A stretch of 64,000 bases of DNA from positions 434,001-498,000 of the forward strand of contig NZ_JACWMY010000003.1 of NCBI RefSeq assembly GCF_014773265.1. Reading direction: 5' to 3'. Below are positions 1-64,000 of this stretch, piece after piece. Both the position numbers and the translations under genes were made by a program. Each line of letters opens with the position of its first letter. Position 1 is the stretch's first letter. Source of the stretch: Mucilaginibacter pankratovii (lineage in GTDB: Bacteria > Bacteroidota > Bacteroidia > Sphingobacteriales > Sphingobacteriaceae). The notes under the pieces are model-generated. The model was not told the DNA's origin. It saw nothing but the letters and a program-made list of their open reading frames with translations, and did not search any database.

Positions 1-8
1 TTATAATC

Positions 9-161
9 ATGCAGATCAATTATTACGAAATCGGATTAGTGGCTCTACTGGCCGTAGGGGTGGTAATATGGTTAATAGTACGTAACCGTAAAGATGAAAA
101 AGCGTTTGAAAAAGATGAGCTGACCGATACCATCGATTCATCTGACCCGGATAAGGAATAG
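9..161 (+). CDS. Small single-pass membrane protein (50 aa)
   Basis: A complete 50-codon frame runs from ATG at 9 to TAG at 159-161. Residues 8-25 (IGLVALLAVGVVIWLIV) form one hydrophobic helix, followed by a basic stop-transfer stretch (RNRKDEK) and an acidic tail ending SSDPDKE. This predicts a small inner-membrane protein with its charged C-terminus in the cytoplasm. It converges on the DUF47 gene, whose stop lies one base away. No function is recognised. The clean helix-plus-charged-tail layout and the snug fit against the next gene argue that it is real, but the upstream context is cut off by the window edge. Confidence 0.55.
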   Translation: MQINYYEIGLVALLAVGVVIWLIVRNRKDEKAFEKDELTDTIDSSDPDKE

Positions 162-162
162 C

Positions 163-801
163 CTACTTGTTTTTGATAATGATGCTCTCTATCACCACTG
201 TAGCGTGTTCGCACTTATCGGTAGTGCGCTCCAGAGCGGCTAATATCTCCGTATATTTGATTAGTTCTACCGAGTTTTTTTCGATCTCCATAACCGCGCT
301 AACGGCTTTGCCCGATACCTGGTCGGCATAATGCTCCAGCTGCTTAATTTTATTACAGTTGTCTTTTATCGCATCCGAGTTATCTAAATTACTCAGGCCC
401 GTAACAGCTGCCTGCAATTCCATACAGCTTTCTATAATAATACCCGCTAATTCTTTGATAGCCGGGCTTGCCGGTTCTGATTGAAACAGGCTATATCTGC
501 GCGATGAAATATGGATATAATCGCAAATGTTATTGATTGAAGAGGCCAAAGCATACATATCGCTGCGGGCAAATGGCGATACAAAGGCCTTTGCCGAAGC
601 CAGGTAAACCTTGTGTTTTACCTCGTTCCCTGATTGTTTAAGGCGGCTTATTTGGTTAAGCTGAATATTATGGTCTTCCGATTCGCCACTTACCAATTTA
701 AATAGCAGTTCGGCCATTTGTATATTGATAGTGCACGATTGGTCGAACAGGTCAAAAAATGCGCGGTCTTTTGGTACCAAAAACTTTAACAGGGTTGCCA
801 T
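163..801 (-). CDS. DUF47 family PhoU-like phosphate transport regulator
   Basis: A 212-aa all-helical protein beginning MATLLKFLVPKDRAFFDLF, which is the typical opening of DUF47/PhoU_div proteins (usual length about 205-215 aa). The body shows PhoU-like helices with conserved acidic/histidine pairs such as KQLEHYAD and the C-terminal ERTTDKCEHATVVIESI. Family members usually sit beside a PiT-type inorganic phosphate permease and are thought to control it. Here the gene is last in its direction, because the small + strand gene at 9-161 lies immediately downstream, so no PiT partner is visible on this side. Family assignment is firm; the phosphate role is inferred from the family. Confidence 0.85.
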   Translation of the reverse strand: MATLLKFLVPKDRAFFDLFDQSCTINIQMAELLFKLVSGESEDHNIQLNQISRLKQSGNEVKHKVYLASAKAFVSPFARSDMYALASSINNICDYIHISSRRYSLFQSEPASPAIKELAGIIIESCMELQAAVTGLSNLDNSDAIKDNCNKIKQLEHYADQVSGKAVSAVMEIEKNSVELIKYTEILAALERTTDKCEHATVVIESIIIKNK

Positions 802-885
802 GTATTAGCTATTTGCTACAAACCTACAAAAAGCATATTAAGCCTGTGTTAATGTTTGGTTTTATATAGGCAATAAGCTTTAAAA

Positions 886-2712
886 TTACATCCCCGGTAT
901 AAATATTTCTATCCGCGTGCCTTTAAGCTGTTCGCTTTGTACCTGCATCTTACCATCCAGCAGGTTTACCCGGGCGGCGATATTTTTCCAGCCGATACCC
1001 TTAGATTCATCTATTTTACTGGCATCAAAGCCCTTTCCGTTGTCTTTGATGCTCAGTGTAAGGTTGCTTTCTTTTTGAACGATATCAATATCGATGTGCG
1101 TTGCCTGCGCGTGCTTCATCATATTATTTAGTACTTCCTGCACAATGCGGTATATCGAAAGCTCGTTGGGCTTGGCAAACTGGTATTGCCTGATATCTTC
1201 GGGCACGTTCAGCATCACCTCGGTACCACCCGCCAGGTTCACCTTTTGGCAAAGATCCTCCAAGGCGGCAAACAGACCGAAATTAAGCCCTTCGGGTATC
1301 AGGTTGTGCGATATGTGGCGAACTTCGTTAATGGTTTTATCGACTAAATTAAGGGCGTTGTTTACCGCGGGCACTTCTGCATCCTGTGGTTGTAACACCG
1401 AGATGTTCATTTTGATGACCGAAAGCATCTGGCCAATGCTATCATGCAGATCGCGGGCTATGCGGATGCGCTCTTTCTGCTCGCCTTCAAAAAGCGATTT
1501 GGTTGCTATCTCCTGTTGCTTAAATACTTCGGCCTGCAGGCGTTTTTCCTGCTTGTATTTATTTTTGCGGATGATAAGGAAGGCTAAAGATACCCCCAGA
1601 ATTAATAATATAACCGAGCCAAACAGCCAGTAGTTTTTGCGGCTTATTTCAAACTGCTGTTGCTGTATCAGTTTTTGCTTGCGTTCGGTTTCAAACTTTA
1701 CGTTCAATTCCGATAGCTGCCGGGTGTTATCCAGGTTGATGAATTTGTCTTTGCTTTGGGCATACAGCTTATGATATTCAAAAGCGCTTTTGTAATCGCC
1801 CGCTTTAGCTGCCGCGTCCCCCATACTATCATAGGCCGATTCAACAATTTCGATAGCGTTTATTTTTGTGGCGATAGCTATGCTTTTTTCGCAATAAAGC
1901 TTGGCGTTTTTAAAATCGCCCAGCTCGCCATACAGGTTGCCGATATTATTATAAGTGGCGGCCATCATCCACTCATCACCGGTTTTTAAAGAAAGATCTA
2001 TTGCTTTGAAGTTGTACTGTAACGAGGCAGCATAGTCTTTCTGGAATTTGTATACAATGGCCACATTGCTAAGCGCCATAGCTATTTTTGCCGGGATGTT
2101 CTTTTTAGTATAAACATCCAGCGCGTTCTTATACGCTATTATGGCCTTATCATATTTTAGCTGCTGCTCGTAAACGGTGCCTTTATTGTTTTGGCAATCG
2201 GCGGCCAGTTCCTCTTCGTTAACTTCAAGGGCCAGTTTTTCGGCTTTTTCGTAATAGCTTAAAGCCTCTTCAAACTTTTTCCAGCTGATGTAGAGCGCGC
2301 CAATGCCTTTATAAATATGCGCGGTTAAGGTTTTATCGCCAACGTCATCCGCTTTATGCAAAGCCTTTTGGTAGATCCCTAACGATTTTACATTCTCTCC
2401 TTTATCGGCATACATCCGGCCCAGGCTAATGTTGGCTTGTATAAAGGCTTTGGCGTTGTTGGTTTGCGTTGCGGCCAGGGTAATTTCGTTCAGTAGCACT
2501 TCGGCGGTATCTGCACTTCCCTTTTTCAGATAAGCCTTAGCCGCGTCTAATTTAAGGCTGAGGTTATCAGGCTGCCTTTGCAATTCGCTTAAAATTTGGG
2601 GCAGGGTTTTGGCAGGAGGTGGCGTTTGCGCCCAATTAAATAAAGGGATAATAAACAAAGCCAGGGCCAATACTAATGGCTTTGCGCTAAAATTAAAAGA
2701 AATATTTACCAT
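886..2712 (-). CDS. TPR-containing sensor histidine kinase (NarL/LuxR-partner type)
   Basis: 608 aa. An N-terminal signal/anchor (about residues 8-28, ending WAQ) is followed by six or so tetratricopeptide repeats (about 35-330), e.g. KGIGALYISWKKFEEALSYYEKAEK. A transmembrane helix lies near 358-382 (YWLFGSVILLILGVSLAFLII), then a short coiled coil. The kinase core has a HisKA_3-type H box ARDLHDSIGQML with phospho-acceptor His423, the N box YRIVQEVLNNMMKHAQA, and G boxes DNGKGFD and GIGWKNIAARV. Such kinases sense through periplasmic TPRs and phosphorylate NarL-type regulators. No regulator is adjacent; the nearest candidate is the orphan regulator at 13623. The signal it senses cannot be told from sequence. 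Confidence 0.9.
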   Translation of the reverse strand: MVNISFNFSAKPLVLALALFIIPLFNWAQTPPPAKTLPQILSELQRQPDNLSLKLDAAKAYLKKGSADTAEVLLNEITLAATQTNNAKAFIQANISLGRMYADKGENVKSLGIYQKALHKADDVGDKTLTAHIYKGIGALYISWKKFEEALSYYEKAEKLALEVNEEELAADCQNNKGTVYEQQLKYDKAIIAYKNALDVYTKKNIPAKIAMALSNVAIVYKFQKDYAASLQYNFKAIDLSLKTGDEWMMAATYNNIGNLYGELGDFKNAKLYCEKSIAIATKINAIEIVESAYDSMGDAAAKAGDYKSAFEYHKLYAQSKDKFINLDNTRQLSELNVKFETERKQKLIQQQQFEISRKNYWLFGSVILLILGVSLAFLIIRKNKYKQEKRLQAEVFKQQEIATKSLFEGEQKERIRIARDLHDSIGQMLSVIKMNISVLQPQDAEVPAVNNALNLVDKTINEVRHISHNLIPEGLNFGLFAALEDLCQKVNLAGGTEVMLNVPEDIRQYQFAKPNELSIYRIVQEVLNNMMKHAQATHIDIDIVQKESNLTLSIKDNGKGFDASKIDESKGIGWKNIAARVNLLDGKMQVQSEQLKGTRIEIFIPGM

Positions 2713-2799
2713 GAATTAGGAAAAATAATATCCTATAATAATACAGGTATTTTATTCGAAACTCAAAAGATTAATATGCCGATAAGTTGTTTTTAGGTA

Positions 2800-3786
2800 T
2801 TAATGTGCTGCCACCGCTATCTTATTATACTTATTACGGTATTCCACCGGCGATACGCCGGTTATTTTTTTAAATGTTTCGCGGAAGGCTTTGGTATCGG
2901 TATAGCCTACGTTGTACATCACCTCGTTAACGTTTTCGCGCAGGGTTTCGAGGCTCATTTTAGCGGCCTCTATGCGTACGCGTTGCATATATTCTACCAC
3001 GGTATTGGAGGTGGCTTTTTTAAACCGGCGCTCCAGGTGCCTGCGGCTCATGGCCAGGGTTGATGCTAAGTGGTCCACCGTAATTTTGCCGGCGTAGTTT
3101 TGCTCTATATATTCCTGCGCTTTTTTAATGGTGTTATCTTCGTGATTTTTTTGCCCATGGAAAATAATGAATAACGACTGGCTATTTCGCTCGATATCTA
3201 TCTCGAACATTTTGGATGAGGTGATGGCCATATCTCGTCCCGAGAACTTTTCTACCAAATATAGCAGCAAGTTCAGCGAAGAATAGGCACCGCCGCTGGT
3301 GTAAATGCCACCTTCGTCTGTAATGATTTTATAAGGCATCAGGTTAATATCCGGAAACATCTGCCTGAATTCCGCCGCTGCCAGCCAGTGGGTGGTGCAA
3401 CTTTTCCCCTTCAGCAAGCCGGTTGATGCCAGTATGAACGCACCGATGCAAAGTGAAACCACCTCGGCGCCACCTTTGTACTGCTTAGTTATCCATGGGA
3501 TAAAATCTGCATTATCACTTACTACTTTAGCCATATCGCCATGTACCGCCGGGATAATGATGAGGTCGGTTTTCGCAACCTCGCCAATCGTCAGGTCGGG
3601 CTTTATCACAAATAAGCCGTTTCCAAGCGTGGTCTCTTTACTTAGCCCCACGAGTTGGATCTTAAACAAGGGGGCTTTTTTCATCCTGTCGAAAGCGTTG
3701 TTCACCTCGGTAAACATTTTATAGGTCGCTTCTATATTGCTTAGGCTGGCATTGCCCTGCGGAATAAGGATCGATATGTGTTTCAT
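2800..3786 (-). CDS. GlxA-type AraC family transcriptional regulator
   Basis: The start is placed at MKHISILIPQG (3786), because a 12-residue upstream extension has no family resemblance. This gives 328 aa. The first ~180 residues are a DJ-1/PfpI-like class I glutamine amidotransferase fold, with the nucleophile-elbow-like segment VSLCIGAFILASTGLL. The last ~105 residues are an AraC double helix-turn-helix (VDHLASTLAMSRRHLERRFKKAT and VGYTDTKAFRETFKKITGVSPVEYR). GlxA-type regulators bind DNA as one-component regulators and often act on neighbouring genes. It is divergent from the small VOC/SRPBCC/DoxX cluster that starts at 3897 with about 110 bp between them, so that cluster is a plausible target (inference). 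Confidence 0.88.
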   Translation of the reverse strand: MKHISILIPQGNASLSNIEATYKMFTEVNNAFDRMKKAPLFKIQLVGLSKETTLGNGLFVIKPDLTIGEVAKTDLIIIPAVHGDMAKVVSDNADFIPWITKQYKGGAEVVSLCIGAFILASTGLLKGKSCTTHWLAAAEFRQMFPDINLMPYKIITDEGGIYTSGGAYSSLNLLLYLVEKFSGRDMAITSSKMFEIDIERNSQSLFIIFHGQKNHEDNTIKKAQEYIEQNYAGKITVDHLASTLAMSRRHLERRFKKATSNTVVEYMQRVRIEAAKMSLETLRENVNEVMYNVGYTDTKAFRETFKKITGVSPVEYRNKYNKIAVAAH

Positions 3787-3870
3787 AGTATCAAAAGTAA
3801 ATGGAAACTCCGTCGCAATCAACCCCTTAGAATGTCGTAATTACACCCCGGCGCTTGGGAAAAAGCAATG

Positions 3871-3878
3871 CACCTTTG
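3871..3878 (+). promoter_or_regulatory. Bacteroidota-type -7 box
   Basis: CACCTTTG, close to the phylum consensus TAnnTTTG, sits 12-18 bases ahead of the two candidate ATGs at 3891 and 3897. This implies a very short leader for the 3897-5971 cluster. No clear -33 TTG element is seen at ideal spacing, so this is a tentative call. Confidence 0.35.
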
Positions 3879-3896
3879 TAGTGTCAGCAAATGGAT

Positions 3897-4106
3897 ATGG
3901 TAGAAGTTTTCAAAACAAATGTGAACGATGCAAGCAAATCGCAGATGTTGATAGGCCTCATCGCAGCACGCTTTACAGTGCGCCGGGTAAATTTCGACCT
4001 GGAGGATTGCGACAAAGTACTACGAGTAGAAGGCCCGGAGTTTTGCCCGAAACAGGTAATTGCCCTGCTACAGTTAAACGGGCACCATTGCGAAGTACTT
4101 ATTTAA
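3897..4106 (+). CDS. Conserved small protein, possible ferredoxin-like (HMA-like) fold
   Basis: The start is taken at MVEVFKTNV (3897); an in-frame ATG two codons earlier (3891) is also possible. The product of 69 aa has alternating strand/helix patterning: EVFKTNV, a helix SKSQMLIGLIAARF, strand TVRRVNFDLEDC, DKVLRVEG, helix FCPKQVIALLQLNG, final strand HCEVLI. This betaalphabeta-betaalphabeta order resembles heavy-metal-associated domains but lacks the CxxC metal site. I recognise the pattern (VNFDLEDCDKVLRVEG) from short uncharacterised Bacteroidota proteins. It leads the cluster through DoxX with a 33-base gap to the next gene. Function unknown. Confidence 0.65.
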   Translation: MVEVFKTNVNDASKSQMLIGLIAARFTVRRVNFDLEDCDKVLRVEGPEFCPKQVIALLQLNGHHCEVLI

Positions 4107-4139
4107 AACACTTATATTTATTTAACAAAACAATAAGCC

Positions 4140-4544
4140 ATGCCTAAAATTAATGCATACATCGGGTTTAACGATACCTGCCGCCAGGCAATGGCGTTTT
4201 ACCGGGAAGTTATCGGTGGAGAGCTAACGCTGCAGGTAGTGAAGGAATCACCAATGAAAGATATGTTCCCGGGCTCGCACCAGGATATGATCCTGCACGC
4301 CAGCTTAGAGAGCAGCGATTTTACATTATTAGCAACCGACTTGCCGGGAAATTCATCGGTATCGCCGGGAACCATAACGCTGATGCTCACTTATGAAACT
4401 AAAGCCGAAATGAAAAGCGCTTTTGATAAGCTGGCAGAAGGTGGAAATGTTACTCACCCGATAATGGAATTCTTTGCCGGTACTATGGGAAACCTTACCG
4501 ATAAATTTGGCGTGAAATGGGGCGTATTTTCAGCGGAAAAATAA
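4140..4544 (+). CDS. VOC superfamily PhnB-like protein
   Basis: 134 aa, full length for PhnB-like/3-dmu-9_3-mt glyoxalase-fold proteins. It opens MPKINAYIGFNDTCRQAMAFYREVIGGEL and closes MGNLTDKFGVKWGVF, both hallmarks of the family: the N-terminal betaalphabeta with an FY..V.GGEL helix end, and the C-terminal TDKFG.KW strand. Family members share the glyoxalase/dioxygenase fold, but PhnB-like forms are mostly of unknown substrate and often lack full metal ligand sets. It lies between the 3897 gene and an SRPBCC gene on the same strand and is probably co-transcribed with them. A second, diverged copy follows at 5142. Confidence 0.88.
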   Translation: MPKINAYIGFNDTCRQAMAFYREVIGGELTLQVVKESPMKDMFPGSHQDMILHASLESSDFTLLATDLPGNSSVSPGTITLMLTYETKAEMKSAFDKLAEGGNVTHPIMEFFAGTMGNLTDKFGVKWGVFSAEK

Positions 4545-4586
4545 GTAATTTACACGTTGTAAACCCTAATTAAAAGCCCCACAATT

Positions 4587-5129
4587 ATGAATATCCTTTT
4601 CATCATCCTGGCAATAATCGCAGCGATAGTTGTGTTGTTGCTGCTTGCCGCCGCCTTTGCCAAAAGCGATTATGCCGTAGAGCGCGAAATAACCATTAAC
4701 AAACCGGTAGCGCAGGTTTTTGGCTACGTGCGAAACCTGAAAAACATGGATAATTACAACAAGTGGGTGATGGTAGACCCCATGATGCAGAAGGATTATA
4801 AGGGCGAAGATGGCACCGAAGGTTTCGCCTACGCCTGGGATAGCGACAATAAAGCCGGCCGCGGCGAGCAGGTGATCAAAAAAATTGAGAACGGCAAGCG
4901 GATAGATATCCAGATAACTTTTGTAAAGCCTTTCGCCGGAGTATCAGATTCCTATATCATCACCGAGCCTGCTATTGATAACAGCACTTTGGTAAAATGG
5001 GGCTTTGCCAGCAAAATGCCTTATCCCATGAACGCTATACTGCTGTTTATGGATATGGGCGAAATGTTGGGCAAAGACTTGGTCATCAGCTTGCAAAACC
5101 TGAAACAGATCATAGAAAAACAACCATAA
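4587..5129 (+). CDS. SRPBCC family (polyketide cyclase/START-like) protein with N-terminal membrane anchor
   Basis: 180 aa. Residues 2-25 (NILFIILAIIAAIVVLLLLAAAF) form a transmembrane anchor. The rest is an SRPBCC domain: VEREITINKPVAQVFGYVRNLKNMDNYNKWV at its start is the classic opening strand/helix, followed by a strand-rich ligand-binding fold and a long C-terminal helix (GEMLGKDLVISLQNLKQIIEK). SRPBCC domains bind hydrophobic ligands or act as cyclases/hydrolases; the ligand here is unknown. It sits 42 bases after one PhnB-like gene and 12 bases before another, consistent with one transcript. Confidence 0.85.
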   Translation: MNILFIILAIIAAIVVLLLLAAAFAKSDYAVEREITINKPVAQVFGYVRNLKNMDNYNKWVMVDPMMQKDYKGEDGTEGFAYAWDSDNKAGRGEQVIKKIENGKRIDIQITFVKPFAGVSDSYIITEPAIDNSTLVKWGFASKMPYPMNAILLFMDMGEMLGKDLVISLQNLKQIIEKQP

Positions 5130-5141
5130 AATATAAAACAG

Positions 5142-5567
5142 ATGGCAACGTTCAATCCGTATTTAAACTTTTTGGGCAATACCGAAGAGGCCTTTAACTT
5201 TTACAAAAGCGTATTCGGCGGCGAATTTACTTTTCTGCAGCGCTTTAAAGATACCCCGCACGGCGGGCAGATGAGCCCCGAAGACCAGGAAAAGATAATG
5301 CATGTGGCCCTGCCCCTTGGCAGAAACACTACGCTGATGGGTACTGATGCACTGGAAGCATTTGGGCACACTTTAACCTTCGGCAACAATTTCTCTATAG
5401 CCTTTACGCCCGATAATTTGGAGGATGCCCACAGGTTTTTTAATGGGATATCCGAAGGTGGCGTTGTGCAAATGCCGCTTGAGAAAATGTTTTGGGGTGC
5501 CTGGTTTGGGCAGTGTACCGATAAGTTCGGGCTGCAATGGATGGTGAATTTAGAAATTAAAGAATAA
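5142..5567 (+). CDS. VOC superfamily PhnB-like protein (second copy)
   Basis: 141 aa, opening MATFNPYLNFLGNTEEAFNFYKSVFGGEF and ending QCTDKFGLQWMVNLE, again a complete PhnB-like glyoxalase fold. It is a paralogue of the 4140 gene rather than a recent duplicate: the two share family motifs but little exact sequence. The conserved middle, EKIMHVALPLGRNTTLMGTD, carries the family's HVAL strand. It follows the SRPBCC gene by 12 bases and precedes the DoxX gene by 20. VOC, SRPBCC and DoxX genes are often grouped in Bacteroidota and soil bacteria, but no pathway has been fixed to the group. Confidence 0.88.
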   Translation: MATFNPYLNFLGNTEEAFNFYKSVFGGEFTFLQRFKDTPHGGQMSPEDQEKIMHVALPLGRNTTLMGTDALEAFGHTLTFGNNFSIAFTPDNLEDAHRFFNGISEGGVVQMPLEKMFWGAWFGQCTDKFGLQWMVNLEIKE

Positions 5568-5587
5568 ACTATTAAACCTTAAATATT

Positions 5588-5971
5588 ATGAAGATCGCGA
5601 TGATTATTGTACGCACCCTGATGGGGCTGATGTTCCTTTTTGCATCAGTGGTAGTACTGTTTAAAATTGACATGGGCAAAATGCCGGAGATGAGTGAAGC
5701 CAATAAAACTTTTATGGCGGGGATAATGGCTTCTGGCTATTTAATGACATTTATCAAAGTAACGGAGTTAGTTTGTGCCATAGCCTTTTTAATTGGCAGG
5801 TTTGTTCCCCTCGCTACGGTTGTGATATTCCCGATAACGTTAAATATATTATTGACACATATTTTCGTTGCGCCGGAAGGTATCCTGATGGCCGTATTGT
5901 TATTGATTGGAAACCTGTTCCTGGCCTGGTATTACCGTAAAAACTATGAGCCGCTTTTGGCAATGAAATAA
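5588..5971 (+). CDS. DoxX-like integral membrane protein
   Basis: 127 aa with four hydrophobic helices: about residues 4-22 (MIIVRTLMGLMFLFASVVVLF), 44-65 (GIMASGYLMTFIKVTELVCAIAFL), 72-90 and 98-118. The pattern IVRTLMGLMFLFAS and SGYLMTFIKVTELVCAIAFLIGRF matches the DoxX/DoxD-like family. DoxX proteins have been linked to thiosulfate:quinone oxidation in archaea and to redox stress complexes in mycobacteria, but most bacterial members have no assigned role. It is the last gene of the cluster starting at 3897; the next gene has its own promoter-like box. Confidence 0.85.
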   Translation: MKIAMIIVRTLMGLMFLFASVVVLFKIDMGKMPEMSEANKTFMAGIMASGYLMTFIKVTELVCAIAFLIGRFVPLATVVIFPITLNILLTHIFVAPEGILMAVLLLIGNLFLAWYYRKNYEPLLAMK

Positions 5972-5999
5972 TAGCATCTGCTTTATTCTCTAATCCCCT

Positions 6000-6007
6000 T
6001 ATATTTG
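6000..6007 (+). promoter_or_regulatory. TATATTTG -7 box four bases before a start codon
   Basis: An exact TAnnTTTG match separated from ATG 6012 by only CGGG. If this is the -7 box, the transcript of the 6012 gene starts at or next to the A of ATG and is leaderless. The same arrangement occurs before nuoA (61781-61788). Confidence 0.5.
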
Positions 6008-6011
6008 CGGG

Positions 6012-6443
6012 ATGAAAAAAATATTGCTGTTTGTGTTTTTCCTTTCGGTAGTTAGCGTTACCGGTAAAACCGTGCATCATAATGATACCATCCCCGAGTT
6101 TATGAAGGGGAAGTTTAAGGATGATTACGGCATTAAATACGAGATAAGCGATACCCTGTGGACACAGTTGCCACGTAGCAAATACCGTATTGTTAAATGG
6201 AATTTGCAAGAGCAATACCTGGTGGCGCGCAATAATGATGGCAACCCCGGCGAAGGCGGCCTATACACCCGGATAGATTTTATGGAGTTTAAAAACATGT
6301 CGCCCTGGAAATGGGGCTATTGTTTAACCGCCTACGACGCTAAAACCGATGTAATAGCCGAAAGCATGGCCAAAGCAGATCGCAAGCGTCCCAAAACCGG
6401 CTGCAACGGTTTTCCCTTTTCCCGCATGAAAATAAACGAATAG
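6012..6443 (+). CDS. Secreted hypothetical protein (143 aa)
   Basis: An N-terminal signal peptide (MKKILLFVFFLSVVSVTGKT, cleavage near residue 18-20) is followed by about 120 residues with a strand-rich look (GIKYEISDTLWTQLPRSKYRIVKWNLQEQYLVARN) and two cysteines (WGYCLTAY and TGCNGFPF) that could form a disulfide. It resembles short uncharacterised exported proteins of Bacteroidota; I cannot assign a function. Its own -7 box lies just upstream, so it is probably transcribed apart from the DoxX cluster. The region after it is occupied by a palindromic element. Confidence 0.7.
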   Translation: MKKILLFVFFLSVVSVTGKTVHHNDTIPEFMKGKFKDDYGIKYEISDTLWTQLPRSKYRIVKWNLQEQYLVARNNDGNPGEGGLYTRIDFMEFKNMSPWKWGYCLTAYDAKTDVIAESMAKADRKRPKTGCNGFPFSRMKINE

Positions 6444-6777
6444 GGGGGCAGTTGGCAGTTAGCAGTAAGTTTTCAGTATACAGTTAACGGCCTAAAGTAA
6501 GTGCAGATCTTGCGCCATCGGCGCTATAGCTTTGTAGAAGTCGTATAATTAAAGTAAATGTGCGCCGTAGGTGCTACCCACAGGTCGGCTGATTAAGGGT
6601 AGCACCTACGGCGCACTATTTATCTGTACTAATTTTTCTACAAAGCGGTTGCTCCTAACGGAGCATTGGAACTTAGCAAACCAACTACGAAGCGACGCCC
6701 AATTAGGCTACTTAATGCCAACTGAAATCCACTCCATGCAAGGCACTGCCAACTGCCAACCGCCCACTGCTAACTGA
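6444..6777. repeat. Nested palindromic intergenic element
   Basis: This 334-base gap has no supportable gene. At its core is a perfect 20-bp inverted repeat (6560-6579 and 6597-6616, 17-base loop). Outside it lie an 11-bp inverted pair GCTTTGTAGAA/TTCTACAAAGC (6529-6539 and 6636-6646) and small hairpins GCGCC-ATC-GGCGC and GCTCC-TAAC-GGAGC. The gap's ends carry oppositely oriented CAGTTGGCAGTTAGCAG-like runs (6447 onward; 6743-6776). The whole reads as a multi-hairpin element built from GCnCC-n3/4-GGnGC units. It resembles REP/MITE-like repeats, but no transposase is visible. Confidence 0.7.
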
Positions 6778-8685
6778 CTAATTCCCCGCTCTTTTCTGTA
6801 ACTCTGCTACGGGCATAATCAATTGGCGGCCAACCTGGGTTTTACCTTTGTAGGTAACCACCTTTAGCTGTGTGGCATCAATAGGTACTAAAAGTGTGCT
6901 GGTGTATTTTGGGTAAAACCTATCAGGCGATGAATTATCAAAGCTGTAGTAAATATCAAGTCCGGGTATTTCAGGCGTAAGGGTTACACCTAAGCTCTTA
7001 TCCGCATTGCGGATGGCTTTGAACGTTGGATCATAAACGCTTGGAGAGTATTTGGTTTCGCTCAGGTCGAAACGTGCGAATTGTTTCTCCACCTTGGGGA
7101 AGAAAACTGTAAAATCCTTCTTCGCTTTTGGCGACCATACCGATTCCGACACCGCCAGCGCACGTGGCCATATCATATATTCCACCTGGCGGAAATTGTA
7201 CACCTGCTCTGTCCAAAGGTTGGCTTGCCCGCCTTTTATCAGTTTAGCGTCAACGCCGTCCGGCACCGGCTCAAACTCATAGGTTTTGCTCAGGCGAAGG
7301 GTTGCGTATACTGGTGGCTCGGTTATCTTATCGCTTTGCATGTAATCCAGGTAAACATAAGTGGTTGGGCTCATTACCACCTCGTGGCCCATTTTGGCAG
7401 CTTCTATACCACCTTTTATACCGCGCCAGCTCATCAAGGCAGCATTGGGGCCAATTCCGCCTTCCAGTATCTCATCCCAGCCCATAAATTTTTTGCCCTT
7501 GCTTTCTACTATCTTCTCTACGCGTTTTTCAAAGTAGCTTTGCACTTCTTCCATGGTTTTAAGGTTTTCTTTCGCCATCAGTGCTTTTACCTGGTCGCTT
7601 TGCTCCCAAAAGTTTTTAGCGCACTCGTCGCCGCCCATATGTATGTATGCAAAGGGGAAAAGCTCCGCTATTTCACCTACCACTTTATCTAAAAATTCGT
7701 AAGTGTACTCGCTGGCAGGGTTAAGGCTGTTATCTACCAAAGCCGGGTGGCCGGGTTTCGACCAATCCATGATCTTCTCGCCAGAACGCACCTTGTATTG
7801 ATCCGCCCCCTGGGCGGTGGCTAACTGCGGATAAGCAGCTATAGCTGCAAGGCTATGGCCGGGTACATCCACTTCGGGCATAACATCTACAAACCTGTCC
7901 TTAGCATATTTTACAATTTCGCGGATATCGTCCTGGGTGTAAAAACCGCCGTAGGTACGTGGTTCATCTGCCGGTGGCGGTATAAAATCGCCAAAGGCAC
8001 CTTCACGTTTTGCATTATAGGCACCCACGGTTGTTAAGCGGGGCAGGCTTTTTATTTCTATCCTCCATCCCTCATCATCGGTAAGGTGCATGTGCAGCAG
8101 GTTAAATTTGTATTTAACCATATCGTCGATAAAATGCTTCACCTCCTGCTTGGTAAAAAAGTGGCGCGATACGTCAAACATCAAGCCCCTCCACTCAAAG
8201 CGCGGATAGTCAGTAATATCTACCACAGGTACGGCCCACGTTACATTTTTAGCAACCTCCAGGCCTTCAATTTCCTTTGGCAGTAACTGCATCAGCGTTT
8301 GCACGCCGTAGTATAAACCGGCGGGTTGGTTGGCGCTTATGGTGATGCCTTTAGCTTTTACCGATAAAAAATACCCCTCTTTGCCAATTGTCGCATCGGC
8401 TTTTTTATTAAGCACCAGTTTAATGGTTGCAGCCGGTGCTGTTGCCTTTACTGTTACCACTTTGCCTGCTGCCGTGCTGAATTTTTTCTTCAGCAGATCC
8501 AATATCGGGGTCATTTCGGGCTGCGAACTGCTTTGCACCACCACAATTTTTGGCAGGGTAAACTGCCCGGCATGTTTGGTAATTTTAACAGGTTCGGGGA
8601 TGATGGCAATATCCGTGGCGGCTTGCTGCGCAAAACTTAACGAACCAATAAGGCAGAAAAATGCCAGTAAGGATAATTTTTTCAT
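6778..8685 (-). CDS. Beta-N-acetylhexosaminidase, GH20
   Basis: 635 aa, exported (signal peptide MKKLSLLAFFCLIGSLSFAQ). Order: GH20b-type N-terminal domain (about 25-150), GH20 (betaalpha)8 catalytic domain (about 155-500) with the diagnostic pair in HMGGDEC (Asp353-Glu354, the substrate-assisted catalytic residues), and a small C-terminal chitobiase-like strand domain (about 545-615, LDIYYSFDNSSPDRFYPKY). It releases terminal beta-linked GlcNAc/GalNAc from chitooligosaccharides or glycoproteins in the periplasm or at the cell surface. No SusC/D pair is adjacent, so it is probably a stand-alone enzyme. It is divergent from the Gfo/Idh gene with 224 bases between. Confidence 0.95.
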   Translation of the reverse strand: MKKLSLLAFFCLIGSLSFAQQAATDIAIIPEPVKITKHAGQFTLPKIVVVQSSSQPEMTPILDLLKKKFSTAAGKVVTVKATAPAATIKLVLNKKADATIGKEGYFLSVKAKGITISANQPAGLYYGVQTLMQLLPKEIEGLEVAKNVTWAVPVVDITDYPRFEWRGLMFDVSRHFFTKQEVKHFIDDMVKYKFNLLHMHLTDDEGWRIEIKSLPRLTTVGAYNAKREGAFGDFIPPPADEPRTYGGFYTQDDIREIVKYAKDRFVDVMPEVDVPGHSLAAIAAYPQLATAQGADQYKVRSGEKIMDWSKPGHPALVDNSLNPASEYTYEFLDKVVGEIAELFPFAYIHMGGDECAKNFWEQSDQVKALMAKENLKTMEEVQSYFEKRVEKIVESKGKKFMGWDEILEGGIGPNAALMSWRGIKGGIEAAKMGHEVVMSPTTYVYLDYMQSDKITEPPVYATLRLSKTYEFEPVPDGVDAKLIKGGQANLWTEQVYNFRQVEYMIWPRALAVSESVWSPKAKKDFTVFFPKVEKQFARFDLSETKYSPSVYDPTFKAIRNADKSLGVTLTPEIPGLDIYYSFDNSSPDRFYPKYTSTLLVPIDATQLKVVTYKGKTQVGRQLIMPVAELQKRAGN

Positions 8686-8909
8686 TGATAATAAATTGAT
8701 GGTTTATAAGGGGGTATCGGGATGCAATTTATAACTTTTTAAATTAAATTAATAAGTTTTTTTACAACAGTATCTTTCAGTGCTTTAGCGCCAAACTTAT
8801 TATCGCGAAATAAAATTTCATTTTAGTTTTTTTGTTAAATTGCCCTTTATACATCTCACAATTGCGCCTGCAATTTTATAAACCAATTATTAAGCTTAAT
8901 TATTAAAAC

Positions 8910-10304
8910 ATGTCAACTGATCGCAGAAAATTTCTCAAACACCTGGGTACTTCGGTTTTGTTAACCTCCGCTTCGCTCACCAGTTTGGCGGCGAAAGAGG
9001 AGAACGAGATACGGGAGTTACGCGCCCAAAAACGCATCACTCCAAATGATAAAATACGTATTGCCACCATTGGCATGGGTATTATGGGCTTTAACGATAC
9101 CAATGCGGCGCTTACCACAGCGGGCGTGGAACTGGTTGGCGCCTGCGATCTGTACCAGGGAAGGTTAGCACGCGCTAAAGAAGTTTATGGTTCAGGCTTA
9201 TATACTACAGGTAATTACCGGGATATTATAGACCGCAAGGATATCGACGCAATTATCATTGCCACCAGCGATAACTGGCACAGCCAGATAGCTATTGATG
9301 CCATGCGCGCGGGCAAAGCCGTTTATAGCGAAAAACCAATGGTGCACCAGATAAGCCAGGGCCTTGCCGAAATAAAGGCACAGCAGGAAACTAAGATGGT
9401 TTTCCAGGTGGGTAGCCAGCGGGTGAGCAGCATTGCTTATAAAAAAGCAAAGGAAATGTATGAGGCCGGTGCTATCGGCAAGATTAATTCTATCGAAGCA
9501 TCGTTTAACAGGCAGGATGCCCTGGGTGCCTGGCAATATACTATGCCGCTGGATCAGTCGGTACAAAATGTGGATTGGGCAAGGTTTCAATCCAACGCCA
9601 AAGTTAAATATGATTATGATCCGAAACGCTTTTTCCGCTGGAGAAATTATCGTGAATACGGCACCGGTGTAGCGGGCGACTTGTTTGTGCACCTGCTGAG
9701 TGGCATCCATTTCATCACCGGCTCTAAAGGCCCTGAGAAGATCTACTCCATCGGCGACCTCGCCTACTGGAAGGATGGCCGGAACGTGCCCGATGTAATG
9801 AGCGCGGTTATCCATTATGGAGAAACCAAAGAACACCCTGCTTTCCAGGTTACCTTACGGGTGAACTTTGTGAGCGGCGATGGCGGCTCCAGCACTACAA
9901 AAATTACAGGTTCGGAAGGGGTGATAGACCTGGGCGGCGAAGGCGAGGGCTTCAGCATCCGCAAAAGTAAAATGGCCGAAGCGCCGGGCATTGGCGGCTG
10001 GGATTCGTTATTTACCTATACCGAAGCGCAGCAAAAAGCTTTGATGGACGATTATAATAAACGCTATACCGAAGCGCAAAGAACAAGGCCGCATTTCCCG
10101 GATGTAACCTACCGCGCACCTGATGGGTATAACGCCTCCAACGACCACTTTGCCAACTTTTTTGATTCAGTACGTAATAAGACCAAGGTAGTTGAAGACG
10201 CGGTGTTTGGCTTTAGGGCCGCCGCACCTTGTTTGGCCTGTAACGATAGTTATTTCGAGAACCGGGTGATCCGCTGGGATGCCGAGAACATGAAGATAGT
10301 TTAA
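8910..10304 (+). CDS. Gfo/Idh/MocA family oxidoreductase, Tat-exported
   Basis: 464 aa. It starts MSTDRRKFLKHLGTS, a twin-arginine signal (RRKFLK) followed by a hydrophobic stretch to about residue 30. The Rossmann part begins near 50 (KIRIATIGMGIMGF), and the EKPMVHQ motif (Gfo/Idh consensus EKP) lies near 142-145. The C-terminal alpha/beta domain includes GDLFVHLLSGIHFITG. Such enzymes oxidise or reduce hydroxyls of sugars with tightly bound NAD(P); Tat export fits a folded, cofactor-loaded periplasmic enzyme. Together with the 3-keto-sugar-type genes at 14521-17598 it points to periplasmic sugar oxidation chemistry (inference). A strong terminator follows. Confidence 0.9.
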   Translation: MSTDRRKFLKHLGTSVLLTSASLTSLAAKEENEIRELRAQKRITPNDKIRIATIGMGIMGFNDTNAALTTAGVELVGACDLYQGRLARAKEVYGSGLYTTGNYRDIIDRKDIDAIIIATSDNWHSQIAIDAMRAGKAVYSEKPMVHQISQGLAEIKAQQETKMVFQVGSQRVSSIAYKKAKEMYEAGAIGKINSIEASFNRQDALGAWQYTMPLDQSVQNVDWARFQSNAKVKYDYDPKRFFRWRNYREYGTGVAGDLFVHLLSGIHFITGSKGPEKIYSIGDLAYWKDGRNVPDVMSAVIHYGETKEHPAFQVTLRVNFVSGDGGSSTTKITGSEGVIDLGGEGEGFSIRKSKMAEAPGIGGWDSLFTYTEAQQKALMDDYNKRYTEAQRTRPHFPDVTYRAPDGYNASNDHFANFFDSVRNKTKVVEDAVFGFRAAAPCLACNDSYFENRVIRWDAENMKIV

Positions 10305-10322
10305 GTGTGATGTTTTCAAATG

Positions 10323-10359
10323 AAACGGCCGTGGGTGTATGCCTGCGGCCGTTTTTTTT
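10323..10359 (+). terminator. Rho-independent terminator of the Gfo/Idh gene
   Basis: Stem AAACGGCCG (10323-10331) and CGGCCGTTT (10346-10354), 14-base loop, followed by an uninterrupted T run to 10359. It lies 18 bases after the stop codon. Confidence 0.85.
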
Positions 10360-10395
10360 GTTAGCGTATAATTACCCAGCCCGCCACTTTAGTTT

Positions 10396-10485
10396 CTAAA
10401 GTAGGCGAGCCATTACCTGGGCATAACAGTTGCTCACCGCCAGCATGGCGATTATGTAGGTAGCAATATGAAATACCCGTTTCAC
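10396..10485 (-). pseudogene. Signal-peptide stub of a lost secreted protein
   Basis: On the minus strand a GTG at 10485 opens 29 codons whose translation, VKRVFHIATYIIAMLAVSNC then YAQ and a few more residues, is a textbook Bacteroidota signal peptide (basic start, hydrophobic core, YAQ cleavage site). It stops at TAG (10396-10398) six residues after the predicted cleavage site. It lies 13 bases downstream of the GH43 stop, in the same direction. The simplest reading is the 5' end of a gene whose body was deleted, with the remaining 70 bases reaching the Gfo/Idh terminator. A real micropeptide is the alternative. Confidence 0.45.
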
Positions 10486-10498
10486 AAATCTTTACCCA

Positions 10499-11488
10499 TC
10501 ACTTTAGCTTTTGGGCTGTTACGCCCGTATTTGTAATTTTTACCGGTTTAATAAAGCCTTTGGCATCAAATATCATTTTATCAATGCAGGTTACCCTGTG
10601 GTTACCATCAGTTTCGGTAAGCGGGCGGCGGTGGTACACAATATAATATTCGTCCTTACCCGGTACTTTTATTACGGAGTGGTGCCCCGCCCCGGTTGCC
10701 ACGGCAGCATCCTGTTTTAAAACGGTACCTATGCGTTTAAAGGGGCCGTTCAGATTATCAGCTATGGCATAGGCCACGCGGTAGTCGGGGCCGGTCCACC
10801 CGCCTTCCGACCACATAAAGTAATATCTGCCGTTTCGGATAAACATCACCGGGCCTTCTACATAGCCCTCCGGCGTAATAGACCGGAACATGGTACCATC
10901 GGCAAAAGGCACTACCGCCGTAAAATCATCTTTTAGCTTCGCGATGTTGCAATGCCCCCATCCGCCATAAATAATATAGTACTGCCCGTCTTTATCTTTA
11001 AAAACAAACTGGTCTATCGGCTGCGCGCCGTTGTAAAACTTATCTATCAAAGGCTTGCCTAAATAATCTTTAAAAGGACCTTCGGGCTTATCGGCTACGG
11101 CTATGCCTATGCCGCCCACAGTTTGGTCGTTCTGGATATCATTGGCACCGAAGAATAAATAGTATTTGCCTCCTTTTGCTACAATAGCAGGAGCCCACAT
11201 GGCGCGTTTTGCCCATTTCACGTTAGATGAATCAAGCACGTTATCGTGTTTTTTCCAGGTGATAAGATCTGAGGACGAAAAAGCATCGAAGTGTACCTGT
11301 TTGTTGTATTTATCGGAGTAGGTGGGGTAAACCCAGTATTGCTTACCAAATATGGTGGCTTCCGGGTCGGCATACCATCCCTCAAAAATTGGATTGCCCG
11401 ATGTTGTTTTTTTAAGAGTTTGCGCCTGTGTGTATTGCAGGCCAAGTGCGGATAAAAGGGAGAGTATAAGTAATCGTTTCATGTTCAT
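10499..11488 (-). CDS. GH43 family glycoside hydrolase (arabinanase/xylosidase-like)
   Basis: 329 aa. The start MNMKRLLIL at 11488 shares an ATGA overlap with the upstream gene's stop, which decides the start; a signal peptide ends at TQAQ (about residue 23). The five-bladed beta-propeller begins with GWYADPEA, where Asp41 is the likely catalytic base of GH43. The pKa-modulating Asp and acid Glu are expected in QPIDQFVF and EGYVEGPVMF. GH43 enzymes cleave alpha-L-arabinosyl or beta-D-xylosyl links in plant hemicellulose or pectin side chains. It is translationally coupled to the YdcF-like gene, which is an odd partner for a glycosidase. Confidence 0.9.
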   Translation of the reverse strand: MNMKRLLILSLLSALGLQYTQAQTLKKTTSGNPIFEGWYADPEATIFGKQYWVYPTYSDKYNKQVHFDAFSSSDLITWKKHDNVLDSSNVKWAKRAMWAPAIVAKGGKYYLFFGANDIQNDQTVGGIGIAVADKPEGPFKDYLGKPLIDKFYNGAQPIDQFVFKDKDGQYYIIYGGWGHCNIAKLKDDFTAVVPFADGTMFRSITPEGYVEGPVMFIRNGRYYFMWSEGGWTGPDYRVAYAIADNLNGPFKRIGTVLKQDAAVATGAGHHSVIKVPGKDEYYIVYHRRPLTETDGNHRVTCIDKMIFDAKGFIKPVKITNTGVTAQKLK

Positions 11489-12231
11489 TTTAGCTGTGCT
11501 ACCACGTAGCCAATTAATTCTTTAATATAAGTGTTCCAGGTGCCGTACACTACCGTGTCGGGCAAAATATCCCATAAAGATATGCTTCCTCTGTTGGTTT
11601 TATAATAGTCGCAGGGGTATGCAACCACCGGTAGCCCGGCCTTTTTAAAGATCAAAAGCGCCCGCCGCATATGAAAGGCAGAAGTTACCAATAAATATGG
11701 GGGTTTAAGCGTTGTTTTTTTTAATATAGCTTTTGAGAATGAGGCGTTTTCAAAAGTGTTACGTGCCTGGGTTTCAATGAGTACCGCGCTATCTGGGATA
11801 TTCAGTTTACGAAGCTCGGCCTGCACAAATGTCCCTTCGCGGAAGCCGCTTGGGTTAAGGTTGCCGTTGCCGCCGGTAACCAGTAGGTGCGATGCCGTAC
11901 CATTCTGCAAAAGCTTTACTGCCTCGGTATAGCGGTCGGCCGCATCATTAAAAAAAGGATGGCCATTTGCGTCTTCAGTCGCAAAGCCACCTAATAAAAT
12001 AATGCTGCTGTATTTGGTAGTGCCCGGGTTGTAGGGTTTAATGTCCCAGGCATTTACGTATAGTCTCATTAACAATGGGTTGCCAAAAAGGTATAACAAC
12101 ACCACCGAGCAGATAAGCAGCTTGCGCGCCCGTTTGGTGTTTTTGGTGAAAATGGCATATAGTAACAGGCCAAACACCCACATAAATGGAAGTATAAGTA
12201 TGTAAAGTACCTTAGATAGAATGAAATACAT
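11485..12231 (-). CDS. YdcF/SanA-like DUF218 membrane protein
   Basis: 248 aa. Two hydrophobic N-terminal helices (about 5-25 and 37-58) precede a DUF218 domain with the family signatures SSIILLGGF, LLVTGGNGN, ETQARNTFENASFS and YLLVTSAFHMRRALLIF (ETxARNTxEN and TSxxHxxRA). DUF218 proteins such as SanA, ElyC and YdcF are envelope proteins; ElyC affects peptidoglycan/lipid-carrier homeostasis in E. coli. The substrate is not known here. Its ATGA overlap with GH43 means the two are translated from one mRNA, with this gene first. Confidence 0.9.
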   Translation of the reverse strand: MYFILSKVLYILILPFMWVFGLLLYAIFTKNTKRARKLLICSVVLLYLFGNPLLMRLYVNAWDIKPYNPGTTKYSSIILLGGFATEDANGHPFFNDAADRYTEAVKLLQNGTASHLLVTGGNGNLNPSGFREGTFVQAELRKLNIPDSAVLIETQARNTFENASFSKAILKKTTLKPPYLLVTSAFHMRRALLIFKKAGLPVVAYPCDYYKTNRGSISLWDILPDTVVYGTWNTYIKELIGYVVAQLK

Positions 12232-12311
12232 CGGTTTTATTATGGCGGTACAATTTAACTCATTTTTATGTATTTGAGGTGTAACGAAAAATTTATTGTA
12301 GACGCCTGACG

Positions 12312-12756
12312 TTAAACTGTGCTAAGGGGATCACTATTCAACCGGGACAAAATATCTACCACAGTACCCTGCCCAGGCCCTGAATGGTAAGCTATTGTAC
12401 CCTTAATAGGCTATGCGGGGTTGAATATTTTTTAAACCGATGCCGGTACAATCTTCGGATTTACTGTTGTCAAAGCCTATCCCGTTATCTTTAATAATGG
12501 CGCTAATACCTGCGGCGGTGCGGTTTAAGGTGATATTGAAGTGAGTAGCTTTGGCATGTTTAATAACATTGTTAGTGCTTCCCTGTATAATGCGGTAAAG
12601 CATGGTTTCCATAGTGCTTTCCAGCTTGTTTTAAAGCCGGAAGCCTTCAGCGAAACTTTCAGACTGTCGGCATCTATCTTTTCGTTAAAGCTCTTCAGAC
12701 CCGACGCGATGCTCGGGCGCAGCAGTATGTTCGGCATCATCAGGTGCGTCGGGTAA
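12312..12756 (-). pseudogene. Degraded histidine kinase remnant (two frameshifts)
   Basis: Three consecutive minus-strand frames give one ordered kinase C-terminus. 12740 to ~12630 reads MMPNILLRPSIASGLKSFNE (end of the dimerisation region). ~12630 to 12403 reads the N box YRIIQGSTNNVIKHAKATH and the G boxes DNGIGFD and GIGLKNIQPRIAY. ~12412 to 12312 reads IKGTIAYHSGPGQGTVVDIL (the final G2/strand part) and then stops. Each junction needs a single-base indel. The sensor half is missing upstream. This is the same TPR/HisKA_3 kinase class as the intact gene at 886-2712. It lies near the NarL-type regulator at 13623, probably its former partner (inference). Confidence 0.8.
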
Positions 12757-12858
12757 TCAAAAATACTACATATGTGGTATTGATGCCGGCCTCCAATTCC
12801 GCTTGCTTAGTACTATTAAAAACATCAATTATTCACTAAACACAAAATCCTTAAAACA

Positions 12859-13386
12859 ATGAAAAAAATCGTTACACTGGTTATTGTTATGCTGGCAGCG
12901 GTAACAACCTCAAAACTTTACGCGCAAGATGGCGACTACAAAAAATTCTCGCTTGGCCTTGGCTTCGAAGGCGCGCTGCCTGTTGGTAACTTAAACAATG
13001 CCTACAGCTTTGGCGCGGGCGCTACCATACGCGCAACCATCGGGCTGGATGCTTCGAGCGCGTTTACCATTACTTCGGGTGTCATCGCTTTTATCCCTAA
13101 AGACCTGGGCAGCGGTTATAAATTAAAAACACAGATCAATATCCCAATCAAAGCAGGCTACAAATACATGCTGAGCGACAACTTCTACGCCATTGGCGAA
13201 GCTGGTATCACCATTGCAAAATCATATGCAAGCAACGGTAACGGCGGCACGGTATCAGCAAGCGGTTCATCGTTTACTTACGCTCCGGGCCTTGGTTTAA
13301 AACTTGGCGCGCTTGATCTGAGTGTTAGGTACGAAGGCTACAGCGGTGCGGGCTTCATCGGCACACGCCTGGGCTTCAATTTCTAA
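12859..13386 (+). CDS. Outer-membrane beta-barrel protein (OmpA/OmpX-like porin family)
   Basis: 175 aa with a signal peptide (MKKIVTLVIVMLAAVTTSKLYAQ). The mature part alternates hydrophobic/aromatic residues in strands (FSLGLGFEGALPVG, GAGATIRATIGLD, IPIKAGYKYMLSDNFYAIGEAGIT, LGLKLGALDLSVRYEGY) and ends in an aromatic residue (TRLGFNF), the usual sorting signal for outer-membrane barrels. Eight strands are likely. Function beyond a structural or small-molecule channel role cannot be told. It lies between the broken kinase and a response regulator and is followed by a 28-codon micro-ORF and a strong terminator. Confidence 0.85.
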   Translation: MKKIVTLVIVMLAAVTTSKLYAQDGDYKKFSLGLGFEGALPVGNLNNAYSFGAGATIRATIGLDASSAFTITSGVIAFIPKDLGSGYKLKTQINIPIKAGYKYMLSDNFYAIGEAGITIAKSYASNGNGGTVSASGSSFTYAPGLGLKLGALDLSVRYEGYSGAGFIGTRLGFNF

Positions 13387-13408
13387 AGCAAATTACCAAC
13401 CCATTGCC

Positions 13409-13495
13409 ATGAACACATTAGTATTGGTATTGATAACCATCGGCGTTATGTTTATTGGCTTGCGCAAGCCCGAAGGCAGCAACAATAAAAGTTGA
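13409..13495 (+). CDS. Possible 28-aa single-pass membrane micropeptide
   Basis: ATG 13409 to TGA 13493-13495 encodes MNTLVLVLITIGVMFIGL followed by RKPEGSNNKS: one hydrophobic helix and a basic/polar tail. It starts 22 bases after the porin stop and ends before the shared terminator at 13540, so it would be on the porin transcript. The helix-plus-positive-tail design is that of known bacterial membrane micropeptides, but with 28 codons chance cannot be excluded. Confidence 0.35.
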   Translation: MNTLVLVLITIGVMFIGLRKPEGSNNKS

Positions 13496-13539
13496 AAGCG
13501 TATATTACTTAAACCGTTATTATCATAACTCGTACGCAG

Positions 13540-13585
13540 ATATTTAAAAAGCTGCCCCGTGCAGGCGGGGTGGCTTTTTAAATAT
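13540..13585 (+). terminator. Strong near-symmetric terminator
   Basis: Stem ATATTTAAAAAGC (13540-13552) with GCTTTTTAAATAT (13573-13585), a TG/TG internal loop, then CCCCG/CGGGG and a GCAGG-containing apical loop. The A and T runs on both sides make it work in either direction; it ends the porin transcript 38 bases before the response regulator gene. Confidence 0.85.
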
Positions 13586-13622
13586 TATTCCCTATTTTTA
13601 TAAACCTATTTCCCTCAACATC

Positions 13623-14294
13623 ATGAGTATACCGGTTGCCATTGTTGATGATAAACGCATATTGCGCCAGTCGTTAAGCGAGCAGATAGCTTATTACAAA
13701 GAGATCAGCGTTGTGTTACAATCTGCCGATGGATCTGCTTTTTTAGAGGGAATGAAGGTTTTTAAAGCAGATGAGCGCCCCCAAGTGGTGCTTATGGATA
13801 TTGAAATGCCCGTGATGGATGGCATAGAGGCGGTACTCATCGCCAAAGAAATTTACCCCGATGTACACTTTTTGATGCTTACTGTTTTTGATGATGACGA
13901 GAAACTCTTTGAGGCCATTAAGGCGGGCGCAAGCGGTTATTTACTGAAAGACGAACGGGTATCGAACATTGTAAAAGCCATTACCGAAATTGTTTATGAA
14001 GGCGGGGTGCCCATGTCGCCCCGGATAGCACGCAAAGCCCTGGCCATGCTGAGGAACACTTCTGAAGCGGTTGAGCAACCCAAAGAAGATGCCGATGACT
14101 GCTCACTATCCTCCCGCGAACTGGAGATCCTGAACCGTATTGTTGACGGATTAAACTACACCCAAATAGGCGAGCGCCTTTTCATCAGCCCGCATACCGT
14201 GCGCAAGCATATAGCCAATATTTATGAAAAGCTGCACGTATCCAATAAAGCATCAGCTATTAAGATAGCCCTGAGGAAGAAGTGGTTTAATTAA
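13623..14294 (+). CDS. NarL/LuxR family response regulator
   Basis: 223 aa. Receiver domain 1-120 has the acidic pair DD near residue 9-10, phospho-acceptor Asp59 in VLMDIEMPVMDG, Thr in LMLTVFDDDEK and Lys in YLLKDERV. The C-terminal LuxR-type HTH (about 158-220) has LSSRELEILNRIVDGLNYTQ and SPHTVRKHIANIYEKL. Such regulators are phosphorylated by HisKA_3 kinases like the one at 886-2712. Its apparent own kinase at 12312-12756 is broken, and the porin gene lies between them. It is either an orphan serving another kinase or controls constitutively. Confidence 0.93.
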   Translation: MSIPVAIVDDKRILRQSLSEQIAYYKEISVVLQSADGSAFLEGMKVFKADERPQVVLMDIEMPVMDGIEAVLIAKEIYPDVHFLMLTVFDDDEKLFEAIKAGASGYLLKDERVSNIVKAITEIVYEGGVPMSPRIARKALAMLRNTSEAVEQPKEDADDCSLSSRELEILNRIVDGLNYTQIGERLFISPHTVRKHIANIYEKLHVSNKASAIKIALRKKWFN

Positions 14295-14299
14295 GAGAC

Positions 14300-14324
14300 A
14301 GCGCATGATTAATATTGCGCTTTT
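14300..14324 (+). terminator. Short terminator after the response regulator
   Basis: AGCGCA (14300-14305) pairs with TGCGCT (14316-14321) and is followed by TTT. It lies 6 bases after the stop. Stem short; moderate support. The rest of the gap to 14520 shows no gene. Confidence 0.5.
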
Positions 14325-14520
14325 GTGCATCTGCAGGTATGTCCGGTTATCAAAAGCTACTATGCTTTTAGCCTATAGGAAGTATTAACCAACAGGCAAT
14401 TAGCCTCCTCATCTATGTTAACCCAGATAAAACGTCAATATATTGACTATCAAATAGTTGAGTTAATTTCGATTTGAATTATGTTAAGTTATGTTAACCC
14501 TTTTGCTATCTCGAGCGCAA

Positions 14521-15153
14521 TTATACCACCAAATTTTCCAATCCGTACTGCTTCAATACATCGGCAGGCACCCCTACCCATTTATTGGGTGAGTTACCGG
14601 CGAAGCCAAGATCTTTTACCCCCATTTCGGTAGTGAAGAAACCGGTTGCGGTAAGATCGCGCATGCGGTTAAAAAAGGCTACGCCCTGCTGCATTTCGGG
14701 TTTGGCTTTCGCCGGGTAGGCTATCTGGTCAACCATTTCTATCTGCTGGGCAGAAGAACTCGCCACAAAGGTTTTGCCGTAGCGGTTAAGTGCCTGTACA
14801 TCCAACCAGCGTAAACCGCCGCGCATCGGCAGCTGATGATCTGGGATGTCTTTTACAATAAATTCGATAAACTCAGGCACCTTGGCATCAGATGCACTGC
14901 CCGATTTTGCGTCTTTGGGGATAATGATATTCGCCAGCACGGTGATGGTGGCCATCTCGTGTTCGGTAAAAAACTTATCGGCAAGCAGTTTCTTTTCCCG
15001 CTCCAGTTCTTCGGGCTGGCGGCCCGGGGTGCCCCCGGCAATCGTTTCGGCGGTTTCGGGTGTGTTTTTATCAGGCGTTTTGCAGGCTTCCAGCAATACG
15101 GTTGCCGATAGGGTGCCAATTCCAAGTGCTTTTAAGGAGTCGCGTCTGTTCAT
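14521..15153 (-). CDS. Gluconate 2-dehydrogenase subunit 3 family protein (small subunit of GMC dehydrogenase)
   Basis: 210 aa. The N-terminus MNRRDSLKALGIGTLSATVLLEAC carries a twin-arginine motif (RRDSLK) ending in a lipobox-like LLEAC, so it is probably a Tat-exported lipoprotein. The body (about 55-200) matches the gluconate 2-dehydrogenase subunit 3 family: FFTEHEMATITVLANIIIPKDAKSGSASDAKVPEFIEFIVKD. In characterised FAD-dependent dehydrogenases this subunit chaperones export and maturation of the GMC flavoprotein. It starts 6 bases after the GMC stop. The signal probably also carries the GMC partner, which lacks one (inference). Confidence 0.9.
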   Translation of the reverse strand: MNRRDSLKALGIGTLSATVLLEACKTPDKNTPETAETIAGGTPGRQPEELEREKKLLADKFFTEHEMATITVLANIIIPKDAKSGSASDAKVPEFIEFIVKDIPDHQLPMRGGLRWLDVQALNRYGKTFVASSSAQQIEMVDQIAYPAKAKPEMQQGVAFFNRMRDLTATGFFTTEMGVKDLGFAGNSPNKWVGVPADVLKQYGLENLVV

Positions 15154-15159
15154 GATGCG

Positions 15160-16893
15160 TTATACGTTAAGTTTTTTACGTTGAGCCAAAATATATTCCG
15201 CGGTGCGCATGCTCAGGGCCAGGATGGTCCAGGTAGCGTTTTTATCGCCCTGCTGTACAAACGGGGCGGCATCCACCACAAAAAGGTTCTTACAATCGTG
15301 CGCCTGGCAATATTTGTTCAGGGCCGATTTTGATGGGTCATCGCCCATACGGATGGTGCCTACCTCGTGGATGATCTTGCCCGGTGCTTCTAAACCGTAA
15401 TTGGTTTCGGGGCCTTGCTTGGTGCCGTGTATGGCGCCCATGTTGTGCAATACCTCCTCAAAGGTATCCTGCATGTGTTTGGCCTGGTTTATCTCGTCGG
15501 TGGTCCAGTTGTAATGGAAACGCAGCACCGGGATGCCGAATTTATCAACCACGTTAGGGTCTATCTCGCAATAGTTATCGGCGCGCGCTATGGCAGTACC
15601 ACGGCCGGCCATGCCCACTTGTGTGCCGTAAAAACGGCGGTAATCATCTTTTAGCGAAGCGCCGTAGCCGCCTGCTTCTTTTGGTTTGCCATCCCTATCG
15701 GGCACCATTCCGTTCATTTTATGCATGCCGAAGCCGAAACCATACGACGGCATGTGCAAGCCGCCACCGTATTCGATGTGGTAGCCGCGGGGGAAATTTA
15801 GTTTTTTATTATCCAGCCACCATGGTGAGTAGATGTGTACGCTGCCTACGCCGTCTTCGTTGTAACGCTTGCGATCCAGTAGTTGCGGCAGAAAACCTCC
15901 CGCGCTGGAACCCGTAGAATCATGCAAATATTTACCAACCACGCCGCTGCTGTTGGCCAAACCGCCCGGGTGGGCACTTGATTTGGAATTGAGCAGGATG
16001 CGTGCAGATTCGCCCGCGCTGGCGCCAAGCACCACCGTTTTGGCGTTTACCTGATACTCCTGCATGTCCTCTTTATTTACGTACGATACGCCGGTTGCAA
16101 GGCCATCCTTATCGGTAAGGATCTCGCGCACCATGGCGTTGGTGATCACCTTTAAATTGCCGGTTTTTATAGCCGGGATAACCAGGCAGGATGATGCCGA
16201 GAAATCACCGTAAATTTTACAGCTGCGGCCGCATTGCCCGCAGAAGAAACAGGCACCACGATCTTTATTACCCGGTAAAGCCTCGGTAAGTACCGAGCCA
16301 CGGCCCGGGATAACTTTTACACCAGCCTTGCGCGCGCCTTGTGTGATGAACAGTTCGTTTAAACGCGGTTTTGGCGGCGGAAGGAAAATGCCATCCGGTT
16401 CGTTCTCTAAGCCTTCTTTAGTGCCATAGATGCCTATCAGGCGGTCGACTTTATCGTAAAAAGGTTTTACGTCGTCGTAGGTTATCGGCCACGGATCGGT
16501 AAGTCCGTCCGTAGGCTGAAAATCCTGCGGACCCATTCTTAGCGAGATGCGGCCCCAGTGGTTGGTTCGGCCACCGAGCATCCGCGAGCGGAACCAGTAG
16601 AATTCAGTTTTATCTTTTGTGGTGTAGGGTTCGCCATCAATGTCCCATCCGCCAAAGGCGGCATCAAAATCGCCGAAGGGGCGGGTACTGCTCGCACCCC
16701 TGCGCGCCGATTCCCAGGGCCAGCGCAGTTGCTGCGAATCTTTCTGAGGGTCGAAAAAAGGGCCGGCTTCCAGTAGTAAAACTTTAACACCCGCGTTGGC
16801 CAGCACGTATGCCGCCATACCGCCGCCCGCGCCCGAGCCTACCACTACCACATCGTAAGTAGTGCCCGACTTTTTGATCTGCAAATCTTCCAT
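15160..16893 (-). CDS. GMC family FAD-dependent oxidoreductase (sugar 3-dehydrogenase-like)
   Basis: 577 aa. FAD-binding Rossmann motif VVVVGSGAGGGMAAYVLANAG near 14-36; GMC signature GGRTNHWGRISLRM near 109-122; a cysteine cluster GACFFCGQCGRSC near 211-223, resembling the Fe-S-type cysteines of bacterial FAD-dependent glucose/glucoside dehydrogenases; C-terminal VDAAPFVQQGDKNATWTILALS with the catalytic His/Asn region (HEVGTIRMG upstream). It has no signal peptide and likely hitch-hikes with the Tat small subunit. With the upstream 3-keto-disaccharide-hydrolase-like gene it suggests C3 oxidation of glycosides in the periplasm (inference). Confidence 0.92.
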   Translation of the reverse strand: MEDLQIKKSGTTYDVVVVGSGAGGGMAAYVLANAGVKVLLLEAGPFFDPQKDSQQLRWPWESARRGASSTRPFGDFDAAFGGWDIDGEPYTTKDKTEFYWFRSRMLGGRTNHWGRISLRMGPQDFQPTDGLTDPWPITYDDVKPFYDKVDRLIGIYGTKEGLENEPDGIFLPPPKPRLNELFITQGARKAGVKVIPGRGSVLTEALPGNKDRGACFFCGQCGRSCKIYGDFSASSCLVIPAIKTGNLKVITNAMVREILTDKDGLATGVSYVNKEDMQEYQVNAKTVVLGASAGESARILLNSKSSAHPGGLANSSGVVGKYLHDSTGSSAGGFLPQLLDRKRYNEDGVGSVHIYSPWWLDNKKLNFPRGYHIEYGGGLHMPSYGFGFGMHKMNGMVPDRDGKPKEAGGYGASLKDDYRRFYGTQVGMAGRGTAIARADNYCEIDPNVVDKFGIPVLRFHYNWTTDEINQAKHMQDTFEEVLHNMGAIHGTKQGPETNYGLEAPGKIIHEVGTIRMGDDPSKSALNKYCQAHDCKNLFVVDAAPFVQQGDKNATWTILALSMRTAEYILAQRKKLNV

Positions 16894-16932
16894 TGAAAAA
16901 ATATTTCGCTTATGGGTTGATGAAGCCGCGGC

Positions 16933-17598
16933 TTATAATTGTTTTAATTTGATGTTTTTGTAAGCTACAACAGCGCCGTGGCCCTGCAAAGCAATGTGGC
17001 CTTTAGGGTATTTTGCAAAGCCTTCCCATGTTTTAAATTTGCTGTTGTTCAGCATTTCTGTCCACTCCGGGCTGCCTATTAGTACGTTAACAGTTTCCAC
17101 GCCATTCAGCCAAAAGGTAAGCTGCCCATTCTGTTTACGTATTTTTACTTTATTCCACTCGCCTGCCGGTTTTGCCGCGGTGGCGGGTGCCGGTTTCATA
17201 TCATATAAGCTACCTGCCAAATGGCTCGGCTTTTTATTGTCTTCTGCTTTTACGTTATCTAAAACCTGCATCTCAACGCCGGTAAGGTAGGTAGCGTTTA
17301 ACGATGGATCCTCGTGTACGCCAAAAATGATACCGCTGTTACCGCCCTCGGCAATTTTCCAGTCGATAGTTAATTCATAGTTTTCGTATTCGCCGTCGGT
17401 AAGCAGGTCAGATGCTTCGTGCGATGTTGGATCGAGCTGCAAAGCTCCATCTACAACACTCCATGAGCCTGCGCCGGTTTTGTTATAAGCGTGCCAGCCG
17501 GTGGTGGTTTTACCATCAAATAATTTAACTTCTTTTTGCGCCGAAGCGGTATAGCTAATGGCCGATAAAGCTAAAGCGCTTAAAATTAATTTTTTCAT
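16933..17598 (-). CDS. DUF1080 / 3-keto-disaccharide hydrolase domain protein
   Basis: 221 aa, signal peptide MKKLILSALALSAISYTASAQ. The rest is a single LamG-like jelly-roll of the DUF1080 family: VKLFDGKTTTGWHAYNKTGAGSWSVVDGAL at the start, YELTIDWKIAEGGNSGIIFGVHED in the middle and GHIALQGHGAVVAYKNIKLKQL at the end. Some members cleave 3-keto-glycosides made by upstream dehydrogenases. It is the first gene of an operon with the GMC oxidoreductase (39 bases apart) and its small subunit, the arrangement expected for oxidise-then-cleave chemistry. Confidence 0.9.
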   Translation of the reverse strand: MKKLILSALALSAISYTASAQKEVKLFDGKTTTGWHAYNKTGAGSWSVVDGALQLDPTSHEASDLLTDGEYENYELTIDWKIAEGGNSGIIFGVHEDPSLNATYLTGVEMQVLDNVKAEDNKKPSHLAGSLYDMKPAPATAAKPAGEWNKVKIRKQNGQLTFWLNGVETVNVLIGSPEWTEMLNNSKFKTWEGFAKYPKGHIALQGHGAVVAYKNIKLKQL

Positions 17599-17747
17599 AG
17601 TGATTCGTTTTAGCAGCGCGGTATGCCTGCTTTTTTGTTATTGTTTGGGTAGTAAAAGTAATATTTATTTTGGTTGATGCTACTTTAACGCTTAATCAAT
17701 CAAAAAAATTACAGTGGGGGAAGAGACGCAGGCAAAATGCTTAAGAA

Positions 17748-17849
17748 GCCTCACCCTGCCCTCTCCAAAGGAGAGGGTTTAAGAATTTTTTTCAAGTCCT
17801 CTCCTTTGGAGAGGATTATTTCATGAGGGCTTCGCCGTTTAGGTGAGGC
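17748..17849. repeat. CTCTCC-type palindromic element, copy 1
   Basis: Outer arms GCCTCAC (17748-17754) and GTGAGGC (17843-17849). Inside are two hairpins, CCCTCTCC-AAA-GGAGAGGG (17759-17777) and CCTCTCC-TTT-GGAGAGG (17798-17814), which are also complementary to each other. A 28-base stretch at about 17822-17849 recurs almost exactly, inverted, at 28356-28383. It fills the gap between the 3-keto-sugar operon and the OMPLA-like gene. Confidence 0.8.
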
Positions 17850-17853
17850 GAAC

Positions 17854-18879
17854 CTATCTGTTCAGTAAAAACGAAAGCCCAGAAGCCAACCCGATCATGC
17901 CGTAGCCGTAGCTGCTTTGGAAAGAGATGTTATAATCGTCCTGCCCGCGATAGCCGCCACCTGCCATAACCGACACATCCTGCAGGAACGGTAAATGATA
18001 ATAATATTTAAGGCTCACGTTCAGTCGTTTTTTGAGATTCTGTGCATTGTAATTATTGTACTTATCGGCAATGTAGGTAAAATCAAACTGCAGGCGCTGC
18101 CAGTTGGCAAACAGTTTATGGCCGTTTCTGATGGGGTCTTCGTAAGCTTTGGCCAGGTTTATCATATAGGTGCCGTTTACCCGTATCCAGCCGTAATGGC
18201 CCGGCAAGCCCTCGGCGGCACCTAATCCAAACAGCCCGCTATGCACTTCCAGCCCGATGGTTTTGTATTGGTTGATAACCATATTGGGTTTATCGGTGCG
18301 CTTGCCCACGGTATAATTAAGCGTATAAAAATTGGTAGAGAACTTGCCGCTATCTACATTAAAGCTACCATCAGGCAGCTGGGTGGGCCCGCGTACACCG
18401 TTAGAGTGATGAGTATAACCACCCGATAAAAATTTCGGGTTATAAACATTATTGTTCAGGCGATAAAATAACTGGATGCCGGGTATATAGCTGGGTGATT
18501 TTACCGGCGCACCAGGCGTATTCAGCAGCCGGATCTTCACCCGGGTAAAGGCGTTTACAAACAGGCGCGATTTGGGTGTATTGTACACCACAAAATTGCC
18601 TACCACATCGGCAACTAACTGGGTTTTTATGGGTTGAAAAAATTCCTGCCCGAAGAACGATGAACGGAGGTTTTGTACATAGATATCGTTAAAGTCGCGG
18701 TTGATGAGGCGGCAGGCTATCAGCGAGGTGATGGTATCCTGGCGTATAGGTACGCCATTAACTAAAATGGTATCTGCCATTGTGCTGGCATAATTGGCGA
18801 AGCTTTTTGCCGGTGCGATGGATATTAAAAAAACCAGGGCCAAAAATATTTTAGAACGGAAAATAGTAAAGGGAAGCAT
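17854..18879 (-). CDS. Outer-membrane phospholipase A (OMPLA)-like barrel protein
   Basis: 341 aa with a signal peptide (hydrophobic to about residue 27). The C-terminal two-thirds is strand-rich barrel sequence, ending GLASGLSFLLNR. The segment THHSNG (His157-His158-Ser159-Asn160-Gly161) followed by STNFYTLNY (Asn183) recalls the HxSNG...N catalytic pattern of OMPLA/PldA, with a longer spacer between Ser and Asn than in enterobacterial enzymes (24 versus 12 residues). If functional it would hydrolyse phospholipids in the outer leaflet. Overall similarity is weak, so a non-enzymatic barrel remains possible. Confidence 0.5.
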   Translation of the reverse strand: MLPFTIFRSKIFLALVFLISIAPAKSFANYASTMADTILVNGVPIRQDTITSLIACRLINRDFNDIYVQNLRSSFFGQEFFQPIKTQLVADVVGNFVVYNTPKSRLFVNAFTRVKIRLLNTPGAPVKSPSYIPGIQLFYRLNNNVYNPKFLSGGYTHHSNGVRGPTQLPDGSFNVDSGKFSTNFYTLNYTVGKRTDKPNMVINQYKTIGLEVHSGLFGLGAAEGLPGHYGWIRVNGTYMINLAKAYEDPIRNGHKLFANWQRLQFDFTYIADKYNNYNAQNLKKRLNVSLKYYYHLPFLQDVSVMAGGGYRGQDDYNISFQSSYGYGMIGLASGLSFLLNR

Positions 18880-18952
18880 TATGACGAGTTAACGGGGGCG
18901 TAAAAAAATTAATTATTGCAAATTAAGGTTGCAACAACGTATGGAATGATGG

Positions 18953-18960
18953 TATTTTTG
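18953..18960 (+). promoter_or_regulatory. -7 box upstream of the RhlE-type helicase
   Basis: TATTTTTG, an exact TAnnTTTG match, with TTG at 18929-18931 about 21 bases upstream as a possible -33 element. Leader of roughly 90 bases to the GTG start at 19056, common for cold-shock-responsive helicase genes. Confidence 0.45.
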
Positions 18961-19055
18961 TCATCAATCCAAAACAGACTTAATACTGACATTATGATAT
19001 TTACGCCTTTTTAAAAACAAAATGCATACCTTGCATAATTTACTTACAACATATA

Positions 19056-20288
19056 GTGACTTTTCAGGATTTTAATTTCAACGAACAATTATTAGAAGGC
19101 GTACTAAGCATGGGTTACACCAAGGCTACCCCCATACAGGAAATGACCATCCCGGTTATTATGAATGGCGACGACCTCATCGCCTGTGCCCAAACCGGTA
19201 CAGGTAAAACCGCATCGTATTTACTACCGGTTTTAAATTTTATAGCCAACGCTAACACTCATCAAACTACGGCCTTAGTGCTTGCCCCAACGCGCGAGCT
19301 TGCACAGCAGATAGATCAGCAGGTAGAAGGGCTTGCCTATTTTACCGGCATCAGCTCGCAGGCCGTTTTCGGCGGCGGCGACGGTATGGCTTACGAGCAG
19401 CAGCGCCGCGGCATCCAAAACAGCGTAAATATTATTATTGCTACACCAGGCAGGCTGATAGCCCACCTTACATCGGGCGTGCTTAAATTCAACCATATTA
19501 CCCATTTGGTTTTAGACGAAGCCGACCGGATGCTGGATATGGGTTTCAGCGATGATATTATGCGCATCATTAGCTACCTGCCTAAAAAACGCCAAACGCT
19601 TTTGTTTTCGGCTACGATGCCGGGCAGGATCCGTAATCTGGCTAAAGCTATTTTAACCGACCCGCAGCAGATCAACATCGCTATATCGCAGCCCGCAGCC
19701 GGGATAGATCAACAGGTTTACCGCCTGCACGACGGGCAAAAAACACCTTTACTTAAAATGCTTTTAAAAGATGGCGGCTACTTAAGCTCCATCATCTTCG
19801 CATCCCGTAAGGAAATTGTAAAGTCGCTTTATAAAGAATTGAAGCAGGCGCATTTGAATGTTGCCGCATTCCACTCAGATCTGCAGCAGAACGAGCGCGA
19901 AGAAATTCTGCTCCGCTTTAAAAACAAACAACTACCGGTTATTATTGGTACCGATGCCTTATCGCGCGGTATTGATGTGGAAGGGATAGACCTGGTTATA
20001 AATTACGACGTACCCGGCGATGCCGAGGATTATGTACACCGTATAGGCCGTACTGCACGCGCCGCAACAACCGGCACCGCAATTACCTTTGTGAACGACC
20101 GCGACCTGAAGAAACTGAAGAGCATTGAGCAGTTGATAAGCCGCGAAGTAGCCCAGAAGGAATTGCCCGAAGAACTGAAAGGCATTGAGCATGTTGCACA
20201 GGAACGCCCGCATGGCGGCGGTCGTAACGACCAACGCCGCAGGCTAAGTCGCTATAAAGGAAACAAGCCGCGCCCGGCAGCTAATTAA
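19056..20288 (+). CDS. rhlE: DEAD-box RNA helicase, RhlE type
   Basis: 410 aa. The start is GTG at 19056, giving MTFQDFNFNEQLLEG, the usual Q-motif lead-in; no ATG fits. All helicase motifs are present: AQTGTGKT (I), PTRELAQQ (Ia), ATPGR (Ib), DEAD within LDEADRMLDMGF (II), SAT (III), RGIDVEGIDLVINYD (V) and HRIGRTARA (VI). A short basic tail (GGGRNDQRRRLSRYKGNKPRP) is typical of RhlE-like RNA-binding extensions. It unwinds RNA duplexes, acting in ribosome assembly and mRNA decay. It is monocistronic as far as visible. Confidence 0.93.
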   Translation: MTFQDFNFNEQLLEGVLSMGYTKATPIQEMTIPVIMNGDDLIACAQTGTGKTASYLLPVLNFIANANTHQTTALVLAPTRELAQQIDQQVEGLAYFTGISSQAVFGGGDGMAYEQQRRGIQNSVNIIIATPGRLIAHLTSGVLKFNHITHLVLDEADRMLDMGFSDDIMRIISYLPKKRQTLLFSATMPGRIRNLAKAILTDPQQINIAISQPAAGIDQQVYRLHDGQKTPLLKMLLKDGGYLSSIIFASRKEIVKSLYKELKQAHLNVAAFHSDLQQNEREEILLRFKNKQLPVIIGTDALSRGIDVEGIDLVINYDVPGDAEDYVHRIGRTARAATTGTAITFVNDRDLKKLKSIEQLISREVAQKELPEELKGIEHVAQERPHGGGRNDQRRRLSRYKGNKPRPAAN

Positions 20289-20372
20289 ACCTTATAAAAT
20301 TTGTATGGTCTATTTGATTTGTAATAGTGAATGCGTTACTTTTACACAACAAACCAATTAAACAACCGTACC

Positions 20373-21248
20373 ATGACTTCCAGACGTTCTTTCCTCAAAA
20401 CCTCAGCGGTATTGGGTACCGGGCTATTAATGGCCCCGAACTTATACGCCCGCAATAAAAAAAACATAGGTATACAACTATATACCGTGCGCGATGCTAT
20501 GGCAAAAGACCCGGTGGGTACTTTAGCTAAAATTAGCAAAATAGGCTTTAACACCGTAGAAGGCGCTACCTACACAGGTACCCAAAAGTTTTACGGCATG
20601 GAACCTGAAGAGTTTAAACAAGTTTTAAGTGATAATGGGCTTAAAATGGTAAGCGGGCACTACATGCTTGGCGATGGCATGCCGAATGCTAAAGGCACTA
20701 TTGCCAACGAATGGCAAAAAGCCGTTGACGATGCAGCTGCCGTAGGTTTGAAATATATGGTATGCGCTTATTTGCTTGATGGCGAGCGCGGCAACCTCGC
20801 AAACTATAAATTAACTGCCGATAAATTAAACGTTGCGGGCTCCATCTGTAAAAAATCGGACATACAGCTTTGCTACCATAACCACGATTTTGAATTTAAA
20901 CAGGAAGACGGCAAATACCCATACGAAATTTTATTGAGTGCTACTGATAAAGACAAGGTAAAGATGGAGATGGATATTTACTGGATCTATCGCGCCAAGC
21001 AGGATCCTATTAAACTCTTCAACGAAAATCCGGGTCGTTTCCCGCTGTGGCACGTAAAGGATATGGATAACACCCCTAAACAAATGTTTACCGAAGTGGG
21101 TAACGGTGTTATTCCGTTTAAAGATATTTTTAAGCACGCAGGTAAAGCTGGTTTAGATTATTTTTTTAACGAACAGGATGTTTGCCCCGGCGATCCGTTT
21201 GATAGCATCACCAAAAGCTACTCTTACATTAAAACTAACCTGGTATAA
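20373..21248 (+). CDS. Sugar phosphate isomerase/epimerase family TIM-barrel protein, Tat-exported
   Basis: 291 aa from MTSRRSFLKTSAVLG at 20373, a twin-arginine signal; an upstream in-frame ATG adds 14 residues with no signal character. The TIM barrel begins KNIGIQLYTVRDAMAKDPVGTLAKISKIGF and holds typical metal-site segments: CYHNHDFEF, MEMDIYWIYRA, LWHVKDMD and FNEQD (His/Glu/Asp ligands of the xylose-isomerase-like fold). These enzymes isomerise or epimerise keto-sugars, and several periplasmic members sit with Gfo/Idh, GMC and DUF1080 genes. It could process the 3-keto-sugar made by the 14521-17598 operon (inference). Terminator follows. Confidence 0.9.
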   Translation: MTSRRSFLKTSAVLGTGLLMAPNLYARNKKNIGIQLYTVRDAMAKDPVGTLAKISKIGFNTVEGATYTGTQKFYGMEPEEFKQVLSDNGLKMVSGHYMLGDGMPNAKGTIANEWQKAVDDAAAVGLKYMVCAYLLDGERGNLANYKLTADKLNVAGSICKKSDIQLCYHNHDFEFKQEDGKYPYEILLSATDKDKVKMEMDIYWIYRAKQDPIKLFNENPGRFPLWHVKDMDNTPKQMFTEVGNGVIPFKDIFKHAGKAGLDYFFNEQDVCPGDPFDSITKSYSYIKTNLV

Positions 21249-21269
21249 CTACAGGCTTAACAATATGAT

Positions 21270-21302
21270 AAAGCCGAACCCGAAAGGCGTTCGGCTTTTT
21301 TG
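21270..21302 (+). terminator. Terminator of the isomerase-like gene
   Basis: AAAGCCGAAC (21270-21279) pairs with GTTCGGCTTT (21289-21298), 9-base loop, T run to about 21301. Confidence 0.88.
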
Positions 21303-21404
21303 TGGGATGATTTTTTTAATTCCCCCTCTTCTTTCCGAAGGAGAGAACTTTGAAAAAGGCAGCGAATGGATCGTAAGCCATTATTTATTTCTCAAAACCG
21401 GCGC

Positions 21405-22541
21405 ATGATCAGGCTTATTATAATCATTGTACTCTTCCTTATTTCGTTGTTAGCGGTGTTTAGGGCACCGGCCTATTATTTATGGCTGCTGGCTGTTGGT
21501 GTAACCGAGTTCCCTTTGCTATTCGCCGGGATAACATCTGTAGTGCTGATAGCCGGTATTTGGTTTCAAAAATACCAGGCGGCATCAACCGCCATTGGTG
21601 TACTGGCGCTGGTTTTATTCCTCTCACCAATTGCGCGCTCTTATATCGTTGCTTCATCGCTAAAAAAAGATTTTGAAACAGCTTTTGGCCCTGGCAGCGC
21701 CAATATCCATGGCGATAGTACACAGGCTCCCTTCAGTTTTTTTAAACTGTTTAAGACCAAGCCGGCGCTTGCCTATAAAACCCTGGTTTATAATACAGGT
21801 AAAGATGCTCCGCTGAGCCTTAATTTTTACCCATCGGCCATCAGCGGTAAAAGGCCCTGCATCGTATCGGTGCATGGCGGCTCCTGGGCAGGCGGTGATA
21901 ACTCCGAACTGCCCGAACTAAACAGCTACCTGGCACAGCAAGGCTACAATGTGGCCGCCATCAACTATCGCCTGGCGCCCAAATACCAAACACCTGCACC
22001 TGTTGCAGATGTTGCCGAAGCATTTGCCTATCTTAAAGCACACGCCGATGAATTGCATATAGATACCAATAATTTTGTATTGCTCGGCCGCTCGGCAGGC
22101 GCCCAGATCGCTATGCTATATGCCTATACCCGGCCGGAACCCGGCTTAAAAGGCGTGATAGATTTTTATGGCCCTGTGGATATGGTTTGGGGGTATGCAC
22201 TCCCATCCAGTAAATGGATCATGGATTCTCGAAAGGTTATGGAGAATTATATTGGCGGTGCTTACCCCGCCGTGCCGCAAAAGTATATTGCCTGTTCGCC
22301 CATAGAATTTGTAAACAGGCAAACGGTGCCCACCCTATTGCTGCATGGCGATAATGATGTGTTGGTATCGCCGGGGCATAGCGCCAGGCTGGTTAAAAAA
22401 CTTACGCAAAATGGGGTTAAATATTATTTGCTGCAGCTACCATGGGCCACGCACGGTTTCGATTATAATTTATACGGACCTAGTGGGCAGTTATCAACCT
22501 ACGTGGTAGAACGTTTTATAAATACGGTTGTTGAAAAGTAG
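21405..22541 (+). CDS. Membrane-anchored alpha/beta hydrolase (BD-FAE/carboxylesterase-like)
   Basis: 378 aa from MIRLIIIIVLFLISLLAVF at 21405. Three hydrophobic helices cover about residues 1-85, then an alpha/beta hydrolase domain. It has the oxyanion motif HGGSWAGG, the nucleophile elbow LGRSAGAQ (Ser230), the acid region LLHGDNDVLV and the catalytic His in WATHGFD. This architecture matches BD-FAE-type esterases, which remove acyl groups from plant polysaccharides or small esters. The membrane part would hold the enzyme at the inner membrane facing the periplasm. It converges on the GPH symporter gene. Substrate unknown. Confidence 0.88.
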   Translation: MIRLIIIIVLFLISLLAVFRAPAYYLWLLAVGVTEFPLLFAGITSVVLIAGIWFQKYQAASTAIGVLALVLFLSPIARSYIVASSLKKDFETAFGPGSANIHGDSTQAPFSFFKLFKTKPALAYKTLVYNTGKDAPLSLNFYPSAISGKRPCIVSVHGGSWAGGDNSELPELNSYLAQQGYNVAAINYRLAPKYQTPAPVADVAEAFAYLKAHADELHIDTNNFVLLGRSAGAQIAMLYAYTRPEPGLKGVIDFYGPVDMVWGYALPSSKWIMDSRKVMENYIGGAYPAVPQKYIACSPIEFVNRQTVPTLLLHGDNDVLVSPGHSARLVKKLTQNGVKYYLLQLPWATHGFDYNLYGPSGQLSTYVVERFINTVVEK

Positions 22542-22607
22542 CAGTTATGAGTGGCGGTGGCAGCTATAAATAGCGGTGGTCTTTTATAGCAAAACAACTT
22601 GCAACTG

Positions 22608-23954
22608 CTACTTAATCTCCCTCCGCTCTCTAAACCGGCTAAAGAAAACAATGGCCAGCAGGCAAAGCACACATCCGCAGATACCATTCAGGCGAAGGCC
22701 ATAATCGTTGCCCGGGTCTTTACCATAAACGGTGAGGAAAGCAAACAGCGCTATACCCAGCGTTTGCCCCAGTTTTACGAACAAATATTTTACGGCGAAG
22801 AACATTCCCTCCCTGTTTTCGCCGGTGCGCCTGGCATCGTTCTGAGCAATTTCGGCAAGGATGGCGTTCGGTAAAATACCCAGCGAGGCGAGCGGGAAGG
22901 AGGCGCTGAGCACAAGCGTGTAGATCTGCACTTTCGGGTCGATAGGTACCTTTCCTAAGAAAAATATCGCCACAAAAATTAAACTCAACAAACCAAAGGA
23001 GAACAGCACGATGGGCTTTTTACCTATCTTTTTAGATAGATAATTCACCAGGGGGTAAAACAACAGGGAAGTAAGCACCATCGAGCCCATTAGTACGCCG
23101 CCCATAGATTCGGGCAGGTTTAGCAATACGGTGATAAAAAACAACAGGCCGCTGGAGATAATGCTCAGCGCCATGTAATAAGAAAAATCGGAGATGAGGT
23201 AATACTTAAAATTCCGGTTCTCGAAGGTTTTTTTGATAGCCGGCAGCAGCGGTAAATGCGTAGGCTTGCTGTTAGAATATCGTTTTTCTTTGATAGCCAG
23301 CACCGGTACCAGCATCACCAGGCCCGAGAAAAAAGCAAGCCCCCAAATGGTGTATTGCACGGCAGTATCACGGTCGGTAATGTGGAGGGACTTTTCTACC
23401 ACATCGGCAAAGTTGTTCACCAATGCGGAGAGGATAATACCAATTACAAAGCCAACCTGCTGCAGCGAGGATAGTTTTACCCGCTCGGCACCGGTATTGG
23501 TAAGCTCGGGCAGCAAGGCATTATAGGGGATAATGTATGCCGTAGCACCCATAAAGAAAAACACCAGCGTTGCTGTAAGCCACCAGGCGTTGTGTACACT
23601 GAGGCCTTTTACCCAGGGATAAAAAGTGAGCGCGCAAAACACAACGGCGGGTAAAATGGCCCATTTCATATACGGGATGCGGCGGCCGCGTTTGTTATTG
23701 CTTTTATCGCTGAGCGAGGCGATGAAGGGATCGAAAAAGGCATCAACCAGCCTGCCCGAGGCGGTAATGAGCGAGAGGATATTGATTACCCCAAAAAGCA
23801 GAAGTTGCGGTATAAGCGGCCTTAGCCCCGCGTTGTTTGGCGGCAGGTAAAAATAGGGCAGCATTACAATAATAATGTTGGTCATTGTGCTCCAGCCTAT
23901 CATTCCGCAGGCATAAGCTATTTGTTTAGAAAGAGGCAGTTTAGCGGGCAGCAT
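22608..23954 (-). CDS. GPH-family sugar:cation symporter (MFS, MelB-like)
   Basis: 448 aa with twelve hydrophobic helices. The opening LPLSKQIAYACGMIGWSTMTNIIIVMLPYFYLPP and SGRLVDAFFDPFIASLSDKSNNKRGRRIPYM (the D...DP...SD...GRRR-type loop 2-3 signature) are diagnostic of the glycoside-pentoside-hexuronide family. These symporters import mono- and oligosaccharides with Na+ or H+. The neighbourhood of glycoside hydrolases and keto-sugar enzymes makes a sugar or uronate substrate likely; the specific sugar cannot be told. It faces the esterase gene tail to tail. Confidence 0.9.
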   Translation of the reverse strand: MLPAKLPLSKQIAYACGMIGWSTMTNIIIVMLPYFYLPPNNAGLRPLIPQLLLFGVINILSLITASGRLVDAFFDPFIASLSDKSNNKRGRRIPYMKWAILPAVVFCALTFYPWVKGLSVHNAWWLTATLVFFFMGATAYIIPYNALLPELTNTGAERVKLSSLQQVGFVIGIILSALVNNFADVVEKSLHITDRDTAVQYTIWGLAFFSGLVMLVPVLAIKEKRYSNSKPTHLPLLPAIKKTFENRNFKYYLISDFSYYMALSIISSGLLFFITVLLNLPESMGGVLMGSMVLTSLLFYPLVNYLSKKIGKKPIVLFSFGLLSLIFVAIFFLGKVPIDPKVQIYTLVLSASFPLASLGILPNAILAEIAQNDARRTGENREGMFFAVKYLFVKLGQTLGIALFAFLTVYGKDPGNDYGLRLNGICGCVLCLLAIVFFSRFRERREIK

Positions 23955-24092
23955 TACCCTGCAATATGCAAATAAATAAGCGGGATAAAAAACATCCGGA
24001 GGGCCCTATACGTATACAGCTTTATTACTTTGTTTGTATCTTACGTGGGCATAATCGCGATATGATCTACCTTCAAAACTAAACCATGGCTA

Positions 24093-25904
24093 ATGACCGC
24101 AGGAAAGTTTGACATTTTATTTTATTCGGGCGTACAACCCATGTGGGTGTTTGATGTAGACTCGTTGAGGATAATTGACGTGAACAGCGCCGCCATAAGA
24201 AGGTATGGCTTTACTAAAAAAGAGTTTTTAAGCAAAACTATTCTGGATTTGCGCCTGCCCGAGGATGTTCCGTTGGTGATAAAAGTGCTGCCCGATATCC
24301 GGGGCACCAAAACCAGGTACAGGGAGTTTAAGCACGTAGCCAAAAACGGCAGAATCCTGAACGTGGAGATCATGTCGTACCCGTTTGTTTATAATGATCT
24401 TAACGCGAGGCTGGTTGTGGCGCAAAATATCGACGAAAAAAAGGAGATATTGAGCCGCCTGGATTTCACCGAGTTTAAGCTGGAACAGATCCTGGAAGAA
24501 ACCAAGATCGGCTTCTTTCAGTTAGACTACCACTCGCGGATTATTTATTGGAATCAGGCATCCGAAAGGTTGATAGGCTATAAGCGCGAATACGTAAAAG
24601 GCCATAATTTATGGGATGTATTCCCCGAATTGAAAGGTTCTGATTTTTACCACCATTACGAATGGGCGCTTCAAAAACTGGAGGGTGTGCAGTTTACAGA
24701 ATACTTTTGGCCGGTGCAAAGGTGGTTTAGTATTGATATATACCCCGTGGCCGATGGCATTATTGTAACCATAAACGATGTTACCAGCAAACAGCGCATG
24801 GAAGAGAGGCTGCTCGAAAAAATAGAGCAGATGTCGGAACTGTCGTTCTTGAATTCTCATTACATCCGCAAGCCCATTGCCAGCTTGCTTGGCCTCACCA
24901 GCCTGTTTAGCGAGGGGCTTTTGGCGCCCGATGAAATAGCCGACACGCTGCAGCTCATCCGCGACTGCGCCCTCGAACTGGATGATATTGTTAAAAGTGT
25001 AAACACCAAGGCGAATTATAATGATGAACCGACCGATCCCGAATACGAGATGGGCGATTTTTCGCTGAACGGGCTTTTAAATGAAGTTGCCGCCAACCTG
25101 CCTAACGCTGCAACGCATAAAGTGATCCTGAAAAAGAAAACAGATTTTATTTATTATGGCAACCGTAAAAGTATAGCGGTTGCGATTACAAGCCTGGTGA
25201 AAAACGCCATAAAATTCTCCCCTAAGGCTAACCGGGTAGTTATCGACAGGCAGATCATAGATAACAACCTCGTATTATCTGTAAGAGATTTCGGGGAAGG
25301 AATAGATCAGAATTTGATCAACAAAATATTTTTAAGCTTCAGCAAAAAAAGTGTGGCGCGCGAGCTGGGTTCGGGGTTTTTAAAGATCATTGAGGCAGCA
25401 AACAAACACAACGGCGGCATTTGGGTAGAAAGTATTCCCGGCAAGGGCACAACATTCAGCATGAGGTTTCCGCTATCAAACATCTCCAAAGTTAAGCCAA
25501 AGGGAAAGCACGCATCGATATTTAAAAACCAGGGGCTGGAGATCGATTACGATGAGGCGGCCGGCTGCATCCTGGCCAATTGGAAAGGCTTCCATAGCCT
25601 GCACTCGGTAAAAACAGGCTGCATTAAATTGCTGGAGGCTCTGTCGGCATACAACTGCAGTAAGATACTAAACGATAACACCAATGTATTGGGTACCTGG
25701 GATAATGCGGTTGATTGGGTGGTAAAGGATTGGTTCCCGCTGGCCGAAGCAGCCGGATTACGATATATTGGCTGGGTGTATTCTCCAAGCACCTTCAGCC
25801 GCCTTTCGGCAGATCTTACCATTAAAAAATCCACCGGCGACATTACTCACAAAACCTTTGATAAGATAGAGGAAGCAAGCGACTGGCTTAAAACCATCCA
25901 GTAG
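24093..25904 (+). CDS. PAS-PAS sensor histidine kinase with extra C-terminal domain
   Basis: 603 aa, no signal or membrane helix, so cytoplasmic. PAS 1 (about 1-115, ILFYSGVQPMWVFDVDSLRIIDVN) and PAS 2 (about 125-245, GFFQLDYHSRIIYWNQASERLIGY) precede an H box with a likely phospho-acceptor His256 in NSHYIRKPIASLLGL. The HATPase follows: N box ITSLVKNAIKFSP, G1 VRDFGEGID, and SGFLKIIEAANKHNGGIWVES. After FPL near 460, residues about 480-603 form a separate domain (YDEAAGCILANWKGFHSLHSVKTGCIKL) resembling the SpoIIAA/STAS-like fold seen in Bacteroidota. No regulator gene is adjacent. Confidence 0.88.
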   Translation: MTAGKFDILFYSGVQPMWVFDVDSLRIIDVNSAAIRRYGFTKKEFLSKTILDLRLPEDVPLVIKVLPDIRGTKTRYREFKHVAKNGRILNVEIMSYPFVYNDLNARLVVAQNIDEKKEILSRLDFTEFKLEQILEETKIGFFQLDYHSRIIYWNQASERLIGYKREYVKGHNLWDVFPELKGSDFYHHYEWALQKLEGVQFTEYFWPVQRWFSIDIYPVADGIIVTINDVTSKQRMEERLLEKIEQMSELSFLNSHYIRKPIASLLGLTSLFSEGLLAPDEIADTLQLIRDCALELDDIVKSVNTKANYNDEPTDPEYEMGDFSLNGLLNEVAANLPNAATHKVILKKKTDFIYYGNRKSIAVAITSLVKNAIKFSPKANRVVIDRQIIDNNLVLSVRDFGEGIDQNLINKIFLSFSKKSVARELGSGFLKIIEAANKHNGGIWVESIPGKGTTFSMRFPLSNISKVKPKGKHASIFKNQGLEIDYDEAAGCILANWKGFHSLHSVKTGCIKLLEALSAYNCSKILNDNTNVLGTWDNAVDWVVKDWFPLAEAAGLRYIGWVYSPSTFSRLSADLTIKKSTGDITHKTFDKIEEASDWLKTIQ

Positions 25905-25918
25905 CCTGCTCACCTAAA

Positions 25919-26698
25919 TTAAAGGCCCGAATAGTAATCATACCCGCTGCGCGCCCAGTAATCGGGTGGGCGGGTATTGCTAAAGGTAATGCTGCCTATT
26001 CGTTTCAGGTTTTTAATGCCGTATTTTACCGGGATGATCAATCTTAGCGGTGCACCATGGTTCATGGGGATGGGCTTGCCGTTCATCTCATAAGCCAGTA
26101 TGGTTTGAGGGTGTATAGCGCTGGGCATATCCAGGCCTACCTGGTAGGCTTTATCGGGTGTCATCAGGCCCATATAGTCCACCGTGGTTTCCTCTGCAAG
26201 GCCAAAGTGCTCCATAAAATCTATCATTTTTAGGCCACCCCAGTATTGGATTTGGTCCCAGCCTTCAACGCACTTAAAATCGTATACAATTTCGGTTTTG
26301 GGCAGGGCCTTTATCTGTTCGATGGTAATATTGAGCACTTCGCCGGTATGTTTTATTACCTGCAGCTTCCAGTCCTCAATAACAAAACCGCCTTTTACGC
26401 CAATATCGCTGTTATGCCGTACGTTTTTGGCGGCCATGGATTTGGGGTAGGTTTTTACCAAATGGTTATTGCTGAAAAAATTACGCATAGCCAGTTCGGT
26501 TTTGTTTAATGCCCGGCGCAGAGGCGCCTTGGCGCCTGCCGTAACGCCGGCCACTTCTTTTGGGGCGGTGTACAGCCATTGCCAGCCTTTCCACGCCGCG
26601 ATGCCCATCACGCCAAACACACCGAAGGAGATAAAATTACGACGCTTTATCTTTTGATCGATAGTAAGCTCTTTTTTGGGTTTCTTGTTATTTTCCAT
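25919..26698 (-). CDS. Periplasmic molybdopterin-dependent oxidoreductase (sulfite oxidase/MsrP-like)
   Basis: 259 aa. The N-terminus has a Tat-like signal (KIKRRNFISFGVFGVMGIAAW, residues about 16-37). The catalytic domain carries the Moco-ligating cysteine Cys143 in FKCVEGWDQIQYWGG and the family segments AYEMNGKPIPMNHGAPLRLIIP and YGIKNLKRIGSITF. Relatives include MsrP (YedY), which repairs oxidised methionine in periplasmic proteins, and SorA-type sulfite dehydrogenases. Its start overlaps the cytochrome b gene by 11 bases, so the two form an electron-transfer pair as in MsrPQ-like systems, though the cytochrome is of a different type. The modABC genes nearby would supply molybdate. Confidence 0.92.
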   Translation of the reverse strand: MENNKKPKKELTIDQKIKRRNFISFGVFGVMGIAAWKGWQWLYTAPKEVAGVTAGAKAPLRRALNKTELAMRNFFSNNHLVKTYPKSMAAKNVRHNSDIGVKGGFVIEDWKLQVIKHTGEVLNITIEQIKALPKTEIVYDFKCVEGWDQIQYWGGLKMIDFMEHFGLAEETTVDYMGLMTPDKAYQVGLDMPSAIHPQTILAYEMNGKPIPMNHGAPLRLIIPVKYGIKNLKRIGSITFSNTRPPDYWARSGYDYYSGL

Positions 26699-27386
26699 CT
26701 TCGGCAGGGGTTGAGGGGGTTAAAGCTTTTGGCTCTTCGTTCACAATTTCGAAGCCGGAGATCACCGAGCGGAAGTTGTTCCAGCCGGCCAGAACAACCT
26801 GTACAATGTGGATCAGGAAGAAGAACACATAACCTATCGTCAGGGCAAAATGCAGGATACGGGCCAGGTGATAACCCCCGCATAGCCAGGTAATGGTGGC
26901 AAACTGCACCGGCTTATAAATGGCCAGCCCGGTGATGAGCGAGCCGAAACCCATCACAATAATGGCGGTGTAAGCAATTCGTTGGGCGGCGTTATACTTG
27001 TTTTGCGGCGGCGCCATTTTACGGATGTGCAGATCGTGCAGCAGCACCAGCCAGGCCTCTTTAAACGATTTGCGTTCGGGCAGCAGTTCGCGCCACGAAC
27101 CGGAGATGATGGTGTATAAAACATATACGATTCCATTCAATGCGAAGAACCACATAAACAAAAAGTGGAAAGCCATCCCTTCCGACAGGCGTTTGGAAAA
27201 ATGGAAATAATCGTAAAACCCCTGCGGGAAGAATTTGAAATACGTATGGCCGAAGATGGTGATGTTGTATACATCGTTACTCCAGTAGATAAGCATCCCG
27301 CTCCATATCATAATGGTGAGGATGGGGAAGTTCACCCAGTGCGTCCAGCGCATCAGCAGCGAATGTTTTTCTTTTATGGCTTTCAT
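26688..27386 (-). CDS. Cytochrome b561-type membrane subunit
   Basis: 232 aa with four to five hydrophobic helices. Candidate haem-ligating histidines occur in HSLLMRWTHWVNFPIL (helix 1), FHFLFMWFFALNG (helix 2), YHLARILHFALTIGYVFFFLIHIVQVVLAGW (helices 3-4). This is the bacterial cytochrome b561 family used by periplasmic dehydrogenases, thiosulfate reductase and formate dehydrogenase gamma subunits. It would pass electrons between the quinone pool and the molybdoenzyme encoded just downstream, with which it overlaps. It follows the DUF1223 gene by 25 bases. Confidence 0.88.
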   Translation of the reverse strand: MKAIKEKHSLLMRWTHWVNFPILTIMIWSGMLIYWSNDVYNITIFGHTYFKFFPQGFYDYFHFSKRLSEGMAFHFLFMWFFALNGIVYVLYTIISGSWRELLPERKSFKEAWLVLLHDLHIRKMAPPQNKYNAAQRIAYTAIIVMGFGSLITGLAIYKPVQFATITWLCGGYHLARILHFALTIGYVFFFLIHIVQVVLAGWNNFRSVISGFEIVNEEPKALTPSTPAEDGK

Positions 27387-27411
27387 TTGTGGGAGGTAAT
27401 AGGGTCAAAAT

Positions 27412-28212
27412 TTAATTACTTGCGCTCATGGATGGGAACGCTGCGCGCCCTGCAGCCAGGATCCCGCCATTCTGCGTGTTCTGCACAAAGGCAATTACTT
27501 CGTAATTCTGCGCGGTAAAATTCTTTGGCAAATCGATGTTTGCCTCGCCGGTTTTATTGCCGTTTAAAGCGATGCTTTTGATTTTGGTAACGATCTGCAC
27601 GTGCGACAGAGTGCGCCCGCCATTCTCGCCCGCTTTAACTACGGTTGTGGCATTCTTCTCTATCAGCGCCAATACCAATGAGGTGTTTGCACCTGCAGCA
27701 TCGGCATTGTATTTAAGAGTGGCCTGGCTGTTATTCGCCTTTAGTCCATCCAAAGTCAATTCGGTTTTACCTACTTTGCCAATACCTGCGCTGATGGCAT
27801 TACGCAAAGTGCCCTCCTGCGAGCCTACAAACTCTTTGCGCCCGTTTACAATTACCTGCGGCGTATAAACCGAGCTGAGGTTTAGCCAGTTGGCATAAAT
27901 GTTTTGCCTGCGCGAATAATCGGCACTGCTAAAAACGTCTTTCCAGCCCAGGCGGTTCCAGTAATCTACATGGTAGGCCAATATATAAACGGGTTTACCC
28001 GCGCTTTCTTTCTCTATTTTGGCAACTACCGCGTCTGCCGCCGGGCAGCTGCTGCAACCTTCGGATGTAAAAAGCTCTACAACCCCGAAGCCTTTGCCTT
28101 CAAAAGCCGGCTTTGCCGCTTTCACAGCTGGTTTTGCATTCATAAACGCTACCAAAGCTAAGCCCGCGGTAACCAGGATGGCGACGGTTGATAATATCTT
28201 TATGGTTTTCAT
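27412..28212 (-). CDS. DUF1223 thioredoxin-fold exported protein
   Basis: 266 aa. Signal/anchor MKTIKILSTVAILVTAGLALVAF, then a DUF1223 domain: GFGVVELFTSEGCSSCPAADAVVAKIE with the CSSC motif in thioredoxin-like position, YILAYHVDYWNRLGWKDVFSS, and YTPQVIVNGRKEFVGS. The domain is predicted to fold like a thioredoxin, but the C-terminal half (about 160-265) is an extra strand domain. It is first in the operon leading to cytochrome b and the molybdoenzyme, so a role in periplasmic thiol/sulfoxide redox is plausible (inference). No experimentally fixed function is known to me. Confidence 0.88.
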   Translation of the reverse strand: MKTIKILSTVAILVTAGLALVAFMNAKPAVKAAKPAFEGKGFGVVELFTSEGCSSCPAADAVVAKIEKESAGKPVYILAYHVDYWNRLGWKDVFSSADYSRRQNIYANWLNLSSVYTPQVIVNGRKEFVGSQEGTLRNAISAGIGKVGKTELTLDGLKANNSQATLKYNADAAGANTSLVLALIEKNATTVVKAGENGGRTLSHVQIVTKIKSIALNGNKTGEANIDLPKNFTAQNYEVIAFVQNTQNGGILAAGRAAFPSMSASN

Positions 28213-28353
28213 ATCCTTTATTTTACCCGCTTAGTAGCGGTTGGCGTATTATCCTTACAAATAAATTTAAATTATAATTGCTCCGTTTATGCTTTAACTT
28301 AACGCAAGTTCTGAGATGACATTTTTAGACAGGGCCAGGGATAAAAATTCGTA

Positions 28354-28471
28354 TAGCCTCACCTAAACGGCGAAGCCTTCATGCAATAATCCTCTCCAAA
28401 GGAGAGGACTTTAAATGCAGAAATGATGCAAATAAGCCCTTCTCCAAAGGAGAAGGGTTGGGATGAGGCTA
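28354..28471. repeat. CTCTCC-type palindromic element, copy 2
   Basis: Outer arms TAGCCTCACC (28354-28363) and GATGAGGCTA (28462-28471). Internal hairpins are CCTCTCC-AAA-GGAGAGG (28391-28407) and CCCTTCTCC-AAA-GGAGAAGGG (28437-28457). The left 28 bases match copy 1 in inverse orientation with about one mismatch. It lies in the 381-base divergent gap between the DUF1223 gene and the sigma factor gene; the rest of that gap (28213-28353, 28472-28593) is AT-rich and must hold both promoters. Confidence 0.8.
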
Positions 28472-28593
28472 CTTTGTGCTTAGCCCGAACTCGAATTAAT
28501 TTATATACGTAACTAATTGCAAAATAATTGTAAATCTCGCTGTAAGGTTTTACATATCCTAACGACAAAGCCATTGTTTAAACGACAGATGAA

Positions 28594-29172
28594 ATGATAT
28601 CACCTCCCACAGATCATCAGCTCGACCCTAAGAACTGGGTAAAAGCTTATGCCGATTACCTGTACATGTACGCCATTACCCGCGTTAACGATGAGGAACA
28701 GGCGCAGGACCTGGTACAGGAAACTTTTTTAGCCGGCTTAAATGCCATGTCCCGGTTTGAAGGGAAAAGCAGCGAGCGTACCTGGCTAACGGCCATATTG
28801 AAGAATAAAATAATTGATGTGTACCGAAAAAGATCCTCGGGTTTAAAAACACGGGAGCTTGCCAACGCCGAAGGTGAGGTAGATGATTTTTTTAATGGGC
28901 ACGACGGGCACTGGAAAGAGCAGTATGCCCCGCAACCCTTTGGTATAGATAATTACGACCCACTGGAAGGCAAAGAATTGAATGGTATACTAAAAAAGTG
29001 CATGGAGAAACTGCCCGCCCTTTGGCAATCGGTTTTTACGATGAAGCACCTGGATGATGAACCCACTGATGCCGTTTGTTCCGAACTGAAAATAAGCGCA
29101 GCCAATTATTGGGTAATTATCCATCGTGCAAAACTTAACCTGAGGGCCTGCCTTCAAAAAAACTGGATCTGA
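28594..29172 (+). CDS. RNA polymerase ECF-type sigma-70 factor
   Basis: 192 aa. Region 2 (about 15-90) shows YADYLYMYAITRVNDEEQAQDLVQETFLAGLNAMSRFEGKSSERTWLTAILKNKIIDVYRK, the classic ECF region 2. Region 4 (about 130-188) has LPALWQSVFTMKHLDDEPTDAVCSELKISAANYWVIIHRAKLNLRACL. It directs core polymerase to a specific promoter set. A small zinc-finger protein gene follows after one base and is probably its partner regulator. The region between 2 and 4 is about 40 residues, longer than in minimal ECFs, as is common in Bacteroidota. Confidence 0.92.
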   Translation: MISPPTDHQLDPKNWVKAYADYLYMYAITRVNDEEQAQDLVQETFLAGLNAMSRFEGKSSERTWLTAILKNKIIDVYRKRSSGLKTRELANAEGEVDDFFNGHDGHWKEQYAPQPFGIDNYDPLEGKELNGILKKCMEKLPALWQSVFTMKHLDDEPTDAVCSELKISAANYWVIIHRAKLNLRACLQKNWI

Positions 29173-29173
29173 T

Positions 29174-29449
29174 ATGAGCGCATTAAAAGCAATAATATAT
29201 AACTGCCGCAAAGCAACCTATCTTACCGATAAGCGGATGGCCGGGAAAATAACATTTAAGGAACACATTGAATTGCGGATACACCTATATGGCTGCGCGG
29301 CCTGCAGGCTGTACGTAAAACAAAGCGGAAAAATAAATGAGATGATAAAAGCGCTGTTGAAAAGCCCCGCCGCTAATAATATCCGTTTAGATGACGATTT
29401 TAAAAACCGCATGCAGGTAACCATAAACGATGAGTTGAATAAAAATTAA
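29174..29449 (+). CDS. Small zinc-finger (zf-HC2-like) protein, possible anti-sigma factor
   Basis: 91 aa, no membrane helix. A Cys at the start (NCRKATYLTDKR), then FKEHIELRIHLYGCAACRLYVKQSGKI, gives a C...H...CxxC pattern typical of zf-HC2/ZAS anti-sigma domains. The tail (about 55-91) is helical and charged. It begins one base after the sigma factor stop, so translation is coupled. I infer a soluble anti-sigma or co-regulator that may sense redox or zinc through the cysteines. Without a membrane segment it would act in the cytoplasm. Confidence 0.7.
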   Translation: MSALKAIIYNCRKATYLTDKRMAGKITFKEHIELRIHLYGCAACRLYVKQSGKINEMIKALLKSPAANNIRLDDDFKNRMQVTINDELNKN

Positions 29450-29525
29450 AACTTGTAAGGTTTGCTTTACCTGCCCGACAAAGCGGGAAAGCTTACGACA
29501 ATTGGGAGGTTGTTTTTGCTTTTTG

Positions 29526-29555
29526 GGAAGGGGGCATTTTGCCCCCTTCCTTTTT
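29526..29555 (+). terminator. Terminator of the sigma factor operon
   Basis: GGAAGGGGGC (29526-29535) and GCCCCCTTCC (29541-29550) form a perfect 10-bp stem with loop ATTTT, followed by TTTTT. Confidence 0.92.
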
Positions 29556-29646
29556 AATACAGCTTTACTGTAACTAAATAACTATTTTACTAATTTGCTC
29601 AAGTTAACCCCGGTTAGCTTTGAGCTTTTTTTATTCTATCCAAACC

Positions 29647-30159
29647 ATGAAAAAACTGTTTACCATACTGCTTTTTATTTATGCCGGCAGCGCCATGGCG
29701 CAAGAGAAAACCCGGCAAACTAACAAATTTGCCATTGTGGGCGAGGTGGAGAAGGAGTCGGTGATCACCATGGATTCGCTGAAGCAATACACCATCAGCG
29801 AGATAGGCGATATAAACATTACCGACCATACTGGAGCCTTTAAACATAAAGACGATAAACTAAAAGGCATTTTGCTGAAGGACATACTTTCGCACACCAA
29901 ATTCAAAACCACCAGTCCCAAACTGCTCAGTCGCTTTTACTTTGTTTGCAGCGGCGCAGATGGCTACAAAGTAGTTTATTCCTGGAACGAACTGTACAAC
30001 ACCACGGTGGGCGACCACGTGTACATCATTATGGAAAAGAATGGCCTCACCGCCGATAAAATGCCCGAAAGCATGCAAATGACCTCCGCCGCCGATATAA
30101 AAACCGGCCGCCGGTATCTGCATAATTTGGATAAGATAGTGGTGGGGCAGGTGAAGTAG
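29647..30159 (+). CDS. Exported molybdopterin-binding-domain protein (sulfite oxidase-like fold)
   Basis: 170 aa from MKKLFTILLFIYAGSAMAQ at 29647 (signal peptide); an in-frame ATG nine codons upstream adds no signal feature. The mature part resembles a short oxidoreductase molybdopterin-binding domain: GEVEKESVITMDSLKQY, KLKGILLKDIL, FYFVCSGADGYKVVYSWNELYN and IKTGRRYLHNLDKIVV. A Cys lies where Moco ligands occur (FVCSGADG). Such small proteins are often next to mod genes; whether they bind Moco, tungsten cofactor or only the pterin is unsettled. It converges on modABC, supporting a molybdenum link. Confidence 0.75.
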   Translation: MKKLFTILLFIYAGSAMAQEKTRQTNKFAIVGEVEKESVITMDSLKQYTISEIGDINITDHTGAFKHKDDKLKGILLKDILSHTKFKTTSPKLLSRFYFVCSGADGYKVVYSWNELYNTTVGDHVYIIMEKNGLTADKMPESMQMTSAADIKTGRRYLHNLDKIVVGQVK

Positions 30160-30203
30160 CACTCCTCATCGCTCCGCTGCCGCGAGATTAGCGAAGCGTA
30201 TCT

Positions 30204-30299
30204 CCTGGTGCGCACCAGGTCAGCTTCCAGCTGACGGAAGCCGAAGGCTTCAGCCATGCAAACCACGGGTTGGAAACCCGCGGTAGCGGCGATTTTTTA
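30204..30299. repeat. Cluster of hairpins between convergent genes
   Basis: Hairpins CCTGGTG-CG-CACCAGG (30204-30219), CTTCC...GGAAG (30224-30240) and CGGGTT-GGA-AACCCG (30266-30280), ending in a T run (30293-30298). Located between the stop codons of the molybdopterin-domain gene and modC. It probably ends transcription from both sides, but the density of stems suggests a REP-like repeat. Confidence 0.55.
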
Positions 30300-30917
30300 T
30301 CACCCTACCTCCAGCTCATCCCCACTCACCCCATCCAACTCCTGCGGATTGTGGCTTACAGTCAATGCCGTAGCCTTCAATTCTTTAATCAGTGATTGCA
30401 GGTCTGATATCAGCTCACCCTTCATTTTCACATCCAGCGCAGAAAAAGGCTCATCCATCAGCAATAATTTTGGTTTAATGGCCAGGGCCCGTAAAATGGC
30501 CAGGCGCTGCTGCTGCCCGCCGCTAAGGTGTTCGGGTTTATGCGTGGTAAAGGTTTCCAGCTTGCCAATATTTAAAAGTCGGTTTATCCAGGCGGTATCT
30601 TTAGTGGCATATTCCAGGTGCTGCTGCACCGTCATATTGGGGAACAGCGCGTAATCCTGGAAAACGAAACCCGGCATCCGCTGTTGCGGCGACAGGCTGA
30701 TGTTTTGCGCGGAATCGAACCAGGTAATGTCATCAACAACTATGCGACCAGCATCGGGGGTTATCAGTCCGGCAATCATTTTAAGCAGCGTGGTTTTACC
30801 CACGCCCGATGGCCCGGTGATCCGCGCAATGCCGCCTGTTGCGAACTCCTTTTTTACCCGCAGCACCTGTACGCCCTTATAGGCCTTTAGCTTTTTTTCT
30901 ATATCGATGCTGATCAT
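30300..30917 (-). CDS. modC: Molybdate ABC transporter ATP-binding protein, short form
   Basis: 205 aa. Walker A GPSGVGKTT, Q-loop FQDYALFP, ABC signature LSGGQQQR, Walker B LLLMDEPFSALD and H-loop region TVSHNPQE are all present. It is about 150 residues shorter than enterobacterial ModC, ending right after the nucleotide-binding domain. It therefore lacks the C-terminal TOBE molybdate-sensing domain, so feedback inhibition through ModC is unlikely. It overlaps modB by 4 bases and completes a modA-modB-modC operon on the minus strand. Confidence 0.9.
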   Translation of the reverse strand: MISIDIEKKLKAYKGVQVLRVKKEFATGGIARITGPSGVGKTTLLKMIAGLITPDAGRIVVDDITWFDSAQNISLSPQQRMPGFVFQDYALFPNMTVQQHLEYATKDTAWINRLLNIGKLETFTTHKPEHLSGGQQQRLAILRALAIKPKLLLMDEPFSALDVKMKGELISDLQSLIKELKATALTVSHNPQELDGVSGDELEVG

Positions 30918-31585
30918 TCCAAAGGGCTTTTTACCTGGTATTTATTGTAGATGAATACGCCGATGACCAATATAAAAGTAATGGCGAAAAGGACGAGCGA
31001 ATAGTTATTGGCCGAGGTATAATCCATTTGTTCCACCGAATCGTAAACGGCTATAGAGGCAACCCGGGTTACGCCGGGTATATTCCCGCCGATCATCAGC
31101 ACCACGCCAAACTCGCCCAGCGTATGCGCAAAGGTGAGCACAATGGCCGTGAGCAGCGATGGTTTGATATTGGGCAGCAATACTTGCCTGAAGGTTTGCC
31201 ATTCGCTTTTCCCCAGCGTATAAGAGGCCTGTGAAAGCGAAGCCGGCAATTGCTGAAAGGCCGATTTTACGGGGCTGATCATAAAGGGCATACTGTAAAT
31301 TACCGATGCCAGTACCAGTCCCTCAAAACTGAAAACAAACTGCAGGTTAAACACATCGTGAAGCCATTTGCCAATGCCATGCCGCGGACTAAAAGCCAGA
31401 AGCAAATAAAAGCCCAGCACCGATGGCGGCAGCACCAGCGGCATGGTAATAATAGCCTCGATGATAATTTTTATAAACGACCGCTTTTTGGAGAGCCACC
31501 AGGCCAATGGCAAACCGAACGCCAGCAATACCAAAGTGGTAATGCCGGCCAGTTTTAAGGTAAGCCATATGGGGGTTAGGTCCAT
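30914..31585 (-). CDS. modB: Molybdate ABC transporter permease
   Basis: 223 aa with five to six transmembrane helices. It opens MDLTPIWLTLKLAGITTLVLLAFGLPLAWWLS and has the family segments ITMPLVLPPSVLGFYLLLAFSP and the coupling EAA-like loop SQASYTLGKSEWQTFRQVLLPNIKPSLLTAIVLTFAHTLGEFGVVLMIGGNIPG, a near-textbook ModB signature. It forms the homodimeric inner-membrane channel for molybdate or tungstate. It starts 6 bases after modA and overlaps modC. Confidence 0.95.
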   Translation of the reverse strand: MDLTPIWLTLKLAGITTLVLLAFGLPLAWWLSKKRSFIKIIIEAIITMPLVLPPSVLGFYLLLAFSPRHGIGKWLHDVFNLQFVFSFEGLVLASVIYSMPFMISPVKSAFQQLPASLSQASYTLGKSEWQTFRQVLLPNIKPSLLTAIVLTFAHTLGEFGVVLMIGGNIPGVTRVASIAVYDSVEQMDYTSANNYSLVLFAITFILVIGVFIYNKYQVKSPLE

Positions 31586-31591
31586 TGCGTT

Positions 31592-32353
31592 TTATTTTAC
31601 GTGGTAGCCGTAACGGGTGAAGATCTTTTTTGCGGCGGGGCTTAATATATAGCGGTAGAACTTTTCGGCGTCGGAGTTTGGTTTGGGCTGTTTTATCAGC
31701 ACCATGCCCTGCTCAATAGGGCTGTAAGTTTTTGGGTTGATGATCTTATAGTACAATTGCGTTTTGTTGGCTGCATCTTTCACCAATGATAACGTAGTAA
31801 AACCGGCCTGCACCACGCCTGTGGTAATGTAAGTGTTCACCTGGGTAATGCTTTCGCCCAAAACTATTTTATCTTGCACCTTGTCGTAGATCTTTTCGTG
31901 CTTTAAGGCTTCTTCGGCGGCTTTGCCGTAGGGGGCAATGGCCGGGTTGCCAATGGCTATTTTTTGGATGGATGCGCCGGGCAGCAGTTTGGCCCAGTTG
32001 GTAAAATCCAGTCGTTGGGTGCTGCAAATGATGAGTGTGCCCGATGCATACACCACAGGCTTTTTGGTAGCAAAACCGCTTTTAAAAAGTTCGTCAGGAA
32101 ATGCGGTATCGGCAGAAAGGAAAACATCAAAAGGCGCACCGTTCTTAATTTGCGTAGTGAGATTGCCTGAAGGCCCCGCGATGGCATCCACAATAATGCC
32201 CGTTTTCTGCATAAAATCTGCCTGCAGGGCTTTCATTACCGGCTGCAGGTTGGCCGCTATGGCCACCTTTAAATTTTGCGCCTTTAGGGAGATAGGGCTT
32301 AGCGCCATCAACCACAAAGCAACAAAAAATAGCTTCCTGCCAAATCTTATCAT
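31592..32353 (-). CDS. modA: Molybdate-binding periplasmic protein
   Basis: 253 aa from MIRFGRKLFFVALWLMALS at 32353, the better signal-peptide start; ATG 32371 adds six residues. The signal ends near LKAQ. The mature protein is a type II periplasmic binding protein: LKVAIAANLQPVMKALQADF, GPSGNLTTQIKNGAPFDVFLSADT (serine/alanine contacts to the oxyanion), YASGTLIICS, GNPAIAPYGKAAEEAL, and the tail YRYILSPAAKKIFTRYGY. It captures molybdate/tungstate and hands it to ModB. It leads the operon modABC and is divergent from the GH5 gene. Confidence 0.93.
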   Translation of the reverse strand: MIRFGRKLFFVALWLMALSPISLKAQNLKVAIAANLQPVMKALQADFMQKTGIIVDAIAGPSGNLTTQIKNGAPFDVFLSADTAFPDELFKSGFATKKPVVYASGTLIICSTQRLDFTNWAKLLPGASIQKIAIGNPAIAPYGKAAEEALKHEKIYDKVQDKIVLGESITQVNTYITTGVVQAGFTTLSLVKDAANKTQLYYKIINPKTYSPIEQGMVLIKQPKPNSDAEKFYRYILSPAAKKIFTRYGYHVK

Positions 32354-32457
32354 ATTAACACGATCGAACATTTTTCATCATGAGTGTAATTAAACCCGCC
32401 GCAAACAAATTACGGATATACATTAGCCAACGCAAATATAAACGGTTAAATATCCTG

Positions 32458-32477
32458 ATGTAAATACATTACATTTG
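32458..32477 (+). promoter_or_regulatory. Palindrome overlapping a -7 box in the modA/GH5 divergent region
   Basis: ATGTAA-ATACA-TTACAT (32458-32474) is a perfect 6-bp inverted repeat. Its right arm overlaps TACATTTG (32470-32477), a TAnnTTTG -7 box for the GH5 gene. A regulator bound here would block that promoter or affect modA. Identity of the regulator unknown. Confidence 0.4.
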
Positions 32478-32598
32478 TGTTGCTTATACACCAATATAAA
32501 CATCTCAACCTATAAAACAACTGATCTGCCTATGGATAGCTGTGCATAATAAACAATCAACTAATCTCTCAAAATCTCAATCTCTCATATCTCACAAC

Positions 32599-33831
32599 AT
32601 GAAAAAAGTAATTATCCTGTTTGCGGCGCTCGTTACCTGCGCCTTTACCCTGCGCGCGCAAGCACCCAAATTCATCTCCACAAACGGCAAAGAAGTTATC
32701 GGCACAGATGGCAAACCCTTCCTTATCAAGGGCACCAATTTAGGCAACTGGCTGGTACCCGAAGGCTATATGTTTAAGTTTAAAGCCGTTAACTCGCAAA
32801 GGCTCATTAATCAGGCTTTTACCGAGCTGATCGGTCCCGAAGAAACGCGGCTTTTCTGGAAGAAATTCCAGGATACGTATATCACACAGGCCGATATTAA
32901 ATTTATCAAGGCTTCGGGTGCAAACTCCATCCGTATCCCCTTCAACTATAAACTCTTCACCAGCGAAAGCTATATGGGTATGAACAACCCCAACCGCGGT
33001 TTCGAACTGCTGGATAGGGTGATAGGCTGGTGCAAGCAGGAGAAGCTTTACGTAATGCTGGATATGCACTGTGCCCCCGGCGGCCAAACCGGAGATAATA
33101 TCGATGATGGCGATGGTTACCCCTTCCTGTTCACTAGCGCGGCCAACCGCAAGCAAACCGCCGACATCTGGAAACGCATTGCCAATCACTATAAAAACGA
33201 AAGCATCATTTTAGGCTACGACCTGCTGAACGAGCCCATCGCCCATTATTTTAAGGTAGATGAGATAAACCCCCACCTGGAGCCAACCTACAAAGAAATT
33301 ACGGCGGCAGTACGCTCGGTTGATAAAAACCATATCGTATTCATCGGCGGTGCGCAGTGGGACAGCAATTTTAAGATCTTCGGTAGGCCCTTTGATAGCA
33401 AAGCCGTTTACACCTTCCATAAATACTGGACGGATGCTACAAAGGCCGTGGTACAGGAATATATCGATTTTCGCGATAAGTACAATGTGCCCATCTACGT
33501 AGGCGAAACCGGCGAGAATACCGATAAATGGGTGCACGATTTCCGCGTCGTATGTGAAGAAAACAACATTGGCTGGCATTACTGGCCCTACAAAAAACTG
33601 GATAGCGACAGAGGTTTCATGAGCTTCAATATCCCCGATGGTTACCAGGAAGTGATCGACTATACCGAAAAGCCGCGCGCCAGTTTCGAGGACATCCGCA
33701 AAGCCGCCCCTGCCGACAGGGCCAAAATAAAAGCGGCCCTTTACGCTTTTTTAGAGAATAGCAAGTTTGCCAATAGCATCCCGCAAAAAGGGTATATGGA
33801 AGCGCTGGGCCTTAAAGTGCCCATAAAATAA
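32599..33831 (+). CDS. GH5 family glycoside hydrolase (glucanase-type)
   Basis: 410 aa from MKKVIILFAALVTCAFTLRAQ at 32599; the upstream in-frame ATG adds 19 residues from low-complexity leader sequence. The GH5 (betaalpha)8 barrel has LIKGTNLGNWLVPEGYMF at its start, the acid/base in YDLLNEPIAHYF (Glu212) and the nucleophile in VYVGETGEN (Glu303). Other subsite segments are DMHCAPGGQTGDN and FHKYW. The exo-beta-1,3-glucanase/cellulase-like opening suggests a beta-glucan substrate; GH30 and GH16 genes follow within 8 kb. Exported to periplasm or surface. Confidence 0.92.
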   Translation: MKKVIILFAALVTCAFTLRAQAPKFISTNGKEVIGTDGKPFLIKGTNLGNWLVPEGYMFKFKAVNSQRLINQAFTELIGPEETRLFWKKFQDTYITQADIKFIKASGANSIRIPFNYKLFTSESYMGMNNPNRGFELLDRVIGWCKQEKLYVMLDMHCAPGGQTGDNIDDGDGYPFLFTSAANRKQTADIWKRIANHYKNESIILGYDLLNEPIAHYFKVDEINPHLEPTYKEITAAVRSVDKNHIVFIGGAQWDSNFKIFGRPFDSKAVYTFHKYWTDATKAVVQEYIDFRDKYNVPIYVGETGENTDKWVHDFRVVCEENNIGWHYWPYKKLDSDRGFMSFNIPDGYQEVIDYTEKPRASFEDIRKAAPADRAKIKAALYAFLENSKFANSIPQKGYMEALGLKVPIK

Positions 33832-33929
33832 ACTGTATAGTGTACCTTTAATAGGTTTGAATTTATAAATCGCTTACATTGCAAGGAGAATTATAAACCC
33901 TAATTTTTAACTGTACCCATTACGTGGAG

Positions 33930-34065
33930 TTAACTCACCCCGACTACGCTTCGCTGGTCGACCCTCTCTACCTTCGGTAAAGAAAGTGTCAAAATTATTG
34001 AAGCTTACCCTCTTTCCGCTTGCGGAGAGAGGGTGGCCAAGCGCAGCAATGGCCGGGTGAGTTAA
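33930..34065. repeat. TTAACTCACCC-type palindromic element, copy 3 of the CTCTCC family
   Basis: Outer arms TTAACTCACCC (33930-33940) and GGGTGAGTTAA (34055-34065) are a perfect 11-bp inverted repeat. Inside are GACCCTCTCTACC...-type and TACCCTCTTTCC-GCTT-GCGGAGAGAGGGT hairpins. It ends 9 bases before the ATG at 34074, so it forms the leader of the DISM receptor gene. Similar to the 40609-40783 element. Confidence 0.75.
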
Positions 34066-34073
34066 TAGCGACG

Positions 34074-35996
34074 ATGATAAATATACCGCTTATGTATAGA
34101 CGTTACTATCAGTTTGTATACCTTTTTGTTGTGCTGGCCGGTATGGCTCTGCCCGTTGCTGCGCAAACCCTGGTGCCCGTTGTAGATACGGCCAAGCAGC
34201 ACGTATTCCGTTTTGCCGAACTGGAATACCTGCGCGATACCACCAATGCCCTTAGCCTGGCCGACGTAAGCACGCGCTATAGTAGTAAATTTGTAAGTAA
34301 TACATTGCCCACCCCACAGATACAGGAGGCCGGCGCCACCTTTTGGTACCGCATCCGGCTGGATCAGCGCATAGCTACCGAAAATAGCTGGATCCTGGAG
34401 TTTTTTGATCAAACCATTGATAGTATAACCGTATACTCGCCCGCAAAAGGCGGTACTTATACCGCCACGCTGCTGGGCAGTAACCGGCCTTTTTCGCAGC
34501 GGATGTACGCGCATAAAAATTTTACGCTCAACATCAGCAATGATGTTAAGGCCGAGAATTACTATTACTTTAAACTCCGCTCGCACGAATCGGCCAACGT
34601 TATCATCGTACTGCGATCGGTAAACTGGTTCATCAGCTACGCGCTGGACGAATACTTTTACTTCGGCATATTTTATGGTATGATCCTGGTTTTCGGGTTG
34701 TACAACTTCATGATGTTTGTGGCCATGCGGCAGCGTCAGTACCTGTACTACATTGTTTACAACCTCAGCATAGGCCTTTACGAAATGTGTACCGATGGTA
34801 TTGCCTACCAGTACCTGTGGCAAACCGCCCCGCAGTGGAACCACTACGCATACGGTATCGCGCTGTTCCTGGCCAGCACCTTTGCTATGCTGTTTGCCCA
34901 GAGCCTGCTCAGTTTAAAGGAGAACGCGCCACGTTTTAACAAGGTGCTTAATGGCGTCATCATCGCCAGGGCTATTTTCTTCGCTATTGGTTTGCTGGTA
35001 GATAAAACCCTTTTCACCTATAAAATTATCGAGATCATCCCCCTGTCCGTAGCTTTTATATCGGGCTGTTACGTGCTGTACAAAGGGTATCGCCCGGCGC
35101 GCTTCTTTGTTATTGGTTACAGCTTTTTGTTTACCGGTTTTATCATCAAATCGCTTATAGCGCTCAATTTATGGTGGCTGCCCGTTACAGCGCTCAACTT
35201 TTACAGCCTCAGTTTTTGTTTTATTATGGAGATGCTGTTCATCACCTTCGCTATTGGCGATAGGGTGCGGATGCTGAAACGCGAGAAGGATACAGCCCAG
35301 CAGCGTATGATAAAACAGCTGCAGCAAAACGAAGAATTGAAAGACCTGCTGAACAAGCGCCTGGAAGTGCAGGTGGCCGAGCGTACCAGCGAACTATTAG
35401 AAAAATCGTCCCTTATCGAACTACAGAACGAAGAACTTACAGCCGTAAACCAATTGCTGCAACAGCAAGCAGAAGAAATTTCGCGTATGAACGTGCTGCT
35501 GGAAAAGGACAACCTTACCCTGCATAACGATATTGAAAAAGTTACGCACGACAGGGTGATGAGTGCCGAAGTAGATTTTGAAGAGTTTAGCCGCATCTAT
35601 CCCGACCGCGAAACCTGCTTCAAATTCCTGGCCGACTTGAAATGGGAACACGGCTACGCCTGTAAAAAATGCAGTAACACCCATTATGGTAACGGGCATT
35701 TGCCTTACAGCCGCCGCTGTTCTAAATGCGGGTACGAGGAATCGGTTATTGCCTACACCATTCTGCAGAACACCCGCATCCCCATCAACAAGGCATTTTA
35801 CATGATATTTTTGATGTACAGCACCAAAGGAAAGATCTCGTCGCACAAACTCTCCGAGATTCTCTCTATCCGCCAAAGCACCTGCTGGGCCTACAGCAGC
35901 CGCATAAAAAAAGCCATGGAGAGCATGAAAAAAGAGATCAAAAACGCCGGCAGCAAAGGCTGGAGTAAGCTGGTGATAGATACTTCGGAGGAGTAA
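34074..35996 (+). CDS. 7TM-DISM receptor fused to an IS1595-type zinc ribbon domain
   Basis: 640 aa from ATG 34074 (ATG 34092 also possible; earlier in-frame codons lie inside a repeat). Order: signal peptide ending VAAQ; extracellular DISMED2-type jelly roll (about 45-190, FWYRIRLDQ...WILEFFDQTIDSITVY); seven membrane helices (about 195-390, FGIFYGMILVFGLYNFMMF); a coiled coil (about 395-495); then about 140 residues matching the N-terminus of IS1595 transposases. These have FKFLADLKWEHGYACKKC and RRCSKCGYEES (Cys530/533/549/552), ILQNTRIPINKAFYMIFLM and KISSHKLSEILSIRQSTCWA. The DDE catalytic part is absent. I infer a membrane receptor with a co-opted nucleic-acid-binding output. Confidence 0.85.
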   Translation: MINIPLMYRRYYQFVYLFVVLAGMALPVAAQTLVPVVDTAKQHVFRFAELEYLRDTTNALSLADVSTRYSSKFVSNTLPTPQIQEAGATFWYRIRLDQRIATENSWILEFFDQTIDSITVYSPAKGGTYTATLLGSNRPFSQRMYAHKNFTLNISNDVKAENYYYFKLRSHESANVIIVLRSVNWFISYALDEYFYFGIFYGMILVFGLYNFMMFVAMRQRQYLYYIVYNLSIGLYEMCTDGIAYQYLWQTAPQWNHYAYGIALFLASTFAMLFAQSLLSLKENAPRFNKVLNGVIIARAIFFAIGLLVDKTLFTYKIIEIIPLSVAFISGCYVLYKGYRPARFFVIGYSFLFTGFIIKSLIALNLWWLPVTALNFYSLSFCFIMEMLFITFAIGDRVRMLKREKDTAQQRMIKQLQQNEELKDLLNKRLEVQVAERTSELLEKSSLIELQNEELTAVNQLLQQQAEEISRMNVLLEKDNLTLHNDIEKVTHDRVMSAEVDFEEFSRIYPDRETCFKFLADLKWEHGYACKKCSNTHYGNGHLPYSRRCSKCGYEESVIAYTILQNTRIPINKAFYMIFLMYSTKGKISSHKLSEILSIRQSTCWAYSSRIKKAMESMKKEIKNAGSKGWSKLVIDTSEE

Positions 35997-35998
35997 AA

Positions 35999-36104
35999 GT
36001 CTGAACCGGGATTAAACTGATTTATACGATTCTCGGATTTTAAGAATCAGGATAAATAAAAAAATCCCGCCCATCTGTTTAATCGTAAAAATCCCGGTTC
36101 AGAC
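35999..36104. repeat. Palindromic element with 15-bp perfect arms
   Basis: GTCTGAACCGGGATT (35999-36013) and its exact reverse complement (36090-36104). The interior repeats weaker pieces of the same words (GATTTATACGATT / AATCGTAAAAATC). It begins three bases after the receptor's stop and could act as its terminator; it also looks like a dispersed repeat family. Confidence 0.7.
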
Positions 36105-36172
36105 AAACCCTACTGACATACCGTTGTCATTACCGTATGGTTTATTTGTATCGTAATCAAAAAACAAATATC

Positions 36173-36691
36173 ATGGAAAACCAAAGCATTGCAACCACCA
36201 ACACCGATGTAACCGTAGTCACTGCCGATGCGCTGTTAAAACACTGGCAGGGGCATCGTAAACTAAGCCGTAAAGCATTAGAATCCTTCCCCGAAAAGGA
36301 GCTTTTTGAATTTTCTATCGGCGGGATGCGCCCATACGATCAGCTTGCAAAGGAAATGATAGGCCTGGCAAGCGGCGGCATCAACGGTATTGTAACCGGC
36401 AGTTGGACAACCAGGCCCGAGTTAGAACACTTTAACAACGAAGTAGAGATCAAAACCAAAGCCGGGCTGCTTGCCGCCTGGGACGAGGTAACCACCCAAC
36501 TTGATACGCTTTGGCCACAAATACCTGCCGACCATTTTTACGATCAAGTAAAGGCCTTTGGGCAGTATGAAAATACAGTAGTTGATACGATCCTCTATTT
36601 GATAGATAATGAGATACACCACCGCGGGCAGGGGTTTGTATACCTCCGCGCCCTCGGCATCGAGCCGCCAGCGTTTTGGGACAGGTGGTAA
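36173..36691 (+). CDS. DinB family protein
   Basis: 172 aa from MENQSIATTNTD at 36173; an earlier ATG 12 codons upstream has no family support. The DinB/YfiT four-helix bundle is recognisable: LLKHWQGHRKLSRKALESFPEKEL, MRPYDQLAKEMIGLASGGING and the C-terminal DNEIHHRGQGFVYLRALGIEPPAFW, whose HHRGQ provides metal-ligand histidines. Members are metal-dependent transferases acting with small thiols or are of unknown role. It stands alone between two palindromic repeats. Confidence 0.9.
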   Translation: MENQSIATTNTDVTVVTADALLKHWQGHRKLSRKALESFPEKELFEFSIGGMRPYDQLAKEMIGLASGGINGIVTGSWTTRPELEHFNNEVEIKTKAGLLAAWDEVTTQLDTLWPQIPADHFYDQVKAFGQYENTVVDTILYLIDNEIHHRGQGFVYLRALGIEPPAFWDRW

Positions 36692-36711
36692 GTTTAATTA
36701 ACTAAACCCAG

Positions 36712-36808
36712 GCGTCATTGCGAGGTACGAAGCAATCTCCCGATAGGAAGGTCCGCTATGCAGATCGCTTATCCTGCGTAGAGATTGCTTCGTACCTCGC
36801 AATGACGC
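36712..36808. repeat. 28-bp perfect inverted repeat element
   Basis: Arms at 36712-36739 and 36781-36808 are exact reverse complements over 28 bases (left arm starts GCGTCATTGCGAGGTACG). The 41-base centre holds a weaker inner pair GATAGGAA/TTATCCT. The arm sequence is one I associate with widely dispersed bacterial intergenic repeats. It lies at the start of the 551-base gap before the GH30 gene. Confidence 0.85.
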
Positions 36809-36883
36809 TTTGTTGAGTAGTGTCTTTTATACTCAATCTCCAATCCGCTTACTCCCCATAGCTATATTGCTTAAAAGGTAAGC

Positions 36884-36986
36884 TGTGAGGGAAGCGTATC
36901 GCAACTATTTTTTTATTTTTTTAAAAGCCGCTTTAAACCCTTTAAAGCGGCTTTTTGCTGTTTTACCCCTGTGAGGCAAGCGTATC
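36884..36986. repeat. Direct repeats flanking a perfect 15-bp hairpin
   Basis: TGTGAGGGAAGCGTATC (36884-36900) recurs as TGTGAGGCAAGCGTATC (36970-36986), 17 bases with one mismatch, 86 bases apart. Between them AAAAGCCGCTTTAAA-CCC-TTTAAAGCGGCTTTT (36923-36955) is a perfect 15-bp stem with T runs on both sides, a bidirectional terminator. The remaining gap (36987-37242) holds a promoter but no gene. Confidence 0.7.
36923..36955 (+). terminator. Bidirectional terminator, 15-bp stem
   Basis: Perfect stem with CCC loop, T-rich flanks on both sides. It isolates the GH30 promoter from upstream transcription. Confidence 0.85.
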
Positions 36987-37037
36987 AAAATTCATATAAA
37001 TGGCTAATTATCAGTTATTTATATTATAAAGCGCTTG

Positions 37038-37066
37038 TTTGTAACGTGAAAATTACTTTAAATTTG
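37038..37066 (+). promoter_or_regulatory. Promoter of the GH30-GH16 cluster
   Basis: TTTG (37038-37041), 17 bases, then TAAATTTG (37059-37066), the Bacteroidota -33/-7 pair. It predicts a leader of about 170 bases before ATG 37243, long enough for regulation, though no riboswitch is recognised in it. Confidence 0.55.
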
Positions 37067-37242
37067 CGTTAACCGATTATACCGGCATCTGCCTATTTCC
37101 TGGAGAACACCAATATGCCATAAATGCCTGCGGGTATTTGCGTGCTTTTGGTTTACATAAAAGTTAATGGCTTGCAGGCAATTACGGTTGTATCATTTAC
37201 CAATACAGCAAACCAATTAATAACCAATCAAATACAAAAATT

Positions 37243-39111
37243 ATGAAGATCACCTACAAAATTAAGTTACTGGCAACGGTGTTTATTACACTGGCGCTGC
37301 TGGTAAATGCGTGTAAAAAAGATGCCCGCACGCAAAGCATCGATGGCGCAAAAACAACCACTACCGAACCGCGAAACGCCACCAGCGCGGTTACCACCTG
37401 GCTTACTACCTCCAATCAAAGCAGCCTTTTGGCGCAGGGCAGCGTAAACTTCGCGGCAGATGCCGGCACCAACCCAAATACCATTACGGTTGATGAAGGT
37501 ACCACCTACCAGGGCATCGATGGCTTTGGCTATACCCTTACCGGCGGCAGCGCAAGCCTGCTAAACGGCTTGGGAGGCAACCAGGCCAGCGTGCTCAACG
37601 AGTTGTTTGGCACAGGTAACGGGCAAATAGGCGTTAGTTACCTGCGTGTAAGCATTGGCGCATCAGATCTTAGCTCGTCAGATTTTACCTATAACCAAAC
37701 CGCGGGCGATGTAAACATGAACAACTTTAGCCTGGCACAGGAGAACACCGATTTCCTGCCTATCCTGAAAAAGATCCTGGTCATTAACCCTAACATCAAA
37801 ATTATAGCCACCCCCTGGACGGCCCCAACCTGGATGAAGGTGAACACCACCGGCAACAACGGCTATACCGGTGGCAGCTTAAACACCGCTTATTACGCTG
37901 CCTATGCTAAGTACTTTGTAAAATATATACAGGCTATGCAAGCGCAGGGCATCCGCATAGATGCCGTTACACCGCAAAACGAGCCACTTAATCCCTACAA
38001 TAATCCCAGCATGGTAATGCAGGCCAATGAGCAGGTAACGTTTATCAACAACCACCTGGGTCCGCAATTTGCCGCAGCCGGCATCACCACCAAAATTATC
38101 GCATACGATCATAATGCCGATGTGCCAAGTTACGCCACCACGGTAGTAGGCCAGGCAGGCGGATATGTAGATGGTTCTGCGTTTCACCTTTACGCAGGCG
38201 ATATCAGCGCGTTAACAACTGTACACAACGCATACCCTAACAAAAACGTTTACTTTACCGAGCAATGGGTGGGCGCACCAAGCAACTTTGGCGGCGATTT
38301 GGGCTGGCACATCAACACCCTCATCATAGGCGCTACCCGTAACTGGAGCCGCAACGTACTGGAGTGGAACCTCGCTGCCGATCCTAACAACAACCCGCAT
38401 ACCGCAGGCGGCTGCAGCACCTGCCTTGGCGCTATTACGGTAAGCGGTACATCCATTAGCCGTAACGTAGGTTATTACATTATTGCCCATGCATCAAAAG
38501 CGGTAAGGCCGGGCGCGGTACGTATTGCCTCTAACATAGCGGGCAGCATCCAAAACGTGGCGTTCCGTAACAGCGACGGTACCAAAGTGCTCATCGCATC
38601 AAACAGCGGCGGCAGCAGCACCAGCTTCAAAGTAAAATGGGGTTCAGAATCCTTTACTTACACCCTGGCTGCAGGCGCGGTAGTAACCTTTAAATGGAGC
38701 GGCACACCGGGCGGAGGCACAGGCAGCGGCGCGCCTATCGGGCAAACCATCACCCTGAAAGGCTTTAATAACCAATATGTAAACAGCCAGAACGGCACAC
38801 AAGCTATGACTTGTAACAGCGCAGTAGCATCTACCTGGGAGCAATTTACCGTGGTGGATGCGGGCGCAGGTAAAATAGCCCTTCGTGCCATGAACAAATA
38901 CGTATCATCAGAAAACGGCACGCAAGCCATCACCTGTAACCGCGCCACCATTGGCGATTGGGAGAAATTTGATTGGGTACCAACAACGGATGGTAAAATA
39001 ACCATCCGCGGTAACAACGGCAAGTTCATAAGCAGCGAGAACGGCACCCAGGCCATGACCTGTACCCGCGCAACCGCATCGGGATGGGAAGCTTTTGGGG
39101 TGAACCAGTAA
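37243..39111 (+). CDS. GH30 family glucanase lipoprotein with C-terminal beta-trefoil module
   Basis: 622 aa. A lipoprotein signal ([12 protein letters not shown], lipid Cys near 24) precedes a GH30 TIM barrel with side beta-domain. Start [19 protein letters not shown]; acid/base Glu247 in [13 protein letters not shown]; nucleophile Glu340 in YFTEQWVG. Family members act as beta-1,6-glucanases or glucosylceramidases. The last ~125 residues are a threefold repeat: [17 protein letters not shown] and similar units, a fascin/ricin-like beta-trefoil expected to bind carbohydrate. The same module ends the GH16 protein. Surface lipoprotein attacking beta-1,6-linked glucans is my inference. Confidence 0.92.
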
Positions 39112-39122
39112 GCTGTAATCCA

Positions 39123-39190
39123 TAGCGATGGGTTTTAAACCCATCGCTAAATAAAAATATAAATAACGTCATCCTGAACTTGTTTCAGGA
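39123..39190. repeat. Hairpin pair between GH30 and GH16
   Basis: TAGCGATGGGTTT (39123-39135) pairs with AAACCCATCGCTA (39137-39149). Then CGTCATCCTGAACTTGTTTC begins at 39167, with inner TCCTGAA/TTCAGGA. The right-hand arm word AAACCCATCGCTA occurs again at 39310-39322. It acts as terminator or processing site between the two enzymes; no other gene lies in 39112-39365. Confidence 0.6.
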
Positions 39191-39365
39191 CCCCACAGGA
39201 CAGGTAGCCGATATGCTAACCGCCCTGTTGAGTAGGCTACCATGCAGATGGGGTGCCGAAATAAATTCGGCATGCCGTGTTGTTTTAAAGGTTCAAGTAT
39301 GCAGGTTTCAAACCCATCGCTATCGCTACCAACACAAAAACCAATTAACCACAAATACCAACATA

Positions 39366-40589
39366 ATGAAAAAGCAATTATTAAACTTTCTGAAAGGAGC
39401 CGGACTGGTACTGGCTATCAGCGTTGCGATGATCTCCTGTAAAAAGGATGTAAAAGCGCCGGCCGATGAAAAAGCTGCAATCGCTACCGCCACTACTACT
39501 CCCCGCGCCCTCACCCTGGTTTGGCAGGATGAGTTTAACGGCACCGGTGTAGACGGCAGCAAATGGGGTATAGATGTAGGCAACCCCAACGTAAACAATG
39601 AGAAGGAGTATTACTCAACCGGGAACGTGGCGGTAACAGGGGGCAACCTGGTTATCACGGCCAAAAACCAAAGCATGGGCGGGCAACCTTATACTTCGGG
39701 TAAGCTCACCACCTCGGGTAAGTTCTCGGTAAAATATGGCCGCATCGAGGCGAGTATCAAACTCCCCGCTTTCCAGGGTAGCTGGCCGGCATTCTGGATG
39801 CTGGGTACCAATATCGGCTCGGTAGGCTGGCCACAATGCGGCGAGATAGATATTATGGAGCAAACCAACACCAGCAATGTTACGCTGGGTACCATGCACT
39901 GGAACAATAACGGCCACGTTTACTACGGCGGCAACACACCGGTGAATGTTACCGGTTATCATTTATATGCGGTAGAATGGGATGCAAACAGCATTAAATG
40001 GTATGTGGATGGTACGCTGTTCCACACCGGGAATATTCAAAACAACATCAACAGTACCGAAGAGTTTCAGCTGCCTTTCTTCCTGATCCTGAACCTTGCG
40101 GTAGGAGGCGACCTGCCCGGCAACACCATTAACAACGGCGCGTTGCCCGCTAATATGTATGTAGATTACGTAAGGGTCTATAGCATCAGCGGCGGAACAG
40201 GCTCTACCGCGCCTATCGGGCAAACAGTGACCTTAAAAGGCTTCAATAACAAATATGTGAATGGCCAGAACGGCACCCAGGCCATGACCTGCACCAGCAC
40301 GGTAGCATCTACCTGGGAGCAATTCACCGTGGTTGACGCAGGCGGCGGTAAGGTAGCTTTACGCAGCATGAACAAATATGTATCCTCTGAGAACGGCACG
40401 CAGGCCATCACCTGTAACCGCGCTACCATTGGCGATTGGGAGAAATTTGATTGGGTGCCAACAGCAGACGGCAAGGTTACCTTCAGAGGCAACAACGGCA
40501 AATTCATTTCCAGCGAGAATGGCACACAAGCCATGACCTGCACCCGGGCAACTGCTGCGGGTTGGGAAGCTTTTGGGGTGAACCAGTAA
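39366..40589 (+). CDS. GH16 family beta-glucanase lipoprotein with C-terminal beta-trefoil module
   Basis: 407 aa from [20 protein letters not shown] at 39366; the longer frame upstream runs through a repeat and is discarded. Lipobox AMISC near 25. GH16 jelly roll from [17 protein letters not shown]; catalytic GEIDIME (nucleophile Glu160, Asp162, acid/base Glu165); WPAFWMLG and [15 protein letters not shown] complete the family pattern of laminarinases (endo-beta-1,3-glucanases). Residues about 282-407 are the threefold NGTQA-[MI]-TC trefoil, almost identical to that of the GH30 protein. It likely works with GH30 and GH5 on laminarin- or fungal-wall-type glucans. Confidence 0.93.
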
Positions 40590-40608
40590 AGTTCATTTGC
40601 TGCGTCAA

Positions 40609-40783
40609 GAGTTTACTCATCCCGACGAGGCTCCGCCCGTCGACCCTCTTTGCGAAGCAGAGAGGGTAAAGAAAATAGAACCCTCTCCTTTGGAGAGGGC
40701 AGGGTGAGGCTATCGAACTCACCTTCTTTACCGCAGGTAGAGAGGGTCGGGCAGCGGAGCGCACCCGGGGGGGTGAGTCAACT
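40609..40783. repeat. CTCTCC-type palindromic element, copy 4
   Basis: Starts near GAGTTTACTCATCCCGACG and ends GGGGGGGTGAGTCAAC. The outer arms are imperfect (ACTCATCCC with GGGTGAGT). Inner hairpins are ACCCTCTTTGC-GAA-GCAGAGAGGGT (40643-40667) and CCCTCTCC-TTT-GGAGAGGG (40681-40699), with a further half-hairpin ending GAGAGGGTC near 40748. It fills most of the gap after GH16. Confidence 0.75.
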
Positions 40784-40846
40784 TGGCGAGCGGACATTGG
40801 CTATGGGACAAACCGTAAACAAAACCAATAAAAAAAGTCCTAAATT

Positions 40847-40886
40847 ACAGCCTGCCTTCTTAACCAGTGGGCAGGCTGTTTTATTT
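40847..40886 (+). terminator. Terminator-like hairpin immediately before a start codon
   Basis: ACAGCCTGCC (40847-40856) pairs with GGCAGGCTGT (40870-40879), 13-base loop, then TTTTATTTTA. The following ATG (40894) lies 8-14 bases away, leaving no room for a promoter between. Confidence 0.7.
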
Positions 40887-40893
40887 TACCTTG

Positions 40894-41784
40894 ATGAGAA
40901 GACTTTTTGTTACCTGCCTTTGTGTTTTATTGAGCACCACCTTGCTGCAGGCGCAATCTTTGCAAAAAAAACTACAGCTCGACATCTCCACAGGCTACCA
41001 GCGGGAAGATCTGAAATGGTCGATAGCGGGTAACCTGGATGGACAAAACCCCAATATATATTCGGAACTGCAGTGGAAAAAGGTTGGTGGGCAATCGGTA
41101 GCCGCAGCACTGCAATGGAATTTTTGGAATAAGCTGATGCTGATAGGCGGGTATCAACGGGTCTCCATAAAATCAGGCGCCGTGAGGGATAACGACTACA
41201 GCGGCGACAACCGCACCAACCCCGCTTACGATCAATTATTTGATGCGGACAAAGGTTTTACACGGGATTTGGCTGTCGGCCTTGGGTATAAGCTCATTGA
41301 TAAAGAAACCTTCTCTCTTACACCTTACGGTGGATACAGTGCCAGTAAGCAATCGCTCCACCTGCTGGACAGGAGCGGCCAGTATGCCGACCTGAACAGT
41401 ACCTACGATACCGATTGGAAGGGGGCGTTCGTAAAAGCTATAGCGGGTTTAAAGCTTTCAAAAAAACTTACCGCCACGGCCACCCTCGCCTACCACCAGG
41501 CCGACTACAACGCCAAAGCCGACTGGAACCTGATCCCAACCTTTCAGCACCCGGTGAGCTACCGGCATACTGCGAAAGGCTACGGCATTGCTGCCGACGC
41601 GTCGGTGGCTTATAACATCACCAAAAGCATCGCTGTAAATTTGGGCGGCGGCTACTTTACAGGGCAAACCGGGGAAGGGATAGACGAATTGTTTTTAGCC
41701 TCCGGCGGATCCGACAAAACCCAACTCAATGAGGTAGACCGGAAAGGCTATAAATTATCAGTTGGATTAGTGCTGAATTATTGA
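40894..41784 (+). CDS. Outer-membrane beta-barrel-like protein of unknown function
   Basis: 296 aa from MRRLFVTCLCVLLSTTLLQAQ at 40894 (signal peptide); an earlier in-frame ATG lies inside the terminator hairpin. The mature part is a series of amphipathic strands with turn motifs: LQLDISTGYQREDLKWSIAG, SVAAALQWNFWNKLMLIGGYQ, FSLTPYGGYS, LTATATLAYHQADYN, ending YKLSVGLVLNY with a terminal aromatic residue. This fits a 12- to 14-strand outer-membrane barrel. I cannot name the family. It lies between the GH30-GH16 pair and a DUF1080 protein, so a role in glucan uptake is possible. Confidence 0.7.
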   Translation: MRRLFVTCLCVLLSTTLLQAQSLQKKLQLDISTGYQREDLKWSIAGNLDGQNPNIYSELQWKKVGGQSVAAALQWNFWNKLMLIGGYQRVSIKSGAVRDNDYSGDNRTNPAYDQLFDADKGFTRDLAVGLGYKLIDKETFSLTPYGGYSASKQSLHLLDRSGQYADLNSTYDTDWKGAFVKAIAGLKLSKKLTATATLAYHQADYNAKADWNLIPTFQHPVSYRHTAKGYGIAADASVAYNITKSIAVNLGGGYFTGQTGEGIDELFLASGGSDKTQLNEVDRKGYKLSVGLVLNY

Positions 41785-41918
41785 TGAAAAACGACCGTTT
41801 TGTTGATCAAAATGGTAAAAACAAGGAGATTTTCGACAGTGATTTTGCACATTTTTGGTATATTTTGTATTAGTTACCCCCATTTTGTTTCAATATATTA
41901 GTGAACGATAAACCGCAT

Positions 41919-42782
41919 ATGAAAAAATTATTTGCCTGCCTTTGCTGCCTTGTTTTCCTGCTTACCACATCGTTTCTGCCAAAACCAGAGTGGACAAATT
42001 TGTTGGATAAAAACCTCTCCAAATGGGAAACTTACCAAAGCTTTTACCACAAAGTTGGCTATAACGGCAAGCCTCCTGTTGATAGTAATGGTGTTAAAAT
42101 ACAGCCAATTGGATACAATGTAAATAAGAATAATGTGTTTTCGGTTGTAATGGAGAACGGGCAGCCGGTACTCAAAATTACCGGGGAGATCTATGGCTGC
42201 ATTTTTACCAAACAGGATTTTGCCAATTACCACCTTAAACTGAAATTCCGTTGGGGCCAAAAGAAATGGGTGCCAAGGCTGGATGAGCTGAAAGACAGTG
42301 GTTTACTATATCATTCGCAAGGTAAAAACGGTGTAGAGTGGTTCCGTACCTGGATGCTGAGCCAGGAGTTCCAGGTGGTGGAAAACAGCTCGGGCGATTA
42401 CTGGTCGCAAGCCAGCTCGCAAGCAGATGCTAAAGCTGTGAAAGACAGTAGTTATAAGTTTAGCACACAAGGCAAATGGACGCCACTTGGCGGAGCAACC
42501 GGCAACGGTGGCTTCTGCGAGGCAGGTAAAAAAATGGATAAAGCCATCGGCGAATGGAACCAAATTGAACTGATCACCTATGGCGACAGAAGCCTGCATA
42601 TTGTTAACGGGCAGGTAGTTATGGCGTTAAAAAACTCCCGCTACAAAGATGGCGACGTAATAAAACCCCTCACTCACGGCAAGCTCCAACTACAAAGCGA
42701 AGCCGCAGAAGTTTACTATAAGGATATTATGATCAAACCGATAAAAGGTATCCCGGCCAAGTATGCTAAATACTTCGAATAA
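41919..42782 (+). CDS. DUF1080 / 3-keto-disaccharide hydrolase-like protein (second copy)
   Basis: 287 aa from ATG 41919 (signal peptide MKKLFACLCCLVFLLTTSF; a GTG six codons earlier is less likely). A longer DUF1080 jelly roll than the 16933 gene: WTNLLDKNLSKWETYQ opening, YHLKLKFRWGQKKWVP, LKDSGLLYHSQGKNG, WNQIELITYGDRSLHIVNGQVV and KLQLQSEAAEVYYKDIMIKPI closing. No dehydrogenase is adjacent, so if it cleaves 3-keto-glycosides it depends on the GMC/Gfo-Idh enzymes elsewhere. Its location after the glucanase genes hints at a role in processing glucan fragments. Confidence 0.88.
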   Translation: MKKLFACLCCLVFLLTTSFLPKPEWTNLLDKNLSKWETYQSFYHKVGYNGKPPVDSNGVKIQPIGYNVNKNNVFSVVMENGQPVLKITGEIYGCIFTKQDFANYHLKLKFRWGQKKWVPRLDELKDSGLLYHSQGKNGVEWFRTWMLSQEFQVVENSSGDYWSQASSQADAKAVKDSSYKFSTQGKWTPLGGATGNGGFCEAGKKMDKAIGEWNQIELITYGDRSLHIVNGQVVMALKNSRYKDGDVIKPLTHGKLQLQSEAAEVYYKDIMIKPIKGIPAKYAKYFE

Positions 42783-42868
42783 GCACCTAACCGCAACAAA
42801 AAAAGGCGAATTCTGCGAACTAAATTAATTCGTAAAATCCGTCTGATTCGTGAAATTAGTAGTTGTAA

Positions 42869-43774
42869 TTATTTATCACTCAGCAATATCGGTGTCCCCT
42901 TGTTATTACCCAGGATGATCACCTTAGCATTCGGCGACAGGGCAATTTCCTTTTGCGCTTTGATGCTTTCGTACTGTAATTGTTTATCAGATAAGCCGGT
43001 AGAAAGGATCTTTTGGTAATCGGCAATACCCTGTGCTTCCACACGTTTACGGTCGGCTTCCTGGCGCTCTTTCTGCAGCACGAAGGTCATTTTCTGCGCT
43101 TCCTGCTCGGCGTTTATCTTCGATTCGATACTGGCTTTAACAGATGATGGCAAAGAGATATTACGGATAAGGATCTGCTCCAGTTCCAGCCCGCGTTTGG
43201 TAAAACTGGCGGCAATAGTGCGGTTTATCCTGTTTTGAAACTCCTGCCTTTTTACCGAGTAAAGGTCTACCGCGGCGTAATTTACGGCGTTATCACGTAT
43301 GGCGGTTCTTGCAACGGCGCGTACAATGTTATTAACATAATCTGGCCCAATGCTCTGTAAAATAAAAGGGGCCTTTGCCGAGCGTACGTTAAACAATACG
43401 GTAAGATCTACAGTAACTTCCAGTCCGTCAGATGATAACACCCGTATCGCATCATCACCCGATATATCGCCTTCGTTATGCTGGGCGCTCATGGTATAAT
43501 TCTGCGTACGTACATCAAAATTGGTAATTTCTACCAATGGGTTTACAAAATGCAGCCCGCTTTCCAATACATCAGGCTGTACCTTGCCAAACAATACCTG
43601 TACACCCACACGGCCGGAATCGATCACCTTAACAGAGGATAACACCAGCCCCAGTACGGCTATGGCACCACCAACAACGCTAACAAGGCCACCAAAACGG
43701 CCGGCCGGCTGGGGCGAGCGTTTTAACATTACACCTACAAAAAGTATAATAACGCCAACAATTGCTAAAAACAT
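42869..43774 (-). CDS. Prohibitin/SPFH (band 7) family membrane protein
   Basis: 301 aa. N-terminal hydrophobic hairpin (about 1-19 and 30-50) then an SPFH domain: GRVGVQVLFGKVQPDVLESGLHFVNPLVEITNFDVRTQNYTM and SSDGLEVTVDLTVLFNV. A long helical/coiled-coil region follows (SSVKASIESKINAEQEAQKMTFVLQKERQEADRKRVEAQGIADYQKIL). Prohibitin-type SPFH proteins form large rings in the inner membrane that bind FtsH-type proteases or organise lipid domains. Standing alone here; role inferred from the family. Confidence 0.92.
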   Translation of the reverse strand: MFLAIVGVIILFVGVMLKRSPQPAGRFGGLVSVVGGAIAVLGLVLSSVKVIDSGRVGVQVLFGKVQPDVLESGLHFVNPLVEITNFDVRTQNYTMSAQHNEGDISGDDAIRVLSSDGLEVTVDLTVLFNVRSAKAPFILQSIGPDYVNNIVRAVARTAIRDNAVNYAAVDLYSVKRQEFQNRINRTIAASFTKRGLELEQILIRNISLPSSVKASIESKINAEQEAQKMTFVLQKERQEADRKRVEAQGIADYQKILSTGLSDKQLQYESIKAQKEIALSPNAKVIILGNNKGTPILLSDK

Positions 43775-43823
43775 GATAGTTTAAGATTAATGTAAGGTTT
43801 GAGAATGTTTTGGTATTAGAATT

Positions 43824-43859
43824 TAAATGCCCGGCTTTGTTACGTAAACCGGGCATTTA
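43824..43859 (-). terminator. Terminator between the 43881 gene and the prohibitin gene
   Basis: TAAATGCCCGG (43824-43834) pairs with CCGGGCATTTA (43849-43859), 14-base loop. Downstream of the rhodanese/62-aa gene pair in their direction. Confidence 0.75.
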
Positions 43860-43880
43860 TTTTAACATCGGGAGCGGGTG

Positions 43881-44069
43881 TTACTGTTTCCCTGTAGTAT
43901 TTTTTACTTCTTTTATCAGCTTTATTTTCAGGGAGATGAATACAGCAGCGATAAATACCGCACCCAATAAATAAGCGTATTGCGCGTGCTCAATACCCCA
44001 ATAGCCTATCATCAGGGCCACAAAAATACCCAGGTTGTAAACTACGTTGAGCGCTATTTTCTTACCCAT
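43881..44069 (-). CDS. Small two-helix membrane protein
   Basis: 62 aa. Two hydrophobic helices, about 7-23 (LNVVYNLGIFVALMIGYWG) and 30-48 (YAYLLGAVFIAAVFISLKI), and a basic tail (KLIKEVKNTTGKQ). I recognise this as a short conserved Bacteroidota membrane protein without a known role. It begins one base after the rhodanese gene's stop, so the pair is co-translated. No catalytic residues are visible. Confidence 0.75.
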   Translation of the reverse strand: MGKKIALNVVYNLGIFVALMIGYWGIEHAQYAYLLGAVFIAAVFISLKIKLIKEVKNTTGKQ

Positions 44070-44070
44070 A

Positions 44071-44385
44071 TTAGTATACGCTTATAGTAGGGTCAATCTC
44101 TGCCTGCCAGGCTAAAATGCCACCCTGCAAATTATACAGGTTGGTGTAGCCTTGTGCCTCTAACTGGTGCAAAGCTACCGAACTGCGTTTACCGCTTCGG
44201 CACATAATAACAACCGGTTTATCTTTAGCTACCTGGTCGGCCTCTATCAGAATGCCGCCCAGCGGGATATGCTTGCCACCCAGGTTGGAAGTTTCGTATT
44301 CAAAATCTTCCCGAACGTCTATCAGTTGAAAATCTTCGCCGCTATCTAACTTCTGTTTTAGTTCCTGTACGCTTATTTCTTTCAT
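44071..44385 (-). CDS. Rhodanese-like domain protein
   Basis: 104 aa from MKEISVQELKQKLDSGEDF at 44385; the longer frame upstream overlaps the divergent DUF4407 gene and is discarded. A single rhodanese domain: LIDVREDFEYETSNLGGKHIPLGG and the active-site loop VIMCRSGKRSS, with the persulfide-forming Cys. Single-domain rhodaneses move sulfane sulfur in the cytoplasm or act as thiol carriers. It is followed by the small membrane protein gene. Confidence 0.93.
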   Translation of the reverse strand: MKEISVQELKQKLDSGEDFQLIDVREDFEYETSNLGGKHIPLGGILIEADQVAKDKPVVIMCRSGKRSSVALHQLEAQGYTNLYNLQGGILAWQAEIDPTISVY

Positions 44386-44508
44386 CTTAAATGTAATTAT
44401 AAGCCAAAGGTATGTTTTTTCCGTATCAAATAATTGTCCCTGTTTTGTAACAATAAGCACCCTCGGGCGTTTCATATATAATTGTATATTATTACAATAG
44501 CTGCTTAA

Positions 44509-45627
44509 ATGAAGAAAATTAACCGGTTTTTTTGGTTCTGTTCCGGAGCACATATAGATACTTTAAAGAAATACCCTATCGAGCATAATAAGTATGTAGG
44601 TATTGGGGCAACTATATTTTTCACTGCATTATTCGCCTCTTTATCAGGCGGTTATGCCATGTATTTCGTATTCAGCGGCGATGCATTTGCCGTTGGCTTC
44701 GCTATACTTTTCGGGCTTTTGTGGGGCACCGCCATATTTAATATGGATAGATATATCGTATCGAGTATTAATAAAGAAGGCAGCACCAACCAGCAAATAT
44801 TACAGGCATCCCCGCGTATTTTATTGGCGATAATGATAGGCATAGTTATATCGCGCCCGCTGGAACTGAAGATCTTTGATAAAGAAATTCGCCAGAAATT
44901 AAAAACCGCTTACCTGAAGGGACAGCACACCAAGATAGATTCGCTGCAGAAAACCTACCAGCAAAAGTACGCCCAGGAAATGGGTAAAAACACCGATCTG
45001 AAGAAGGAAAAGGACTCGTTAGAACGCGATATCAACCGATCGCGGTACCAGCTTAACCAGGAGGTTTTTGGGGATAAAACCAACCAAACATCGGGCATTA
45101 CCGGCTACGGCACCTATGCAAAACAAAAAGAGCAGGTGCTTAAAGAAAAGGAAGAGCGCTTAAAAACGGTGACTGACAACCTGGGGCAGATGGATAATTA
45201 TTTAAGCCAGCGCAAAGATTACGAGGGAGTTAACAGCACCCGGCTGTTTAACGAAAAGCAACTGGATAGCCTCTCTAACGTGGCCGGTTTTGCCGACCGA
45301 AACTGGGCCTTAGGGCAGCTGGGTTATAATGTAGATGGAAGCCGCGATTTGGATACTTATCTGGCTATCTCCTTTATCGGGTATTTGTTTATCCTGTTCG
45401 AGTGTTTACCGGTTTTCGTGAAACTAATGTCGCCAAAAGGGCCTTACGATACAGCTATCGCAAAAATAGCGGAGGCGAATATCCATTTCGCTGATAAAGA
45501 TAAAGACCGGGATATTGCTGTTACTGACAGCACTTACGACCATAACCTGGATGCCGACGTGGAACGGCGAAAGCGCATCATCACGGCACAGTCGGATTAT
45601 GATTTTGGTCGGCATAGTTACGATTAG
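44509..45627 (+). CDS. DUF4407 membrane protein
   Basis: 372 aa. It opens with the DUF4407 signature FFWFCSGAHIDTLKKYPIEHNKYVGIGATIFFTALFASLSGGYA. There are three N-terminal membrane helices (about 30-50, 58-78, 103-120), including ILFGLLWGTAIFNMDRYIVSS. A long periplasmic or cytoplasmic coiled coil follows (about 135-235), then a fourth helix (ISFIGYLFILFECLPVFVKLM, about 285-306) and a charged tail. Four-helix-plus-coiled-coil DUF4407 proteins are common in Bacteroidota and actinobacteria, with no firmly known role. ATTGTA/TACAAT inverted repeat (44481-44498) lies just upstream. Confidence 0.9.
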   Translation: MKKINRFFWFCSGAHIDTLKKYPIEHNKYVGIGATIFFTALFASLSGGYAMYFVFSGDAFAVGFAILFGLLWGTAIFNMDRYIVSSINKEGSTNQQILQASPRILLAIMIGIVISRPLELKIFDKEIRQKLKTAYLKGQHTKIDSLQKTYQQKYAQEMGKNTDLKKEKDSLERDINRSRYQLNQEVFGDKTNQTSGITGYGTYAKQKEQVLKEKEERLKTVTDNLGQMDNYLSQRKDYEGVNSTRLFNEKQLDSLSNVAGFADRNWALGQLGYNVDGSRDLDTYLAISFIGYLFILFECLPVFVKLMSPKGPYDTAIAKIAEANIHFADKDKDRDIAVTDSTYDHNLDADVERRKRIITAQSDYDFGRHSYD

Positions 45628-45766
45628 CGGGCTTACCAAAGGTTTTGGTAAGACGGAGCGAACCACTCACAACTCTCTACTCACCATTCACTCGCGAAGC
45701 GTAATAAAATTGATAGAAAACATTTACCGATTAAATCTTAATTTCAGCGCCGTAATACACTGATCA

Positions 45767-47632
45767 ATGAAAAAATTATTTACGCTTGCGGCGGCTTCGC
45801 TCCTGGCCGCTTCGGCATTTGCCCAAAAGCAAAAGGCCATTTATTATACTATCTCGTTCCCCAATGCGGTACACCACGAGGCCGAGATCTTGTTAACCAT
45901 TCCGCAAGCGCCGGCGGGTTCGCTAAAAGTGCACATGAGCCGCTCATCTCCGGGCCGTTATGCCACGCACGAGTTTGGTAAAAACATATACAACTTAAAA
46001 GCCACCGGGGCAGATAACGCGCCGCTTACCGTTAAACAGCTGGAAGGCGATCTGTATGAGGTACAGGTAACAAGCGAAACCGTAAAAATAAGTTATACCC
46101 TTTTTGGTAACTGGACGGACGGAACCTACGCCAGCATCGATGCCAGCCACGCGCATTTAAACATGCCCGCCACCATTATGTGGGCCGAAGGGCAAACCGA
46201 CCGACCAATAAGAGTGCAGTTTAATGATGCCGACAAATACGGCTGGAAGGTAGCAACCCAACTAAAAAGCGAGGGCGATAATGTTTACAGCGCGCCCGAT
46301 CTGCAATACCTGATGGATAGCCCAACCGAGCTATCTGCCTATAAAATAAACAGCTGGACGGTTGATAACAACGGCAAGCCCGAGAAGATCAACATAAGCA
46401 CACACTCGGACGATAGCCAGGCGGTGATTGATAATTTTGCCAAAATGGTGCAGAGAATGGTGCTGGAAGAAAAAGCCGTTTTTGGCGAACTCCCGGTTTA
46501 CGATAACGGCGAATACACCTTTTTGCAGGATGTACATCCTACCACATCAGGCGATGGTATGGAGCACCGCAACTCTACTATTATTGTGCAGCCCGCGCCA
46601 AAAGTAGAAGGTTTGGAAAGCAGGCTGATAGGCACTTTTTCCCATGAGTTTTTCCACAGCTGGAACGTAAAGCGCATCCGCCCAAAATCATTAGAGCCAT
46701 TTAACTTTACGCATGCCAACATGAGCAGCGAGCTTTGGTTCGCCGAAGGTTTTACCCAATATTACGGCGAGCTGGTACTTGCCCGCGCAGGCATCCATAG
46801 TGTGGATGATTACACCCGCACCATTGCCGGTTTGGTAAACCAGGCGGTTAACACGCCCGGAGCGGCAAAATATTCTCCTGCTGAGGCAAGTCGCTATGCG
46901 GTATTTGCCGATGCCGGCGTATCTATCGACCCGAACAACCAAACCAATATGTTCACCAGCTATTACACTTATGGCGGTGCAACGGCTTTGGCCTTAGATC
47001 TGCGCCTGCGCAGCGAGTTTAACTTAACGCTTGATGATTATATGCGCCAGGTTTGGCTGTCGCGCGGTAAAGTGATGAAGCCTTACACCATCACCGATCT
47101 GCAAAGCGACCTGGCAACCGTAACCAAAAACGCAAAATTTGCTGCGGATTTCTTTAAACGCTACATCAACGGTACCGAAAAGAACAACTACGAAGCATTA
47201 CTGGCTAAAGCAGGTTTGGTATTACAGCGCGTACAGCCGGGTAAAGGCTGGGCTGGTCCAACAGGCGGCGCGGGCGGCCGTGGCAGAAGCGGGCAGGCGC
47301 GTACAGGCGACGGGGATGGCTTTGCCATACTATCGAACACAACAGCAGGTACGCCAATTTATAAAGCGGGTATTGATGCCGGCGATATTATCACCAAAGC
47401 CGATGGCAGGGATATTAAAGATGCCGCCGCTTTTACCGAGGCATTGGCCAATAAAAAACCGGGCGACAAGATCGCCGTAAGCTTTAAAAACCGCGCGGGC
47501 GAACACCAAACCGTGATCACTTTAGAGGAAAACCCTAACTATGAAGTGGTAACCTTAGAAAAAGCAGGTAAACAATTAACAAAAGAACAACAGGATTTCC
47601 GCGATAAGTGGTTATCATCAAAAGTAAAATAA
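45767..47632 (+). CDS. M61 family metallopeptidase with PDZ domain
   Basis: 621 aa with a signal peptide (ending FAQ, about 20). The N-terminal strand domain (25-190) is followed by the gluzincin catalytic part: HEFFHSWN (His293 of HExxH) with the downstream Glu in ELWFAEGFTQYYGEL, both complete. A Gly/Arg-rich linker (TGGAGGRGRSGQARTGDG) leads to a PDZ domain near 520-590 (GTPIYKAGIDAGDIITKADGRDI). M61 (glycyl aminopeptidase-like) enzymes trim peptides in the periplasm. It is followed after two bases by an M28 peptidase gene. Confidence 0.94.
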   Translation: MKKLFTLAAASLLAASAFAQKQKAIYYTISFPNAVHHEAEILLTIPQAPAGSLKVHMSRSSPGRYATHEFGKNIYNLKATGADNAPLTVKQLEGDLYEVQVTSETVKISYTLFGNWTDGTYASIDASHAHLNMPATIMWAEGQTDRPIRVQFNDADKYGWKVATQLKSEGDNVYSAPDLQYLMDSPTELSAYKINSWTVDNNGKPEKINISTHSDDSQAVIDNFAKMVQRMVLEEKAVFGELPVYDNGEYTFLQDVHPTTSGDGMEHRNSTIIVQPAPKVEGLESRLIGTFSHEFFHSWNVKRIRPKSLEPFNFTHANMSSELWFAEGFTQYYGELVLARAGIHSVDDYTRTIAGLVNQAVNTPGAAKYSPAEASRYAVFADAGVSIDPNNQTNMFTSYYTYGGATALALDLRLRSEFNLTLDDYMRQVWLSRGKVMKPYTITDLQSDLATVTKNAKFAADFFKRYINGTEKNNYEALLAKAGLVLQRVQPGKGWAGPTGGAGGRGRSGQARTGDGDGFAILSNTTAGTPIYKAGIDAGDIITKADGRDIKDAAAFTEALANKKPGDKIAVSFKNRAGEHQTVITLEENPNYEVVTLEKAGKQLTKEQQDFRDKWLSSKVK

Positions 47633-47634
47633 AC

Positions 47635-48960
47635 ATGAAAATTAAACTGTACGCGGCAGTTGCTGCCTTAGCATTAATACCGGCACTTGGTTATAGCCAG
47701 CAAACTGGTTATAATAAAAAGGTTGAAGACTTTATTAAAACCGATGATGTGGAACGCATCATTAAAACCCTCAGCGCCGATGACATGCAGGGCCGCGGCA
47801 CATTTACGCCGGGTATTGATAAAGCCGCAACTTTTATAGAAGGCGAGTTTAAGGCAGCAGGCATTAAACCGCTTGCAGGCGCGACAGGCTTTCGTCAAAA
47901 CTTTAGCATGCTGCGCACCACGCCGGTTAGTTCAAAGCTTACCATCAATGGCGCGGATGTGCCTGCCGATAAGTTTGCCATCAGCGGATCAGGCTCTTTC
48001 AACTGGAGCAGCCTTGATGGCGTAGAGGTTGTAAAGATTGCGGCCGGTAAAAACTTTGGTGCCGAATACCAGGCTTTGCTAAAGAGCGGAAAAAACACTG
48101 TTGCATTGCTGGATACCAGCTACGCAGCTATGTTTAAACGGGTTGCTGCCCGCGCAAAACGCGGGGGAACATCCTTTAAAGGCGCCGGTGACACAGAAAA
48201 ACCTGTTGTATTTGTAATAGCGGGTATTGATGATGTAAAATCTTTATCGGTTACTTACGAGGCAAAAACCGAAGAAAAACCGTTGTTTAACGTTGCAGGG
48301 ATGATCCCGGGTAAATCAAAGCCAAACGAGTACGTGGTATTCTCCGGTCATTACGATCACCTGGGGATTATTAAACCGATGGATGGCGATAGCATTGCCA
48401 ACGGCGCGGATGACGATGCATCTGGTACCACCGCGGTTATCGAACTGGCCAAGTATTACAAAAAACTGAATAACAACGAGCGAACGCTCATTTTTGTGGC
48501 CTTTACCGCGGAAGAAATTGGTGGTTTTGGTTCACAATATTTCTCTAAACAAATGAACCCCGACCAGGTTGTGGCTATGTTTAACATTGAGATGATAGGC
48601 AAGGCTTCCAAATTTGGCGAGAATTCGGCATTTATTACCGGCTACGAGCGTTCTGATTTTGGGAAGATCCTCCAGAGCAATTTGGAAGGCACCGCCTTTA
48701 AATTCTACCCGGACCCATACCCTGCGCAAAATCTGTTCTACCGCAGCGATAACGCAACGTTAGCAGCTTTGGGCGTACCAGCCCACACCATCTCTACCGA
48801 CCAGATTGATACCGATAAGCTCTATCACTCGGTTAAAGATGAATTCAGCAGCATGGATGTAAGCAATATCGTAGCAACCATCAGGGCAATCGCCTTAAGC
48901 TCACGCTCGATAGTTGCCGGCAAGGATGCACCCGCGAGGATCCCGAAGCTGGAGCGATAA
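47635..48960 (+). CDS. M28 family zinc peptidase
   Basis: 441 aa from MKIKLYAAVAALALIPALGYS at 47635 (signal peptide). Zinc ligands and catalytic residues appear in the M28 order: VVFSGHYDHLGI, NGADDDASGTTAVIEL, FVAFTAEEIGGFGSQ and FNIEMIG, with the last His in DKLYHSVKDEF. A PA-like insert lies between 100 and 220. It is an aminopeptidase or di/tripeptide-releasing enzyme of the periplasm. The TAA-AC-ATG junction with the M61 gene shows one operon; the two probably act on the same peptides. Confidence 0.94.
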   Translation: MKIKLYAAVAALALIPALGYSQQTGYNKKVEDFIKTDDVERIIKTLSADDMQGRGTFTPGIDKAATFIEGEFKAAGIKPLAGATGFRQNFSMLRTTPVSSKLTINGADVPADKFAISGSGSFNWSSLDGVEVVKIAAGKNFGAEYQALLKSGKNTVALLDTSYAAMFKRVAARAKRGGTSFKGAGDTEKPVVFVIAGIDDVKSLSVTYEAKTEEKPLFNVAGMIPGKSKPNEYVVFSGHYDHLGIIKPMDGDSIANGADDDASGTTAVIELAKYYKKLNNNERTLIFVAFTAEEIGGFGSQYFSKQMNPDQVVAMFNIEMIGKASKFGENSAFITGYERSDFGKILQSNLEGTAFKFYPDPYPAQNLFYRSDNATLAALGVPAHTISTDQIDTDKLYHSVKDEFSSMDVSNIVATIRAIALSSRSIVAGKDAPARIPKLER

Positions 48961-49117
48961 TTTTGTTTGAAAGTTGAAAGGTTTTAAGGTTGTAATGTTG
49001 CTTAGCAAATACAGCTTTAAAACCTTTTAACATAAAATCATATCAGCTTTAACCTTCTAATAAAACAAAACATTTAATATCCTCCCGGCGTTACTCCTAA
49101 AATAAATTCGAAAAATT

Positions 49118-49957
49118 ATGCAATGGTTTGGCAGGCGCGAAAGCGATAATTTTGAAAAAGGCAGCAGTGGCGGCCGTGGTATGGCTGTAGGCGGTGGCGT
49201 ATTAGGTTTAATTGCTGCTGCTATCTACTTTTTTACAGGAGTAGACCCTTCACAGATCCTTAACCAGGGCCAGAATGCACAACAATCCAATACCGAATCA
49301 ACTGCGCCCGATAGTAAACAGGAAAAATTTGCACGTGTGGTACTGGCAGATACCGAAGATGTGTGGACAAAGCTTTTTAATGATATGGGTAAAACGTATC
49401 AGCCAACGGTAATGCATTCTTTTACCGAGGGCGTAAATACTGCCTGCGGACAAGCATCCTCACAAAGCGGACCGTTCTACTGCCCTGGGGACCAAAAGGT
49501 ATATCTCGATGTTTCTTTTTTTGATGAGCTGTCCAATAAATTCGGCGCCTCCGGAGATTTTGCACAAGCCTACGTAATTGCCCACGAAGTTGGCCACCAC
49601 GTACAGGATCTGCTCGGCCTTAGCGCTAAAATGGAGCAGGCGCGCCAGCAATTAAGCGAAGAAGAGTATAATAAATTATCGGTAAAGCTGGAATTACAGG
49701 CAGATTTTTATGCCGGTATTTGGGCACATTACGAAAAGAATATGAAGAATGTGCTTGACCCCGGGGATATAGAAGAAGCCCTTAACGCCGCAAACCAGAT
49801 AGGTGACGACCGCCTGCAGCAGAAATACCAGGGGCAGGTTACGCCCGATTCCTTTACCCACGGCAGCAGTGCCCAGCGTATGTTTTGGTTTAAAAAAGGC
49901 TTTGAAACGGGCGATGTAAGCCAGGGGAATACCTTTACGGCGAGTGATTTGAATTAA
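49118..49957 (+). CDS. YpfJ-like neutral zinc metallopeptidase
   Basis: 279 aa. MQWFGRRESDNFEKGSSGGRGMAVGGGVLGLIAAAIYFFTG is the exact start of the YpfJ/zinc_metallopeptidase family (R-R-x-S-x-N-x-E then a Gly-rich run and one membrane helix). The catalytic HEVGHHVQ (His156) and the downstream ELQADFYAGIWAH, holding the third ligand, are intact. A C-terminal GSSAQRMFWFKKGFETGD closes the family. Function in vivo is unclear; it is expected to face the periplasm. Confidence 0.93.
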   Translation: MQWFGRRESDNFEKGSSGGRGMAVGGGVLGLIAAAIYFFTGVDPSQILNQGQNAQQSNTESTAPDSKQEKFARVVLADTEDVWTKLFNDMGKTYQPTVMHSFTEGVNTACGQASSQSGPFYCPGDQKVYLDVSFFDELSNKFGASGDFAQAYVIAHEVGHHVQDLLGLSAKMEQARQQLSEEEYNKLSVKLELQADFYAGIWAHYEKNMKNVLDPGDIEEALNAANQIGDDRLQQKYQGQVTPDSFTHGSSAQRMFWFKKGFETGDVSQGNTFTASDLN

Positions 49958-49981
49958 AGCTTTGGGCTCTATTGTTTATTG

Positions 49982-50165
49982 AAGTGTCCCACTCATTAAA
50001 AAATCGCTGCGACGGCAAGTTTCGGATAAAAATCTATAGACCAGTAGGTTATGTCGTTTATGTCAAGAGCAGGGATGTCCCAAAGTGTCCCGCCAAATAA
50101 TATAAAACACTGGTAATCAATATTTAATATGTTTCGCTGTCCCGCACATGCAAAGTGGGACACTT
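49982..50165. repeat. TGTCCC-word cluster with 11-bp inverted ends
   Basis: AAGTGTCCCAC (49982-49992) and GTGGGACACTT (50155-50165) are exact inverse partners bracketing about 160 bases. Inside are AAAGTGTCCCGCC (50082-50094), CTGTCCCGC (50137-50145) and GGGATGTCCC (50072-50081). It lies between the YpfJ gene and the plsC gene tail to tail; no gene seen in 49958-50206. Confidence 0.5.
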
Positions 50166-50206
50166 GCATGCAACAGAGGCGGGTTTGCAAAAAATGCCAA
50201 ACTGTT

Positions 50207-50944
50207 TTATCCCTCCACTACTACCCTTATCCTATCCTCAATTTCTTTCACCAGTTCATCAACAGGTGCTTTGCCTGGTTCGATGGGTTCGAGCACTGTC
50301 CAACTCATTGGAGTGAAGGTATTAAGCGGATAAAGCCCGTAGCGGCGCATCTTCCATGAATCTATTATAGCTACCGGTACTAATAACGCATCGGGGCATT
50401 TCTTTAACAACGCGGCCACGCCTGCAGCCTGGAAGGTTTTTACTTTGCCATCCTTAGAGCGTGTTCCTTCGGGGAATATCATAGCCGACCATTTATTCTC
50501 CTTCATCCTGATGCCAAACTTTACCAGTTCGGTGATTGCCTGGCGTGGGTCGTTACGGTCGATATTAGCACCACCGCCTACCTTTAGGTTGTAGGATATA
50601 GATGGCACGCCCTTGGTAAGTTCTACCTTAGATACAAACTTTGCATGGTATTTCCGCAAAAAGTAGATCATCGGCGGGATGTCGAAATCGCTTTGGTGGT
50701 TGGCAATAAAAATAATAGAGCGGCCAAGTGGCAGGTTTTGTTTGTTGGTAAATTTAACCGGGTTGAACAAAATGTAGTAGGTGCCAACCAAAAAGAAGTT
50801 GAGAATATCCACCGACCGCTTATGCGCCTTATAACCGCCCCAGTTATAACACATCCACTGTATGGGCTGAAATATGATCAGCATCCCCATAAATGCAATA
50901 CTGGCAAGAGGCGACAGGAAATAGCCTAAAAACTTTTTCATCAA
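50207..50944 (-). CDS. plsC: 1-acyl-sn-glycerol-3-phosphate acyltransferase
   Basis: 245 aa with an N-terminal membrane helix (GYFLSPLASIAFMGMLIIFQPIQWM). Acyltransferase motifs are in order: NHQSDFD (HX4D, motif I), GVPSISYNLKVGGGANIDRND (motif II), FPEGTRSKDGKV (motif III) and VPVAIIDS (motif IV). It transfers the second acyl chain to lysophosphatidic acid in phospholipid synthesis, at the cytoplasmic face of the inner membrane. It is followed in the other direction by a repeat; a NUDIX gene lies 44 bases upstream on the same strand. Confidence 0.93.
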   Translation of the reverse strand: MMKKFLGYFLSPLASIAFMGMLIIFQPIQWMCYNWGGYKAHKRSVDILNFFLVGTYYILFNPVKFTNKQNLPLGRSIIFIANHQSDFDIPPMIYFLRKYHAKFVSKVELTKGVPSISYNLKVGGGANIDRNDPRQAITELVKFGIRMKENKWSAMIFPEGTRSKDGKVKTFQAAGVAALLKKCPDALLVPVAIIDSWKMRRYGLYPLNTFTPMSWTVLEPIEPGKAPVDELVKEIEDRIRVVVEG

Positions 50945-50988
50945 GGCCGCAAAGTTATATTTTTTTGAGAAAATGCTAAATGTTTGGC

Positions 50989-51555
50989 TTATAATCTGTT
51001 CTCTAACTGCATCAGTTTTATCTTAAGCACCGCAGCCACCGTTACCGAATCGGTTATCTCGCCGCTATTCACCATCTGGTAAACCTGTTCAAAAGGCACT
51101 TTATTTACTAATAGGTCCTCGGTATCTTCGGGTTCTGCTTCGTGCTGCTCCAAACCGCGGGCAAGGTAAATAATGCTCAGTTCATCACTTACCGAGTTGG
51201 AGAGGTGCATCTGTAGTATCTCGGTCCATTCGTTTGCTTTCAGTCCGGTTTCTTCCAAAAGCTCCCGTTTGGCAGATTCCAGCGGGTCGCTGCCTTCGGG
51301 CCCACCGCCTTCGGGGATCTCCCAGCAATATTGGTTCAGCACAAAACGATACTGGCCCACCAAATAAGTATTCATATCAGCATCCAGAGGGATAACACCT
51401 ATGGCTACATTTTTAAAATGGATTTTCCCATAAATGCCAGGGTTGCCCGATGGATTGATCACCTGGTACTCGGTAACGTTTATCCAGGGATTATCGTAAA
51501 TATTTTGCTCGGATGTTATTTGCCAGGGGTTTTCTGTTGGGTGCTCCATTGCCAT
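50989..51555 (-). CDS. NUDIX hydrolase (ADP-ribose pyrophosphatase-like)
   Basis: 188 aa. The Nudix box is complete: GGPEGSDPLESAKRELLEETGL (Gx5Ex7REUxEExGU) near 81-101. A preceding strand domain with IYGKIHFKNVAIGVIPLDADMNTYLVGQYRF matches ADP-ribose-pyrophosphatase-type NUDIX enzymes. It hydrolyses a nucleoside diphosphate linked to another group. ATG at 51549 two codons later is also possible. Part of a same-strand run with the EamA and plsC genes. Confidence 0.92.
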   Translation of the reverse strand: MAMEHPTENPWQITSEQNIYDNPWINVTEYQVINPSGNPGIYGKIHFKNVAIGVIPLDADMNTYLVGQYRFVLNQYCWEIPEGGGPEGSDPLESAKRELLEETGLKANEWTEILQMHLSNSVSDELSIIYLARGLEQHEAEPEDTEDLLVNKVPFEQVYQMVNSGEITDSVTVAAVLKIKLMQLENRL

Positions 51556-51599
51556 AAAGGTAATAGTATGCCCTTACTTATTACCCGGCTATTTAAAAT

Positions 51600-52541
51600 T
51601 TATGCGGCTTCTGTAATTTCCGGCTTTCCCTTTTTTAAGTAGCCCGGCACGTTCACTAACAGTATCCCTGCTAAGATCACAATGAGACTTAAAAGCTGAG
51701 CTGTATTCACGTTTTCGTGTATAAACAGCCAGCCCAAGAACACGGCTACCACCGGATTTACGTAGGTGTGCGTACTGATTATGGCCGGCGGCTTAATACT
51801 CAACAGCCACACAAATGATTGGTAGGCAACCAGCGAGCCCATCACAATTAAGAACGCCAACCCCGCCCAGGCTTCAAACGCGATGTTGTTGAAAGAGAAG
51901 CCAACCTGTTCGCTTTTGCAAAAGGCCACAATAGTGGCCGATACTCCGGCGGCCAATAATTGTACGCTTGAATTCATCGCTGTGGAGCTTTTGCCGGTAT
52001 TACCTTTAACAATGAGCGATCCGATGATCCAAAGCAGGGCTCCAAACAATACGGCAATACTGGCAATGAGCGCCATTGGCGATTGGTGAGCTGGGGCAAC
52101 CCCCAACTTCAAAAACAGGAAAATTCCGATAAAGCCGATGATCAGCCCGCTTACGATAAATTTATTGGAGAAATATTCCTTCCAGCGCTGGCGGTCTATT
52201 ATTAAAAGCATCAACGGTTCGGTAGCAACCAATATAGCAGCCTGGCCCGAGCTGATATATTGTTCTGCCCAGGCAATTACGCCGGTGCCGCCAACTAGCA
52301 TTAGTGTTCCGCTAAGCGCATGCCGCCAAAGTAGTTTTCGCTCGGGCAATTCTTCGCCTTTTATTTTGCACCATGCCAACATCAGCAAACCGGCAACCAG
52401 GTAACGAAGCCCCACCAATATAAAAGGAGGAAAGCTCTTTAGACCAAAGATCACAGCCAGGTAGGTAGAACCCCATACCACATAAATATTGAAGAAGGCG
52501 AAGGCCACCAATAATGGCGAAACCGTTTTCTGTGCTTTCAT
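51600..52541 (-). CDS. EamA family (DMT) transporter
   Basis: 313 aa with ten hydrophobic helices in two EamA repeats. The first is AFAFFNIYVVWGSTYLAVIFGLKSFPPFILVGLRYLVAGLLML (WGSTY is the family word); the second has AWAGLAFLIVMGSLVAYQSFVWLL and TYVNPVVAVFLGWLFIHE. It is a drug/metabolite exporter of unknown substrate in the inner membrane. It is downstream of metK on the same strand, but a terminator lies between. Confidence 0.92.
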   Translation of the reverse strand: MKAQKTVSPLLVAFAFFNIYVVWGSTYLAVIFGLKSFPPFILVGLRYLVAGLLMLAWCKIKGEELPERKLLWRHALSGTLMLVGGTGVIAWAEQYISSGQAAILVATEPLMLLIIDRQRWKEYFSNKFIVSGLIIGFIGIFLFLKLGVAPAHQSPMALIASIAVLFGALLWIIGSLIVKGNTGKSSTAMNSSVQLLAAGVSATIVAFCKSEQVGFSFNNIAFEAWAGLAFLIVMGSLVAYQSFVWLLSIKPPAIISTHTYVNPVVAVFLGWLFIHENVNTAQLLSLIVILAGILLVNVPGYLKKGKPEITEAA

Positions 52542-52569
52542 TTAAATGACAAGTGAAATATGATGATAC

Positions 52570-52600
52570 AAAAAAAGCGGCCGAAGTATCAGCCGCTTTT
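52570..52600 (-). terminator. Terminator of metK
   Basis: Read on the minus strand, AAAAGCGGC (52600-52592) and GCCGCTTTT (52581-52573) form a 9-bp stem with a 10-base loop. A T run follows to 52570. It separates metK from the EamA gene. Confidence 0.88.
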
Positions 52601-52624
52601 CATTGATTAAATTTATTAGGGGAA

Positions 52625-53875
52625 TTATAATCCGAATTCAGCTTTTACTTTATCTACATAGTCTAACTTTTCCCAAGTGAAAAGCTCCACTTCGCGCTCC
52701 AGCTTGCTGCCATCGTGCGCGTTGAAGGTTTTGGTGACTGTAATGCTTGGCTTACCAAAGTGGCCATAAGCAGCGGTTTCGCTATAAATAGGGTTACGCA
52801 GCTTAAAACGGGTTTCGATAGCGTAAGGCGTCATGTTAAATATCGATTCTACCTTCTTGGCTATCTCGCCATCATTTAAACCAACTTTGGCGGTACCGTA
52901 AGTGTTTACGTAAATACCCATTGGCTGGGCAACACCAATAGCGTAAGATACCTGCACCAATACTTCAGTACAAACACCGGCAGCCACCAGGTTTTTTGCA
53001 ATATGGCGGGTAGCGTAAGCAGCAGAACGGTCAACCTTTGAAGGGTCTTTACCGCTGAATGCACCACCACCATGCGCGCCTTTACCACCGTAGGTATCTA
53101 CAATGATCTTGCGGCCGGTTAAGCCGGTATCGCCATGCGGGCCACCAATAACAAATTTACCGGTTGGGTTTATGTGGTACTTAATATCGTTGTTAAAAAA
53201 GTGCGCGTATTTAGGGTATTTAGCTTTTACACGCGGGATAAGAATGCTGATGATATCATCGTTGATCTTTTTAAGCATTGCCGCTTCTTCGTCAAAATCA
53301 TCATGCTGGGTAGATATCACAATGGCATCAATACGTTGCGGGGTGTTATCGTCGGCATACTCTAAAGTAACCTGCGATTTCGCATCCGGGCGCAGGTATT
53401 TGATCTCGCTGTTTTCGCGGCGGATAGCTGCAAGCTCTATTAGTAAGGCGTGTGCTATGTCCAAAGCAAGCGGCATATAGTTATCGGTTTCGGCAGTAGC
53501 GTAACCAAACATCATACCCTGGTCGCCCGCGCCTTGTTCTTCAGGTGCTTTACGCTCAACACCCTGGTTAATATCAGGAGATTGCTCATGAATAGCCGAA
53601 AGTACACCGCAAGAACTGCCATCAAACATATATTCGCCTTTGGTGTAACCAATTTTGTTGATCACTTCGCGGGCAATTTTTTGTACATCAAGATAAGCTT
53701 TTGATTTAACCTCGCCGGCTAATATTACCTGCCCGGTTGTTACCAGGGTTTCGCAGGCAACTTTCGACTCGGGGTCGAAAGCCAGGAAATTATCAATTAA
53801 AGCGTCGGATATCTGATCGGCAACTTTGTCCGGGTGCCCTTCCGATACGGATTCTGATGTAAATAAGTATGGCAT
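52625..53875 (-). CDS. metK: S-adenosylmethionine synthetase
   Basis: 416 aa, full length. MetK signatures are all present: [21 protein letters not shown] at the start, the P-loop-like [31 protein letters not shown], and the [11 protein letters not shown] loop. It joins methionine and ATP to make S-adenosylmethionine in the cytoplasm. A riboswitch-like leader lies 50 bases upstream on the same strand (53925-54015), so expression is probably lowered when SAM is plentiful. A clear terminator follows. Confidence 0.98.
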
Positions 53876-53924
53876 GTTTTTTTTAAAATAAACGTTAAAA
53901 CCTAAAGTATGGATTTATTTGAAA

Positions 53925-54015
53925 CTTGTAAAAGAGAAGCAGGAATTAGCACTTTTTTACGTGGTTGCAATAAGTACCGGGCAGGCCGGTACGATCAAAT
54001 CAGTCCACTTACGTG
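53925..54015 (-). promoter_or_regulatory. S-box-like SAM riboswitch in the metK leader
   Basis: Read on the minus strand, TTGCAACCACG (53970-53960) then GTGCTAATTCC (53952-53942) copy the SAM-I core words GCAACC...GTGCxAAxUCC. Upstream is a perfect hairpin GTACCGG-CCTGC-CCGGTAC (53992-53974). A weak outer P1 is possible between GTAAGTGG (about 54012) and CTCTTTTAC. The usual AGGGA kink-turn words are not seen, so it would be a reduced or divergent member. Position directly before metK supports it. Confidence 0.6.
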
Positions 54016-54085
54016 GGGCAAAAATAAAACAATTTTTCACAAAGCCGAAAATACATTTACTTTTGCCGCTTGTAAACCTATATAG

Positions 54086-54976
54086 TTGAAAAGGAAAGCT
54101 TTATTTATAATAAACCCGGTATCGGGAGGGAAGAGGAAAGATGGTGTGCCGGAGCTTATAAAGAAGTACCTCGATCATTCTTTATTTGACTACAAAACCG
54201 TTTTTAGCACGGGCGTTAAGCACGCGCGCGATGTTGCCCGCGAGCAGGCCAAGTTTTACGATATTATTGTAGCCGTGGGCGGCGATGGTACGGTTAACGA
54301 GGTAGCTTCGGCAATTGCCGGGACGGATACTATATTAGGTGTAATACCTTACGGATCGGGCAATGGCCTATCCCGTTTTTTAAGTGTACCGATGAATGCC
54401 GAAGGTGCTATTAAAAGTATCAATGCCGGGCGGGTTATTACAATAGATGCCGGGAAAATGAACGGCAAATGGTTTTTTAATATGGCGGGCATGGGCTTTG
54501 ATGCCCACATTAGCCACGTATTTGCTAATGGCAGCGTAAAGCGCGGCTTTATTAGTTACCTAAAGTCGTCGTTACAGGAAATTTCTAATTATAGGTCTCA
54601 AACCTACCAGCTGGATATAGATGGTGTGAAGTACGAGCGCGAAGCATTTATGCTGAGCATGGCCAATTCATCGCAGTATGGCAATAACGCGCATGTATCA
54701 CCAACCGCCTCGGTGCAGGATGGGCTGCTGGATGTTTGCGTGATAAAGCCGTTCCCTTTATACCGTTTCCCGGAGATGGGGCTGCGTATGTTCACCAAAA
54801 CGGCCGATAGCTCTAAGTTTGTGGAGATCATAAAAGGCAAGCACATTACTATTACACGCAGCCAGCCGGGCCCTATTCATTTAGATGGCGAACCCCGGGA
54901 TGCCGACCTGGAGTTAACCGTGGATGTGATACCCGGTGCATTAAAAATCATTGTTGGCGATAGCTATAAAGACTAA
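54086..54976 (+). CDS. Diacylglycerol kinase family lipid kinase (DagK/YegS-like)
   Basis: 296 aa, starting at TTG 54086 (no ATG near; the family starts KALFIINPVSGG right here). The ATP-site motif VAVGGDGTVNEVA and GYGSGNGLSRFL-type glycine turn (IPYGSGNGLSRF) are intact, as are the second-domain words FFNMAGMGFDAHIS, NSSQYGNNAHVSP and the C-terminal PIHLDGEP. It phosphorylates diacylglycerol or another lipid alcohol at the inner membrane. The SUI1 gene follows after 6 bases. Confidence 0.92.
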   Translation: MKRKALFIINPVSGGKRKDGVPELIKKYLDHSLFDYKTVFSTGVKHARDVAREQAKFYDIIVAVGGDGTVNEVASAIAGTDTILGVIPYGSGNGLSRFLSVPMNAEGAIKSINAGRVITIDAGKMNGKWFFNMAGMGFDAHISHVFANGSVKRGFISYLKSSLQEISNYRSQTYQLDIDGVKYEREAFMLSMANSSQYGNNAHVSPTASVQDGLLDVCVIKPFPLYRFPEMGLRMFTKTADSSKFVEIIKGKHITITRSQPGPIHLDGEPRDADLELTVDVIPGALKIIVGDSYKD

Positions 54977-54982
54977 TTACTT

Positions 54983-55318
54983 ATGGCAAAGAAAAACTTT
55001 ACCGGTATCATGTACTCAACCGATCCGGATTTTAAATACCAGGAAGAAGGGAACGCCGATTTGGAAACCCTGCCTGCTCAACAGCAAAACCTGAAAATAT
55101 ACCTCGACAGGATAAAAGGGAATAAGTTGGTTACCCGCATATCCGGGTTTATTGGTACCGGTGCCGACCTGGAAGCTATCGGTAAAAAATTAAAAACCAA
55201 ATGTGGTGTAGGCGGCTCTGTTAAAGATGGCGAAGTATTGATACAGGGTGATTTTAGGGATAAGGTGCTCACCCTGTTACAAACCGATGGGTATAAAGCC
55301 AAAAAAGCCGGCGGATAG
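54983..55318 (+). CDS. SUI1-domain translation initiation factor (YciH/eIF1-like)
   Basis: 111 aa. After a ~35-residue N-terminal tail ([12 protein letters not shown]), residues about 36-108 form a SUI1 domain: [60 protein letters not shown], with the family's GTGADLE..GK.LK and CGxGGSV..GEI. Bacterial SUI1 proteins bind the small ribosomal subunit and discriminate start codons or act in stress. It is co-transcribed with the diacylglycerol kinase gene. Confidence 0.93.
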
Positions 55319-55917
55319 AGCCTTCCGCTTTGTGTCTCATCTATATTTTATGTGTAGGCACACGGCCTTAGGGGCGCGACACCATGCTTCCCCTTATTAT
55401 AGGCCTTGTTTCAACTTGTACCAACTTGTACATCCCGCAGTTTTGTCAGCTTACCGGCAATCCGCTTAATTTGTTTTAGCGATGGATTTTAATGAATGTC
55501 ATTTTGCAGCAAACAACTTGCCTGTTGTTGCTGTTGACTCATAGCCTTACAGCTATCACACACTAATTCAATGTGTTAATTTTACACATTTAGCGGACAG
55601 CGCATAGCAGTAATTGTACTTTAGACACTACTATATCAGTTTAGTTACACACTTTTTGTAGGCTAACACTTGCTATTATTAAAAAAAATGGGTTTTATTG
55701 TAAAATATTATTTGGCAAAAACACAATTTTTGGGCTTAATAGCGTTATGTATTACCATTTTACAAAACCGCTAAGCGGGCTATATTAAATTATTATAAAG
55801 AATTACATAAAAAGTTTTTTTAATTCATTTAAATTCTATTTTTGTTATTCGCTTAATACGCACACATTTTTTATTAACTTATATTATAAACAAAACGAAA
55901 ACTAAAAATTAAAAGTA
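55319..55917. other. 599-base gene-free region before the TonB operon
   Basis: No supportable gene on either strand. The first 120 bases contain hairpin-forming words (GGCCTTA...ATAGGCC, 55360-55410) and a tandem ACTTGTACCA-ACTTGTAC. The remainder is strongly AT-rich, unlike the surrounding coding DNA, and carries a promoter near 55837. The unusual length and AT content suggest a large regulatory region or a decayed gene. I recognise no RNA family. Confidence 0.5.
55837..55844 (+). promoter_or_regulatory. -7 box of the exbB/tonB operon
   Basis: TATTTTTG, exact TAnnTTTG, in an AT-rich region; predicts a leader of about 70 bases to ATG 55918. No clear -33 TTTG at ideal spacing. Confidence 0.45.
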
Positions 55918-56760
55918 ATGGCAAACGCACCAACAAAACCAACTACCCCTGTTAAGAATGAAAGCTCAAGTGCATCGGGCGCATTTGCAACTTTGACCAT
56001 CCCGATTTGTATAGCGGTCGCTGTGTTAATATACATGTTCATATTAGGAGATGGCAGCCACTACAAAGGCGGCGATCCTGAAAATGATGTTAACCCTGGC
56101 GATTACTTCGGTATCATCCACAAAGGTGGTGTTATCGTACCTATCATCATGTCGTACTTATTAATGGTTATTGTATTCTCTATCGAGAGGGCAATCGTTA
56201 TTGGTAAAGCTTCTGGTACAGGTAACGTAGATGTTTTCGTTAAAAAGATCCAATCTTTCCTTAACGCCGGTAACATCGATGCTGCAAGTGCAGAGTGCGA
56301 CAAACAAAAAGGTTCGGTAGCAAACGTTATCAAATCTGGTTTGAAAAAATACAAAGAAATGGAAGCAGAGCCAAATCTTGACGTAGATCAAAAAACTTTA
56401 GCTATCCAAAAAGACATCGAAGAAGCAACAGCTTTAGAAATGCCAATGTTAGAGCAAAACCTTACCATCATCGCTACCCTGGTATCAATCGGTACATTAA
56501 CCGGTCTGTTAGGTACGGTAATCGGTATGATCAAGGCCTTCGGTGCGTTAGCAGCTTCTGGTGCTCCAAACCAATCGGCATTATCAAACAGTATCTCTGA
56601 GGCACTTATCAATACTGCATTAGGTATCGGTACTTCAGCTATATCAATTGTTATGTACAACTTGTTTACATCTAAAATAGATAAGCTTACTTACGCTATC
56701 GATGAAACCGGTTTCAGCATTGTTCAAACATTCGCTGCATCACACAAAAATAGCAGGTAG
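55918..56760 (+). CDS. MotA/TolQ/ExbB proton channel family protein
   Basis: 280 aa. Three membrane helices: about 27-45 (TIPICIAVAVLIYMFIL), 77-97 (IMSYLLMVIVFSIERAIVIG) and 185-235. The family core LEQNLTIIATLVSIGTLTGLLGTVIGMIKAFGALAASG and SISEALINTALGIGTSAISIVMYN are present. With the two ExbD genes and TonB downstream it forms the inner-membrane proton-driven motor that energises outer-membrane receptors. First gene of the operon. Confidence 0.95.
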   Translation: MANAPTKPTTPVKNESSSASGAFATLTIPICIAVAVLIYMFILGDGSHYKGGDPENDVNPGDYFGIIHKGGVIVPIIMSYLLMVIVFSIERAIVIGKASGTGNVDVFVKKIQSFLNAGNIDAASAECDKQKGSVANVIKSGLKKYKEMEAEPNLDVDQKTLAIQKDIEEATALEMPMLEQNLTIIATLVSIGTLTGLLGTVIGMIKAFGALAASGAPNQSALSNSISEALINTALGIGTSAISIVMYNLFTSKIDKLTYAIDETGFSIVQTFAASHKNSR

Positions 56761-56848
56761 TAAAATATAAGTGATGGTTTCCTCGTTATAACAAAATATA
56801 ATTTGGAATTTATTTGAAATTGTAACACTTAATATTTAACTTTACACC

Positions 56849-57463
56849 ATGCCAAGAGTAAAAGTCCAAAGAAAAAGCACTTCGATAGATATGACCGCCA
56901 TGTGCGACGTAGCTTTCCTGCTGCTTACCTTCTTTATATTAACAGCTAAGCCAAGAACAGAGGACCCCGTTCCTGTTGATATCCCGGCAGCAACTACAGA
57001 GATCCCTATCCCTGATGATAACATGTTAATGTTAACTGTGGGCCAGGGTAAAGTTTTCTTCTCTGTGGATGGTAATGATGTACGCAAACAAACGCTCATA
57101 CAAATGGGCGATAAGTACGGAATTAAATTCAGTGCCGAGCAGCAGGAGAAGTTTTCGGGTTTGCCGGTATTCGGCGTGCCTTTAAAGCAATTGGGCGGTT
57201 TTCTTGATCTGGATGCAGAGGGAAGAAAAGCTTTCCAGCAATCCGGTATACCAACCGATACAACAGCCAACAACGAGTTGTCTGACTGGATCCGTGAATC
57301 GCGCCGGGTAGTGGTGAGCTTGCACAACCGTGCTTTGCGTATTTCTATCAAAGGAGATAACAAAGAGGAATATCCAACTATCAAGAAACTGATAGGCGTT
57401 CTTCAAAAACAGAAAATTAACAAGTTCTCGCTCATCACTACGGTGAAAGCTGAGGCTAAATAA
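56849..57463 (+). CDS. ExbD/TolR family protein, copy 1
   Basis: 204 aa. Single N-terminal membrane helix with the family's charged proton-path residue: SIDMTAMCDVAFLLLTFFILTAKPR (Asp in the TM-entry DM/CDVAF region). The rest is a periplasmic domain with the ExbD/TolR-like strands ILMLTVGQGKVFFSV and a helical tail. Longer than E. coli ExbD (141 aa). It begins 88 bases after the proton channel gene and 8 bases before a second ExbD gene. Confidence 0.93.
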   Translation: MPRVKVQRKSTSIDMTAMCDVAFLLLTFFILTAKPRTEDPVPVDIPAATTEIPIPDDNMLMLTVGQGKVFFSVDGNDVRKQTLIQMGDKYGIKFSAEQQEKFSGLPVFGVPLKQLGGFLDLDAEGRKAFQQSGIPTDTTANNELSDWIRESRRVVVSLHNRALRISIKGDNKEEYPTIKKLIGVLQKQKINKFSLITTVKAEAK

Positions 57464-57471
57464 GTAAAAAA

Positions 57472-58005
57472 ATGGCAGAATTAGATACCTCCGGCGGGGG
57501 TAAACATAAAGGCGGGAAAGTACGAAGTAAAAAGGCCTCTACACGCGTGGATCTAACCGCGATGGTGGATCTGGCCTTCTTGCTCATCACCTTCTTTATG
57601 CTTACCACCACGCTGTCAAAACCTAAGGCAATGGATTTAACCATGCCTGATAAGGACGAGCAAACAAAAGACCAGATGCCTATGGCGGCCTCCCGTTCCA
57701 TGACACTTTTATTAGGTGCTAATAACAAAGTGGAATGGTTTATTGGCGAGCCGGGCAAATCGCAGCCAACAACAGAAGGCTTCGGTAAAAATGGCTTGCG
57801 TAAGACCCTTATTGAAAAAGGCAGGGAAATTCAACAAAGTACAGGTAAATTCATGTTTGTGTTGATCAAACCAAGCGATAAATCAAACTATAAAAACGTA
57901 GTTGATACGATTGATGAGATGAACATAACCGGCGTACAATCCTATGCAATTGTTGATATTACGCCGCCTGAGCTTGAATTGCTGAAAAGGGATGGCAATT
58001 ATTAA
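57472..58005 (+). CDS. ExbD/TolR family protein, copy 2
   Basis: 177 aa. TRVDLTAMVDLAFLLITFFMLTTTL gives the N-terminal helix with the conserved Asp. The periplasmic domain has ASRSMTLLLGANNKVEWFIG and KFMFVLIKPSDKSNYKNVVDTIDEMNITGVQSYAIVDI, the canonical TolR/ExbD ending. The two ExbD paralogues differ in length and sequence, the usual Bacteroidota arrangement. Both complete the channel with ExbB. Confidence 0.94.
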   Translation: MAELDTSGGGKHKGGKVRSKKASTRVDLTAMVDLAFLLITFFMLTTTLSKPKAMDLTMPDKDEQTKDQMPMAASRSMTLLLGANNKVEWFIGEPGKSQPTTEGFGKNGLRKTLIEKGREIQQSTGKFMFVLIKPSDKSNYKNVVDTIDEMNITGVQSYAIVDITPPELELLKRDGNY

Positions 58006-58028
58006 ATGTAAATTAACGTTATAAGATA

Positions 58029-58856
58029 ATGTTCGGATCAAAATTAGACATACTAAACCAGCAGTGGATAGACGTTGTTTTTACAGGCCGTAACAAAGCT
58101 TATGGAGCATACGAATTACGTAAGGAGAACCCTCGTCATACCAACAAGGCCCTTATTATTGGCGTAGCTGTATTTGTTTTGGCTATATCCTTTAAAACAA
58201 TCCTCAACAAGCTTGAGGGCTTTATTCCAAAAGCTGACGAAAAGGTGAAGATCACAGAAGTGGTGCTTCCACCTCCGCCGGTTGATGAAACCAAAAAACC
58301 ACCACCTCCGCCACCGGAGCCGCCAAAACCGAAGATCGACCAGGTGCGGTTCCCGCCTCCGGTAGTAAAACCGGATAACGAGGTGCGTGAAAAAGAACCG
58401 CCAACCATGAAGGAATTGGAAGTTGCCGATCCTGGTCAGAAAGATCAGAAAGGTGACCCTAATGCCGATATCAGGATTGATGAGCCCGTAGGTAACTCGG
58501 ATGTAAAGCAAGTGGTTGAGGAAAACCCTAACCAGATCTTTACAGCAGTAGAGCAACAGCCAAGCTTTGGTAACGATGAAAATGCGTTTAACAAATATCT
58601 TTCAAAAGCTATTCGTTACCCTGCAGTTGCAAGAGAGAACAACGTACAAGGCCGTGTAATTTTAACCTTTGTTGTTGAACGTGACGGATCGTTAACTGAT
58701 ATTAAAGTGTTAAGAGGTATAGGTAGCGGTTGCGATGAAGAAGCAATACGTGCGCTAAAATCCTCTCCAAAATGGAAACCGGGTATTCAAAACGGCCGCC
58801 CTGTACGTGTACAGTTCAGCGTACCGGTAGCGTTTGCCCTGGCTTCAGAAGAATAA
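58029..58856 (+). CDS. tonB: TonB energy transducer protein
   Basis: 275 aa. The N-terminus DVVFTGRNKAYGAYELRKENP is the Bacteroidota TonB start; one membrane helix follows (ALIIGVAVFVLAISFKTIL, about 38-56). A proline-rich stretch (VVLPPPPVDETKKPPPPPPE, about 75-110) spans the periplasm. The C-terminal TonB domain (about 185-275) has KAIRYPAVARENNVQGRVILTFVVERDGSLTDIKVLRGIGSGCDEEAIRALKSSPKWKPG. It transmits motor energy to outer-membrane TonB-dependent receptors such as SusC-like glycan transporters. Confidence 0.96.
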   Translation: MFGSKLDILNQQWIDVVFTGRNKAYGAYELRKENPRHTNKALIIGVAVFVLAISFKTILNKLEGFIPKADEKVKITEVVLPPPPVDETKKPPPPPPEPPKPKIDQVRFPPPVVKPDNEVREKEPPTMKELEVADPGQKDQKGDPNADIRIDEPVGNSDVKQVVEENPNQIFTAVEQQPSFGNDENAFNKYLSKAIRYPAVARENNVQGRVILTFVVERDGSLTDIKVLRGIGSGCDEEAIRALKSSPKWKPGIQNGRPVRVQFSVPVAFALASEE

Positions 58857-58862
58857 GGTTTA

Positions 58863-59096
58863 ATGTTATTAAATGATAATGGAAAGCAAAAATCGCCCAA
58901 AAGGCGGTTTTTGCTTATTTTAGGAGTTGCTGCATTCGCAGGATTTTGTGTGCTGGGTTTAATGATAATTTTTTGGGATAAATTTCCCCTGCAGTTACCG
59001 GCAACCCAACGCAAGATATTTGGAGCGGTAATTTTAATTTACGCAGTATTGCGCTTTTCGCGCTATTTAAGAAAAAGCCCCGAGGATGAAGAATAG
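58863..59096 (+). CDS. Small two-helix membrane protein in the tonB operon
   Basis: 77 aa. Hydrophobic helices at about 17-38 (FLLILGVAAFAGFCVLGLMIIFW) and 49-66 (IFGAVILIYAVLRFSRYL). It begins 6 bases after tonB and overlaps the PstS-like gene by 11 bases, so it is co-translated. Conserved small proteins occur at this position in other Bacteroidota tonB operons as I recall, but I know of no role. Confidence 0.7.
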   Translation: MLLNDNGKQKSPKRRFLLILGVAAFAGFCVLGLMIIFWDKFPLQLPATQRKIFGAVILIYAVLRFSRYLRKSPEDEE

Positions 59097-60006
59097 AGGT
59101 TTATTATTGATCCTGAGCTTTGGGCTTTTGTTGTTGTTTTCGGCCTGCGAGGAAAATAAAAAGGATAAAAAAGTAGTTATTAAAGACGGCTTTACTTCGG
59201 GCACCGCAGTTTTTGCTGCCGACGAATCGTTTTCGCCTATAGTTGGTGAAGAGGAATACGTTTTTAGGGCCCTTTACCCCGATGCGAAACCGGTGATCAA
59301 ATATATCCCCGAAAGCGAGGTGGTTAACCAACTGCTTAACGATAAGGTGCGGGTTGCTATTATATCCCGGGAGCTTGATACAACGGAGACGGGAATTTTA
59401 AGAAGGCGCGCATTGGCACCGGATGTAAATAAATTTGCTGTAGACGCGGTTACTATTATTGTAAATCAGCAGTCGGCCGATACATTAACATCGGTAAAAG
59501 AAATTATTGGCATGCTTAACGGCACGGCCAAAACTGATAAAAGCATTGTTTTTGATAACCCCAACTCAAGTTTGGTAAGGTATTTGAAGCAGCTATCAGG
59601 AAACAAGGATTTTACGCAGAAGAATATCTACGCGTTAAAGTCAAATAAGGAAGTTATAAAGTATGTAAGCGAACATCCTAATGCAATTGGCATAACAGGA
59701 TTTGCATGGCTTAATGACCCGGATAAAGATTACGCGGATGCGGTTGCGAAAGTAAAGATAGTGGGCGTTAAGGACGATACCAACAAGAAGGCGCCCGGCG
59801 CGTACTTTAAACCTTCGCAGACCACACTCGTCCAACATACGTATCCGCTTAGCAGATCGCTGTATATAGTTGATTGCACCGGCAGAAAAGGATTAGGAGC
59901 CGGGTTTGCGTCATTTTTAAAAAGCGAGCGCGGACAAAGAATAATACTAAAATCGGGCCTGCTGCCCGATTCTATCCCGACGAGGGAAATAAACATTACA
60001 CACTAA
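59086..60006 (+). CDS. PstS-like phosphate-binding lipoprotein
   Basis: 306 aa. Lipobox LLFSAC near 21. The periplasmic binding-protein domain shows PstS-like pieces: GTAVFAADESFSPIV, VRVAIISRELDTTET, NKFAVDAVTIIVNQ, VFDNPNSSLVRYLKQLSG and HPNAIGITGFAWLND. No pstCAB genes are nearby; in Bacteroidota this protein sits in the TonB-ExbD operon. It may sense or tether phosphate or another anion in the periplasm rather than feed an ABC transporter (inference). The overlap with the small gene ahead shows tight coupling. Confidence 0.85.
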   Translation: MKNRGLLLILSFGLLLLFSACEENKKDKKVVIKDGFTSGTAVFAADESFSPIVGEEEYVFRALYPDAKPVIKYIPESEVVNQLLNDKVRVAIISRELDTTETGILRRRALAPDVNKFAVDAVTIIVNQQSADTLTSVKEIIGMLNGTAKTDKSIVFDNPNSSLVRYLKQLSGNKDFTQKNIYALKSNKEVIKYVSEHPNAIGITGFAWLNDPDKDYADAVAKVKIVGVKDDTNKKAPGAYFKPSQTTLVQHTYPLSRSLYIVDCTGRKGLGAGFASFLKSERGQRIILKSGLLPDSIPTREINITH

Positions 60007-60032
60007 GAACTATATTTAATTACGAAACTAAG

Positions 60033-61715
60033 ATGAAAATGATCAGTAAAATAAGTAAACTAATATTAGCACTGATGCTGGTGGGCTCATCGGTTTTTGC
60101 GCAAAGTTTGGAAGATGCAAGGAAGGCGATAGATGCGGAACAGTACCAGAAAGCTAAATCGATGCTTAAGAATTTGACCGTTACACAGGCTACTAAAGAT
60201 GAGAATTTCTTTTACCTGGGTTGGGTTTATATTCTGCAGGACTATACAGATTCTGCAAAAACCGTATTCAATAAAGGTATTGCGGTAAACCCAAAATCGG
60301 CTTTAAACTACGCTGGATTGGGTGTTGCTGCATTTGCTGATAAAGATAGAGCAACCGCTACAACAAACTTTAACCAGGCAGTTGCATTGGCTGGTAAAAA
60401 CAGCAAGCCTTACGCTTACGTGGGCCGTGGCTATTTAGCTGCACCGGTAAACGACAGGGTAGCCCCTGCTGATGCAGAAGCAGCAATTGCTATTTTAAAT
60501 AAAGCAAAAGCGCTGAACCCTAAAGATGTTGATGTATTGTTGGCTTTGGGTGATGCTTACCGCACACAATCTAAAAACACCGAGGCGTTGAGTAACTACC
60601 AGGCTGCATTGTCTATAGATCCAAAGCTGGCCGGCGCTAAAGTTGCAACCGGCGTTATCTGGAAGTTTGCCAATAACTTTGATATGTCTGAAGCAGAGTT
60701 TAAGGCTGCTTTAGCTATCGACCCTAACTACGGCCCTGCTTACCGCGAATGGGCTGAAACAGATGTACGCTGGGCTTTATCCGACCCTAAAATGGCATCG
60801 GTTAAAGTTAAAGAAGCTACTGAACAGTATCGTAAATATTTAGCGCTGACAGATATGTCGGAGGAATCACAATTACGTTATGCCGACTTCCTGGTGTACA
60901 GCGGTGATTGGAAAACTTTGCAAACTGTTGCAACTGAGTTGGCGAAAACCTCAAAAAACTTAAAGGTTCAGCGTTATTTGATGTATTCATCAACAGAAAA
61001 TAAAGATTATCCTGCTGCAATAGCAGCTGGTAATATCTGGATAACCAAAGCTGACCCTAAACGTATCATAGCACGTGATTACCTTTACCTTGGTCGTGCG
61101 CAGATCGCTTCTGCACAAGATTCATTAGGTATCGGTTCATTGCAAAAAGCGTATGCTTTGGATACCACCCAGGCAGATGTTTACTCAGAAATCGGCAAAT
61201 CGTTATTTGCTCAAAAGAAATACGAAAAGGCAGGCGATGCTTACCGTACATACTTAAGCAAATCTCGTAAAGGTACCCTTAACGATTACCTGCGCGAAGG
61301 TATGAGCTACTACTTTGCATTTGATGCTACTAAGCCAGATACTACCTTATTAACAAAGGCAGATTCAGCTTTCAGCTACATATCGCAAAAAGCTACCAGC
61401 CCGGTTGCCCCGGTAATTTTATACCGTGCCTATGTTGCCGATTCTAAAGACGCAGACAGGAACAATATTAAAGGCCTGGCTAAGCCATACTACGAGCAGT
61501 ATATACAGGTAGTAAGCGCTAAAGCTACTCGTACAGAAGCTGAAAACAAAAGTTTGGCAGCGGCTTACGCTTACTTAGGTACTTACTACGAGTACAAAGA
61601 GAAAGATGATGCTAAGGCGGCTGAGAACTTTACCAAGGCGAGGGAAGCAGATCCTACCAACAAGCAGGCAACCGCATATTTTGCCCGTAAAGGCGGTGCA
61701 TCCAAAGGCAAGTAA
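60033..61715 (+). CDS. TPR repeat periplasmic protein
   Basis: 560 aa from ATG 60033 (signal peptide MKMISKISKLILALMLVGSSVFAQ); longer frames upstream overlap the PstS-like gene in another phase. The whole mature part is tetratricopeptide helices, e.g. NFFYLGWVYILQDYTDSAKTVFNKGIAVNP, ALLALGDAYRTQSKNTEALSNYQAALSIDP-like units and SEIGKSLFAQKKYEKAGDAYRTYL. TPR proteins scaffold protein complexes. As the last gene of the tonB operon it may organise the TonB complex in the periplasm. Terminator follows directly. Confidence 0.9.
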   Translation: MKMISKISKLILALMLVGSSVFAQSLEDARKAIDAEQYQKAKSMLKNLTVTQATKDENFFYLGWVYILQDYTDSAKTVFNKGIAVNPKSALNYAGLGVAAFADKDRATATTNFNQAVALAGKNSKPYAYVGRGYLAAPVNDRVAPADAEAAIAILNKAKALNPKDVDVLLALGDAYRTQSKNTEALSNYQAALSIDPKLAGAKVATGVIWKFANNFDMSEAEFKAALAIDPNYGPAYREWAETDVRWALSDPKMASVKVKEATEQYRKYLALTDMSEESQLRYADFLVYSGDWKTLQTVATELAKTSKNLKVQRYLMYSSTENKDYPAAIAAGNIWITKADPKRIIARDYLYLGRAQIASAQDSLGIGSLQKAYALDTTQADVYSEIGKSLFAQKKYEKAGDAYRTYLSKSRKGTLNDYLREGMSYYFAFDATKPDTTLLTKADSAFSYISQKATSPVAPVILYRAYVADSKDADRNNIKGLAKPYYEQYIQVVSAKATRTEAENKSLAAAYAYLGTYYEYKEKDDAKAAENFTKAREADPTNKQATAYFARKGGASKGK

Positions 61716-61737
61716 TCCTTTTCCCCAATTAAAATAC

Positions 61738-61764
61738 AAGCCCCTTGCAAAAAGGGGCTTTTTT
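61738..61764 (+). terminator. Terminator of the tonB operon
   Basis: AAGCCCCTT (61738-61746) pairs with AAGGGGCTT (61752-61760), loop GCAAA, T run to 61764. Confidence 0.92.
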
Positions 61765-61780
61765 ATTATCTGCTCATTTG

Positions 61781-61788
61781 TATATTTG
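61781..61788 (+). promoter_or_regulatory. TATATTTG -7 box four bases before nuoA start
   Basis: Exact TAnnTTTG, then CAGC, then ATG 61793. Predicts a leaderless or nearly leaderless nuoA transcript. Confidence 0.55.
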
Positions 61789-61792
61789 CAGC

Positions 61793-62164
61793 ATGGAATT
61801 AAAAAGTTTACCGGTTGATTTTCTTCCAATCATATTCCAGATGCTGGTGGCGCTTGGTTTTGTGGTTACTACCATGTTTGTTACCCACAAAATTGGGCCA
61901 AAACGCGTAACTAAAGATAAGCTTACCCCGTTTGAATCGGGTATAGAAGTTATTGGTAACGCGCGTACGCCAATGTCGATCAAATACTTCCTGGTGGCCA
62001 TTCTATTTGTGCTGTTTGATGTGGAAGTGATTTTTATGTACCCCTGGGCGGTTAACTTCCGTGAGTTGGGTAAAGATGGGCTGATAGAGATGTTCATCTT
62101 CATGGCCACGTTATTGGCGGGCTTTATCTACATCATAAAAAAAGGTGCGTTGAACTGGGATTAG
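61793..62164 (+). CDS. nuoA: NADH-quinone oxidoreductase subunit A
   Basis: 123 aa from MELKSLPVDFLPIIFQMLVALGF at 61793, chosen because the upstream frame runs into the preceding terminator. Three membrane helices with the family loop KLTPFESGIEVIGNARTPMSIKYFLVAILFVLFDVEVIFMYPWAV (PFESG and DVE are diagnostic). NuoA is part of the membrane arm of complex I. It is separated from nuoB by 117 bases with a promoter-like box. Confidence 0.96.
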   Translation: MELKSLPVDFLPIIFQMLVALGFVVTTMFVTHKIGPKRVTKDKLTPFESGIEVIGNARTPMSIKYFLVAILFVLFDVEVIFMYPWAVNFRELGKDGLIEMFIFMATLLAGFIYIIKKGALNWD

Positions 62165-62228
62165 TTTAGACTGATTCTAAATATATTGCCTCTTCTTTCT
62201 TAGTGTACTCGTTACAGCGTATTTTACT

Positions 62229-62236
62229 TAAATTTG
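62229..62236 (+). promoter_or_regulatory. -7 box upstream of nuoB
   Basis: TAAATTTG, exact TAnnTTTG match, 46 bases before ATG 62282. Suggests a second entry point into the nuo operon. No strong -33 element seen. Confidence 0.4.
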
Positions 62237-62281
62237 CAAAATCAGCTTAGCTGATGGGTTTATTTTATTTGATAAAAATTC

Positions 62282-62824
62282 ATGAGTGATATTCAAATAG
62301 TTGAGGCTCCAGCCGGTGTAGAGGGATCTGGCTTTTTTGCCACCTCGCTTGATAAAGCAATAGGCATGGCGCGTGCAAATTCGTTATGGCCTTTGCCATT
62401 TGCCACATCATGCTGCGGTATCGAGTTTATGGCTACCATGGCATCTACATACGATCTGAGCAGGTTTGGTGCCGAGCGTTTAAGCTTTTCGCCGCGCCAA
62501 GCCGATCTGTTGATGGTGATGGGCACTATATCTAAAAAAATGGGCCCGGTATTGCGCCAGGTGTACCTGCAAATGGCCGAACCCCGTTGGGTAATGGCTG
62601 TTGGCGCATGTGCATCAAGCGGTGGTATATTTGATACTTACTCTGTTTTACAGGGTATTGATGAAGTTATCCCCGTGGACGTTTACGTACCCGGATGCCC
62701 GCCACGCCCCGAAGCTATCATCGATGGTTTTATGGCTATCCAAAAATTGGTTAGGACAGAAACCCTGCGCCGCCGCGAAGAACCGAAATACCAGGAATTG
62801 TTAGCTAAATACGGAATACAATAA
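62282..62824 (+). CDS. nuoB: NADH-quinone oxidoreductase subunit B
   Basis: 180 aa. The N2 iron-sulfur cluster cysteines are in place: ATSCCGIEFMA (tandem CC), VGACASSGG and VYVPGCPPRPE. NuoB carries cluster N2, the last in the electron chain before quinone. The TAATG overlap with nuoC couples translation. Confidence 0.98.
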   Translation: MSDIQIVEAPAGVEGSGFFATSLDKAIGMARANSLWPLPFATSCCGIEFMATMASTYDLSRFGAERLSFSPRQADLLMVMGTISKKMGPVLRQVYLQMAEPRWVMAVGACASSGGIFDTYSVLQGIDEVIPVDVYVPGCPPRPEAIIDGFMAIQKLVRTETLRRREEPKYQELLAKYGIQ

Positions 62825-63327
62825 TGGGTAAGATAGCTAACGAAGTGCTGATACAAAAACTGGGGGATAAATTTCCGGGCCAGGTGACAGAATTGAACCA
62901 GGATTACGGTTTGCTTTCGGTAGAAACCGGCAGGGAGCAAATAAGCGATGTGCTCGCTTATTTAAAGAACGATCCTGAACTGAAGTTTATATTTCTTACC
63001 GATATTACCGCTATACATTACCCCGAACTGGAGAAGCAAATAGGCGTAATTTACCATCTGCACAGCTTAACAACAAATACACGTATCCGCGTAAAGGTTT
63101 TCCTCACAGCTGATGATGTGCATATCCCTACCGCTACCACGCTTTGGGATGGCGCCAACTGGATGGAAAGAGAAACATATGATTTTTATGGGGTTGTATT
63201 TGAAGGCCACCCCGACTTAAGGAGGATACTGAATGTTGATGACATGACTGTATTCCCGATGAGGAAGGAATTTCCGCTGGAAGACCCTAACCGTATTGAT
63301 AAAAAAGATTACTTTTTCGGAAGATAA
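62824..63327 (+). CDS. nuoC: NADH-quinone oxidoreductase subunit C
   Basis: 167 aa. It has the 30-kDa subunit signature ERETYDFYGVVFEGHPDLRRILNVDD (ExExYDxxGxxFxGHPxLRRIL) and ends KEFPLEDPNRIDKKDYFFGR. NuoC forms part of the quinone-reducing module with NuoB and NuoD. Its stop overlaps the nuoD start (TAATG). Confidence 0.97.
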   Translation: MGKIANEVLIQKLGDKFPGQVTELNQDYGLLSVETGREQISDVLAYLKNDPELKFIFLTDITAIHYPELEKQIGVIYHLHSLTTNTRIRVKVFLTADDVHIPTATTLWDGANWMERETYDFYGVVFEGHPDLRRILNVDDMTVFPMRKEFPLEDPNRIDKKDYFFGR

Positions 63328-64000
63328 TGCATAACCATCCCGTATATACCGATAACGATCCGCAAACGGAGTATTCCACGCTAAACCTTGGGCCAACACA
63401 CCCTGCCACTCACGGCGTTTTCCAAAACGTACTGCAGATGGATGGCGAGCGTATTGTTAGCGGCGTATCAACCATAGGTTACATCCACCGCGCATTCGAA
63501 AAAATTGCCGAACACAGGCCGTTTTACCAGATAACACCCCTTACCGACAGGTTGAACTACTGCTCGTCGCCCATAAACAACATGGGATGGCACATGACAG
63601 CCGAAAAGCTGTTGGGCATTACCACGCCAAAACGTGTGGACTATATGCGCGTTATTATCATGGAACTGGCCCGCATTACCGATCATATTGTATGTAACTC
63701 CATCTTAGGTGTAGATACCGGTGCGTTAACCGGCTTTACCTATATGATGCAATACCGCGAGTCGGTGTATGAGATTTACGAAGAGATTTGCGGTTCGCGC
63801 TTAACCACCAACATTGGCCGTATAGGCGGGTTCGAACGTAATTTTAATAAGATCGCTTTCGATAAGATCCGCAACTTCCTAAAGATATACCGTGTAGGAT
63901 TAAAAGAGTTTGAAAGCCTTTTTAACCGTAACCGCATATTTGTAGATCGTACCCGTGGCGTTGCCGAGGTTACTGCCGAAACCGCTTTAAGCTACAGCTG
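63327..64000 (+). CDS. nuoD: NADH-quinone oxidoreductase subunit D (truncated by window end)
   Basis: Starts ATG 63327 (TAATG overlap with nuoC) and stays open to the edge: 224 codons visible of about 400. The sequence LNLGPTHPATHGVFQN, STIGYIHRAFEKIAE, NYCSSPINNMG and VDYMRVIIMELARITDHIV is the NuoD/49-kDa signature. The His in PTHPATHG and the later Tyr form the quinone site. The remaining nuo genes lie outside the window. Confidence 0.97.
   Translation, partial: MHNHPVYTDNDPQTEYSTLNLGPTHPATHGVFQNVLQMDGERIVSGVSTIGYIHRAFEKIAEHRPFYQITPLTDRLNYCSSPINNMGWHMTAEKLLGITTPKRVDYMRVIIMELARITDHIVCNSILGVDTGALTGFTYMMQYRESVYEIYEEICGSRLTTNIGRIGGFERNFNKIAFDKIRNFLKIYRVGLKEFESLFNRNRIFVDRTRGVAEVTAETALSYS

Follow-up and report, generated by a model that had tools for sequence, protein, structure and literature searches.

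A seven-helix membrane receptor with a transposase-derived DNA-binding end as a candidate regulator of fungal cell-wall glucan use in Mucilaginibacter and its relatives

Three regulator classes have been named for the glycan loci of Bacteroides (PMC6874557). SusR is described as a membrane protein that has a periplasmic sensor and a cytoplasmic DNA-binding domain, and its predicted operators are direct repeats whose centres are separated by 67 or 77 bp and that were read as being bound by dimers on one face of the DNA (PMC3878776). In Bacteroides thetaiotaomicron, the regulator BT3309 (SusR3) sits before susC-susD-GH30 (PMC5481569). A ChiS-family DNA-binding domain has been reported together with 7TMR-DISM (PMC8092284), and the RNA-guided transcription factors called TldR have evolved from a transposon protein (PMC13418256). 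We compare with these systems a receptor protein, FUS, that is encoded in the window, the whole stretch of 64,000 nucleotides of Mucilaginibacter pankratovii DNA analysed here.

The FUS gene is an open reading frame on the forward strand (34074..35996) whose product begins with a signal-like helix; the second ATG, at 34092, is the likelier start because close homologues start there. In the window protein, Pfam assigns residues 49-180 (34218..34613, +) to the 7TMR-DISMED2 domain (E-value of 2.1e-26, 92.9 bits against a cut-off of 22) and residues 193-397 (34650..35264, +) to the seven-helix 7TMR-DISM membrane domain (1e-43, 150.1 bits against a cut-off of 29). In the structure model the DISMED2 domain, which is presumed to be periplasmic and to bind a ligand, is beta-rich, the membrane domain is helical, and the last membrane helix runs on into a presumed coiled coil as one long helix (residues 373-469; 35190..35480, +). 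Residues 468-500 have pLDDT values below 50, and the C-terminal module of about 150 residues comprises a zinc ribbon and, behind it, a helical part in which a helix-turn-helix is predicted. Pfam gave no match at E ≤ 1 to a kinase, receiver or AraC domain, which sets FUS outside the hybrid two-component regulators. The initial annotation had given the same reading frame, topology and DISMED2-type plus seven-helix layout, and both the search of the N-terminus against the 7TMR-DISM families, with the two matches above cut-off, and the structure prediction, which also models the C-terminal helix-turn-helix, agree with it; its domain reading stands as described, with the start codon moved to 34092 and the helix-turn-helix added behind the ribbon.

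The zinc ribbon is of the IS1595 type and was delimited at residues 512-554 (35607..35735, +) from Pfam, alignments and comparison with an IS1595 transposase (L249); its four cysteines, Cys530, Cys533, Cys549 and Cys552, are invariant in the alignments of the FUS family. The helix-turn-helix comprises helices 590-597 and 601-617 (35841..35924, +), modelled with a mean pLDDT of 83, and lies within residues 566-621, which match positions 1-57 of the 215 of the NCBIfam transpos_IS1595 profile (1.4e-7, 31.6 bits against a cut-off of 75). The HMM search of the C-terminus gave a divided answer: the window protein alone remains below the cut-offs (PF12760, E-value of 0.0043, 17.4 bits against 25.4), but when 21 C-terminal modules of the family were compared with PF12760, 20 matched at E ≤ 0.01, the best at 6.3e-11. 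The L249 transposase, in which both IS1595 domains exceed the Pfam cut-offs, aligns to the FUS module with 41% identity over 117 amino acids (E-value of 5e-35), and this upholds the earlier proposal that the ribbon and the helical part resemble IS1595 transposase N-termini. The DDE catalytic core was said to be missing; indeed, PF12762 has no match in FUS at E ≤ 1 in Pfam, against 1.6e-23 in L249, and FUS ends about 20 residues beyond the transposase-derived module. Foldseek found no structural match for the module in the PDB at E ≤ 0.001, VIA-align gave weak matches to helix-turn-helix proteins (best Z of 3.7, all below 4), and sequence searches of the PDB with the module returned nothing useful. 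In one of the genomes (G376), 22 sequences match an IS1595 transposase, and 20 of these are long and divergent; the three that were read (L246, L247 and L248) have an altered VEVDET catalytic motif, and L247 is without a Pfam DDE match. These relatives may be host-adapted proteins that have multiplied and lost catalytic activity.

Full-length FUS occurs in 24 of 60 genomes (the window's genome is one of the 24), in at least 16 of 395 genomes sampled from the class (five families) and in at least 11 of 395 sampled from the phylum, all in the same class; the class and phylum counts are lower bounds since scoring was confined to a few candidates in each genome. Scanning named genomes produced at least 465 matches, some of which may be plain transposases, and the best 80, full length or nearly so, come from Mucilaginibacter, Pedobacter, Arcticibacter, Pararcticibacter, Desertivirga, Chitinophaga, Dyadobacter or unplaced MAGs; among the matches listed, the closest named homologues of the window protein are from Mucilaginibacter. 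As these best 80 of at least 465 loci, all in other genomes, carry the fusion, it is neither an assembly error nor an IS insertion peculiar to this strain. The fusion is colinear in five families of the class. In the best 80 of the at least 465 matches, the mean share of the commonest residue is 0.59 in the DISMED2 domain, 0.74 in the 7TM domain, 0.72 in the coil, 0.83 in the zinc ribbon and 0.86 in the helical part. Members from two families (f12 and f49) share 44-53% identity with the window protein in the module and 25-29% in the receptor, whereas those from a third (f15) share 38-41% and 41-43%, respectively, so that there the module is not better kept. Many soil Bacteroidota carry such a receptor with a transposase-type DNA-reading end.

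In the window, FUS is preceded on the same strand by a GH5 gene (32599..33831, +; Pfam Cellulase, 3.9e-31) and followed by its presumed target, a GH30 endo-beta-1,6-glucanase-like gene (37243..39111, +; Pfam GH30, 6.4e-43; NCBIfam BT3312 model, 2.1e-126, below the equivalog cut-off), and by a GH16 gene presumed to be in the same operon as GH30 (39366..40589, +; Pfam GH16, 3.1e-20), Pfam thereby recovering all three flanking genes that had been named initially. The survey of fused homologues and their neighbours showed that such loci are rich in GH30: within about 9 kb, 72 of 81 loci (the best 80 of at least 465 plus the window) have GH30, 41 SusD, 39 SusC, 35 GH16, 23 GH5 and 20 GH3, as counted with catalytic-domain queries and with several loci on short contigs. 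Open reading frames were called by a longest-ORF rule, not by a gene finder, and those below 70 amino acids were ignored; at one locus (L153) an antisense ORF took the place of the FUS call, which is therefore missing from the neighbour table. In three loci (L094, L100 and L108) none of GH30, GH16, GH18, GH5, GH3 and SusC was found, the contig of L108 ending inside the gene. The Pedobacter-type gene order is receptor-susC-susD-(GH3)-GH30, and among the 37 loci L124-L160 susC immediately follows FUS in 33. Twenty further FUS regions, 14 from other genera or families and six from distant members within the genus, have susC in 17 cases and GH16 in the three of f12; a GH81-like gene adjoins FUS in the one f12 region scanned, and PF10091 glycosidases account for three of the four f15 proteins that were scanned. 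In 20 control regions around 7TMR-DISM proteins that lack the module (two short; receptor re-called in 19), GH30 was found in none and a SusC/SusD pair in one, a second, weak SusC label (L216) failing the coverage test. Genes for an ABC transporter (ATPase, permease and binding protein), presumably of the molybdate type, lie at 30303-32371, divergent from the GH5 gene, and its permease and binding-protein clusters recur in 24 of the 81 loci (the best 80 of at least 465 plus the window).

Alignment of 33 FUS-susC gaps revealed a direct repeat, GGTAnnnaAGCGTATCA, that stands out of largely diverged sequence. The two copies are spaced by 90-92 nt in 32 of the 33 gaps, a count made with a pattern containing the CGTAT core, on which the gap alignment did not depend. 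Where GH30 follows FUS, the pair is mostly TGYGAnnnAAGCGTATCA with the copies 86-89 nt apart in 24 of 27 loci, the window included and 17 of L081-L123 without GH30 after FUS in the locus left out; the exceptions are L088, with a spacing of 77, and L090 and L123, in which one copy was seen. In the window the copies are CTGTGAGGGAAGCGTATC (36883..36900, +) and, 86 nt further on, CTGTGAGGCAAGCGTATC (36969..36986, +); they are 94% identical, the pair is matched by a profile model of the element (R1, described below) at 1.7e-9, and a pattern derived from both copies, searched with up to two mismatches, matches no other place in the window and nothing in 100 shuffles. A perfect inverted repeat with 15-nt arms lies between them (36923..36955) and is replaced in most Pedobacter-type operators by a CTGATnATCAG-like element; either is perhaps the site of a second protein. 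Downstream, ATCAGTTATTTATA (37010..37023, +), an element well conserved in related loci, sits just upstream of a presumed promoter of the Bacteroidetes type at about 37035-37066. In the window, neither the DNA upstream of FUS nor that upstream of the GH5 gene yielded an operator-like site. Immediately ahead of the operator (36712-36808) lies a palindromic repeat of some 97 nt; it has 81 matches in the genome, which, being counted on both strands, correspond to about 40 places.

The spacing of the repeats falls into clade-specific classes of 76-77, 86-89 and 90-92 nt. The gap between clades exceeds half a helical turn, so a rigid model with both copies on the same face does not fit all of them, and since the spacing is nearly constant within a clade and variable between clades, a fixed face is no more likely than looping or a flexible coiled coil. 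The motif [GC]CGTATY is absent from the gap between FUS and the next gene in f15 (five members), f12 (three) and f49 (three), although f15 and f12 nevertheless have the module and the glycan context; inspection of f49 by eye showed, in two members, no more than a single similar sequence ahead of GH3. The link to the operator therefore holds for part of the family only. A consensus starting with GGT gave two one-mismatch matches in the window, which is the chance level, and failed there because the window site begins with TGTGA. An origin of the operator from transposon ends was also considered by looking for GCGTATY near IS1595 genes and is unsupported: GGCGTATTG lies about 53 nt ahead of the L249 start, but L249 is present as a single copy and its transposon ends thus cannot be fixed, and no GCGTATY-like sequence lies near the gene in the shared left ends of two copies in one genome (G382) and three in another (G017).

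The bare pattern GCGTATYN{78,85}GCGTATY proved too weak, matching 40 of 60 genomes (89 matches against 50 for the reversed control), and two profile models were used in its place. R1 is a sequence-only model from 32 Pedobacter-type elements, one of them from Mucilaginibacter (L142). It was applied to 60 genomes, among which 37 belong to the genus of the window; its E-values are rough, and stricter filters were used in the search. At E ≤ 1e-4, R1 matched 23 of the 24 genomes with FUS and one of the 36 without (Fisher, 2.4e-14; 3.9e-9 within the genus; kinship not corrected), and weaker matches, with E between 0.001 and 0.1, turn up in both groups. The positive set consists of all 23 genus members with full-length FUS plus a genome (G009) that is 58% complete, in which FUS was not found and operator pairs precede a SusC-like gene (L201) and a GH30 gene (L202); we predict that its missing part holds FUS. 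The FUS-positive genome without an R1 match at this level (G050) is the only f15 genome among the 60. None of the R1 training contigs was recognised, by size, among the 24 FUS contigs of the test genomes. R2, built from 24 GH30-type elements and sharing genomes with the test set, gave the same picture on the 60 genomes. When eight GH30 regions were compared, the element was found (E ≤ 1) in the one with FUS and not in the seven without, which have a SusR-like protein in four cases, a FecR protein in one and no identified regulator of this kind in two.

Sites with E-values up to about 1.1e-5 in R1 or R2 were followed to the nearest same-strand ORF downstream (n = 43; seven further sites at that level are the window's own, five GH30 sites of the R2 training set and L182, before SusC), a 78-amino-acid ORF overlapping the operator-like site being skipped in one case (L195). 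All 43 precede transport or glycan genes, by 43 to 412 nt: GH30 in 18, SusC in 16, GH18 chitinase in five, GH3 in two, and an esterase, followed by GH43, and an alginate-lyase-family gene, followed by GH2, in one each. The labels rest on phmmer comparison to one reference member each, with Pfam run on eight targets, and the SusC label of L201 on a BLAST match to a truncated ORF only. Five remote targets were labelled GH16 from their best BLAST match and are really GH18, a C-terminal domain being common to both (Pfam on one). In FUS-bearing genomes, 18 of the 43 sites are unlinked, either more than 100 kb from FUS or on another contig, where they could still be near; they precede GH30 (10), GH18 (5), GH3, SusC and the esterase (1 each). 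The second site in the window's genome precedes another GH30 gene, then GH43.

In layout, though in layout only, FUS resembles the SusR-type regulators (BT3309/SusR3 and BT3705/SusR), as it also stands before susC-susD with a widely spaced direct repeat. Among 395 genomes, GH30 passes the BT3312 cut-off in four, and there the gene before susC encodes four mutually homologous proteins (31-49% identity), one of them from a genome (G076) in the same family as the window. From their position and layout these proteins are presumed to be SusR-type. The two that were scanned both have DUF6377, which Pfam does not find in FUS, and by eye the proteins of this slot have one membrane helix against the seven of FUS. 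None of the four matched FUS profiles at E ≤ 10, and it follows from this lack of homology that the same slot is held by unrelated proteins. FUS shares with the 7TMR-DISM receptors its DISMED2 and 7TM domains, both above the Pfam cut-offs; nine non-fusion receptors of this type that were scanned end in HATPase_c (seven) or SpoIIE (one), or are a partial ORF without a recognised output (one). With the IS1595 (ISXO2-like) transposases FUS has the zinc ribbon and helix-turn-helix region in common, but it lacks the DDE domain, is fused to a receptor and occurs in conserved gene contexts. TldR derives from TnpB, is RNA-guided, is not a membrane receptor and is unrelated to FUS. An IS1595-type output on a 7TMR-DISM receptor, tied to an operator and a fungal-wall regulon, was not found in the literature searched, most subscription papers lying outside it. 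7TMR-DISM receptors with a DNA-binding output have been reported for the ChiS-family domain, and SusR is a functional parallel.

Judged from sequence, FUS is probably a membrane-embedded one-component transcription regulator for the use of fungal cell-wall glucan. In the periplasm, the DISMED2 domain would detect oligosaccharides of beta-glucan; the signal would be relayed by the seven helices and the coiled coil, which would also keep two or more subunits together; and the zinc ribbon and helix-turn-helix, derived from an IS1595 transposase, would bind both copies of the repeat, turning on the promoter just downstream. FUS would fill the place that SusR-type regulators hold in Bacteroides, with unrelated parts. 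That a transposase part serves as the output of a receptor, that it acts at specific DNA sites and that the receptor senses glucan breakdown products had all been suggested from the window; each of the three gains from the conserved operator-like repeat, which tracks FUS from genome to genome, lies ahead of glucan and chitin genes and was not found in the seven GH30 regions without FUS, the binding, the ligand and the direction of regulation all being deduced. The operator, the susC-susD context and the age of the fusion are added here.

The evidence that FUS binds the repeat is one of association, and the pair might be bound by another, unlinked regulator of the same genomes, with FUS playing a different part in these loci, for instance anchoring the DNA at the membrane or acting on that regulator. 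In transposases the IS1595-type module presumably recognises transposon ends, and not promoters, and the palindromic elements that separate the two copies could be the target of a second protein. However, other regulator-like clusters each occur in at most 14 of the 81 loci (the best 80 of at least 465 plus the window), a count from one-linkage clusters that a varied regulator could escape and in which FUS is present in all 81 by construction, and the element was not found where GH30 occurs without FUS. Moreover, in five genomes with two FUS copies (G006, G013, G017, G021 and G031, some in the R2 training set) the site next to the copy that precedes susC scores better with R1 and the site of the other copy with R2, although the site beside the second copy in G036 departs from this split. 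On balance, we regard a separate regulator as unlikely.

Slightly less likely again is that FUS binds the repeats as a repressor or a constitutive architectural protein and is not an inducible activator. The sequence is compatible with either sign of regulation; the repeats, however, lie upstream of the presumed promoter and not on it, the position expected of an activator. By analogy, SusR is an activator of sus operons (PMC3878776), and pustulan induces the locus that carries the SusR-type gene BT3309 (PMC5481569), an induction that may or may not depend on BT3309 itself. The transposase origin of the module, together with the many IS1595 relatives in G376, three of them with changed catalytic motifs, could also suggest that the C-terminus is no more than a functionless IS1595 relic in decay. 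This we consider highly improbable, because across five families no part of FUS is better conserved than the transposase-derived end, whose cysteines are invariant.

For FUS as a regulator that reads the paired repeat, a bolder picture may be drawn, which we put forward tentatively and think rather doubtful in full: the seven-helix receptor may have kept the transposase habit of holding two DNA sites, so that it would bridge the paired repeats, loop the DNA at the membrane and capture unlinked chromosomal promoters for a fungal-wall programme of glucanases and chitinases, as a further class of PUL regulator beside the SusR-type, hybrid two-component and sigma/anti-sigma ones. If the proposed role of FUS is true, a DNA-reading module of a transposon has been turned into the output of a membrane sensor, and it would add to the three classes named for Bacteroides glycan loci. 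Receptor, operator and regulon are named together, and the proposal is directly testable in culturable Mucilaginibacter and Pedobacter; it would bear on how soil bacteria detect and eat fungi.
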